From positions 5,176,641 to 5,240,640 of the forward strand of contig NC_134961.1 of NCBI RefSeq assembly GCF_965638725.1: a stretch of 64,000 nt of DNA. Direction: 5' to 3'. Below, piece by piece: positions 1-64,000 of the stretch (its first letter is position 1; every line of letters starts with the position of its first letter). The translations under genes and the position numbers were made by a program. The notes below the pieces were generated by a model. It did no database searches. It was not told the origin of the DNA and was given only the letters and a program-made list of their open reading frames with translations. Source of the DNA: Aptenodytes patagonicus (taxonomy: Eukaryota > Chordata > Aves > Sphenisciformes > Spheniscidae).

Positions 1-2133
<2,133 letters not shown>

Positions 2134-2314
2134 GTCCTGTGGCCGCCCTCTCGCTGCTCTACATACTTGAACTGGATTCCTGAAAAGCCTCTGATTTCGA
2201 CAAGGAAGGTAACATCTACAACATCCCCCAAAAGCTTCCTGCTGATTTCATGCTGCAGTTCAGGAGAGAGTAGAAAAATACCAGGACTCCGCTCAGCACT
2301 GTCAGTGCAGACAC

Positions 2315-2320
2315 TTTATT
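2315..2320 (-). terminator. MLST8: MLST8 poly(A) signal (TTTATT on + strand)
   Basis: AATAAA on the minus strand, about 625 bases beyond the MLST8 stop codon, with no other minus-strand AATAAA seen in between. Using it gives MLST8 and BRICD5 transcripts that overlap by roughly 200 bases. Another minus-strand AATAAA at about 3170-3175 lies inside the last MLST8 intron and would truncate the coding region. Confidence 0.55.
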
Positions 2321-2506
2321 TGCAGCTGTGCTCCAGGGCTGCATCGTGTACGTAGGTATTAGGAGATCCAGGCCTAGAGGAATCACGTGGAGTAGCTAGT
2401 GTTTTACAGCTACATGCCCTGCTCAACACAAGGTTATTAAATTTGTTGGGGGTGGTTGGCTTTATAAGAGCGCAGCTCTCCAAGTAAGTCTGTGAAATAC
2501 ACTTTG

Positions 2507-2512
2507 AATAAA
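2507..2512 (+). terminator. BRICD5: BRICD5 poly(A) signal AATAAA
   Basis: An AATAAA on the + strand 374 bases after the BRICD5 stop codon. Cleavage is expected near 2525. This lies inside the inferred 3' UTR of the convergent MLST8 gene, whose own signal is at 2315-2320. Confidence 0.6.
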
Positions 2513-2944
2513 GGGATTGCAAAACAAGGAAGCAGCTGCCTTTCCGCTCTTTGCTCAGCCTCTTCCATCATTTAGAAAAGCTGATTTTTTTTTTTCTTCC
2601 ACTGTGGGGTACAAGAACATCACAAAGCTGTCAGCAGCTGATGCCACAGGGATTCCTCCAGCTGAACCGTACCCAGCTCCCCTCAGTGGGATCGTGTCTC
2701 CCTCGCCCATTCCCTTTCGTCCAAGCGGCCTCCCTTAGAGGCCGCACACGTTTCGGTAATGATCTGCTTGGAGCTGAAGCCTGGTCTCACTCCAGGCAAA
2801 CGCAGCTGCTTCTGCCAGAGACCGAGCCCTCCCCATCAGTGCAGGGGACGGTTACAAGTGCATGTCTCGGGCTCCAGAGAGGGTGCTTGCCACTGTAAGA
2901 GGAAGGAAAACAAGCAGAGGTCCTTTCCTTCCCACACGTGACCA

Positions 2945-5900
2945 TTATCCCAACACGCTGTCGTTGAAAGCAAGGCAGACGACTGCTTTCTGGTGGCCGC
3001 TGTATTCCCTCTTGATCTCTCCTGTCTCCACACACCAAAGTCTGGCCAGGTTATCAGAGGAGGCTGGAACAGAAAGTGAAAAGAGGAGTGGGATATATTG
3101 CATTACCCTTTAAACTTTTTTTTTTTCAATTATTATAAGAAAGACTTTCCTCTTGCTTCATTCAACACCTTTATTAGGGCTGTTGACAGCTAAGGGAGCC
3201 GTGCAGAGCAAGCAGCTTAGTGCATTTCTGTATTACGTGAGGTTTTAATTATTTCGGAGGGAACTTACTGTGGAAATTACAACACGTATGTTTTGAAAGG
3301 ACTATCCTGCTGCGTACTGCAAGCAGCATTGCTAGCAGGTGAAATAAACTGCACACGTGAAGATCACCTCTCCAGTTTAAACAGACGCCCCGTTGCAGCA
3401 CAGGCAAAATGCTTAAAGGAATTAGCAGGCTGCGTTGTGGGCGTGGGGCTGGGTGCCCTCTCCTCGCATACTGGTGCAGGAGGGTTTGGCAACGTCCCAG
3501 TTAGAGAAACTGCCAAGTCCTGTGCCGGTGCAGGGCCCTGCTGCTGGGGGCCTGGCGTAGCCCAAATCAAGCGGTGGGCCGAGGGCAGGAGCGCGGCAGT
3601 GCCTCACCTGTGACGATGTACTGGGAGTCCCCGGAGAACGCGCAGTCCCACATCCAGCCCCGAGACGTTTCCCCTGGGTTATTGCTCTTGATGCTCAGCT
3701 CTGTCATCAGAGAGAAGTTTGAAGTCCTCCAGATCTTACACGTCTGATCTGCAGAGCATGTAGCCAAGAGCCTGCAAGGAAGAGACGCGCGAGGGTAACC
3801 TTACGAGTCACTCTGTACGCCGAAGGGCCTCTCGTTAACGTGGGCCTGGAACGGTAACAATCTGGAGACCTGCGTTCATTGTAACCAGATTTCTTTACGC
3901 CTATATCATCTGCCTTATGAGATTCAAGCCGAACAGACTCGGTGAAGGAGTACATCAGGTTCACCGCTTTGCTCCCAGAGATCAGCAATTCGATCCCAGC
4001 TGTAAGAACAGCTCGTGGCTGCAAAGCTTTCTGAGATCACGGAGCACGAGGCTGGGATGCCACTGCCAGCGACCCAGTCCCCGTGTCCCCCGTGCCTCCT
4101 GTCCCGCTCCTCCCTGGGGGACCTGCAGGGCGATGCGGAGCCAGCATCAGCCAACAGCTGGAGGCACAGCTGGTCTCTGCCTGCCTGGAAGGGACCGTCT
4201 GTTCCCGTCGCAGGTAGGCGAGGGGCTGGCACGCACTCACGTGGAGTCGGGGCTGAACTTGCACTGGAGGGCGTAGCGGTTGTGCGCTGGGATCTTGGTC
4301 TTGGGGATCAGCTGGGTCACCTCCTCTCCAATGCCGCCCGTTAGGTTCCACACGTAGCAATTTCCCTGCGGCAAGACAGGGGGATCTGTGGCCGGGCTGG
4401 TGGTCACCCACCCAAGAGCAGCCCGGAGTTTCCACACCCCACCGCGGCACAGCAAAGCCGCAGGCAAAGCCGGTAGGTGCAGAGCGGCTGCCCCTGCCCA
4501 CGGGAGGCACAGCCCATCCCACGTTCGAGGCGGTTGGAGCTCACCGAGCTGTTGACAGCCGCCATGTAACTGGCATCGGGGTCAATGTGAACCGAATTCA
4601 CGGAAACTTCGGGCTCTGGAATCAGCTGCTCGTTGTGGTCTGTCTTCAGGTCCCAGATGTGAATGGCACCGCTCTGATCCCCCACAATTAGCTCTGCCTG
4701 CAAGAAAACAGCAGCCTCGTCTCTCTGAGGGAGAACCCCGCAAGCAGCAGCCCCGAGCCAACGCCCAGATGGTGCCCGTGGAGCACCACGTGGAGCCTTG
4801 CTCTGGTTTTAAGCACCAGCGTCCTGTTCTGCCCAGTTATTCCCCAGCACAGGGCTGTTTCAGAGCTCCAGCAGCCTGCTGATCGCCCCTGTGCGCTGAG
4901 AGCAGGCAGAGTGCTAATCTCACACGACACTCTGCAAAAAGGCTGTTTACCTTTACAGAAGTGTTCGCTAATTTTATAAACCCCAGAGCAGACAGCGGCT
5001 GCCTGATTTCCAGAACCGTTGCGCAGCTACAGCTCCATTTGGCTTCTGTGGATGTTGTTTGATTTTCAGCACGTCTGAGAAGAGGGCATTAAGATGCAAG
5101 TTGGCCAGCGAACAACTGAAGCGCTCAAGAGCGTACAGATACCTCAAAAACACAAGCCGAAATGGGTTTTTCTCTCTCTCTCTCTCTCCTTCTCAGGGGA
5201 AGGACAAGAGCCAGCTGAAGGGCACGAGTTCTGGCTCCGATCCCGTGCGCAGACCAGAAGACAATGCTGGCGGCGCTCCACTAAAACCAGGGCTTTTATC
5301 GACAGTCTTGCGCTGCCCATAATTTTAGCAGAATCCCTAGAGGAGATCAGGTCATCGGGCACAGCTAATCCTGTACCTGTGAGCAACGGCTTGTTTCTGA
5401 GGAAGACGGCCATCGCTCGATATATTTAGCTGACTGCACAGTGCAGAACCGTCTTCTGGTCGCCTCAGTCCTTAGCCCCCTCTTAGCAGGTGTAAGCGCG
5501 ATTGCTAAAGCCGTCATGGCTTTACCCAGGCTGTGAGAAATCTCTCTTGGATAACTGGATCAGCATCGCTGCAGCAGGGGATTGCGGAGCCATGAAGCTA
5601 TCTGAATAAATACTGCCACCTTTGGACTAATTAACTGCGTTCTGCTCACAAACCAACACTTCTCCTGCAACTCAGCAGCATCTTGGTTAGTGATCATTTC
5701 ACAAGTAAGATCTACGTACAACAATAATATCTGTTTTAATGTAATACATTCTCACAGCACTGGCACTATAGGAGCAGCGGCAGCATTTGGGTAAAGTCTG
5801 GTCCAAATAATTGATCTCAAATCTGGTCCGAAATTCAGGACTTGCAAAATTAAACCTTTGCAAAATCAAATGCAAAGAAACATTTCTATTACTCAGCTTT

Positions 5901-7630
5901 TTAAAAAGGTTTGCACTGCCCCAACTGCAAACAAACCCTGCAGCGCTGTGAATACAAAATGGACCAGACCGGTTATTAACACTGCAATGATACGTATTGA
6001 TTTTCACCGCCGTCCCCTCTAATGCACCGCGCTCCCTTTTAGCCTCGTTTCCCGAGCCCCAGCCATCCCGCCATTTATCAACGGCTTCTGGACCGGCTGG
6101 TGAATCTTGAGCAAATCTGACCAAAGTCCCGAAAGTCGTCGGGGCCACGGGCCCCGAGACGCTTTTTCTTGGCAGCGGTGCCACCCTCAAGCTCCCCAGC
6201 CCGCCCCGCGCCACCAGTTCCACTCCCATCACATCCCCTTGGCTATGTTCTTGGGACAGAGGTGGCCCCAAAGGAGCGTCCCCTCCTACGGGACGAGAGA
6301 CCCAGCGCAGCCACTACGCTGTCTCTTTGCAACAGCCAGCAGGTAATTAGCACAAACGCACCGGCTGGCAAACGAGCTCAGCGGACAAAGCCCCCGGGCC
6401 GCGGCATGGACACCTGCTGCAGGCACAACGTGAGCCTGCGGTACCCGCTCGCTCCCAGCGCCGCTGCTCGGGGAGTTTTGCTCCACCGCACAAAGCAGCG
6501 TTGGCTTTCCCGGGGCAGACGGAGGGACTGCACGTCTGCCGTTGCTGGCTCCCGTGCCGCGTGGGCTGTGTTCCCACACCGACCCAAAGCTCCCGGCGGC
6601 AGCAGCTCGGCGAGGGAGCAGGCGGACGGACGGCCTGGCTGCGGGAAGCCGGCTGCTGCTTGTCCAGCAATGCCACCGAGAGCTCGTGGGCCTGTGCCAC
6701 CAGGAGGGCCGCCCTCCGGATTTTTTGCTGCGTCTGCCAGCATAAAACTCTGCAGCCCCCTGGTTTACCCGGAGGAGCCACAGCAAAGCATGATGAGCTG
6801 GGGGATCGCGGAGGAGCTGGTGCTCACCTGGTTGGGGTGCAGGCAGACGCAGTTAATAGGAGCGTTCACCTGGAAAATCCGCTGACACTGGAGGTTACGA
6901 GACCTGCAACAGAACAGCGAGGAAGGAGCGTGACTAAAAGCGTGCGATCAGCTCCACCGCCTCTGGGGTGCTGCCGGGGTTGGGGGGGGGGGAGCCCGCC
7001 GCCTCTGCCCACCTCAGGTCCCAGATCCTGGCCATGCAGTCCTCCCCGCCCGTGTACATCCACCGCCCGTCCTCGTGGAAGCCCACGGAGGTGATGTTCT
7101 TGCTCACGCCGTCGTAGTTAATGACGGGGTTGGGGTTGTTGGAGTTGAGGTCGTACATGCGGATGTGCTGGTAGCCTGCAGCAAGGACCGGGCAGGGGAT
7201 GACCGACGTCCCCCCGCCCGTGCCCGGCGTCGCCCGTGCCCGGGGCGGCGGCGGGGGTCCGGGCGGGCTCACCTGCGGCGGCGATCATGCTGCGGTCCGG
7301 CGTGATCTCCAGGGCGTTCACCTGCTGCCGGCGCCCGTTAAGGTCGGTAAGAAGCAGCAGCTGGGACCCGACACGGGGGACCGAGCGCTCCCAAACACGG
7401 GGCGCGACACCGAGCTAACGGTGCCCGGGGGGGGGCGGCGGGGGGGGGGGGGGGGGAGAGGGGCCCGCCAGGCCCCGGCCCGGGGCGGCGGCGAAGGATA
7501 CGGAGTCCTGGTGCTGGACGGTGCGGGTGCAGATGCCGCTGTGCGCCTGCCAGAACCGCACCGTGTGGTCGTAGCCAGCCGTGGCCAGGATGACGGGGTC
7601 GCTGCCCACCGTGCCCTGCGCGGCGTTCAT
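2945..7630 (-). CDS. MLST8: mTOR-associated protein LST8 (GbetaL), complete
   Basis: Eight coding exons on the minus strand, 5' to 3': 7630-7502, 7324-7273, 7175-7013, 6903-6828, 4697-4545, 4365-4241, 3771-3608, 3063-2945 (stop TAA 2945-2947). They total 981 bases, 326 residues, the same length as human MLST8, and differ from it at few positions. All introns are GT-AG and the phase closes throughout. The protein is a seven-bladed WD40 propeller; WD dipeptide ends are visible as ARIWDL, IHIWDL, CYVWNL, CKIWRT and ARLWCV. It is a core subunit of both mTORC1 and mTORC2, where it binds the mTOR kinase domain. ATG 7630 ([11 protein letters not shown]) aligns with the human start. The last exon has no internal start, so simple ORF searches miss it. 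Introns 4 (about 2.1 kb) and 7 (544 bases) are the largest. Confidence 0.97.
4698..6827 (-). other. MLST8 intron 4, no recognised element
   Basis: A 2.1-kb intron between coding exons 4 and 5. It includes an AT-richer stretch from about 5590 to 6010 and a short pyrimidine repeat (TCTC) near 5170-5190. Open frames at 6.1-6.8 kb are GC-rich and lack splice context. I see no RNA gene or transposon. Confidence 0.5.
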
Positions 7631-7639
7631 GGTCCCGCC

Positions 7640-7960
7640 GCCGGGGCCCGCTCAGGCCCCGCCGCGACCCGGCCCCGGCCCCGGCCCCGGCTCCGGCCCG
7701 CGCAACGCCGCCGCGCCCCGCCCACGCTCGGCTCACGCCTGGGCCCGCGCCCCCGTGCGCTCGCGCCGCGGGGGAGCCCGCAGCCCGCCCCCGGTACCGG
7801 CAGCCGCGGCCGGCGCAAGGTGGGGGGGGGGAGACGGCTGGCTCTGCGCATGCGCCACGCCCTCGGGGCCGCTCACTGCGCGTGCGCGCGGCGCCCCGCC
7901 TCAGCGCGCGGCCGCTGGGGGGGGGTGGTCCTTCCGAGGGCGCATGCGCAAGAGCGCGGC
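7640..7960 (-). promoter_or_regulatory. MLST8: MLST8 CpG-island promoter with three NRF1-like sites
   Basis: A CpG-rich block directly upstream of the MLST8 start codon. It holds three close matches to the NRF1 palindrome: TGCGCATGCGC at 7845-7855, TGCGCGTGCGC at 7877-7887 and GCGCATGCGCA at 7940-7950, plus an ETS-like CTTCCG at 7931-7936. There is no obvious TATA box. This is the usual form of a housekeeping promoter. It may also drive the divergent HEXD-like transcript. Confidence 0.6.
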
Positions 7961-8429
7961 GGCGGGCGATACTACGTGCAGGAGGGCGGGGGGGGGGGTG
8001 TGAGGCGAGACCACGAGGCACGGGGGGGGGCGGAGACCGTTCCCAGCAGCGCCGCCAGAGGGCGCGGCGCCGAGCGCGGCCGTGCAGCGCCGAGCACCGC
8101 GGGGCGGGGGCGGGCACGCGCCGGGCACACACCGGGCACACGCCGGGCACGGCCGGGCCCGCCGGGGCACCGCGGAGCGCCCTTTGGGCCGGTGCCGCCC
8201 CGGGGGCAGGGCAGGGCAGGGCGGGCGGCGGCTCCGCGCTGTGACGCTGTCCCCCGCCGGGCGGGTGTCGCACCGGGGGGCGCGGGGCACGGTCCCCGCC
8301 CTGCCGGTGCGCCCCGCTGCGCACGGCGGGTGGCGGGAGCCAGAGCATCCCTCCTCGCTTGCCGCTCGGCCCCGCACCGCCCCGCACCGCCGCAGCGCCC
8401 GCGACACCGGCGCCGCCCGGGCCCTTTAA

Positions 8430-8509
8430 GAGCGGCGGCGGCGGCGGCGGCTGCGGTCCGTGGCCGCGCTCGCTCCCGGCCGTGCCCGCGGCGGCCCCTG
8501 CACCTGCCG
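8430..8509 (+). other. Possible non-coding first exon of the HEXD-like gene
   Basis: The HEXD-like start codon lies 2 bases after a good splice acceptor (12484), so a 5' UTR exon must exist upstream. The best donor I see in the CpG island is CTGCCG|GTAAGG at 8509/8510. This would give a first intron of about 4 kb and a promoter divergent from MLST8. The 5' limit of this exon is a guess. Other donors cannot be excluded. Confidence 0.35.
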
Positions 8510-11500
8510 GTAAGGGCCGGGGACGCTGGGGGCCGCAGGGGGGATCGGGGATGCAGGGGTGGCCGGGATGCCCGGTGCCGCAGGGATGCCCGGTGCCGCA
8601 GGGATGGATGCCCGGTGCCGCGGTAGGGGCCGGGGCCGCAGGGATGCCCAGCGGAGCCCGGAGAGTGCCGTGGGACGCGGGGATGCCCAGGGGGTACCTG
8701 GGGGCGTAGGGGGACGTGGGGTGCCCCAGGCTTGCGGGGTGCGGGTGATGTCCCGGCAGCGCAGTGGGCTGGGTGGGGTGCGGAAAGGTCCCCCCCCGTG
8801 CCCGGGGGCTGCCCCGTGTGTGCCCCGGCGTCCCGGGGAGGGGGACAGGGGCCGTCTCTGCCCGGGGACCGGGGGAGCAGCCCCCTCCTGCTGCCATGGG
8901 GGCTGTAGCCCCGCGGGGGGGGGGGGGGGGTCCGCAGCCTCCCCACGCAGGAGCCCCCGGCCGTGGGGCTGCAGCGCCGTGGCCCCTGGCAAGGGGCAGC
9001 TCATCCCGTGGGGGAGACCCAGGCTGGGGACAGGCACGGCCTCAGCTGGACTGACCGAGGAAGGCTCTGGAAGCGTGTGAGCATGCATGGGAGCGTGCAC
9101 ATGAGTGTGCATGGTGCAGCGTCACTCTTCCCGTGGCTGCACCGTCGTCGTGCGCGCTGGCGGGAGCAAGGGTTTGGCACGGTAATGGCTGGGGAACGCC
9201 AGAGCGGGGCAGCGGCCAGACGGGGGGCATCCAAACCCTGCAGTGGCACCCGCAACCCTCGCTGCCAGCCCACGGGCTGCGGTGGGCACCCGCCACCCCG
9301 GGGGCAGCCGGGGGCGCTTGGCCCTGTCCTCCCCGTGGCCCTGCTCTCTCCAGGCTCAGGTTTGGGTTTGCTTCCATTCTCCGCTCCTCCGGGCTCAGGA
9401 AGGTAAGCGGGGAGCTGGGCTGGTTTCGGGGAGCTGGGAGCAAAACCCACGTGGGCTGCGTGGAGGCAGGGGAGGGGGGTGAGGGCCCGGGCCCCTCCTG
9501 GCATGGTGGCTGCCATGAGCATTGAGCCAGGCTGGCTGGTTGCGAGGAGCCACAGGCTCTTCCCAGCCTCCCGGGGACCGTGCCAGTGCTGTCCCCAAAG
9601 GGTTGGCAGAGGAAGATGTCACGTTAATAAATATAGCTGGTGCTAGCAGCGAGATGCTGGGTTAGAGTGGCGGCATCAATCAGCTGAGCCCTCGCTGCGA
9701 AGGGATCTCCTGCCGGCACAGGGGCGCGGAGCCGCAGCTGCCCCCGGTCACCCCTTGGTGCTGCGCCCCACTGCCGGCGTGCGCCCATCCCGCCTGCCCT
9801 CGGCTGGGAGGCTCAAATCCTGGAAACCTGTTCTCTATTTAAATAAGCTAACATATATTAAAAACGCCAAATTTTGGCGAGCTGACAGCGTCTGTCTAAA
9901 TATTTATCCCTGTTCCAATCAGGCGCTGTGTTCCCATGACAGCGCGATTAGCGCTTTGCATATTTATGGCCTTCCTGGGTGCTGGGCTCCCCATGCCCGG
10001 GGGCCACTGAGCCCCCCCCTCCCATGTACCCCCTGCGCCTTCCCGTGCACCCAGCGGAGCTGAGCCCTGGGCTGGCAGTTGTCCCTGCTGGGCTGTGCCA
10101 GCACTGCCAGGAGCATCCAGGGCAGGGTGGAAACACAGAGGGGACGGGCAGGGCAGGGAGCGGGTGCTGTGTTTGTCCCCTGAAGCACAGGAGGTGCAGC
10201 GCCGAGCCCGAGGCATGTTTTTCATGCAGGGACATAAGCACAGGGGACAGCGCGGTCACGACCTGCCCCAAAACCAGGATCCTGTCCTGCCTCCTCGTGA
10301 GCACTGGGGGACCAGGTACCCACAGGTACTGGGCGATGGGGACGGAGCAGGGATGCTCCAGCTCCCTCCCGCACGGTGCTGGCCTGCCCCACACCGTGGC
10401 CTTGCTGAGGCCTCGTGCTCTGGGGACAGCACGTCCTACGCTGGCTCTGCAGGACGTGCCGGGGGTCCCGGCCGCTGCGCCCACCTTGTGCCCCATGGCA
10501 GCGTGCGGGAGGGGCATGTCGGGAGGGATTAGGGCTGTGTCTAGAAAAAGGGCTAATTCAGAGCCGGAGGCGCGGAGTGGCTCAGCGCCGCTCTCCCCGG
10601 TGCCACTGCTCTGGCAACACAAACAAACCCCTCGCGATCAGCTGAGCCGCTTGTGTGCCAGCAGCAGCCAAAATCTGCTTTTCAGTTCCCAAATCTGGCA
10701 ACGCTGAATTTAACCCTAAACTTCAGCGCGTTTGGGTTGCAACTCGCCAAAAGGGCTGGTGGCAGCTGCCCCGGCGCTCGCAGTGGCTGCCGGGCTGGGG
10801 AGACGGGGGTGTTGATGCGCTGCCCCATCCCTGCCTCGCCGCACACACCAGAGTTGGTAAAAAAAGGAGAAAAAAGGGCAGAAATGATGCTAGCGCTTCT
10901 CGTGTGCAGCTTCTGGGAGGATTCGTGCTGCCTCCTGCCTGTTGTGCCGCGGGGGACACAGGAGGGGTGCTGCCCACAGCAGGGTGGCTCTGGGCTCCTG
11001 GGGTGGGAGCAGGCGTCACCGCAGGTCCCTTGTCACCTGGGAGCAGTGCTGCAGGCAAGGAGGGGCCCTGAGGGGGCTGCAGGAGTGGGGAACAAGGGGT
11101 GCACTTGGTGTTCCCCCCCGGCAGTGCTTTCCCGGGGAGGCACACTGGGGCTGTGGGGGTCGGTGGCTCCCCTGGGCTCACGGGAGCGGTGCCCCCGCTC
11201 GCGGCAGTGCCCCCCGTGCTCTGCCTGCCGGGGTCTGGCCTGGCTGAGCATCTCCTGCTGCAGCCGCGGTACCGGCTGCATGGGACGGTGCTGTGGGTCT
11301 TGGTGTTGGGGCTGGTCACGTCCCAGCAGGTACAAATCTCCACACAATCCCTTGAGCTGTGACCATGGGGGGGCTGGGGAAGGGGCGCCTGCCACCTCCT
11401 GCCCTGCGGAGACTGCCTTTGGTTTGGGCTCGCTTTCATCTAAATTGGTAGATCCCCGTCTCAGGAGTTCTCAAAATTGGTTTAGGGAAAAAAGACCTCA

Positions 11501-12484
11501 AATGAATTTTATTGATCTTAATGGTGACAAGTCTTTGACATGAGCTCGTCCCTGCACCCTGCGTGGCCTGTCCTATGTGTCCCGTGAGGGATCAAACATG
11601 GGTTTAACCAGACCAGCCTCCCCCTGCACGGCACGGTGGGGCGTCTCGCGGCCCCCGGCAGCGGCAGCACAGGCCATCCCGCCCTCGTCCCTCTCCCCCT
11701 CTGTGGGGGAAGTGGCAGCTCCTCTCACCGGGCTCAGATCCCCGGTGGCCGGACCCCACTGGGCTCCTGCCCCGCTCTGATGTTTTCCAGCGGGCAAAGC
11801 AGTTTGTGCCCCTTCCCCTCCCTGGTGCTGGATGGGACTCGCCTGCCCGGGCAGATGCTGCGGGCTGCGCGTGGCGAGTGTGTGCCCGTCCCTGCGGGTG
11901 CCGGGGGGTCCGGGCTGCCACCTTTGCCCTGACGGTGCCTGTGGCTGTGCCAATGCCCATCCCTGGAGCAGCCTAGTGCCAGCATGTGCCCGGGCAGTCC
12001 CCGGTCGCCTCTCCTCTGTCCGCAGGGACGTTGCCTCCTGTGCCTGGTCAGCCCCGGCTGCACCGTGCCTGCCCCGTGATGCCATCCCACCCAGCCGCCC
12101 CGTGACACAGCCCTCCTCTCGGAGGTGACGCAGCAGCTCGAGGGGATCCCCCGGCAGGGACCTGCCCTGCAGCCACTGCCTTGTTTGCTCCTGCGCTGGC
12201 AGAGCCCAAGGAGGCTGCGCCCTTGCAGGCAGAGGCAAAGGCAGGTCTGGCCACCAGCCCCGGTGCTAGGGCACGTGAGGTAGGAGGAACACAGGGTACC
12301 TCTGTGCATGTCCCCTCCTGGGACCAGGGTGGAGGGAGGGGTCTTCCCCACGTCCCCTTTCTCTGGGTCTTGTGCTGCCCTGGTCAGGGGAGCAGGGCAC
12401 GGTTTGTGGGGCTGTGCAGGGTCACCTGTGCTCAGGGTCCCTCGGGTGCTGCCGTGTGGCCGGACCCCTGTGTGTGCCCTGCAG
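8510..12484 (+). other. Region between MLST8 promoter and HEXD-like coding exons
   Basis: About 4 kb with no coding exon I can support, probably the first intron of the HEXD-like gene. It contains a short tandem repeat of GGGATGCCCGGTGCCGCA at 8555-8625, a G-run near 8912-8930, and an AT-rich island at 9826-9975 listed separately. Long open frames on both strands are by-products of high GC. Confidence 0.45.
9826..9975. promoter_or_regulatory. AT-rich island, candidate regulatory element
   Basis: Sharply AT-richer than its surroundings. It holds CTATTTAAATA (9834-9844; MEF2/TATA-like) and CTTTGCATATTTATGG near 9953-9968, a POU/octamer-like core. No open frame with splice sites. Lying between MLST8 and the HEXD-like gene, it could be an enhancer. 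This is inference from composition and motifs only. Confidence 0.3.
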
Positions 12485-12486
12485 AG

Positions 12487-15400
12487 ATGGCCTTCCAGCG
12501 GAGCCACAGGCTGAACCTGCTGCGCCTTGTCGTGCTGCTCCTCGTGGCCTTGGCTGGCATCAAGTTCCTCTTCCGTGACAGGTGAGGTGACAGCAGGACC
12601 CCAGGCGTGGGTGGGTGCCCCAGCAGGGTCGGGGTCTGTGGGGAGCCCCTGGGTTGTGCCCACGTGGGGGCCTGTTGCTGGGGGGCAGCTTGTTGCCCCC
12701 GTGCCCTGCGGCACCCCCAGCCCTGCTCCGCTCCCTGCAGCTTCACCCTGGAGCTGCACAAGCATGTCAGCAAGGACAGCAGGTTCTGGGGAGATGCAGG
12801 TGATGCTGGCCAGGACGCCGGCCCCCAGAGCCAGGCTCTCGAGCTCCCCGTGGCAAAGATAACGGCCTCAAGGCAAGAGCCTGGGCAGCAGGTCCACAGG
12901 GACGTCAGCGCCACCGAGATGAGGCTGGTCCACCTGGACCTCAAGGGAGCTGCACCCAGGGTCTCCTACCTGGAGGAGGTGAGGATGCTGGGGACTGGCG
13001 GGAGGTGCCGAGGAGGGACATGCTGAGGGGGCAGAGGCAGAGGAAGGCTTGACCTGCCGGCTGTCCCTGCCGGCCCCCTGGACTGTGCCGTTGCCATCGG
13101 CTGAGCCTGCCCTGCCCACGCCGCAGGTGTTCCCCCTCCTGTCCCAGCTGGGAGCCAACGGCATCCTCATCGAGTACGAGGACATGTTCCCCTTCAAGGG
13201 GGAGCTGGAAATCCTCAAGTCCCCGTACGCTTACAGGTGAGCCGGGGCTGCGTGCTGAGCTGGCCGGGGGGCTGCCGGCTCCGTGCGGCCCTGGCAGGTC
13301 CCGCCGGGGCTGCCAGCGGCTGGGTGTGGCCCACCTGGACCCGTGCCCGCGATAACCGTGGTCAGAGTGCTGGGCTGGAAGCAGACCAGCTTCCTGCTCC
13401 GCCGGGTCAATATTTGTGTCCCCATAGTAAAGTCCACACAGGCGTGGGGCGGCCGGGGCTACACGGGCAGGGTCCCGGAGGAGGAGGAGGAGGAGGAGGG
13501 AGTGCCTTCATGCTCTGCCCTCTGCCCCGGCATCCCCTGGTGAGCCTGTCCCTGCCCTCCCAGCGAGGAGGACATCGAGCGGATCCAGCAGCTGGCGGAG
13601 CTCCACAAGCTGGAGGTGGTTCCCCTGGTGCAGACCTTTGGGCACGTGGAGGTAGGGGGTCCCGGTCCTGCTCCTCATCCCACATCCCTTTGGCCCATGG
13701 CCTGGAACCCCCCCCAACGGCTCCTCCCGCGCAGTTCATCCTCAAGCATGAGAAGTACCAGCACCTGCGGGAGGTCGAGCGCTTCCCCAACAGCTTCAAC
13801 CCCCATGTCCCCGACACCCTGGCCCTGCTCAAGAGCATCTTGTCACAGGTGATTGAGAAGCACAGACGCTCCACCTGGATCCACATCGGCGCAGATGAGG
13901 TGAGCAATGGGCCATGCAGGGACCCCAGCCCTGGCCCCGGGCGCCAGGCGTGCTCCCAGGGGTGCTGAGCATCCCCCTTCACCCCAAATCCAGGTCTTCC
14001 ATCTTGGGGAGGGGATGGACTCCAAGAACTGGATGAGCCGCAACAAGGGTGACACGGGGACCATATACTTGAAACACATCAAGGAGGTGCTGGGCTTCAT
14101 CGCCACGCAGTACTGGGGGCTGCGGGCACTCATGTGGGACGACATGCTGAGGAAGATCAGCGTGGGAGCCCTGCGGGGTGAGAGCATGGGGACGGTGGCA
14201 GTGGTGGCACTCAAGCCGGGGGTCTCGGCAGCGCCCACCTGCATGGCCACCCTGGCAGGCGTCGTGCCCAGTGCTCGGCAGGAGCCCGTGCCTGGCTCTG
14301 TGGGGGCACGGGTCTCGGGGGAGCATGAGGAGCCCCAGGCATCCTCCTGTCGCTGGCACCGGTGCCCACGTCCCCATCCCTGCTCCCCCCACAGAATCCG
14401 GAATAGCAAAGCACATCTCGCCCGTGGTGTGGTTCTACGCGCCCGACTTTGAGGCTGAGCAGATCGGTAAGGTGGCATGCCAGGCTCCCCGGGGCTGGCA
14501 GGGGGGACACCCCTCACTGAGCCCCCCCCCCCAGGCTCCCAGGGACAGTGGCACTGGTGGCTCACGCCTGTGCCACTGCAGGGCCGTTCCTCGCCAAGTA
14601 CGTGGAGAGCGGCTTCGAGGCGGTGTGGTTCGCCAGCGCCTTCAAGGGTACCACAGGGCCGGCGCAGACCTGGCCCCCCCTGAGCTACCACCTGAAAAAC
14701 CACCTGAGCTGGCTGAAGGTGATGCAGGCCCTGCCGCGGCTGGCCCCGCTGCGCTTCCAGGGCATCGTCCTTACCGGCTGGCAGAGGTGAGGGGCGGCGG
14801 GACCCCCGCCCTCCCTGGCGCCCACGCAGCCCTGCCGGCGGTGGCACAGGAGGCGATGGCGTGGCTGGCTCTGCTCCGCAGGTACGATCACTACTCGGTG
14901 CTCTGTGAGCTGCTACCCGTTGGCATCCCCTCCCTGGCCATCTGCCTGCAGACCCTGGTGAACGGTGAGCCGCCCCCCTGCTGCCGGCGCTGGACCAGTC
15001 GTCGCGGACGGGCTCGTCCCCCGTCTCCCCACCCCGCGGGCAGCCACTGCCTGCGAGACCCCATCCTGAAGGCAGGGAGGGATACCAGGAGGGGGGTGGG
15101 AGGCAGGGGAAGGAGAGCTTCAGCTCCCCCAGTTTCGGGGGCGTGGTGAAGCCAGGGGCGAGTGCTTGACGGTGGGGTGGCCCGGGTCCCTCTGCCCCTC
15201 TCCTTGCCCTTCCCAGGGGGCTTCACGGAAGAGACGAAGAGGAAGGTCCTGGACACGCTGGGCTTCCAGAGCATGCAGCTGGAGCAGAGCACATGGTGCG
15301 TGGCACGGCACGGCCATGGCGGGGGGCAGCCGTGGCACTGCCACCCTGGTCATGTCAGAAGGGATGCGCTGGAGGGGAGCAGGGGGTTGGTTACCCAAGT

Positions 15401-16193
15401 CCCAGACCCAGCTGGGGTGAGGGCGGGTGCCCTCCAGCCACACGGGGTGCTGGGGTTCACCCAGCCCAGTGCGGCCGATGCACCCTATGTGTTGGGTTCT
15501 CACCTCCTCCTCTCTTTCCCCAGCGAGGGCAGGGGAGCATTCCCCGGCGCGGAGATCTACCACATGGTCGAGCAGGTTAACGGCCACCTGAAGGAGAGCA
15601 TCCTTAAAGCCCTGGAGGAGGAGAGGTAACGGGCGGCGGGAGGCAGTGGGGTCAGCTGGCTCTGGCCACGGGGCTGGAGCACAAGAGTTTTTGCAGGGGA
15701 GGGGACCTGCCCGGCGTGCAGCTCCCCCGTCCCCCAGTGGCCCCCGTCCCCCAGTGGCCCCCATGCCCCCCACTTCCCTCGTGCCTCCCCAGCGCCATCA
15801 AGGGCTGGTTCAGCCCCTATCACCGGAAGCGCCAGTTCGGCAACCCCCGCAACATGGAGAGCTTTGGCAGCAAGGTGCTGAAGTACGTGGTGCTGGGGGC
15901 TGGGACGCCGCCCCCCCCCGGGTGCCTGTGCAGGACTGGGAGGGGTCCCAGGCTCGGCTCTGGGGTCCCTCGCAGGAGAGAGCTGGACCCCTCGCTCTCC
16001 CCCCGCCAGGCTCCACGAGGACTGGGAGAGCTTCGTCCGCGACCTGCGTGCCCACCTGGAGAGGGTCTACTTCCCCGACACGGTGGAGGAGTGGATGGAG
16101 GAGAACGTCAACCTCTACCTGGACCAGCTGCGGGGCCTGGTGCAGGACTACCGGGCCATCATCCGCCTCAACGCCAGGCCCAAGGTGACGTAG
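12487..16193 (+). CDS. Hexosaminidase D-like protein with N-terminal membrane anchor (GH20 family), complete
   Basis: Thirteen coding exons: 12487-12581, 12741-12978, 13127-13236, 13564-13651, 13735-13899, 13994-14177, 14395-14466, 14582-14786, 14882-14964, 15217-15295, 15524-15625, 15793-15882, 16010-16193. All introns are GT-AG with consistent phase; 1695 bases, 564 aa. From residue about 102 ([11 protein letters not shown]) it aligns with human HEXD to the C terminus. The catalytic Asp-Glu pair of GH20 is in HIGADE at 227-232, followed by VFHLGEG. Other family blocks are [17 protein letters not shown] and [20 protein letters not shown] enzymes remove terminal N-acetylhexosamine, preferring galactosaminides, and the human form is nucleocytoplasmic. 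This protein instead begins with a short basic segment and a hydrophobic stretch (residues about 14-29, [16 protein letters not shown]), then a roughly 70-residue linker. That is the plan of a type II Golgi membrane protein. The start ATG sits 2 bases after a splice acceptor. Confidence 0.92.
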
Positions 16194-16330
16194 GGGCCAC
16201 GGCCCCCCCGGCTCCCGCTGCCCCCCTAGGGTGGGCTTCGGGTGCCGCCGTTGCGTGTCTGTGTGCTGGTGAATGCGTCGCTGCCGTTGGTTTGTACTGT
16301 ACAGAGAGCTCCTGCGCATCCCACTTCCAC

Positions 16331-16336
16331 AATAAA
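16331..16336 (+). terminator. HEXD-like poly(A) signal AATAAA
   Basis: AATAAA 138 bases after the HEXD-like stop codon, giving a short 3' UTR ending near 16350. Confidence 0.75.
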
Positions 16337-16349
16337 GTATTTTCGTAGA

Positions 16350-18840
16350 TGTTGCTGGGTGCTGGAGGGGGCTGCGGCTCTGCCCCCTCCTTGCAGGCGA
16401 TGGGGAGCTGGGGCAGGCGCAGGGAACCGAGGTCTGTCCTGCAGACGGCTCCCGGGCCCCTCGCTCCTGCTCTGCTGGGGCTGGAGGGTTTGGCAGCTGC
16501 AGGGCAGAGCTGTGACGGAGGGCAGCCTATGCCCCACGGTGCTGCCAGGCCCACGGGGACACCTGTGTGCCTCGTGCTGGCCTCGAGGGTGGCTGTGCCC
16601 TCCCTGCATGACGGGATCCAGCCCGGCGCGGGTGCTGGGTGCTGCGTGCCACCGGGCAAGGGCTGGCACCCAGGATGGGGCGGTGGCCGAGGAGGGGGTG
16701 TGGGGGCCCTGCCAGGCTCCCACCAGCACCCCTCCCCAACCCTGTGGCTGCTTTCAGCAGTGGCCACCACCGCGAACCCCTGATCGCTGGGAGGGGGGCA
16801 GGCGCGGCGCTCGCTTCCTGCGCTGAGCCGAGCCATCCTCCAAACGCTGCTTTCATCTCTTCCTTCCTCTCCTTTAATCCAGCGCCCGGGGCCCCGCGTG
16901 CTCCCAGGCCCGTCCTGCCTCCTGCGCTCGGGCAGGGGCCTCCGCCGCGTTCCTCGCCTGCGGCCGTCGGAAAGGCAGCCGTGGCGGGGGGATGCGGGGG
17001 GGACCCCTGTGCAGGGCAAGCCCTCCCACTGCCGGTGATGCCTCCGGCTCCTCCAAGTGAGGGTTTCCACGTGCCTGCTCCTCCACGGTGCCTGTCCCTG
17101 CGGTGGGGGGAGGCGAAGCCAAACCTTCCCGTGCCCACGACTCTCCCCGTTCAGGGTGCTTGTTTCAGCTCAGCATGTGCAGGGCAGTGACACGGACATT
17201 TCACTGCACATTTTTCTGCTCTGCAAAGAGCAACCCAACTTGGCAAGAGCCTGGAGGGAGCCGCAGAAATGCGAGGCGGTCTGGAGCTCCTTCTGCAAAA
17301 GCCTGGCTCAGCCAGGGGAGGAGGGTCGGCAGCTGTGCACCCCACTCAGCCCCACACAGCCCTGCTGCCCTATGTCCTGGCTTGGTCACAAAGGTCCCGG
17401 TGCCCGGTGAGGCCATTGGGGCAGGGGCTGCCCCATCCTGTGTCTGTGCTGAGTCCCCGGGTGCTGGCGCTGGGTGCGGGAGCCCAGCAGGAGAGAGCTG
17501 TGGGGCACAAAGGAACCTTTGTTGAGGAGCTTCGTTTGTTATCAAGTGATGGCAGATGTGAGGGAAGCCCCCAACCCGCCTGGGCCCCCCGGCACGTGCA
17601 GAGCCCCAGCCCCCAGCCCAGGGAGCCCTGCAGCAGCTCAGGCCCCCCATACAGCCGCGCACTGCCAGGCTGCGGGATTAGAGGGCAGATTAGACAGCGT
17701 TTCACGCTGGCAACCCAAATGTCCTGGATTGGAAAGTGGGGGTGGGGAGAGAAGATGGACCCCGCCGTCCCTGAGGGGGGGTCAGCCTGGGGCTGGGGGC
17801 TGCGGATGGAGTTGGTGCTGCGAAGGGCATCCTTGGGCTTCAGCTCAGGGGGCATGGGCCAGCACGGGGTGGGCAGGGGGCATCAGGGAGGAGGTTGGTT
17901 CATGTTTGTCTAGAGTTTGCTTGGTTCCCTCCATCTTTCCCTCTGCCACAGGCACTCACCCGGGTCTGCAGCCGCCTGTCCCCATGCAGCTGCCTGCCTC
18001 ACTGCCCCGCAGTGACCAGCGCTATGGGGGCCAGCTGGGTACCAGCCTTTCGGACCAACGGGCCCCAACATTATTTTGCCGGAGCCAGGACCTCCACAAA
18101 GCTTTTAGACAGTAACTCCTCTGGGAGAGCAGAAATTTGGGTGTGATTTTGTGCGGGTGATGGCTGTGTTCTGCATTGACTGGGCACCACGAGCACATTA
18201 ACGCCTTGTCCATCGCTGGCCCCATTTCCCATCTGGTTCGTCAGCATCCTCAGCCCTCAGCACTGCCCGGCACCCTCCACGTCTTTAATGTCTCCATCAT
18301 TTAAGCCATAAAAAGTGGAAGGGGACGAATGTCACTGGCCATTGCATCTACAAAAGTGGAAAATTAGGCAATAATAAGGGCTTTATTTAAAGACACTGAA
18401 AAGCTGCTCCAGCCTGGTTCCCATTATCAGCCACCTCAGGCTGACAGTCGGTGACTGCGACGGCCAGGCAGAGCAGTGGGACGGGGACCGGTGAAGGGCA
18501 CCCCGGAGTGGGGCTGGGGAGCACGGGGTGCCCCGGGGGGGGGGGTGTCTACTTGGCCCGCCAGCCCCCGGCTGCGGCCCCCAGCCAGCCCCTAGCCCCG
18601 GCTTCTCTCGCCCGGGGGGCACTGCCGCCCCCGGGGTCCTCCCCGAGGAAGGAGAGGCCCCGGGTGGCCTCGTTCCCCGCTCTCCCCTCCGGCTGCCGGG
18701 GCCGCTGAGACCCGCCAGCTCGTTACACCCCACGGCTGCGCGGCAGCGGCGGCTCCCGCCGGGGCGTCCCCCGGACCCCGGCACCTTCCCCCGCGCCGGG
18801 GAGGGGGATCCCCGTGCCCCGCCCGCAGACACCGGGGCGG
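16350..18840. other. Intergenic region between HEXD-like gene and CASKIN1
   Basis: About 2.5 kb with no exon I can support. It is GC-rich, except for an AT-richer stretch at about 18290-18440 that includes TTTATTTAAAG and GGCAATAATAAGG and could be a conserved element upstream of CASKIN1. No tRNA or transposon was recognised. Confidence 0.5.
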
Positions 18841-18849
18841 CCCTCACCC

Positions 18850-19139
18850 CCCCCCCCTCCTCCCCGCGCGGTGCCGGTGCGCCCCCTCCTCCCGGAACTC
18901 CCCCCCCCCGCTGTCCCCCGCGCTCCCGGTGCGGCCCCCCCGCCCCGCCGCGCCCCGCCCCGCCCCGGGCGCCCGCCGCCGCCGCCGCCGCCCCCGCCTC
19001 CGGAGCGGGCTGGGCGGGGGGGCCCGCGCCGCGCCGAGCCGTGCCGTGCCGTGCCGTGCCGCCCGCCCCTCGCCGCGCCGCGCCGCGGAGGATGCTCGGG
19101 CCGTGAGCCCGCAGCCGGCAGCCCCGGCGCCGCGGAGCC
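18850..19139 (+). promoter_or_regulatory. CASKIN1: CASKIN1 CpG-island promoter and 5' UTR
   Basis: Extremely C- and CpG-rich sequence leading into the CASKIN1 start codon, with four tandem CCGTG units (GCCGTGCCGTGCCGTGCCGT) at about 19040-19060. There is no TATA box. The island continues into the start of intron 1. The transcription start cannot be fixed from sequence; an upstream ORF starting at 18929 is one of several GC-driven frames. Confidence 0.5.
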
Positions 19140-22100
19140 ATGGGCAAGGACCAGGAGCTGGTGCAGGCGGTGAAGGCGGAGGACGTCGCGGCCGTGCAGA
19201 AGCTGCTGCAGAGGCCCAAGCCCGGCAAAGCCAGTGAGTGCCGCGGCGGCGGGGCCGGGCCGGGCCGGGCCGGGCCGGGGGCACCGCGGCGGGGGCGGGG
19301 GGGGGGTGACCGGCATCGCAGCAGCGGGCGCGGCGGCTCGGGGCCCACATCCCGCCCGCTGCTCCCGGAGCCCGGCCGGGATGCCGCCCTGCCCGGCCCA
19401 GGAGCATCCCCGGCCCTTCCCCGGTGCGGCGCGGCGCGGGCGGGGGCCGTAGACGTGCCAGGGACCCCCGGCGGCGCCCCGGGGGCGGGGAGGGGGGGGG
19501 GCAGCCCGGCGAGGGGGCTGGCGGCCGCGGAGCGTTCCTGGGCGCTGCAAGGGTGCTCGGCGCTGCACAGGATCGCCCCGCCGGTCCCGGTGCAACCCCC
19601 GGCCCGGCCGGGCACCGGCCCGGCTGCCCTTGCCCTGCGCCCGGGAGCAGCTCCCGAGCGGCCGGGGAGCCGGGCCGGGCCAGTGCACCCGGGGGGCTTG
19701 GCCTGGGCATGGGCACCGGCGAGGGCAGGGGGCTGCGGCCGGGCAGGCAGGGCAGAGCTGGGGGCACCTGCGTGTGCGTGGAGCGTGTGTGCACGGACCG
19801 TGCGCGTGTGCACCGGAGCTGCCAGTGCCTGCACACATTTGCATGTGTCTGTGTGCGTGTGGCTGTGTCTGTGCGCGTGTACGTGCGTGCTGGGTGTGCA
19901 TGTGTGTCTGTGTTTGGGTGCGTGTCTGTGTTTGTGTATCGGTGTGTACCCTGGCATATGTGTGTTTGGATGTGGCTGTGTTGGTGTTTCTCCGTGTGGG
20001 GGTGTTTGGATGTAGCTCCATGGGTATCTCCCTGTGTGCATCTCTGCGGCTGGGTTTGCACGTCTCCGTGTGTGCACCCGGGTGTGTGTGTGTCCAGGCG
20101 TGAGGCTGCGGGGGTGTACGTGTGTCTGTACGTGTCTATCTGTGTGTGTACGTGTGTGTAGCTCCATGAGTATCTGCTCTCTGTACGATATAACTGCTCT
20201 GTTGAGGCGTTCCACCCGGGACTGAATTATTCATGGTGCTGATGCAGCCGCAGGTTTCAGGCCTGGCGCGCGGGGCTGACACGGGGGGCCGGGGACCATC
20301 CCTGGGCACAGGCAGGGACCACGGGGAGCACTCGCGTGGCATCGGGTCACTGGGCACACAGCCCCTTTGCCACTGCACCCCGCATCCCTCCCTCCTGGGG
20401 CCCAGCGCTCCCCGAACGTGGGCACCCCCGTGTCCCTGGAGCCGTGCAGGGCTGGTGCGGCGTCCCCCATCCTTGGTTGTGCAGGGGTGTTCCTGGCCGA
20501 GCAGGGCCAGCGTGGTGTCCCCCGTGTCCTGGTGCCGAGCAGGGCTGGCGTGGTATCCCCCATGTCCCCACTGTAGTGCAGGGCTGGCACGGCGTCCACC
20601 ATGTCCCCGGTGCCGTGCAGGGCCGGCGTGTGGTCCCTTGTGCTGTGTAGGGCTGGTGTGGTGTCCACCATGTCCTGGTGCTGTGCAGGACCAGCGTGGT
20701 GTCCCCAGTGCCATCGTTGCTGTCGCTGCCGAGGGCCTGTGTGGGGAGAGAAGAGGCTCCAGCTCAGAGCCCCCTTCATCCCAACCCGCTCCAGGTGCTG
20801 CCGCTTCCGTCACCTCTTGGAGCGGCGTGTGGGGACAGGGGTGACACCTGGCCTGTGCCCAGTGCTATCTCCCCCACACCCCTCTCCAATCCCTTCTGGC
20901 CCGGGCGCACAGCTGGTGTTGCTGTGGCAACGGCCAGCGGTGCCGGAGTGCCACCACCTCCTCCCGCATCCCTCTCCTTCCCGGCACCGCTCTGCTGCAT
21001 CTCCCGCCGCGGCCACTCTCCCGCTGCAGAGCCCTCCGGCTGCCGGGCACTGCTGGGCGGGATGGCTGCTGGGGCTGGCGGTGCTCCCCGTGCTGGGCTC
21101 GCGGGCGAGGGACAAGGGACCCCCAGCAAGGCCGAGCCCGGCCAGCCTGGCACTGGGGAGATTCCTGCTGTGGGCCTGGAGGCTTGCCCTGTGCCCCGGC
21201 TGGGCTGCACGTCTCCAGCTCTGCCGGACCCCCACCCCCGGTGCCGGGCTGCTCTTGTGCAGTTTCCCCGCAGGACCCGACTCTCCTGCCCGGCAGCAGG
21301 GCCGTGTGCGCGGCAGTGGGTGCCATGCTCTCGGCCTGGGGTGCATGAGCACCTCTGGCCGCAGCAGCAGGGCTAGAGGAGCAGGGCATGGCATGGGGTG
21401 GGAGAGCACCAAGCAGGGGCTGTCCCCATGCCGCGGTGTCCCCACATCCCCCATCCCCTCCACGTGCTGGTCCCACGCATGCCTCCGGTGCTCCCTGCGC
21501 TGCGCGGCACCAGGAAGATTTGTAACTTAGCTCTGTTATCTGGATAATATCCTATTCATGTGGGGTTTAATAAATGAGATTTTAAAAATCCCTGCGTGAA
21601 TTAACACGGGTTGCTATGGTGACGTGGGGCCCGATTTAGCATGTGGAGTACGAGTTTGTGGGGCCCGGGCCGGCCGCAGCGCGCACCGCGCTCGCTTCCC
21701 GGGCATCCATAATTGATGAGGTTGTCTGAAAGTTACGCAAATCAGATGCAGGGATTTGGCAGCAAACTGTTTCCCTTCCTGTCCCCTCCTCCCTACTGCT
21801 ACCTCGAAGAATTGTAGTGACTTGGCGTTTTCCCCTTGGCTCCCTGGCTCGGGCACCGTGGGACGGGACGGGGCCCTGGGGTGTCCCCAGCAGCGTCCGT
21901 GCCCGCCATACCATCCCCATCCCAGGCACCCGGGGCTTCAGGCAGTGGGAGATGGGGCTGTGCTGTGCAGGGAAACCACGGTTCCTCGGCCGTGGTGTGT
22001 TGGAGCAAGCAGGCTCCTTCCTTCTGAGGCCGGTGCTGCTGGCGGCTCATCTGCTTTGGAAACGGCTTCTGCGTGGCACCTACCGGTGCCGCGGGAGGGA

Positions 22101-25100
22101 CCTTGAGCCGAGGGCCGGGCCCTTCTGCCCTGGCTTCTTCTCCTGCCAGGCTGTGGGGCTTTGCAAAGTGCTTCCATGCACGGCGGCTTCTTGTGGCAAA
22201 GGAGATGTCCCAGCATGTGGCCCCACAGTGCCGGGTGAGCACCCGGCGTGGCAGGGGCTGGTTGCAGCCCGGTTGTGCGGGTGGGAGCCGGGGCTGTGTT
22301 CCATGGGGCTGCACAGGGCTGCCCACCCTGTGCCTGGCCCTCAGTGCCATCCTGGTCCCCCAGGCTGCCGTCAGGGCTCGCGTCCTCGTGTGCCGCTGAA
22401 GCTCTGGGTACCTCGCTCTGGGACGCCTGGGTCTAGGTGAGCCATGCTGCCTGGGTGGGGCTCAGGAGCTGGGCATGCAGCCCTGCACCCCCTGCACCCC
22501 AATATGCTGCGGTAACCCAGCCCCACCTGACCCCGTTGCCCGGGGGTGTGGGTGCCAAGGCACGGGTAGCTCTTGGGGTGCCCCTGCCCTGGGTGGGAGA
22601 CCCCCCCCGTCCCACATTGCTGCCTGCGCAGGGCTCTGTGTCCTGCCCTGCGTGTCGCTGGCAGCAGCCCCAGCATTTTGGGGTTTATCCCAGTCAGCCC
22701 TGGCCACGCTGCCACGCGTGGGGAGCAGGTCCTGCCCTGCCCTGCCCGGGGAGGGACCCCAGCCTCGCTGGCACCACCGGTGCTGCGCTGGCTCCACGGC
22801 TGCCTCTGGCCATGCTGCTCCTGGGTCTGGGCCGTGGGGGGCAGGCAGAGCCCACTACGGGTGAAAAGACCGGGACAGGAGCCAGGCAGCTCCTCGGAGG
22901 GGTGTGGGCAGCCTGCCTGGGGGTGGGCAGCAGGAGAGGGACCCCAAAGCTCAGTGAGCACCCCCAGGCTTGTCACCCTCTGGGGTGCTGCCATTCTGTG
23001 GGGACCCATCCTGGGATGCGAGCGGAGCTGCAGCAGCTGGGTGGGATCGCTGCTTCGCCGGTGCTCCGGGATGTGGGGGCAAGTGGGAGGCAGGAGCCAG
23101 ACCCCGTGGGGACAGGGGCTCCCTGGGCAGGGCCTCACCAGCTGCCTCCTGCTCTCCAGCGCGTCCTCCTGCACGGTGGCCAGTTAATTCTGGGTTTTTT
23201 TTTTTCTTGCATTTGATTGCATTAATAATCTCCTCTGATAACAGTATTTAATAAAACCAGGCTAATATGGCGCAGTTAGGAAATGTCTTTGACATTTTAC
23301 AATTCAATTTCCATGCAGTAAAAGGCAGGGCAGCTGCAAATCCAATTGTGGTGCAGTGCCCAGGGCGCGCGTCGCTGGCAGCCGCCGGAGCTGCCCGGTT
23401 CCCCCTGGCCCTCCGGTAACGCAGGAAACTTCCCTGGGCGGCAGCCGCCCCTAATGGCTCCCGCTGCCGCTCCACAGCCACGGGCGCTGGGGCAGCCCCC
23501 TCCTCGCTGCAGGGGAAGCCTGGGCAGGGGGGGAGCAGATGGTGCTTGCCGGGATGCCAGAGCCCCCTGGTGCCACCGGCCTCCGGAGCCATCAATGCCG
23601 GGCGGGACGTCTGGAGCGGGAGGAAGGGGCTGTGGGGCCGGATCCTGTGGCAGCTTGGCCAAGCTGGGGGGCCTGCAAAGGGGTGCTGAGCCCCCACGCA
23701 TCCCCCATCCCGTGGCCGGGTGCTGCTCCTGCGGCCCCCCCCCGGTCCCCTCGGTGTGGATTAAGGGGCAAAACGCCAAGGGGGTGGGCTGGGGCGCGCG
23801 GGGCAATGCTGGCACGGGGCGATGTCGGTGCATCCTCGCCATGTCCCAGGCACAGGGCCTGAGGGCCATCCGGGATGGCATTTGCCGAGCAGCTCCTGCC
23901 ACTGCCGTGCTTAACAGTGTGTCAGCGGGTCCCTTATAAACTTTTTCTTGGGGTTTCTCGCCCGCGTGTGAAACCTCGCTCCCAGCAGGACTTGGCAGGC
24001 AGGCGCAGGCTGGCGCGTGCCAAGTTTCCTTCCAGAGGGGGATTATTACTGAGCCCGGGGTGACATCTAGTTATTTTACATTTTCTTGCCTCTCTCTTCG
24101 GCTGGGCCAGCGTTGTGGGTGCGAACCCCCCTCTGCCCCCCTGCCACCCCAGCACAGCTCCCACTTCGGGGCTGGCCGTGGGGTCCCTGACTGCAGGGGG
24201 ATGCTACAGAGGATCTGGGGCTGTTGGCCCCCAACACCAAGGAGCGGCGGGGCTGTGGGCCGGCGGCTCCACTCCCAGCTCGAGGCTCCCTCGCTGGCCT
24301 GGATTTTCTCGTGGCAGTCCCAAATTCACCTGGCTTGACACCAATTAGCCCTTTGCCGCCGGCGGCTGGCCCCTCGTGCCCGGGGCTCTCCCAGGGCCGC
24401 TGGCTCCGGCTGTTTCCCGCACAAGGACCTTGCTGCCGGTGCTGCGGTGCTCCTCGCTGCCCACGTACCGTAGTGGGATGATGCTCCCAGGGAGTGGCCA
24501 GAGGATGTGGCGGGGCCAGGCTGCACCCACGGGTGACAGTGCCACAGATGCTTGGGGTGCCGGTGGTGCAGCAGGGCCGGGTGCTGTGAGCACCCCAAGC
24601 CACCTTCCGTAGCCGCCCCCTTCCCCACCAGCCCAGCTCGGTTTCCAGTAGCCAGGCTGGCGTCTGGCTCCTCTCCTCTGCTCCGCTGCGCTCCCTTTAA
24701 CCCTTCCCTCCCCTTCCCAGCCTCTGGGAAAGGCTGCAGTCGGCCCCCTCCCTGGCTTGGCGTGCCTCGGTGCCCCCAGTCCCTCCCTGCTCCCCCTGTG
24801 CCCACGGGGCCCTGCTGGCAGCTGCATGGGCCGTGGCGTGGTCGGCCCCACGGCGGCAATGCCCATGGATGGCGGCTGTGCGGCATTGTGCCGGGGCCCG
24901 GGCGGGTGCCGAAGCGGTGGTGGGTCCTTGGTGAATGTCAGCCCTGGGCATATGGTGGGTGGGAGCTGCGGTGTCGCTGGCGGGCTGAGCGGTGGAGGGG
25001 ACTGGCTGGCTCTGGGGCGATGCTCAAGGCTGTGCTTGCACGTGTTTGCCACAGCGCTTTCCCTCCTGGTGCCGGTGCGGGAGTGGCGTGTGCCCGGAGC

Positions 25101-28100
25101 GGTGTGTGCCGCTGTACCGGGACTGGGCATTGCTGGTGCTGGGCACCGCTGGCCATCCTGAAGAGTCGGGGCTGGTGAGCCTCTGGCTGAATGCTGGCCA
25201 TGAACCTGCTGCGTGCTGCTCTCACCAGCTGGCGGCTAAAGGTGCCTTTTGCAAGTGTTCAGACACCGTCGGGAGAGCGTTGGAGAACTAATTTGCTGGT
25301 ATTTAATGGCTGATGCTGTTACTGCCGGGCCAGGATCCTGCGGATGAGGGAAAGGCGCTGGGAAGTAAAACCTGCTCGGGAGCGCCCAGGCTCGTGCCGG
25401 CCTGCGCGGATGCTGCTACTCCATCACTACTTTGTCCCCCGGCTGCGGCTGAGCATGCCGTGAGGACGGGCTGTGCCAGGCTGGTCACCGAGCCGGTGTG
25501 CAGTGCCAATGTCCACCTCTGCCCCGGGTTTCTGTCCTGTTCTGCAGCTGGGACACGTGGGACTCACCCTCCTGGTCCCCTCTCCCCAGAGGGATGGGGG
25601 CCAGCGCAGCCCGCCTGGCGCAGGAACGATCCCGCCGGCGGGCTGGCTCTTCGTGTCGGGCTGAGAGGGATCTTTAAGCCGTAATGAAATGTTAATAGTA
25701 TTTTCCAACTCAATACGGGAGTAGAAAATGAGGTGTTTAACGCTGGGCTCCGCAGCGACAGGAGCAATCAGCCTGAGAAATGGGAAGCTGGCGATGCAGC
25801 GCTGGCCTCGGCACAGCCTGACAGCCCCATGCTGCCAGGCCTGCTCCGGTGATGGATGGGTGCCGGTGCCCGGCACGAGCCACCCGGCCAGGGAAGCACG
25901 GTGCTGGAATGGTGTGGGAGAGTGGCTGGCAGGGTAATGCTGAATCTGCCTGGGTCTCCTTGGGTCTTGCCGGCAAGGTCACTACTGGCCGCCTGGTGAG
26001 AACCGAGCAGATTGAGGTGGTTGTGGGCCTGGGGTGCCCCGGGGCGCAGCAGGCTGATGGGACCCCAGCTCTGTGCCCTGCCATGGCCCATATCAGCTGG
26101 AGACAGAGTAGGTTGGAGCTGTTGCCCAAGCAGCTGCCACGGGCACAGCCCAGGCACTGCTTCTCCGAGCACCATGCCCACCGGCGGCTGGCTGCTCTGC
26201 ACCAGCGCTGCTCTGCCAGCGTGCATCCGTGTGCGCCTGTGTGCATCCGTGTGCATGCATGTGCCCGTGTGCATGCGTGCATCCATGTGCATGCATCTGC
26301 CCCTGTGCATCCATGTGGATGCATGTGCCCATGTGCATCTGCCCCTGTGCATCCGTGTGTGTTATGTGCCCCTGTGGATCCATGTGCATGTGTGTGCCCC
26401 TGTGCATCGTGTGCCCATGTGCATCTGCCCAGTGCATCCGTGTGCCTGGGGCCATCTCTGCTGGTCACTTCGGCAGTGCCTTCTCCCTGGCCTGGCATGG
26501 GGCTCAGTGCTGGGGACGGCTCTCGGCAGCGGCAGTGGCAGCCGCCGGCTGATCCCTTCCAGATGTGGCTGCTGGGAGCCTGGCTCCGTGCTGCCTCCTT
26601 GCCGAGGCCCCCGTAGGTTTTTGGTCCGTGGCTGCTGGAGCCGTTGGAGCAGACAAAGCAGCTGCCTGCCTGGCTCCTGCATTGCAGCTGGGCTGTTTAC
26701 GGCACGCTCCTCGCGGCTGTGCAGCTCCGCAGCAGCTATTCTCCCGGCTGTCTCCACTCCAGTGTGCGCGGATCCTGGAGGTGTCTGTGACTAAGCCCCG
26801 GCTCCCAGCAGGGATGGGGCAGGTGGTCCCGCACTGCCCCTGCCAGCCCCCCCCCAGCGCCCACTGTGCTGGGGACACTGGGGACACTGGGACGGGTCCT
26901 GTGAGCCCTGCCCTTCCCCTGCAGCACTGCCAGGCCCTCGGGAGCAGTGTGACGCCTCCGGCCAGGCTTCCAGTGCTCAGGGCAGTTGCATGGCATCGCC
27001 TGGCTGCACATCCACATGCTGCCTATCCACCCTGGCAATGACCATGGCATCACTAAACTGCCAGCCCATGCTCCCACAGAGCTGCCCATCACCATGCCCG
27101 TCCTGCCTGCAGGCACCGCCGGGAAAGCCGCCACAGTGCGGAGGGTGCATGGGTGGGCACGGTGCACCAGCGCGCGCGGAAGCCAGGCTGTTATGTGGAC
27201 AAGGACAAATGATGGCACTAAAGGGACCGTTTTTAAAATAGACCCCAGGGCCTGTTTTACCCACGTATGGCGTGGAAGCTCAGAGCCCAGTGCTGCAGCA
27301 TTGCTTATTGCCCTCTTATTTATCTGGGCTGCCCGCATGCACACGCATGCACACAGGCACATGCTCTATTTATGTCGGGGAGCTCCCCACGACTTCCCAG
27401 TGACATCTGGACTGTGGCTGGGTTTGTGGGAGGCCAGATGATAGTGACTATTTGTTATTTAACAATGCTTTAAGATACACAGAGCTACTGGTCCCTCCCT
27501 GCAGGGCAGCGTGGCTGGGGTCAGTCCTCCCAGGGCTCCCTGGCCCTGTGGAGGAGATGAGGAGGATGGAGACAGGGCCAGGCAGGATCGCCTCTGCCCC
27601 AGGGTGGAGGCGAGTGGTGCCAGCATCTGCCCCTCTCTGCTTCCTTGTCCTGGGCAGCCTCTGCTCGGGCACCAAGGCTGCTCGGTGCCAGCCATGCTGG
27701 GATGAGGACTCAGGGATGGACAGGCAGACGCAGGCTGGCGGTGGCCCCACGCAGCCCCGTCCCGTCCCCTGCCGTGGCAGCCTCGCTGTGCCGGCGGTGA
27801 CTCCTTCCAGCCAGGGTGATTACTGAAAATTACCTGTTTGCCGCCGCCCCGGCGTGGGGAGGGCAGGCTGTCAATTAAGGCTCCGTGGAAGCGGCACCAA
27901 CACGCATTTCTGCAGAGACGAGGGTGGGCGTACGGCTGGCACCGGGCCAGCGGCGACAGGCGCAACAGGGCTGGTGTGATGCTTGGTGCTCGTCCTGCGG
28001 GGCCGAGCGTGGCACCCCGTGTCCCACCTGCAGGGCCAGAGCCAACGCATCACTGCGCTGCCTGCACCCCTGCCCATCCCTGCTGCCGGCTTTCCTGCAT

Positions 28101-28637
28101 CCCCGGTTGCACGGGGCTGAGTCACCGGCAGCCTTTGCATGGCAGAGCCGTGCAGCCCTGTGTGTTATTCAGGGGTCAGTGGGTCTGCAGGCAGCCTGGA
28201 GCGGGCAGGAGGCTGCCGGGACTTCACAGGCAGCGACCCCGCACTGGGATGGAGCGTCTGCAGAGCTGGGGGGCTGCACGGCTGAGCCCCAAACCAGGGC
28301 TGGGGGAGGCCCTGCGGTGCTGGGGGCTGGGGCTGCCCCGGGGGAATCCAGCTGATGTAGCACCAGTGGGAACAGCTCAGCCGGGCTCCACGGCACCACG
28401 CGGCAAAGGTCGGGTGAGGATATGGCTCGGCGATGCAGGGGGAGTGGGGGTGCTCACGGTAGCTGCTGGTGAGCAGTGCTGGCGGGCACCGTGGGGTGCT
28501 GGGTCCCCTGGCCAGCTCCAGCCCCAGATTTTCAGCGGGACGGCTCTACCTTGGGTACACCCACATCCCCCGTCCCCGCCTGCCCTGGCAGCCTGCAGGG
28601 TCAGCCCCTCGTCCTCCCCTGGGATCAAAAAGTTTCC

Positions 28638-28668
<31 letters not shown>

Positions 28669-31600
28669 TCAGAGAGGAGTCCCCACTGCCTCTTGAAAGT
28701 TGCATTTAAATTGCTTCATCCTGGCCCCAGGGGACAGCCCTGCGCTGCTGCAGCACCGTGACTCAGGCTGCCACAGCCTATTGATTTTAAAGTGCAGATT
28801 TCTCTGCTCCCCGGGGAAGGCTCCGTGCGAGGGCCGGGCATCCGGAGCACCTGCTGGGCGCAGGGCCAGCATTCCCCAAAAGTGCCTTGGGATTTGGGGA
28901 ATGGCTTCTGATGGGCACCGGGGCACCCAGCTGTGGGTGTCCAGATGTGACGGGCACTGGGGTGTCCAGCTGTGATGGACAGTGAATATCCAGCTGTGGT
29001 GGGCAGTGGGTGTCCAGCTGGTGAGTGTCCAGCTGTGATGGGTAGTGGATATCCAGCTGTGATGGGCACTGGAGGATCCAGCTGTGGTGGGCAGTGTGTG
29101 TCTAGCTGTGATGGGCAGTTGTTTTCCAGCTGTGATGGGCAGTGAATATCCAGCTGTGGTGGGCAGTGGGTGTCCAGCTGGTGGGTGTCCAACTGTGATG
29201 GACACTGGGGTGTGCAGCTGTGGTGGGCATTGGGCTGCAATGGGTCCATCCCATCCCTGCCACCTCTTTGCCCCAGGCAATCCCTTCCCACGCAGCCAGC
29301 AGCCCGCGAGCTTCCCGGTGCATTATTTATACAGTCAAAATTGATCAGAAGATGATAACGGCTTCATTAGCATCTGAACATCACGTCGGCCTCGGTGCTT
29401 GACACGACCTTGGCTGCAGGAGTACAAGCCTTTCGCTGTCTGACAGCGGCGAGCACCGGCTCCCCGGCGTCCCCATTGTCACCGGACCCAGCCAGGGCTG
29501 CTCTGGCCACCTCTGTGGGGTCCCCACGGCGACACATGCTTGGGCAGAGCATGTGGCGATGCCCTCTGCCCACGCACGTGCCCCCATGGGCACCCCACAG
29601 CGTGGACCCCATCCCCGCTGCGAGGAATAAGACCACTTGTGCCAGGGCTCCTCGTGCAGCGAGTGCTTGCAGCGCCCGTTGTTTGCGTGGCGCTCGTCAG
29701 CAAGGATATAATTAAGAGCAGCTATTTTGGATGCTTCCTTTATCCGGCGGCTCACGGTGATGCCGCTGAAGGGTCCTCCCCTCCTCCTCCGAAATAGGCA
29801 CTTGGCTTTGCTGAGAATGTCTTCCCCATGGGTACTTGGTGTCATCCTGCTTGTGGGGTCCCGGGGGTCTCCATTGTGCTTGGGGGGGACACACAGGGGT
29901 CCTGCTGCAGAGGGGGGAAGCGGCAGGGATGGTAGAACTGGAGGGGAGGGGGACCACTGCAGTGGGGTGATGGAAGAGATGGGGAGGAGGATTTGGGGGA
30001 GTTGCCCCAGCTCATTTGCCGCTGTCGCCAAGCTGAGGCGGGGGGGGGCAGCGATGTCTTTCCCCTCATTAAGTAGACGTTGATTTAGCGGAGGCTGGAG
30101 CCATCTGCTCGGAGCAGCCGCCTGCTCCCTGCGAGCTGGCGCGGCGCTGCCGGGGTGAGCTGGGCGAGGATGTGCTTTGTCAGCGGGGGCTTGGCCGGGA
30201 GCCCCCGTGCCCCAGCCGGGCATCGATCGCTGCTGGCGCTGCGCTGGCGGCAGATGCAGGGGGCTGGCGCATGAGCATGCTAACGGATGCTGCGTGGCCC
30301 CGCTGCTGGGAAGGGAGAGGAGCCCCCGGCCAGGGGCCACGGAGGCACTGAGGAGTCCCACTGCGTGGGGCCTCGGACATGGATGCAGGGGAAGGGCTGG
30401 AGCAGCCGGGCACGGGGGTCTCCCCATGGTGTGCACCGGGATGCCCAGAGCAGTGGTTGGACACGGGGGTCTCCCCATGGTGTGCACCGGGATGCCCAGA
30501 GCAGTGGTTGGACATGGGGGTCTCCCCGTGGCATGCACCAGGATGACCAGACATGGCACAGGGGTGCAGGGGGTCAGGGTGACGCATGGCCGGACCCTGG
30601 GGTTGGGCAGAGCAGCTCCCCCATACATGCCCGGCCCTGCACATGCAGCCAGCTCGTGCATCGCCTGCTGTCACGGTGCCCGCCCGGGGCCGTCGCTGCT
30701 GCGGGGCAGCCGGTGCAGGCCGGCACGTGGCGGGGAGGTCAGGGCTGGCGAGGAGCTCACTGCCCTCACTGCACACAGAGAGCCGGGCTGAATTCATGCG
30801 TGCATTTAGCTACTGTGATCCTTGTGTTTAAGTAAAGGCATTTCTGGGAGTAGTGGCTGGGCTGAGCTCCCCGCGGCGGTGTTTACTCACAGCAGACGCT
30901 GTTTATAGTCAGCGTCTATGGCAGACGGCTGTGGCTCCCGGTGCGCACAGGACTCGCGGGTTGGAGCCGGACGCAGCGCTGCTGGGGCTCACTGGATCCG
31001 GCAGCGCAGCATGTCCCCCTTTCCTGGGGCCGGCGATGTGGTCCTGCTCAGCACTGTCAAGCCCCTCGGGATGCTCGCGGGGTGCAAGGTGCTCCGAGAG
31101 CCATGGGGGGGCCGTGCCGTGGGGCTGGGGTGCAAGGGGAGCCCTGTGCTCCCACGTGGCACGACCATCACCTGCGCAGCCCATGGGGAGCAAAGAGGGG
31201 ACATTGGGGTGTCCCAAGGACAGTAGTGGGGCTCAGGCGGTCTGAGCAAGGGCCCCAGTGCCGGGGGTGCCACCATCCCTCTGTGCTGCAACGTCTGCCC
31301 AATGGCCCCAGCATCTGCCTCTGCGTGGGCAGGGTGGGACGGTGCTTGTGGGTGCTCACGGGTGCTTGGTGCTCTCCGTCACCCCTCCGGTGATCCTGGC
31401 AGGGAGGACAGCCAGGGACGCACTCGGTGCCCGCTGGCAGTGTGGCCGTGCAGGAGCCCTGCTCTCCTCCCCGCCATACCCGTCTCCTTTTGTGGCCAGT
31501 ATTTTTAATTGGCAGTGCTCTCAGCTCCCTTTCCTCTCCCTTGTTAGTGGAGTTTTCCTTGTGCTTCCCAGCCATTAATGAGCTCTCCCATGTCTCGCTG

Positions 31601-34600
31601 CCCCCAGACAGGCTGCAAATCCCGCATGGCGGCAGGGGGGCTGAGACGGCCCCGGGCTGCGGATCTGGCGGTGTGTCAGGGTGCCCATCCTGCTCCCCCT
31701 GCCCCGGGAACCGCGAGCATCCAGCTGTGGCTGGGCTGTGCCGAGGGCCTGGTTGGGGTCCAGGCTCCGGCTGCGGTGCTGTGCCTTCGGCACGGCTCCG
31801 TTGTGCCCCATGCCAGGCTGCCGATGCCATGCCGGGCAAGCACGCCGCTTCATTACAGGAGGGGCTTAATTGCTGGGCTGTGGGACCATGGCGTGAAGGT
31901 TTTGCTCGCAGCCCCTCAGGAGCTTTGGTGGTGCCGGCTGGTGCGGCAGCCGCTGCCTTCCCTGCCCTGCCTGCTGCTGGTGCAAAGCCGCTGTCCCTCA
32001 AGGGCCCCGGTGCTGGTGCAGACATGGGGTTGATTCTTTGCCGGTGCCATGCTGGCTCCCACCGTCTGGGGCCTTGGCCTGCCCCCGTGGGGGTGCCAGC
32101 CGCTGTGCTGCCATCCATGCCACCATCCACACCTCGCCAATGCTGCTGGGCAGCTGGCGGCACCCCGGGGTGCTGCACCCCAGGAGGATGTGGGACCACC
32201 CGGCTGCTCCCCAGGGAACCTCATCAGACTGGTGCCACACCTAAAGACCTTTTCCCGGCAGCGCTTGAAGCCATGCCGGGGCCTGAGCTCGCCACAGCCC
32301 GGCACAGGCACCGGCAGGCTCGTGGCCGCTGCCAGAGCTTTAACGAAAGTCAAACCGCTGCGCAGCTGGAAGTCACTGACTAAGCACTTGGCACGGGCAT
32401 TGATGGAAGTGCTAAACAGATTTTGGCAGCCGCAGCCTCTTCTGCAGGTGGAGGGAGGAGAGATTCGCCACTACGGTGTGTTTGGCTGATGCCGGTTTGG
32501 CCGGTGCCGGGGGCTGCTGGCACGCACCCGGGGATCGGCGTCGCGGGGTGCAACGGTGACGCCGGTTGTGTCACCGCTGCACCCCACGACGCCGATCCCC
32601 GGGCATTGCCCCATCCCAGCCCCTCACTGGGAGCAACCCGTGGGAAAGGCCAGGCACCGCAGACCTGCTGACATCCGTCCGTCCGTCCGCGAGGACCGGT
32701 TAGCCGGAGCGGGGCCCGTCTCGGGGCCGGAGATTGGAGCCAGTGCCGGGCACAGTGCCGCTCCTGCGCCCGCCGGCTCCTTTTGTCCGCCGGCCATTTG
32801 CATCCCTGGGGGGGCGGCTCGGCCCCCTTCTCCTGGGAGCTGCTTCTTGGCGCCGGGCGGCAGCGGAAGCGGCCCTGGGCTCCTCTCCACCGGCACTGAA
32901 TGGCACCTTTGTTGGTGAGCCTGGCAGCAGCTCGGGGCTGGCGGGGACCCGCTCGGCCCCGTCCCCTGCGGTCGGTCCCGGTGCTGGGGGGCTCTGCCTG
33001 CCAGCAATGTCCAGTCCTTCCCGGGGGAGCACGGGGATGCTGCAGCGGGGATGTGGGGGGCTGTTCCCCAGGTCTGGCCGCCCCGATGGGGTTTTGTTGC
33101 TGGGGTGTTTGTTAATGTGTTAAGCGAACAGCGTGGGCTGCCAGGGCAAGGGAGGCTGGCCTGTCATGTGGAGCTCGGGCTGGTGGCGTTTTGTTTGCTG
33201 GAAGGAGGGCGAGTGGTGCTGGCTGCGGGGACCCTGTGGTGCCCCATCCCTCCCCATGCCCTGGGGGACCCTGTGGTGGCCCTGTCCCTTCCCAGGGACC
33301 CTGCGGTGCCCTGTCCTTCCCTGCGCCCAGGGGACCCCGTGGTGCCCCCGTCCCTCCCCGTGCCCTGGGGATCCCCCTGCAGTGCCCTGTCCCTCCCCGC
33401 ACCCTGGGGACCCCGTAGTGCCCCTGTCCCTCCCCGCACCCTGGGGACCCCATGGTGCCCTGTCTCTCCCCACACCCTGGGGACCCCGTGGTGCCCCTAT
33501 CCCTCCCCGTGCCCTGGGGACCCTGCTGTGCCCCTTCTCATCCCACAGCTGCCCCGTGGCACCGCGTGCCGGGAGGAGAGGCTGGGGACCTGGTTGTGGC
33601 TGTTCAGAAGCTGTCCTCCGTAGCTCTCGCCCCTCGGCACCGGGCTGTGTCATCGTTAGCAAATGTCCTGTGGCTCGGACTGTCGGGAGGCTGACGGAGC
33701 GTGGGAGGGAGCCGGTGCTGGGTGCCAGGGCCCCGGAGCCTCCGCGTGGGCAGGGAGAAACCTCTGCCACCGCCCGGTGGCTTGTCCCCGGCACGCTTCC
33801 TCCCGGGGTGAGGATGGTCGCCCCTTCTCCCTGCCGGGTTGTGCAGCCTTTGAGTTATTTCCCGTAGGCTCGGGGCCGTGCTGGTGCCGGCTTGCTGTGG
33901 CGGGCACAGGGGCTGCTGCATGGGTCCCCAGCCTGGGGCTCTGCTGTGCTGCAGCCACCCTCCTCTTCCTCCTCCTCCTGCTCCAGCTCCCTGCTGGGGC
34001 TGTGAGGAAGAGCAGGCTCACTGGAAAGCCTGAGTGGCGTTTTTCGGTTAAATCTTATGTAAATCTGGCTCCATCCTTCCTCGTGGTGCTAATTGGATTG
34101 CCCCGAGGTGGTTTGTTTCCCCACACAGGCAGGTGTGGGGTGGGAATGGGGCAGTGCCGGGCGGGGGGCTACAGGGGCAGGAGACATGCTGGGGCACGGG
34201 GAAGCATGCCAAGCTCCCCACTCTGCTGAAGCAGCCTGGCCCGGTGGCTCGGTGTGGCACTGGGCTCCACAGGGCCATGCCAGAGCCGCAGCGAGGCGAA
34301 GGAGCTGGGGAGAGAACCCTAGGCAAACCCACAGCAGCCCAAGTGGCCGGAGACTCTGGTGCCAGGAGAGGCCCTCGGGCTCTGCCACCATCGGTGGGGA
34401 CCTCTCCCCCCCACCCCAAGCCCTCCTGCCTGCAGCTGCCCGCAGGCTCGGGCAGCCCCGCACGGCACCATGCTGCGACCCGGCCCGGGCTGCAGAGCTG
34501 CAGGGAGCCGAAACCTTGGTGGGGAGGGAAACCTGGAGCTGCAGCCACGTCACCTCCCCGGCGTGCCCCGCGTCCCTGCCCTGGCCGCCTCCCGTGCTGC

Positions 34601-37600
34601 TCTAACATGCTGTCCCCTTCCCTCCCTCCCAGAGCTCCTCGGATCGGCAAAGAAAGTCAACGTCAACTTCCAAGACACCGACGGGTGAGTGGGAGCCCCG
34701 CACCCAGGCATGCATGCAGTGGGGTGCGTGGGCAAGGGTGCGCGTGCCGTGGGGTGCCATGAGCAGGGATGTGCATGCTGTGGGGAGTGGGGGGGGGGGT
34801 GCCCGGCGATGTGTGCAGCGCGGGGTGCAGCGAGCAGGAGTCTCGTGTGTCTGTGTGGGCGCGCCGGGCTCTCTGGAGTGATGCAGTCAAGCTGCCGGGG
34901 TCTGGATGGGCAAGGGCTCTCGGCCTCGTTAGCTAGCGCAGCTAAGCCCTGCCTGCACCCCTGGGCCGGTGGGCTTGCATGTAGCAGCTGCGGGCATCAG
35001 AGGAGGCAGGAGGCAAGGGCTGAAAGGCAGAGGAAGAGCTGTCCCCCACGTCTCGCCGGCCTTTTCCCAGCTCTCGCCGTGGGCTCGGGGCTCTGCGGGT
35101 GCTGTGTGGGGAGCAGCCCCGTGGGGCGCCGGGTGGGCAAGCCGTGACCCCGCCGGGCTGTGCCGCCGGTTTGCTGCTTCGCAGCTGGCATCTGACAGGC
35201 GGGGAGGAGCGAGGAAGGGGGCCGCAGGCTCACCCCTTGCTAATCACACTAATGAGGCCGCCGGCACAGGAAGGCAGACAGAGCCCCGCGGAGGAGGGGG
35301 GCTGTGGTGGGAGCAGGGAGTGCTGCTTGCAGGGCTGGGCAGCAGCCGCCCCCTGTGCCCCCCGGCTCCCCCTGCCCTGTGCCCCCGCATTGAGTGGGGT
35401 GGCAGGGCACGGGGCTGGGCGATGCTGCGTGTCCCCGGTGACGGCTCTGCTGTGGCCATGGAAATGGCACGTGAGCGGAGGGGCCGGATGGGGTCAGGAA
35501 CGGGAGGGCACGCCCTGGGGATGCACAACCGCAGCAGCCTGGGTCCCTCCTCACCCTTGCCCCTGAGCAGGGCCCCAGCACCGGGGCAGTGGCAGTGGGC
35601 ATCCCCTGGTACCCGCTGGCGCATTGGCTCTGCCAGCCTGCACGTGTGCACATGTGTGCATGCACGGATGCATGCAAGCGTGCGGATGTGCAGCAGAGCA
35701 AGTGTGTGCATGCAAGCGTGCCTGTGAGCGGGAGCATGCGTGCACGGCAGCAGGAGCGTGTGGGCACGCCGGCCAGCGGTGGGGTGGGTGCATGGTGCTG
35801 CCTGTGCGGGGCAGGGGCTGGAGGGCGCGATGTGGGCAGGGCAAGGGGTTGCATCACCCCACGGACCACCTTGTGCAGCAGCTGCTGGAGCCGGTAGGTC
35901 GCTGGAGGGCTGTGCATCATGGCAGGGCTGGGACGGCAGTTGAGAGCTGCAGGCAGGGCCCCTGCTCATGCCCTGCCTGCAACTGCCTGTGGCTACTGGC
36001 CGGCTTGGCGGGTGCAGGAACAGCCCTGCAGCAGGGGAGCAACCTCCAGCCTCCAGCCCTGCTCCTGGAAAGGATCATCCCCCAGGAACGCGCAGGGCAG
36101 ACCCAGGCTGCAGCCCGCGTGCTCTCTGCTCTGCCGCCGGCTTGCTGTGCCAGCTCAGCCAGCCCTGCTGCTGTGCCTCAGTTTCCCCATCTCTGCTGTG
36201 CTTGCTGATTCCTGAGCTGGTGGGCGCCATGCGTGAGCACCGTGCTGGTTTCCCCACGCTTGCCCAGGGGATGGTGCCATGCACGGCGCATGGCCTTTGC
36301 GGCCAGCTGGGCCGTGCCAGGGGAAGCCCCCGAGGCAGCCCAGGGGAGGGCTGCAATTTGCACCATCTTGAGCGGATTTGAGCAGGGCGCTGGAGCGGAA
36401 AATGTTGACATTTCCCAGGCAGACGTTGAGGATCGGCCTCCTGCGTGAACTGTCTGCTCTCATTGCCGCTCCCTCCTGGGGGATTGCAGGCGGCAGCTCC
36501 GCGGGGAACGTGGTGGCCGAAGTGTGCTCCCCAGCATGGATCGTGTTCCTCCTCAGCTGGGGGTCCCGGTGATGGGGGGCAGATGGGATCGCTGTCCCAC
36601 CACCCGCCACTCGGGCACCAGGCAGCCATGGGGGCCGGCAGGTCCCGCTGCAGTTCGCAGTCTGTTCCCGTGCTCCGGTGACACTGGGGTGGCCCCAGGG
36701 ATGGGACGGGGACGCTGTGCGTGACCGGGGCGCGGAGCAGTGGGGTAGCGGGTGCGAGCACAGCCGCGTGGAGGATGCCGCTGCCGGGAGCAGCAAGTAG
36801 GTCAGCTCCTGGCCTGCTTCCCAGCAATAAGCCTCCTGGTTTGGCCAGTCCTGGGGAAAGCAGAGCAGGGTATGGCACGGCAGGGCCGGGGGCTTTCCCC
36901 GCCACATGGCAAGGCCTGGCCCTGGGCAGGGGGCACCGCTGCCATCTGGCAGCCTGGGGCCCCCCCCCACTCCAGTGCCTGCGGTTGTGCTGCCGGGGCC
37001 AGGCTGGAGGAAGTGGGTCAGCGGGGAGGGCGGCTCCCTGGCACCCCCCACCCTCGGTGGGACCCCCCCTGTGCCCCTGCCCTGCCCATCGCCTCCAGCC
37101 CCATGGGGTCTCAACATCCCCAGGGAGCATTTCACCTGCGTCTATCTTGCTGCAGCATCCCCAGATCAGACCCGCTAGCCCCCGCTCCCAGCTCGGCAGC
37201 AACCCCAGCCCTGCGTCCCACCGTGCGGGCTGGGGGGGTCCCTCCTGTGGCTGCGGCGCCCCAGGGGAAGCTAAATAAAGTGATGGGCTGGAGAGCAAAC
37301 CCACGTCTGCCCTGGCACGTCCAACCTTCTGGCACTTGTTGCATGCTGGGACGTGGCCGGCTCCTGGCTCGACTCGTGGCTTGGCCACAGCTGGTCCCTG
37401 CGGCGGCTCTTTCTCCGGGTGCCCATGGAGGGATGTAGAGGTGGGGTTGCCCGGGGAGCTCGGGGACCCGTGCACGTGGGGGGCTGCGGGAGGCAGAGCA
37501 GGTTCCCTGGGGTGCTGCAGTGGATGCAGGCTCGAGGCCACGCTGCCGGACAGGGGCTGGCAGGGCTGTGGAGGGGACAGGGACGTGGGACCCCTGACAC

Positions 37601-40600
37601 CGCGGACGGTCCCCAGGTTCTCGGCTCTGCACCATGCGGCGCTCAACGGCAACACGGAGCTCATCTCGCTGCTGCTGGAGGCGCAGGCTGCGGTGGACAT
37701 CAAGGATAACAAAGGTGAGTCCTGGCATCCTGGCCGTGGCCCCCCACCCCTCTGTAGGCTCTGGCCGGGCGTGTCAGCGTGCCGGGGGGGCTGACGGCGT
37801 GCCTGTCCTGCCCGCCCGCAGGCATGCGGCCCCTGCACTATGCGGCTTGGCAAGGCAAGAAGGAGCCCATGAAAATGGTGCTGAAAGCGGGTTCCTCAGT
37901 GAACATCCCATCGGACGAGGGCCAGATCCCCCTGCACCTGGCAGCACAACACGGGCACTACGACGTGGTACGGTGGGGCCGGTGGCAGGGCACGGAGGTG
38001 GCAGGGGGGCCGTGCCGCCCTCCCTGCTCCTGCCCTCGCCGAGCTGGAGTCTCGCTCCTCCGCAGTCAGAGATGCTCCTGCAGCACCAGTCCAACCCCTG
38101 CATCATGGACAATTCGGGGAAGACGCCTCTGGACCTGGCATGCGAGTTTGGCCGGGTCGGGGTAAGTCCTTGCAGCGCCGGGACCCCCAGAGAGGAAGAT
38201 TGGGAGGGGACAGGGGCATGGCGAGGTCCCTGGGGGTGCTGGAGCAGCCTGGGGGGGCACAGGGCAGCCCCCCGGGATGGCTAGCGGTGGGGACCTGCAG
38301 TGCCACCGCTGCGGGGGATCTCTGGCTGCTCGAGGAGGGGCAAGAGCAGGGAGGGGAGGTGGCGGCCGGGGGGGTCCGCAGCCCCGGCAGGCGGCTGAGC
38401 CGCCCTTGCAGCCCTGCTCCATCTGTGTTTGCTGAGCCAGGTGGTCCAACTGCTCCTGAACAGCAACATGTGCGCGGCGCTGCTGGAGCCCAAGCCGGGG
38501 GACGCCACTGACCCCAATGGCACCAGCCCCTTGCACCTCGCCGCCAAGAACGGCCACATCGACATCATCCGGTGGGTGCCGTGGGTAGGGAGGGCAGCGC
38601 CGGTCCCCCCCCGCCTCGCTGACCCCACCGTCTGCCCGCAGGCTCCTGCTGCAGGCTGGTATTGACATCAACCGGCAAACCAAGGCGGGCACAGCGCTGC
38701 ACGAGGCGGCCCTGTGCGGCAAGACGGATGTGGTGCGGCTGCTGCTGGATGTAAGGGCCCCCCCGACACCCCCAGACGCCCCCAGCCCAGGGACGGGCTG
38801 CGGGAAGGGAGTGACTCCACGGCTGGGGGCTGCGGAGCAGCGTGTGCACCTCTCCTGGGGGATGGGGGCAAGGGTCCTGGGGGGGGACACACCAAGGCAG
38901 TGAGCCGTGTCCTCCGGCTGCTGGTCTCGGTGTGGCCCGGGGGGTCCCGAGGAGTGGCGGGGCGGGGGGCAGCCTCCTCCCAGGTCCTCTCCGTGCTGTT
39001 GCAGAGCGGGATCAACGCCCACGTCAGGAACACCTACAACCAGACAGCTTTGGACATCGTCAATCAGTTCACCACCAGCCAGGCCAGCAAGGAGATCAAG
39101 CAGATGCTGCGGGGTAGGGGGGCCGGGGGGGGCACGGGGCTGCTGCACCGGCGCTGGGGGGATGCCAGGCTGGGGGTGACAGCCCCCTGGGGCTGGGTGG
39201 CTGGCAACGCTCCCGCTCTGTCCCTGTAGACGCCTCCGCCGCTCTGCAGGTCCGGGCCGTCAAGGACTATTGCAACAACTACGACCTGACCAGCCTCAAC
39301 GTGAAAGCTGGGGACGTCATCACCGTGAGTATGGCCGGGGGGGGGGGGCCGGGGGGACCCCACTGGCGGCACCGGCCCCTGACGCAGCCCCTGCCCGCAG
39401 GTGCTGGAGCAGCACGCGGACGGGCGCTGGAAAGGCTGCATTCACGACAACCGGACCGGCAACGACCGCGTGGGCTACTTCCCCTCCAGCCTCGTCGAGG
39501 CCATAAGCAAACGAACAGGCAAATAATCCCACCCCCGCCTCCCCTGTGGGGATGCCCCCAAACCCACAGCCCCAGGGAGTCCCCGTTTTGGTCTGGCGGT
39601 GCCTGGGGTGTCGGGGGGGGGGGTGGGGATGGGGGTGTGCAGCCAGTGAAGCCAAGCTGGGGCGATGCCCCCGTCATGCATGTGGGGTCGGTGTCCCCGC
39701 CGTGTGCATGGGGACACTGCCTTCGAGTGTGTGGGGCTGGTGTCCCCGTTGTGCATGTGGGGTCGGCGCCCCGTGAAGTGCATGGGGATGGTGTCCCCAT
39801 TGTGCATGTGGGGCTGGTGTCCCCATCAAGTGTGCAGGGTCAGCGTCCCCATTGTGCATGTGGGGCTGGTGCCCCCACCGAGTGTGCGGGGTCACTGCCC
39901 CTGTTGTGCCTGTGGGGTCGGTGCCCACCTGGTGCACGTGGGGGTTGGTGCCAGCAGCCCCGGGGTGCTCACGGGGCAGCCCCAAGGCCAAGCTGGCGTT
40001 GGGCTGGGGGAGGCATTTGTGGTGCCGGGAGGTTGGTGCATGGGGAGAGCCGGGGTCATCACTGTGGTTTGGGGGGATGTGTGGCGCAGCGGTGAGGCCA
40101 CAGGACCTGGTGCTCGGGGTCTGAGCAGGGGGGCTGGGCACCGGTGCCAGGGACCCGGCGCTGCCCCATGGGGACCCTCTCCCTGGCCAGGGGCCGTCTC
40201 AGGGATTGGACCCTGCTCCCCTGCCCTGCGGCTGCCTGTCCCTGTCCCCATCCCCATCCCTGTAGGCTCCCGGTGGGGTGCGCGGTCCCCCAGGATGGCC
40301 TGTGGCTGTGCCCGCTGCCAGAAGCGGTGCAATGGGGCTGGTGCCTCTGCGGGCAGCGTTGAAAGGCCCCGCATCGACTGTCTCGCTCCCCCCCCCCGGC
40401 AGCCGTGAGCTGCCTGGCCCCACGCGATCTTGGGGGCAGCCACGTCGCTGGGGCACGGGCAGGGAATGGCGGCACTTGAACAAGGTCCCAGGGGAGTGGC
40501 GACACAAGTGCCTGCTGGCTGCCGGGCACTGCCGCACCAGCCACGGAGGCTGCAGAGGTGCCATGTGCCGGACGGGCAGGGGCAGAGCTGCCCTCCGGGT

Positions 40601-43600
40601 GTGAGTCGTGTGCCAGTACCACGGGGATGAGGTCCGTGGCTCCTGGGATACAGCTGGCTCCGCAGCAGCGTTTGCCAGGGTGTGGGGTTTTGTAGCCATC
40701 CCATCAGCTGCAGCCCTTGGCCCCGTGCAGCGGGGTGGCAGCGTGGGGCGCAGGCGGCGGCTGCACCAGGGCTTGGCCAGCTGGGCACGGGGGTGCTGGC
40801 GCTGCAGCCCCCAGCGCAGCCGTGCCTGCAGCCCCCCTCCTCCCAGGATGCCTTCGTGGGGAGCAGGACCCCTGGCAGCCCGGCTGTGGGAGCCCCATGG
40901 CACCGGGAGCCCCACAGTGATGTTGTACCTCAAGCACGGGGCTCCCCCGGCGTCCGTGCCCTGCCGGGCAGCCGTGGCGGGTCTGCGGGATGTGCCCGCG
41001 GGCTGTATGCTGCCACCGGGCTGGGCTGTGCGCTGAGCTCCCGCTGCTGCTCCTTGGTTCGGCTCCGCATCGGTTGGGTCTCGGTTCTGGCTTCTCCATG
41101 TTCCTTTGGTTGCTTTTTTGTTTGCTGCTTTTTTTTTTCCTTTCTTTTTTTTTCTTTTTTTTTTTGGTGGCGCTGAGCGTGTCTCTATTATTTTGATTCT
41201 TTTCATTTTGTCTCTTGTTATGTTTTATTATCAGGTTCATGGGAGACTGTAACAATCCCCCAACAGTACCAAAAGATCCCGCTCCCGGCTTACGGGGCTG
41301 CTGTGCTAAACGGTGACGCCTCGTCCCATCCGTTCCATTCCCTGCCTCCACCTCCACCTCCACCACCACATTCCCATCAGACTCTTTTCAGTTCCTTTGG
41401 CTATCACAGGCTCTCCCCTAGCAGTGCCGACGAGCCGCGTTACGGACAAGGTAGTTCACCGCTCGCTTCGTGCTCTCGATGGATTTCTTTCTTTTCCTTT
41501 AAAGTGTGTATCGAGTCTTTTCTTTCTGCTCGGCCTCTCTCCCCCTTGCCGTGGTGTGTTTGCACGCGGGTGCGTGCAGGCGTGTGCAAGTGCGTGCATG
41601 TGGGTGCGTGTATGTGCATGCAGGCGTGTGCATGTGTGTGTGTGCATGCAGGCAGGCGTGTGCGTGCAGTGCGTGCAGGTGCGTGCACGCGTGCATGCCG
41701 TCGGCCCCCTCCCCTGCACGCCGTCTCCAGTGCTGCTGTAGCACTGCGGCCCACGGCTCTGCTGCCGGCACATCCCACCCTCACCACCCCGGTGTCCTTG
41801 GCTGCGGGGCAGGGCTGGAGGCAGCACGGTGCTGCCGGCTGTCCGCACTCTGCTCATGGCCCCTGCTCTCCTGCCCCCCCTTGTCTGGGTGTGTGGGGAC
41901 CCCCAGAAACACTCTCCAGGCTCTGTGCCAGGGGGCAGGGCTGGGCAGCGCGGTGCCCGGCCGGGAGCCACGGGCGCAGGCACCCTCTGCAGCCTCCCCT
42001 GCAGGGTGTTCGACACCCAGTGAGCCGCTCTAAGCGGGTCAGGGCTGCGTGCTGAGAGTGGGAAGGGGCTGCGGTGCCGGGCATGCTTTCCTGGGGGATG
42101 CTCTCAGGGCTGGCTCAGCGCAGGCAGTGCCCAGCTAAACCCTGGGGACCATCCCCGCGGCGCGGGCAGGTGACGGATGCTGCAGGTCTATGTGTCGGGA
42201 GCGCCCGGAGAGCATATATTTGGCAGGGGGGTTTGCAGCAGTGCAGCACACACCATGCTCACAGGGGCTGCCACCAGCTGGCTGGGGGCTGGGGGTCTTT
42301 GCATGTGCCCCTGTGGCGGTGGCGCAGCAGGTTGTGTTGGGAGAGCACCGGGCTGGTCATGCTGGTGATGGGGACAAGGGAGCAAAACTTTTCCCTGGGG
42401 CTTTCTCTCCCTGCTGGGTCGCACTGAGCCTTACGCCTGCCTGGGCAGCGCGGGCTCCTCTCGGTGTGACCGCAGCACGTGCAGCTCAGGGACGTCCCAG
42501 CCTGATTGTGGCGTGGCCGTTTGTTCCCCCTCGCGCTCCTTCGGTGACTTTGTCACCTTGTACCATCCGCCCCCTGCTACGGCCCGGCCGCTAATGGGGC
42601 GAGTGGCTTAACGAATGAAAACAGCCTGGGCAGCGGCAGGGTGGCGATGCCCCGTACCTGGTGGCTGGCAGCGGGGCCGGGCTGAGCCGGGCTCCTCGGC
42701 AGCTGGCAGCGGGGCTGCGGCAGGACCGGGCCTCGCAGGGCTGTTGTCCATCTCATCTGATGCTGTTTTAAACCCCGGGCTCAGCGCTGGCCGTTCCCGG
42801 CCGGCCCTGGTGCGAGCAGGACCTGACAGAGGCGGGCAGCGCGGTGAGCCGGTGAAGGAGCGGTGCTTCGAGGGTGACCCTCGAGCCGTGCCCCACCAGG
42901 AGGGCCGGGTCCTCTCGCCCACTGTCGCCAGCTGCCATGGGGCACCCTGGGAAGCGCGGGGGGTTCAGCACCTGGTGCCTGGCCCCACGTGGCCCCTGCG
43001 TCCTCCCCCAGACGGGTGCAGGCAGTTGCAGGGGCATGGCCAGCGCCGTCTTGGCCGGGGCACTGTGGAGAGGGGGACCCTGCTCCCCACTGCTCAAGTT
43101 TGCGCGGCTCCCTTTGCTCCCCTGCACCAGGTCATGTCCCCATCCTGCTCCGCACAGGGACGACACAGTCCCTGTCCCCTGTCCGGGCTGAGCTGGGGCA
43201 CTGGGACATCCCACCACAGGTCTGTCCCCGGCTGGTGGCAGGGAGGGGATGCCCTGCAGGACAGGGTCCCAGGGCTGGTCGCTGTCACCCTGTGCCAGCT
43301 GCTTGGGGCGGGGGGGGACAGGCCCCCGGGACAGTGCGGACATCCCTGGGCACGGCCACGGCCAGGGACCCCACATCTTCGCTGTGGGGTTTTCCCCGAG
43401 TGCGGCAGCGACAGGCCCCGGGGCTGCGGGTCGCCTCGCCCTGTGCCACACCGATGCGAGCCCGAGCGCGCAGAGCCACGCATGCCTGACGGCTGCTCTC
43501 TCTGCTCTGCCACCAAGGGTCCCGCGGGGCCGACATGAGCCCGTCCCACCTCTCACCGTCGCAGGGCGGATCGGGCGCTCCAGCTCCCACGGAGGAGATC

Positions 43601-46600
43601 TGGGTGCTGCGGAAACCCTTCACAGGTACGGTGGGTGCGCTGCTGGGACCCTCCCTGTCCCTGGGGGGGGTCATGTACCAGGACATGGCAGTGGCTCTGG
43701 CGGGACATGGCCACACTGCGGCATCCCCCAGCCTGGCCATGGGGCTCAATGCCCTGACGGCATCTCCTCTCTCTGTGCAGGTGGCGACCGCAGCAGCCTG
43801 GGCAGCACGGGCAGCGTGGCCTCTGCCCGCAGCTCGGGGAGCGGGCAGAGCGTGGGCAGTGGGGCGCATGCCCTGCACGCTGGCTCTGAAGGCGTCAAGG
43901 TAAGGCGAGCCCTGACGCGGCTGTGCCAGCCTGCGGTGGCACTCGGCTCTAGTCCCGGCACTGGCGCTTGCCCTGGGGCAGGCATTTGCTGCCTTGGCAG
44001 CTGCCCCTGGTCCCTGCTGGGGTTGATGCTTGGCCAGGTGCTGTGAGGTCCTACCGGCACCCAGCGTGCCACCAGCCGTGGCTGTCACCGATGGTGGCTA
44101 CCAGCATGTCCCCTCCTGGCTGGCCCCCCGACTGCTGGCTGGGCCTGGGCTCAGCCCCTGGCACGACGTCCTGCCGCGCTGCAGGACCGGGCAGGGGCTG
44201 CCTGCAGCGTGTGCAGGGTCCGGCCGAGGCTGCGTGCCGTGCCTCTGCTGCCGCTCGCAGGGTGCCTCCGCACTGCGCACTGCCTGCTGCGCTGCACGCT
44301 GCGCTGCATGCTGTGTGCTGCCACCGGCATGCTGCCCGCTGCAGCTCCGCACTGCACAGAGCCGTCTGCCTGCTGCTGCCAGCACACAGCCCACTGCATG
44401 CTCCTGCCTGCACGTTGCACGCTGCGCACTGCTGCCTGCACATTGCGCACTGCTGCCTGCACATTACGCACTGCACGTTGCTCACTGCACCCTGCAGCCT
44501 GGGGTGTCCCGTCCCCGGGCTGAGGCACCTGCGAGCCCACCTCCCCCGGCATCCTGCCTGCGTTAGGCCAGAGCAGGCTGGGCACCGGGATCCGCGTACC
44601 CCTGAGCCGAGCACCGTGCTGACGGCCGTGGGGGCTCTGCTTTGCGGGCGAGGGGGGGGGGTCCCTGCAGCCCGCTCTGGCAGCCTGGGCTGGGCGTGCG
44701 TCAGGCTGGATTCGGGGTGCCGCGGCACCGCGGGCTCCCGCGCCTGCGAAGCACCATCTGTGCTGCTCCCGCTCTCCCCGCCGCAGCCCGAATCTGCTGC
44801 GCCCCTCCCTGCCCACCCTCACCCGGGCTGGCGGCGGGGCGGCCACCGCAGCACCCGCAGCACCCACAGCACCCGCGGCACGCGCCCCCCGCCGCCTGCC
44901 CGCCTCACTCCTGCCTGCTCTCCCCCCTTCCCGGGGTGTTTTTCAGCTGCTGGCAACGGTCCTTTCCCAGAAGGCTTCTGCGCAAGAGACTGCCGTGGGC
45001 GATGGGCCGGCCAAGGCGCAGGACATCCCCGCAGGTGCGTGCTGCCAGCCGCCCGGCTGCCGGGAGCAGGAGGAGCCCTGGCCCTGCCGCGGGCGTGCCG
45101 TGGATCCAGGGATTTGTCTTTTTTTTTATTGCCACGGCACCCGTCGCCAGAAGAAAAACGTGTGGGTAAAAAATGACTCTCTCGCCTTTCGGCTGCTGCC
45201 AGGCCTTCTCCTGCCTCGGTTAGTGGGGGCCCCGTGGGGGGCGGGGGGGGGCGGCGCGGGCGGGCGGGGGGCGGCAGCGCTCCTCCCCAGCCCCTTCCCT
45301 TCTCTGGCCCCCCGCCAGCCCCGCCGGAGCCCGAGCTGGGGGTCCCCCCCGCCACTGCCAGCACTGTCCGGGGGGCCACGGGCGGGGGCTGCCCTGGTAG
45401 CGGGGAGCATGGCCACACCGCGGGGGTGCCCACGCCGCGGGGAGGCACGTGCTGGGGGTGGGGGGGGGCAGACGGGAGATGCACATGCGGGGAGGATGCA
45501 CACGTGGGAGATGAACGTGCGGGGGGATGCCCGGGCTGCGGAGATGCACACGCAGGGGGGATGGAAACCCAGGGCGGGGGGATGCGCACACGAAGGTGGG
45601 GGGATGCACACATGGAGGGGGGATGCACACGTTGCCGGGGGGGGGGAAGCACATGCTGGAGAGATGCACATGCAAGTGGGATGCAGACGTGAAGGAGATG
45701 CACATGGCAGAGGGATGTACATGTGAGGAGGATGCCCACGCAAGTGGGATGCAGATGCCAGAAGGATGCACACACGGAGGATGCACACACACACGGGGGG
45801 GGATGCGCACACACACACACACGGGGGGGATGCGCACGCACACACACACATCGGATGCTCATGCGCACACACACACACACACGGGGGGGGAAATGCACAC
45901 ACATGGAGGGTGCAGTTGCCAGCGGGAGGGAAGGGGCTGGTCTTGCTGGTCCTGATCAGAAATTTCTGGGCAGCCCTCGTCACCCCCAGGGCTGGTTAAG
46001 GCACCAGTTGGAGGGTGGGCGCCTCAGGGCTGCCTGGGTGCCTGTACCGGCGTCCTGGGGGATGAGGCAGCTCGTGCCAGCCCAGCCGGGCCGCTCGCTG
46101 TGGGGCACAGCGGGTGAACAAGCCCTGTCCTGGGTTGGTGGCATGGCCGGAGGAGCAGGGACGGAGGGCTTTGGGCAGTGGGACCCTTCTGACTGCTGCC
46201 TTGGGAACCAGGGAAACCCGCTCTGCTCCCGCTGCAGCTGGGTGCCTCCGCTCGGGGCCACGCTGGGTGGAAGGTGTTGCGGCACCCCGGCCCCCGGCTG
46301 GGCTGGGGGCTCGCCTGGCTCTGGGGGGGTGGGCAAGGGCAACAGCATGGGCTGCCCCAGCAGTGCCATGGCACCTGGGAGCTGTGTACACCATGGTGCT
46401 GGTGGCCGGGCGCCCTGCAGAGCCCCATGCAGATGCAGCCCTCGCTGTGAGCCCCGTGCCAGCGCGGCCAGCCTCACCAGGATTCAGCAATAGGGTTTGC
46501 GACCCAACGGCAGTGCCTGGGCATGGTGCCCCGCACCACTCCTGCCCGTCCCGGGGGAGCAGACCCCATGTCCAGGGCACCCCAGGGTGCTCCGGGCTGC

Positions 46601-49600
46601 TGTGCTGGGGCGGGTGTCGCTCTCCTATGCCTGCCCTGGCCCTGCCAACCCGGGGGCTGTGGCTGTGCCATCCCACCCAGGGCAGGGGCTTGGCTCCCCA
46701 CCTTGCTTGGCCAGAGCCCGGGGGCTGCGCGGCCCCAGTCCCGCTAACCGCTGCCTCTCCGGCAGGTTCATCGCGGTCGCAGAGCATGGCCAGCTCCCCG
46801 TACGCCCCCCAGCCCCCCGCCGAGCCCCAGCTGAAGAAGATGGAGCCGCCGTCGGAGGGGAAGGTGAGCGAGGAACGCTGGGGTGGCGTGGGGACCCCCA
46901 CCATGGAGTGTGGTGTCGAGGGGGGGCACGGGCACAGCCACGCGGCAGGGCTACCCCCCCACACACACCCATAGCCGCAGGTGCCTTGGCAGCCCTGTGA
47001 TGCGAGCACCAAGGCTGGCATGGCTCTGGGTGCTGGCCGTGATGGCAGTGCCTGTGGGGTGCTGTGCCGTGCCATGAGCCAGTGGCGTGAGTCATCCCTG
47101 CGGCTGCCGGTCCCCCCTGCTCCATGGCACCAGCCCCCTGCACACCCCGGGGGACAGGCGTGTGCCCGGGGTACCCCAAGCCACGGGGCCACGCAGCCTC
47201 TCTGCGGTGCCAGCTCCCAGCCAGGGCCTCCTGCCGGCACATGGACGGGTGTGGGGACAGCCCCGGGGGACACGGGCAGGGACAGTGGGTCCCCATTCCC
47301 TGGGCTGCCCCGAGCCCTCTGTACCTCTCCCCAGAGCTCGGAGACGGTGTACCAGTGGCTCTGCAAGTTCCAGCTGCAGCTCTACGCGCCCAACTTCATC
47401 AACGCTGGCTACGACATCACCACCATTAGTCGGATGACACCGGAGGTTAGGCCACGGGGATGCCGGGGCTGGCCGGTACCGCAGAGAGGGGGGCACAGCC
47501 GGTGCAGGGCGGTGCTGACCCCCCTCTCTGCCCCAGGACCTCACAGCCATCGGTGTCACCAAGCCGGGGCACAGGAAGAAGATTGCCTCTGAGATCAACA
47601 ACCTCAATATCCCCGAGTGGCTGCCAGAGTACAAGCCGGTAAGGGCTGCGCAGGGCTGGGGATGGCAAAGCCACAGCCAGGGCGGCACTGGGGACCCGGC
47701 CATGCTGGGAGTTCGGCAGCCGGTCCCCTCCAGGGAGGCGGTGGCACAGAGGGGATGAGAGTGGGAGCTGGCTCGCTGCTCCCAGATGGCACCCACATCC
47801 CACGGTCCTGAAGCTGTGCACGTCCCCTCCTGATAGCTCAGGGACCGTCAGGCTGGTGCCAGCTGCCACCACGTGGACGTGACACCGTGTGTCCCCTGAC
47901 ACCCCTCCTGCCCCATCGGCTGAGCATGGCAAGGGGCTTCCCATGGGAACAGGGCTGGGCATGGCCCCAGGTGATTGAGGAGCACAGGGACAGCGTGGGG
48001 ACAAGGGGAACCCCCTGGGGCTGTCCCCCAGCAAGATGGGATCACCTGCGTGGCATGGGTGCTGCGGTGCTGGGGGGGTGCCAGGGCCAGATCCTGCTGC
48101 CAGCCGGCGCTGAGCCATGCCCCGTGCTCCCCCCAGGCCAACCTGGCGCTGTGGCTCTCCATGATCGGCCTGTCCCAGTACTACAAGGTGCTGGTAGAGA
48201 ACGGCTACGAGAACATCGACTTCATCACCGACATCACCTGGGAGGACCTGCAGGAGATTGGCATCACCAAGCTGGGTAAGGTCCCATGCCGCAGCCCTGG
48301 CTGTGGCAGCCCCAGCCCCCGGCGGTGGCACTGATGCCCCGTGGTGTCCCCAGGCCACCAGAAGAAGCTGATGCTGGCGGTGAAGAAGCTGGCGGAGCTG
48401 CAGCGCACCGAGCTGGGCAAGTATGAGCCAGGCACGCTGAAGAGGAAGGCGGCGGCGGCGGCGGCATGCCCGGAGGTGCTGGCCATCGAGTCCCCCCCGC
48501 CGGAGCCGCCCGAGTGCCAGTCGCCCAAGATGACCACCTTCCAGGACAGCGAGCTCAGCAGCGAGCTGCAGGTGGCCATGACAGGCGAAGCCCCCGAGGA
48601 ACCCCCTGAGAAGGTGGCGAACCCCGCGGCCCCTGGCTACCGCTCGCCCCCGGGGCTGGGCGGCCGCACCAGGCTGATGAGCAGCTCACAGGAGCTGCTG
48701 GGGGATGGCCCACGGGCCCCCCCCGCCGCCGCCATCTCCAAGAGCCAGGAGTACCTGGCAGAGGGGGCTGGTGAGGGCCCCCCTGCACCACCCAAGGAGG
48801 GGCGCCCACCCCGACACGGCCACCCCGTCAAGCGCGCCAGCGTGCCACCGGTGCCTGGCAAGCCCCGGCAGCCCTTCCCATCCTCCGCTGGACACCTGAC
48901 ACCACCGCAGACCCCCGGCAAGCCACGGCCCCCCTCCCCGCAGGGCCCGCCGGTGCCCCACGCCACCGCCAAGGTGAAGCCCACCCCGCAGCTGCTGCCG
49001 CCGGGCGAGCGCCCTGCGTCACCCCGCTCCCTGCCCCAGTCGCCCACCCACCGTGGCTTCGCCTATGTCTTGCCGCAGCCCGCTGAGGGTGAGGGGGGGC
49101 CCCCGGGGGTGCCCGTCCTGCCTGTCTCGGTGCCGGTGCTGTGTCTGCCACCGGCGGGCGAAGGCGAGGAGGAGCCAGGGCGGCCGAAGAAGCGGGCGCA
49201 CAGCCTGAACCGCTACGCCGCCTCTGACAGCGAGCAGGAGCGGGACGAGCTGCTGGTGCCGGACGCGGGGCCCTACGCCACCGTCCAGCGGCGCGTGGGG
49301 CGCAGTCACTCGGTGCGGGCGCCCGCCGGCAGCGACAAGAACGTCAACCGCAGTCAGTCCTTCGCTGTCCGCCCCAAGAAGAAGGGGCCCCCGCCGCCTC
49401 CCCCCAAGCGCTCCAGCTCCGCCATCTCCAGTGCCGGCATGGCTGAGGACTTCCCCAAGGAGGGTGAGGGCGAGGCGGCTGCCGGGCCCCTCACCGCCGA
49501 GGGGGAGAGCCGCCGGGAGCAGCGGCGGGCCAGTGACCTGGGCGGCAGTGTGGACACGGGCAGCGCTGGCAGCGTGCGCAGCATCGCGGCCATGCTGGAG

Positions 49601-51586
49601 ATGTCCTCCATCGGTGGTGGGGCTCGGGCGCTGGCGCTGCAGAAGCCGCACGGGGCCGGCGGGCCAGGGCCAGCCAAGGCGCCCGAGGGCTACTACCTGC
49701 AGCCAGGGGCCCCCCCAGGCAGCCCTGAGCGTGCCCGCGTGGCCACCGTCCTGGCCACCGTCAAGCACAAGGAGGCCATCGGGCTGGACGGGGAGGTGGT
49801 GAACCGGCGCCGGACCATCAGCGGCCCCGTCACCGGGCTGGTGGCAGCCGCCCGCCGCGAGCGTGCCGACAGCATGCGGTCGGAGGCGGGCACCGACGGC
49901 CCCGGTGAGCGGCTGCGGGTCGAGCGCGGCGGCTCCCCGGACGGCATCCCCTTCGCCGAGGAGGGCAACCTCACCATCAAGCAGCGGCCACGGCCCCTGG
50001 GGCCGGCCCGAGGGGAGGTGGGCGAGGGTCTGTCCCCAGCCCACCGCCACGGGGACCTTGCCAAGGTGGAGGCCAGTGCCACGCTCAAGCGGCGGATCCG
50101 GGCCAGGCAGAGCCAGCAGGACGGCGTCCGCTTCGTCCTCACCGAGTCCGACACCGTCAAGCGCCGGCCCAAGGCCAAGGACAAGGAGCCGGCGCTGGAG
50201 CCGGCCCCGCTTGCCGTCTACCAGAACGGCACCGGCACAGTCAAGCGGCAGCCGGCCTCCGAGCTGAGCGGGGCTGAGCCGCCCCCCACTCCGCCGCCCG
50301 CTGCCCGCCCCGACGGCCCTGACTACGCCCCGCCGCCCGCCGAGCCCAAGAAGCCCTTCAAGCCACCAGTGTCCCCCAAGCCTGTGCTGACGCAGCCGCC
50401 CCAGAAGGTGCCTGGGCCGCCGGCACCCATCCCCAAAAAGGTGCCCATCCCGAGCCCCGGCAGCCCAGGTAGGTGCCTCTCCAGCCCCCCAGGATGGGAG
50501 CTCCCTGGGGCAGATGCCGGGGGTCCCGGCCGGCCCCGCTGCCTTTCTGCCCCTCTCCCTTCTCTCCGCAGAGGTGAAGCGGGTCCACGGCACGCCACCC
50601 CCGGTGTCCCCCAAGCCCGTGCCGCCCCCCACGGCGCCGAAGCCCCCCAAGCCCCACACCGCCATCCAGTCGGTGAGCGCCAGCTCCACGCCTGCCCCGT
50701 CCCCCGCCCGGCAGCTGGGCGCCACCGCCGCCAAGCCGTCCAGCACGCCGCCCTCGCTCTGCTCCAGCCCCGCCAAGCCCCTCTCGCCCGGCGCGCAGCC
50801 CCAGCAGGTGCCGGTGAAGCCGCCGCGCTCCACCATCGCCGGCCCCTCTGTTGACAGCGCCGGCCCCGAGCTGGCGCAGCAGAAGCTGGAGGAGACGAGC
50901 GCGTCCCTGGCTGCCGCGCTGCAGGCTGTGGAGGAGAAGATCAAGCAGGAGGACAGTCAGGCGGCAGAGTAAGGGGGCGCGGGGCAGCGGCCGGTGGTCC
51001 CTGGGGAGGGCGCGGGGCTGTGCTGTGCCACTGAGCTGCATGGGGATGGGGTGGGTCAGGAGGCCACAAGCATCGCGGGCAGGGGATTGGGCTGTGCCAC
51101 CATGGCGGGAGTGGGACTGTTGACAGGGGTGACGTTGGGGGAACACTGTGCCGGAGCATCACGGGGCCCTGGCTGGAGCTGTGTTAGGGAGATGGCGCTG
51201 GGGGACACTGTACCGGAGCAGCCACGGGCAGGGGGACCTGGGCATGCGGGTGCACTGGGGGCTGTCTTGGAGAGGTGACACTGGGGGACACCGAGCCAGA
51301 GCATTGTGGGTCTGGGCTGGCCCCAGCCGTGCAGTGGCACTGGGGTCTGCACTGTGGGGGTGACGCTGGGGACACGGTGCTGAGCACCGCAGGGCAGACG
51401 GGGGCAGGAGGGCCCTGCACGGGGCAGAGGCGACCGTGCGGTGCCGCCGTCCTGTGCGCGGCGCTGACCCGTCCCCACCCCTCACTCAGCTCGGCCGTGG
51501 AGTCGAAGAGCACCGTGAGCATCCTGGACGACATCGGCAGCATGTTTGACGACCTGGCGGACCAGCTGGACGCCATGCTGGAGTGA
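19140..51586 (+). CDS. CASKIN1: CASK-interacting protein 1, complete
   Basis: Twenty constitutive coding exons: 19140-19233, 34633-34684, 37617-37714, 37822-37967, 38066-38161, 38441-38571, 38642-38750, 39005-39113, 39230-39324, 39401-39518, 43518-43625, 43781-43899, 44947-45034, 46766-46863, 47335-47445, 47537-47638, 48137-48275, 48354-50468, 50572-50968, 51490-51586. They total 4422 bases, 1473 aa (human 1431). Domains: six ankyrin repeats (about 45-275), SH3 (about 283-344), CASK-binding motif [10 protein letters not shown] (375-384), SAM1 (about 489-556), SAM2 (about 561-625), a long proline-rich region in the 2.1-kb exon 18, and the C-terminal block [25 protein letters not shown]1 is a synaptic scaffold that binds the CaMK-like domain of CASK; its tandem SAM domains polymerise. 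All introns are GT-AG except intron 10, which begins with GC. An in-frame cassette exon lies at 41235-41450. Intron 1 is 15.4 kb. Confidence 0.97.
19770..20165. repeat. TG-rich degenerate repeat
   Basis: About 400 bases of imperfect TGTG/TGCGTG sequence in CASKIN1 intron 1, with alternating purine-pyrimidine runs such as GTGTGCGTGTGGCTGTG. Frames through it encode low-complexity Cys/Val peptides and are not genes. Confidence 0.75.
20442..20704. repeat. Minisatellite, about 35-42 bp unit
   Basis: Six to eight diverged copies built on GCAGGGCTGGCGTGGTGTCC followed by CCCATGTCC-type sequence, inside CASKIN1 intron 1. Copies differ by substitutions and small indels, so it is an old array. Confidence 0.7.
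26215..26455. repeat. Minisatellite of TGTGCATCCGTG-like units
   Basis: About 240 bases built from GTGCATCC, GTGCATGC and TGCCCCTGTG in varying order in CASKIN1 intron 1. The unit repeatedly creates TGCATG, the RBFOX binding motif, and purine-pyrimidine alternation. Confidence 0.75.
28905..29230. repeat. Minisatellite with an E-box in almost every unit
   Basis: About 13 units of roughly 24 bp related to TGTCCAGCTGTGATGGGCAG. I count 11 intact CAGCTG sites. A block starting AGTGAATATCCAGCTGTGG occurs twice, near 28980 and 29140, showing a higher-order duplication of about 160 bp. Confidence 0.75.
30412..30551. repeat. 51-bp tandem repeat, about 2.75 copies
   Basis: Two nearly identical 51-bp units starting CACGGGGGTCTCCCCATGG and a third, more diverged partial unit. 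Because 51 is a multiple of 3, open frames run through it and mimic a coding repeat. Confidence 0.8.
32527..32603 (-). other. Long near-perfect hairpin in CASKIN1 intron 1
   Basis: Arms 32527-32560 and 32570-32603 (34 bases each) are inverted repeats with two mismatches, separated by 9 bases. Each arm's outer end is CCCGGGGATCGGCGTCG or its complement. In sense RNA the two mismatches are C-A and A-C; in antisense RNA both become G-U pairs, so the antisense transcript would fold into an unbroken 34-bp stem. It could be a pre-miRNA-like hairpin or a recent inverted duplication. No other evidence of transcription is available. Confidence 0.75.
32690..32910. promoter_or_regulatory. GC-rich block with perfect octamer, candidate enhancer or alternative promoter
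   Basis: CpG-rich sequence in CASKIN1 intron 1 containing a perfect POU octamer ATTTGCAT at 32796-32803 preceded by CCGCCGGCC. It could be an alternative promoter for a short CASKIN1 transcript. No first exon with a donor and suitable ATG stands out. Confidence 0.25.
33225..33535. repeat. Minisatellite, about 36-bp unit, 8-9 copies
   Basis: Units of the form GTGGTGCCCCTGTCCCTCCC followed by CGTGCCCTGGGGACCC in CASKIN1 intron 1. Variation between units is mostly substitutions. It creates repetitive open frames on both strands that are not genes. Confidence 0.8.
34685..37616 (+). other. CASKIN1: CASKIN1 intron 2
   Basis: A 2.9-kb intron between ankyrin exons 2 and 3. It includes a TG/CA-rich tract at 35630-35760 with several TGCATG motifs. 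Long open frames on the minus strand (36.1-37.8 kb) are GC-driven and lack splice structure. Nothing else recognised. Confidence 0.7.
35630..35760. repeat. TGCATG-rich simple repeat
   Basis: Imperfect GTGTGCATGCA/GCGTGC sequence in CASKIN1 intron 2, with several TGCATG hexamers and alternating purine-pyrimidine runs. It resembles the tracts at 26.2 and 41.6 kb. Confidence 0.65.
39680..39960. repeat. Minisatellite, about 27-bp unit, roughly 10 copies
   Basis: Units related to GTGTCCCCATTGTGCATGTG followed by GGGCTG or GGGTCG in CASKIN1 intron 10, beginning about 160 bases after exon 10. Open frames on both strands here encode Cys-rich or His-rich repeats and are artefacts of the array. Confidence 0.8.
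41117..41232 (+). promoter_or_regulatory. CASKIN1: Extended pyrimidine tract before the cassette exon
   Basis: A long T-rich tract with interspersed C (for example TTTCCTTTCTTTTTTTTTC) and later TGTCTCTATT and TTTTGTCTCTTG, running to the acceptor at 41234. Such TCTT/CTCTCT-rich tracts are typical PTB-binding silencers upstream of neuronal exons. This role is inferred from motif content. Confidence 0.5.
41235..41450 (+). CDS. CASKIN1: CASKIN1 in-frame cassette exon (72 codons)
   Basis: Acceptor ATTATCAG, donor CAAG|GTAGTT, 216 bases, phase 1 at both ends, so it can be included or skipped between exons 10 and 11 without changing frame. It reads open throughout: begins [20 protein letters not shown], contains [15 protein letters not shown], and ends [10 protein letters not shown]. 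Inclusion puts an aromatic and proline-rich segment between the SH3 domain and the CASK-binding motif. Third positions are much less GC-rich than in neighbouring exons, which suggests the nucleotide sequence itself is constrained. I do not recall this segment in the canonical human protein, so I call it alternative. The flanks (upstream T/C tract 41117-41232, downstream TGCATG cluster 41595-41697) support regulated splicing. Confidence 0.8.
41565..41700 (+). promoter_or_regulatory. CASKIN1: TGCATG cluster downstream of the cassette exon (RBFOX-like)
   Basis: Five TGCATG motifs at 41595-41600, 41615-41620, 41629-41634, 41643-41648 and 41692-41697, within 250 bases after the cassette donor. RBFOX proteins bound downstream of an exon usually promote its inclusion in brain and muscle. 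The tract is also a TG-rich simple repeat, so some motifs may be incidental. Confidence 0.5.
44265..44510. repeat. Tandem CTGC/GCACTGC-rich repeat
   Basis: Diverged units such as CTGCCTGCACATTGCGCACTG in CASKIN1 intron 12, 440 bases or more before exon 13. Translated frames are Cys/His-rich and not genes. Confidence 0.7.
45470..45915. repeat. GGATGCACACG minisatellite with (CA)n blocks
   Basis: About 445 bases of GATGCACACG/GGGGGGATGC units with several (AC)6-8 runs in CASKIN1 intron 13. Open frames of up to 361 aa on the minus strand through it are low-complexity Cys/His/Pro and not genes. Confidence 0.8.
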
Positions 51587-53680
51587 GGGGCGCCAGGGCC
51601 CCGCGAACCTCAGGGCTTACGTGGGCACAAGGGCACAACGATCCACGACTTCCCCCCCCCCCCCCCCCCGGCCCCGCCGCCCTCCCCTGTCCCCTTTGTA
51701 CAGCCGTCCCCTCCCGGACACCCCGTCCCTCGGGGTTTGCACAAAGAAGAAGATACCTCAGGATTGTGCTCACGGACTCGGCGCTGGCTCCGGCGGGACT
51801 CCCTTTTGCAGAAGCAAAAAAAAAAACCCACAAAAAACAAAAAAACAAACCAACAGAAGAAATGAAGCGACACGCCCTGGACCGAAACGTCCCCCCCCCC
51901 CCACTGGCTGCCGGGGCTCTGGGGGGGGGGGGTCTCTCTACCTACCTGTCCGGTGGCCGCCGCCATCGCGCCCGTGCCCTGCCGGCCCTGGCGCCGCGGG
52001 TCGCCGCGGCCCGAATGTAGCACAAGCCCTGCCCGGCGCGGCGGCCTCGGCGGCGGCTCCGTCAGCGGCGTGCCATGTGTCGCCGATGGCATTTGCTGGT
52101 GGACGCTGCGGCCGCGCCGGTGGCGGGTCCGGGTGGGCAAATGCACTTGGGTTTCTTTTCTCCTTTTTTAGTTTTCCTTTTTTAATTTTCTTTCTTTTTC
52201 TGTCGTCGTTCGCTGGGGGCGGGCGGGGCGCGGGGGTCCCGCCGCGGCGTCGCACCGGGCTGGGGGCTGCCCCGTGGAGGGATGCTGCCCGAGGGGCGCG
52301 GGGGCCTGGCCGCGGGGCTCCCCTTCGCGGGGGCTTTGCCTCAGGGCTGGGAAGGGGGTTTAGTTTGCGTTGGTTGCAAATCGGGGAGCGAACGCCCCAC
52401 CTCGGGGCCCTCGGCGGCGCGGGCGGGCGGGCGGGGGGCAGCGGGACGTGCCCCTGCCCGGCCCCTCCCCGCCGGGGGAGAGGACAGTGATAAGCTATAA
52501 AGAAGTATTAATTTATTGGAGGGGGGAAAAAAAAAAAAAAAGATATAAACCAGATTTCCCCCACCCCCAAAATAATAAAAAGAATAAACTTTAACAAATA
52601 TATATTTAAAAGATTTAAAAATATTAGCAATTATATATAAAGCAGTTTAAAAGAAATCAAGAGAAAACTGGATTTTAGCTTGAGAAAAACTATTAGATTA
52701 TACTAAGCTGTGTGTCTTGTGGCAAACTCATTCTAAGAGTAGCACAATATTTACCTTTTCTCTGGGTGGAAGGTACGTGCAAGCAGTTCTGTTCGGGTCT
52801 TTCCGTTGGGATTCAGTGTCACGTCTTTATTTTTACACCATTAAGAACTCAAAGGATGTGCCTTGTTTTACGGAGGTTTTCGTTAATTCTTCTACTGGAG
52901 GTGTTTCATTTCTTTTGGAGTGTCTTCAGGTTTTGGGGGTTTTTTTTTTTTGGTTTTGTTTTGGTTTTTTGGCATTCGTTTGGTGTGCGCGTGTGTGTGG
53001 GTGTGCGTGGGTGTGCACGCGGGGGTGCGTGTGCTCGCGTGCGTCCTCCGGGACGCACCGCTGTATATTCATGTATAAACTGGAGTTGGAGTCTGGTTCA
53101 GTCGCTTGAGTCCTGATGAATGCATTTTTTGCTTGTGGTTTCAAAACGAAGTGTTGCTGTTCCTTTCTTTTCTTGAGACGTACAGAGTGGTCTCTCTCTC
53201 CGCCTTCCTCTCCCCCCCTCCCTCTCCCCCCTCCCCGTCTCTCCCGTTGTGGTCGCTGATCCAGATGTGTTTGGCACAACTTTGAAATTTCTTTTAAAAA
53301 AAAAAAAAAAACCACAAAAAATACTTTAAAAATAACAAAAAAAAAAAAATCACCCGCCTGAAAATATCTGTTGAAAAGAAAAAAAAATTGTATCTAAAAA
53401 AAAAAAAAATCCATAAAGTTCTACATGATGGATATATACATATATATATTTTTTATGATTAAGTTATGGACTCTGTATCGTATCCCATCTGTCAAGCTAT
53501 GCATCTTGGTGCTTCTCCCTGCTCTTCTGTGCTTAGATTTCACCTCTACTCGTCTTACTCTTCCTGTTCTGAATAGTAGATGGCTCGTGGTGCTGTGAAG
53601 AAGTTTGCTCCTATACGAAGTCTGGCAACAAATATTTAAAGAAAAATAAAAAAATAAAACCCCTGCCGGGCTGCCACCAC
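51587..53680 (+). other. CASKIN1: CASKIN1 3' UTR
   Basis: From the stop codon (TGA 51584-51586) to tandem poly(A) signals AATAAA at 53645-53650 and 53653-53658. The first 900 bases are GC-rich with a C20 run (about 51651-51669). The rest, from about 52490, is AT-rich with A-tracts, a TG-rich stretch at about 52985-53045 and a Pumilio-like TGTATATT at about 53063. Proximal AATAAA copies at 52574-52579 and 52583-52588 allow a shorter form. Small frames here are not coding. Confidence 0.7.
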
Positions 53681-54140
53681 TGTTTGTGTCCAAGAAACCT
53701 CAGCCATCGCGTGCAATGGCTCCCGCCGCGCGGCCGGGGCTGGCAGGCGGCCGCGGCGTCCCGGGCCGTGCCGGCACAGCGGGTGCGTGGGTGCCGGATG
53801 CTGCGGTGCACGCGGGTCCTTCTGGCGCGGTCGTGTCTTGCTGGGCGTACGCGCTGCACGGTCCGAGGCCACCCTTGGGTGCCTCTGCAGTGGCCGGGCC
53901 GGGTGCCGGTGCTGGGGGTGCTGTGTGGCAGCCTGGCTCCCCCCGCCCCCCGAGGTGCCCAGCCCCTGCACCCCATTTTTCACAGCGGCCGTGGCCGTGC
54001 CCACCCCTCCGGGGCAGCCAAACGTGGCTCTCGGCAGCAGCCGTGGGGTGGACAGGCGCAGGCTGGAGGCAGGGGCTGCCGCAGGACCGGTGCTGGCCGC
54101 CAGCTCCCGCCGAGAGCCTGCAATAACTCACGCTGGCCAG
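53681..54140. other. Gap between the convergent CASKIN1 and TRAF7 3' ends
   Basis: About 460 GC-rich bases between the last CASKIN1 poly(A) signal and the TRAF7 one. No exon or RNA gene seen. Confidence 0.6.
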
Positions 54141-54157
54141 GAGCAACTCTTTCCGCT

Positions 54158-54163
54158 TTTATT
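54158..54163 (-). terminator. TRAF7: TRAF7 poly(A) signal (TTTATT on + strand)
   Basis: AATAAA on the minus strand about 800 bases after the TRAF7 stop codon. It sets the TRAF7 3' UTR at about 54140-54966. Confidence 0.65.
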
Positions 54164-54952
54164 GTCAATGAAGAAATAATCAAATCTATATTACAATCTT
54201 AAAAACAGTAGAAAATGTGAGTAAAAATGCAACGGAGGCTTTTTCTCTTTAATGTGGAGACCATTATTACAGGGTGGTGAACAATGGGCTTGTGTTATTT
54301 GAGAACTAGCTGTGGCATAAAAATCGTACCTGGCTACTCAAGAAAACACCTCTTCCCAGATGGATCAGCCTGACATCTTGGCAGTAAAATTAAATACTAG
54401 AGACACGAAGGGGTCGGGGTCCCAACCCAGGGCAAGGCCTAATGCTCAGTTCTACCATTTACAAAGGGACCAGCCTCCCAGCGTCGCCGCCCTGGCCAGG
54501 CTGGCTCCTGCCCGTGACAAGCTGAACCATTGAGTCCCATCACTGGCCAAGGGCTGTGCTGCATCTGCACCGCTGCCCCGCGGGGCTGCCGTGGCCTGGA
54601 GGCCCAGCTTCGCCCCAGCGAAGGGGGATGGCCCCAGAGGATGCTCCCCAGCTGGGGGGGACGCAGGCAGAGGAGGGCACCCTGCGGTGCGGAAGGCACT
54701 GGCACCGGAACGGCTTCCTCTGCATTTCCAATCGTATACGGCAGATCTGAGGGGACATCTGGGGCATCCGTGGGCCAGACCCGTCCCGAGAGCTGCCAGC
54801 CGGGGTCCTTGCGGGTGGGAGAACCGGCCGATGGGCAGCGGCAGGCAGTGGTCGGTGCGGAGAGGAGCTGCAGCAGTTACTTCATAGTGGTGTTAGTCAC
54901 CCAGCAGGCCGACGGAGGGGAGGTGTTTTTGGTCTTTCAGTGTGCAGGACTA

Positions 54953-64000
<9,048 letters not shown>

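What the first reader, a model, noticed from the sequence alone, without database searches (positions are those of the whole stretch)
41117..41700. Unlisted neuronal-type cassette exon in CASKIN1 between the SH3 domain and the CASK-binding motif
The sequence shows a 216-base open exon (41235-41450) with good splice sites, phase 1 on both sides, matching the phase of the exon 10/11 junction. It adds 72 residues with an eight-proline run. A long pyrimidine tract precedes it and five TGCATG motifs follow within 250 bases. PTB-type tract upstream plus RBFOX-type sites downstream is the known layout of exons switched on in neurons. Its third codon positions are far less GC-rich than those of neighbouring exons, suggesting constraint on the nucleotides. 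Inclusion would lengthen the linker in front of [10 protein letters not shown], the motif that binds CASK, and add a possible SH3 or WW ligand. I infer a switch in CASK binding or self-association.
Basis: partly seen in the sequence, partly recalled or inferred. Interest (0 to 1): 0.8.

Follow-up and report, generated by a model that had tools for sequence, protein, structure and literature searches.

The report
Probable skipped exon in CASKIN1 gene
A bird gene for a synapse scaffold protein very probably contains an extra optional exon that would add a proline-rich stretch next to the part that binds a partner protein, but whether the exon is really used, and only in neurons, needs RNA data.

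Summary
The exon is in the sequence as described: 41235-41450, 216 bases, open, phase 1/1, in the 4-kb CASKIN1 intron between the second SH3 exon and the CASK-binding (CID) exon. Splice sites plus open frame are weak evidence here: five other intronic pairs score as well or better. The surroundings are stronger. The two most T-rich 100-base stretches of 19140-52000 flank the exon; four UCUU lie on each side, against none beside 12 other CASKIN1 exons examined. Segmentation on T content alone puts boundaries 3 and 16 bases from the splice sites. A genome search finds the 216 bases once. I judge it a real, probably alternative exon with a PTB-type layout. The RBFOX argument is weak: the five TGCATG lie in a tandem repeat, and two similar clusters occur elsewhere in the gene. 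Low GC3 is real but not a coding signal. A CASK-binding switch is unsupported; an EVH1/profilin-type ligand is the better guess. No other vertebrate genome and no RNA data could be searched.

The parts
39401..39518 (+). CASKIN1 second SH3 exon (upstream exon), ends in phase 1
   Evidence: tblastn with recalled probe; joined with the first SH3 exon it matches PDB Caskin-1 7aty
39519..39520 (+). GC (not GT) donor dinucleotide, CAG|GCAAAT; in-frame TAA at 39524-39526 if read through
   Evidence: sequence; 2.5 bits, lowest of 14 exon donors scored; CASKIN2 paralogue has GT, 8.5 bits
41090..41234 (+). T-rich tract (62% T) with four UCUU, 54-base AG-free run before the acceptor; PTB-type
41235..41450 (+). 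candidate cassette exon, 216 bases, phase 1/1, 72 codons, contains [14 protein letters not shown]
   Evidence: one match in the genome search, one strong protein match
41451..41550 (+). downstream T-rich flank (42% T) with four UCUU within 100 bases
   Evidence: one match in the genome search over 41451-41560
41595..41697 (+). five + strand TGCATG in or at the edge of GTGCA-type tandem repeats
43518..43625 (+). CID exon ([11 protein letters not shown]), downstream exon
   Evidence: Pfam PF16600 when joined to the next exon, E 2.5e-26

Best explanation
It is a genuine, phase-neutral cassette exon of CASKIN1. Step 1 (shown in sequence): an open 216-base exon with compatible phase lies between two pyrimidine-rich flanks unlike those of the 12 other exons examined. 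Step 2 (inferred): where PTBP1/2 is high, it binds UCUU-rich RNA on both sides and the exon is skipped; where PTBP falls, as in mature neurons, the good acceptor is used. The weak GC donor of the preceding exon and the moderate donor of the exon itself would make inclusion tunable. Step 3 (inferred): inclusion inserts a 72-residue, probably disordered segment between the SH3 domain and the CASK-binding motif. Its likeliest direct function is as a docking segment: LPPPPPPPP fits the EVH1 (Ena/VASP) and profilin ligand pattern (recalled) and would link the scaffold to actin assembly. The CASK-binding motif itself is left intact.
For: Gene identity. Open frame and matching phases. The exon frame is the only open one of six in this stretch and has the best codon score of the six. 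Flanks: T fraction 0.63 upstream and 0.42 downstream per 100 bases, UCUU 4 and 4, against T of at most 0.20 and UCUU 0 and 0 at the 12 other exons examined (exon 1, exons 7 and 8 and those after SAM2a were not in that call). These hold the two most T-rich 100-base stretches in 19140-52000, 0.67 and 0.45, the third being close at 0.44. Lowest-GC 450-base windows of that span. T-only segmentation gives 41232 and 41466 against the exon 41235-41450. Shuffles of 41090-41560 yield an open exon of 150-400 bases with about equal or better sites in 10 of 1000, or 16 of 1000 when flanks and exon are shuffled each in place. The exon and the downstream flank have one match each in the genome search; the upstream flank matches four other places, only over its T-run region. 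PTBP1/2 binding upstream polypyrimidine tracts and repressing neural exons: passages of review PMC10551640.
Against: No RNA or cross-species evidence was available. Codon score plus open frame is matched by 198 of 5000 shuffles, and other stretches of the same intron score higher. Five other intronic AG/GT open pairs score as well or better on both sites. The frame is open far into both neighbouring intron stretches. No codon-position GC signature. Intronic windows as GC-poor as the exon are 377 of 4747; they form 16 places, 14 in intron 1 and two flanking the exon. No similarity to the position-equivalent CASKIN2 exon. The exact exon boundaries are not the top segmentation: rank 574 of 69006 on T, 808 on four letters, and 20019 on A content. 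The recalled mammalian reference Caskin1 protein lacks this segment. EVH1/profilin binding is a recalled pattern only.
Confidence: 0.62

Rival explanations
1. Real exon, but constitutive in this lineage, or alternative without neural PTB control: the T-rich tracts simply make a strong acceptor and the exon is included in most transcripts.
For: The acceptor scores 8.8 bits, exceeded by 4 of the 14 exons scored beside it (there the best site within 12 bases of each tblastn edge was taken). A T-rich upstream tract is normal acceptor material. CASKIN2 has, as read from the DNA, one linker exon in the same place and phase.
Against: UCUU-rich T tract also downstream, which a constitutive acceptor does not need; donor only moderate; the recalled mammalian protein lacks the segment.
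Confidence: 0.2
2. No exon: an AT-rich, pyrimidine-rich conserved or drifting intronic patch in which an AG/GT pair and open frame occur by chance.
For: Chance pairs exist elsewhere in the introns; open frame plus codon score is matched by 198 of 5000 shuffles; no codon-position signature; the frame stays open from 41177 to 42055; segmentation on A content does not favour the exon.
Against: T-content boundaries lie close to the splice sites on both sides; shuffled islands rarely give such an exon (10 or 16 of 1000); flanks unlike those of the 12 other exons examined and the most T-rich of the gene.
Confidence: 0.17
3. Inserted retrocopy or repeat: the T run is the poly(A) tail of a minus-strand insertion.
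For: Long T run 41129-41165.
Against: The 216 bases have one match in the search of the 1.35-Gb genome, themselves; the downstream flank has one; the upstream flank matches elsewhere only over its T-run region; no Rfam match overlaps the exon. The tool warns that no further match does not prove rarity.
Confidence: 0.01

Closest known systems
PTBP1/2-repressed neuronal cassette exons (class described in review PMC10551640, passages read)
   Same: CU/U-rich tracts in flanking introns, phase-neutral exon, gene for a synaptic scaffold
   Different: No expression or CLIP evidence; downstream RBFOX-type sites lie in a tandem repeat; the exon is long (216 bases), not a microexon
CASKIN2 linker exon (L007 3858-4040, same genome)
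   Same: Same position directly after the second SH3 exon, phase 1/1, proline-rich linker
   Different: No sequence similarity above shuffles (3679 of 5000 reach the score); CASKIN2 shows one linker exon before GDRN, CASKIN1 has the candidate plus the CID exon; boundaries read by eye
Known Caskin1 proline-rich region that binds Abi2 (PMC3549760 and PMC11166458, passages)
   Same: Disordered proline-rich ligand segment in the same protein
   Different: The known region is in the C-terminal part; the candidate sits before the CID and has LPPPPPPPP without flanking basic residues
ENAH joined to an ABI1 stretch (PDB 7lxe; 'EVH1' recalled)
   Same: FPPPPPPPP aligned to the candidate's LPPPPPPPP
   Different: E 0.086, composition-driven; not homology

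Membership tests
Coding cassette exon of CASKIN1 | Open frame, length divisible by 3, phase matching the flanking junction | tested here: met
   216 bases, phase 1/1
Coding cassette exon of CASKIN1 | Splice sites within the range of the gene's other exons | tested here: met
   acceptor 8.8 (14 other exons 1.2-13.2), donor 6.0 (14 other exons 2.5-12.2); recalled matrix
Coding cassette exon of CASKIN1 | Codon-position composition of a coding exon | tested here: inconclusive
   no GC position dependence; best and only open frame of six, 198 of 5000 shuffles as good
Coding cassette exon of CASKIN1 | Conservation of frame and splice sites in other birds or vertebrates | not testable with these tools
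   no other vertebrate genome is held; prokaryote and viral collections gave no relative
Coding cassette exon of CASKIN1 | Junction reads with and without the exon | not testable with these tools
   no RNA data
PTBP-repressed neuronal exon | UCUU/U-rich tracts in flanking introns beyond ordinary exons | tested here: met
   4 and 4 UCUU, against 0 at the 12 other exons examined
PTBP-repressed neuronal exon | Inclusion rises when PTBP falls | not testable with these tools
   no RNA data
RBFOX-activated exon | UGCAUG downstream in excess over local background | tested here: inconclusive
   5 seen; 2.2 expected from the local repeat (124 of 5000 reach 5), 0.7 from 41451-41700 (0 of 5000); two similar clusters elsewhere in the gene
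SH3 (PxxPx[RK]) ligand | Basic residue flanking the PxxP core | tested here: not met
   by eye on the translation: no R or K beside the proline run
EVH1 class I / profilin ligand | [FL]PPPP or long poly-P with a hydrophobic lead (pattern recalled) | tested here: met
   [14 protein letters not shown], by eye; pattern only, binding untested
Homologue of the CASKIN2 linker exon | Sequence similarity beyond composition | tested here: not met
   3679 of 5000 shuffles reach the score (2748 of 5000 with the proline run shortened); position and phase agree

The most novel reading that the evidence does not exclude
Birds (perhaps vertebrates) control, by a PTB-gated cassette exon, whether Caskin1 carries an Ena/VASP-EVH1 or profilin docking segment immediately before its CASK-binding motif, so that splicing decides whether the CASK-neurexin scaffold is coupled directly to actin assembly; the exon sits where CASKIN2 has its only linker exon, so the two paralogues may have divided a common linker.
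Probability: 0.1. Interest if true: 0.55.

Novelty: new member of a known kind. Interest (0 to 1): 0.38.

Why it matters
If real, it would be a Caskin1 isoform that my literature searches did not turn up, in a synaptic scaffold that binds CASK. Searches pairing caskin1 with cassette exon (0 papers), microexon, rbfox and exon, ptbp, spliced (of which 12 listed) and alternative splicing gave lists in which no title or abstract opening speaks of such an exon; most listed papers were not opened, supplements were not searched, and subscription journals are not held. It gives a concrete, cheaply testable exon, and a caution that functional work on Caskin1-CASK may have used a skipped isoform. As a kind of thing it is ordinary: synaptic scaffold genes commonly have regulated cassette exons (recalled).

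Tried and rejected
Conservation outside this genome: scans of prokaryote genome contigs and viral contigs with the exon protein found no relative. A second scan with an ankyrin exon gave 3 bacterial loci in genome contigs and none in viral contigs, so no stray vertebrate contig to compare.

CASKIN2 homology: a recalled human CASKIN2 linker (409 of 2000 shuffles as good; 1116 of 2000 with the proline run shortened) and the CASKIN2 exon of this genome (3679 and 2748 of 5000) gave no similarity; the CID exon against the CASKIN2 exon gave none either (943 of 5000). Rejected as sequence homology, kept as position and phase equivalence.

Repeat or retrocopy origin: disfavoured by genome searches. 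Weak protein matches elsewhere in the genome (30 besides itself at E up to 10): the four translated (L010-L013) show proline runs, or glycine runs on the strand read, and no homology by eye; the other 26 were not looked at.

Non-coding RNA: 4 Rfam matches, all below the gathering score, none on the exon; two lie on the downstream repeat. Pfam and PDB with the exon protein: only weak matches.

Exon looped out by paired repeats: of the 25 longest inverted pairs shown (of 35), 16 do have one arm on each side of the exon (15-35 bases, 71-93% complementary) and none joins the 39.7-kb and 41.6-kb TGCATG arrays. No chance expectation was computed and this was not pursued, so looping is not excluded.

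Peptide text search in papers: nothing. A first GC3 comparison used two misframed exons and was replaced, which has 12 segments and leaves out SAM2b. My note gives the in-frame TAA one base off; 39524-39526 is right.

Full report
WHAT IS THERE. The window lies in a 1.35-Gb genome of 618 contigs at C13:5176641-5240640; size and contig lengths fit a bird (inference). The + strand from 19140 to about 52 kb (the end is approximate) is CASKIN1: exon-by-exon tblastn with a recalled Caskin1 probe, joined SH3 exons closest to PDB Caskin-1 7aty, CID exon joined to the next exon matching Pfam Caskin1-CID at E 2.5e-26. The intron between the second SH3 exon (ends 39518) and the CID exon (starts 43518) is 4.0 kb. 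In it, 41235-41450 is flanked by TTATCAG and GTAGTT, is 216 bases long and opens in the frame set by phase 1 on both sides. Included or skipped, the reading frame is kept (...SKRTG-SWETV...RYGQ-GSRGAD... against ...SKRTG-SRGAD...).

HOW STRONG IS THE EXON BY ITSELF. Moderate. The acceptor scores 8.8 bits and the donor 6.0 bits with a recalled consensus matrix, inside the range of 14 other exons of the gene (for these the best site within 12 bases of each tblastn edge was taken). In the four intron stretches scanned, five other open phase-1 pairs are as good or better on both sites, two of them overlapping or just after the candidate. The exon frame is the only open one of six and has the best codon score of the six, yet 198 of 5000 dinucleotide shuffles are open with as good a score, and other parts of the intron score higher. 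Long open frames are common here because the DNA is GC-rich: 49 stop-to-stop frames of at least 60 codons, both strands, overlap the intron, and the exon's own frame stays open from 41177 to 42055.

WHAT MAKES IT CONVINCING. The surroundings. The 100 bases before the exon are 63% T and the 100 after are 42% T, with four UCUU on each side. At 12 other CASKIN1 exons examined, the same flanks have at most 20% T and no UCUU (exons 1, 7 and 8 and those after SAM2a were not in that call). The two most T-rich 100-base stretches of 19140-52000 start at 41130 (0.67) and 41463 (0.45), the third, at 19909, being close (0.44), and the region holds the lowest-GC 450-base windows. A segmentation that sees only T or not-T places the boundaries at 41232 and 41466, against 41235 and 41450; the exact exon ranks 574 of 69006 segmentations. 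With four letters the best cut is 41230-41462 and the exon ranks 808 of 69006; on A content alone it ranks 20019 of 69006, so that measure does not agree. Shuffles of the island give an open exon of 150-400 bases with about as good sites in 10 of 1000 cases, and 16 of 1000 when the flanks and the exon are each shuffled in place. The genome search finds the 216 bases and the downstream flank once each; the upstream flank has four partial matches elsewhere, all over its T-run region. So a repeat or retrocopy is unlikely, with the tool's caveat that absence of a match does not prove rarity.

WHAT DOES NOT HOLD UP. The five TGCATG at 41595-41697 lie in or at the edge of tandem repeats. Given the repeat stretch 41560-41700, 2.2 are expected and 124 of 5000 shuffles reach 5; with the wider stretch 41451-41700 as background 0.7 are expected and 0 of 5000 reach 5. 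Windows with five or more per 250 bases also occur at 26076-26505 and 39559-39954. RBFOX control remains possible but is not evidenced. Low GC3 (38 of 71 against 393 of 456; four-fold sites 19 of 41 against 200 of 235) is real, but the exon's GC does not vary by codon position (p 0.44): compatible with constraint and equally with non-coding DNA. Intronic windows as GC-poor as the exon are 377 of 4747, in 16 places, 14 in intron 1 and two flanking the exon.

The upstream exon's donor is GC with A at +5 (CAG|GCAAAT), 2.5 bits, the lowest of 14 exons scored; the paralogue CASKIN2 in the same genome has GT and 8.5 bits at the same place. Reading through it meets an in-frame TAA at 39524-39526. GC donors are often found at alternatively spliced junctions (recalled). 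It could also be a polymorphism or sequencing error.

PARALOGUE. CASKIN2 was found at C16:188495 and read. It has, as read from the DNA, one linker exon (L007 3858-4040, 183 bases, phase 1/1) between SH3 and the GDRN exon. The candidate occupies the equivalent position and phase, but no sequence similarity exceeds shuffles.

FUNCTION. [14 protein letters not shown] fits the EVH1/profilin pattern (recalled); a weak phmmer match to an ENAH-ABI1 chain (7lxe, E 0.086) rests on the proline run. Caskins are already tied to actin regulation through Abi1/Abi2 (PMC11166458, PMC3549760, passages). [quoted passage not shown] that it is [10 protein letters not shown] rests on recall and the Pfam CID match. 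It begins about 24 residues after the candidate, in the next exon, and is unchanged by inclusion, so an on/off switch of CASK binding is not expected; a modest tether effect is possible.

REGULATION. Review PMC10551640 (passages): PTBP1/2 bind CU-rich sites, often in upstream polypyrimidine tracts, and repress neural exons; RBFOX bound downstream promotes inclusion. The layout here fits the PTBP part. All regulatory steps are inferred.

LIMITS. No other vertebrate genome and no RNA data are held; the decisive tests are listed separately. Literature searches on caskin1 or the peptide cover open-licence papers only and were judged by listing and abstract opening; one search looked for the regulatory layout; passages were read.

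VERDICT. Probably a real, alternative, PTB-type exon of a known kind; interest moderate.

Noticed in passing
39519-39520: GC donor after the second SH3 exon of CASKIN1, weakest donor of 14 exons scored, with an in-frame TAA at 39524-39526; CASKIN2 has a strong GT there. Retention of this intron would give an ankyrin-SH3-only protein (inference).
   Followed up: partly
39658-39943: 26-base and 51/52-base tandem repeats rich in GTGCATG upstream in the same intron; a further TGCATG cluster of this gene lies around 26252-26390.
   Followed up: partly
L007 3858-4040: CASKIN2 of the same genome has, as read from the DNA, a single 183-base phase 1/1 proline-rich linker exon where CASKIN1 has the candidate and the CID exon.
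   Followed up: partly
41410 and 41505: Two further acceptor-like AG sites (10.4 bits each on the recalled matrix) inside and after the candidate exon, possible alternative acceptors.
   Followed up: no
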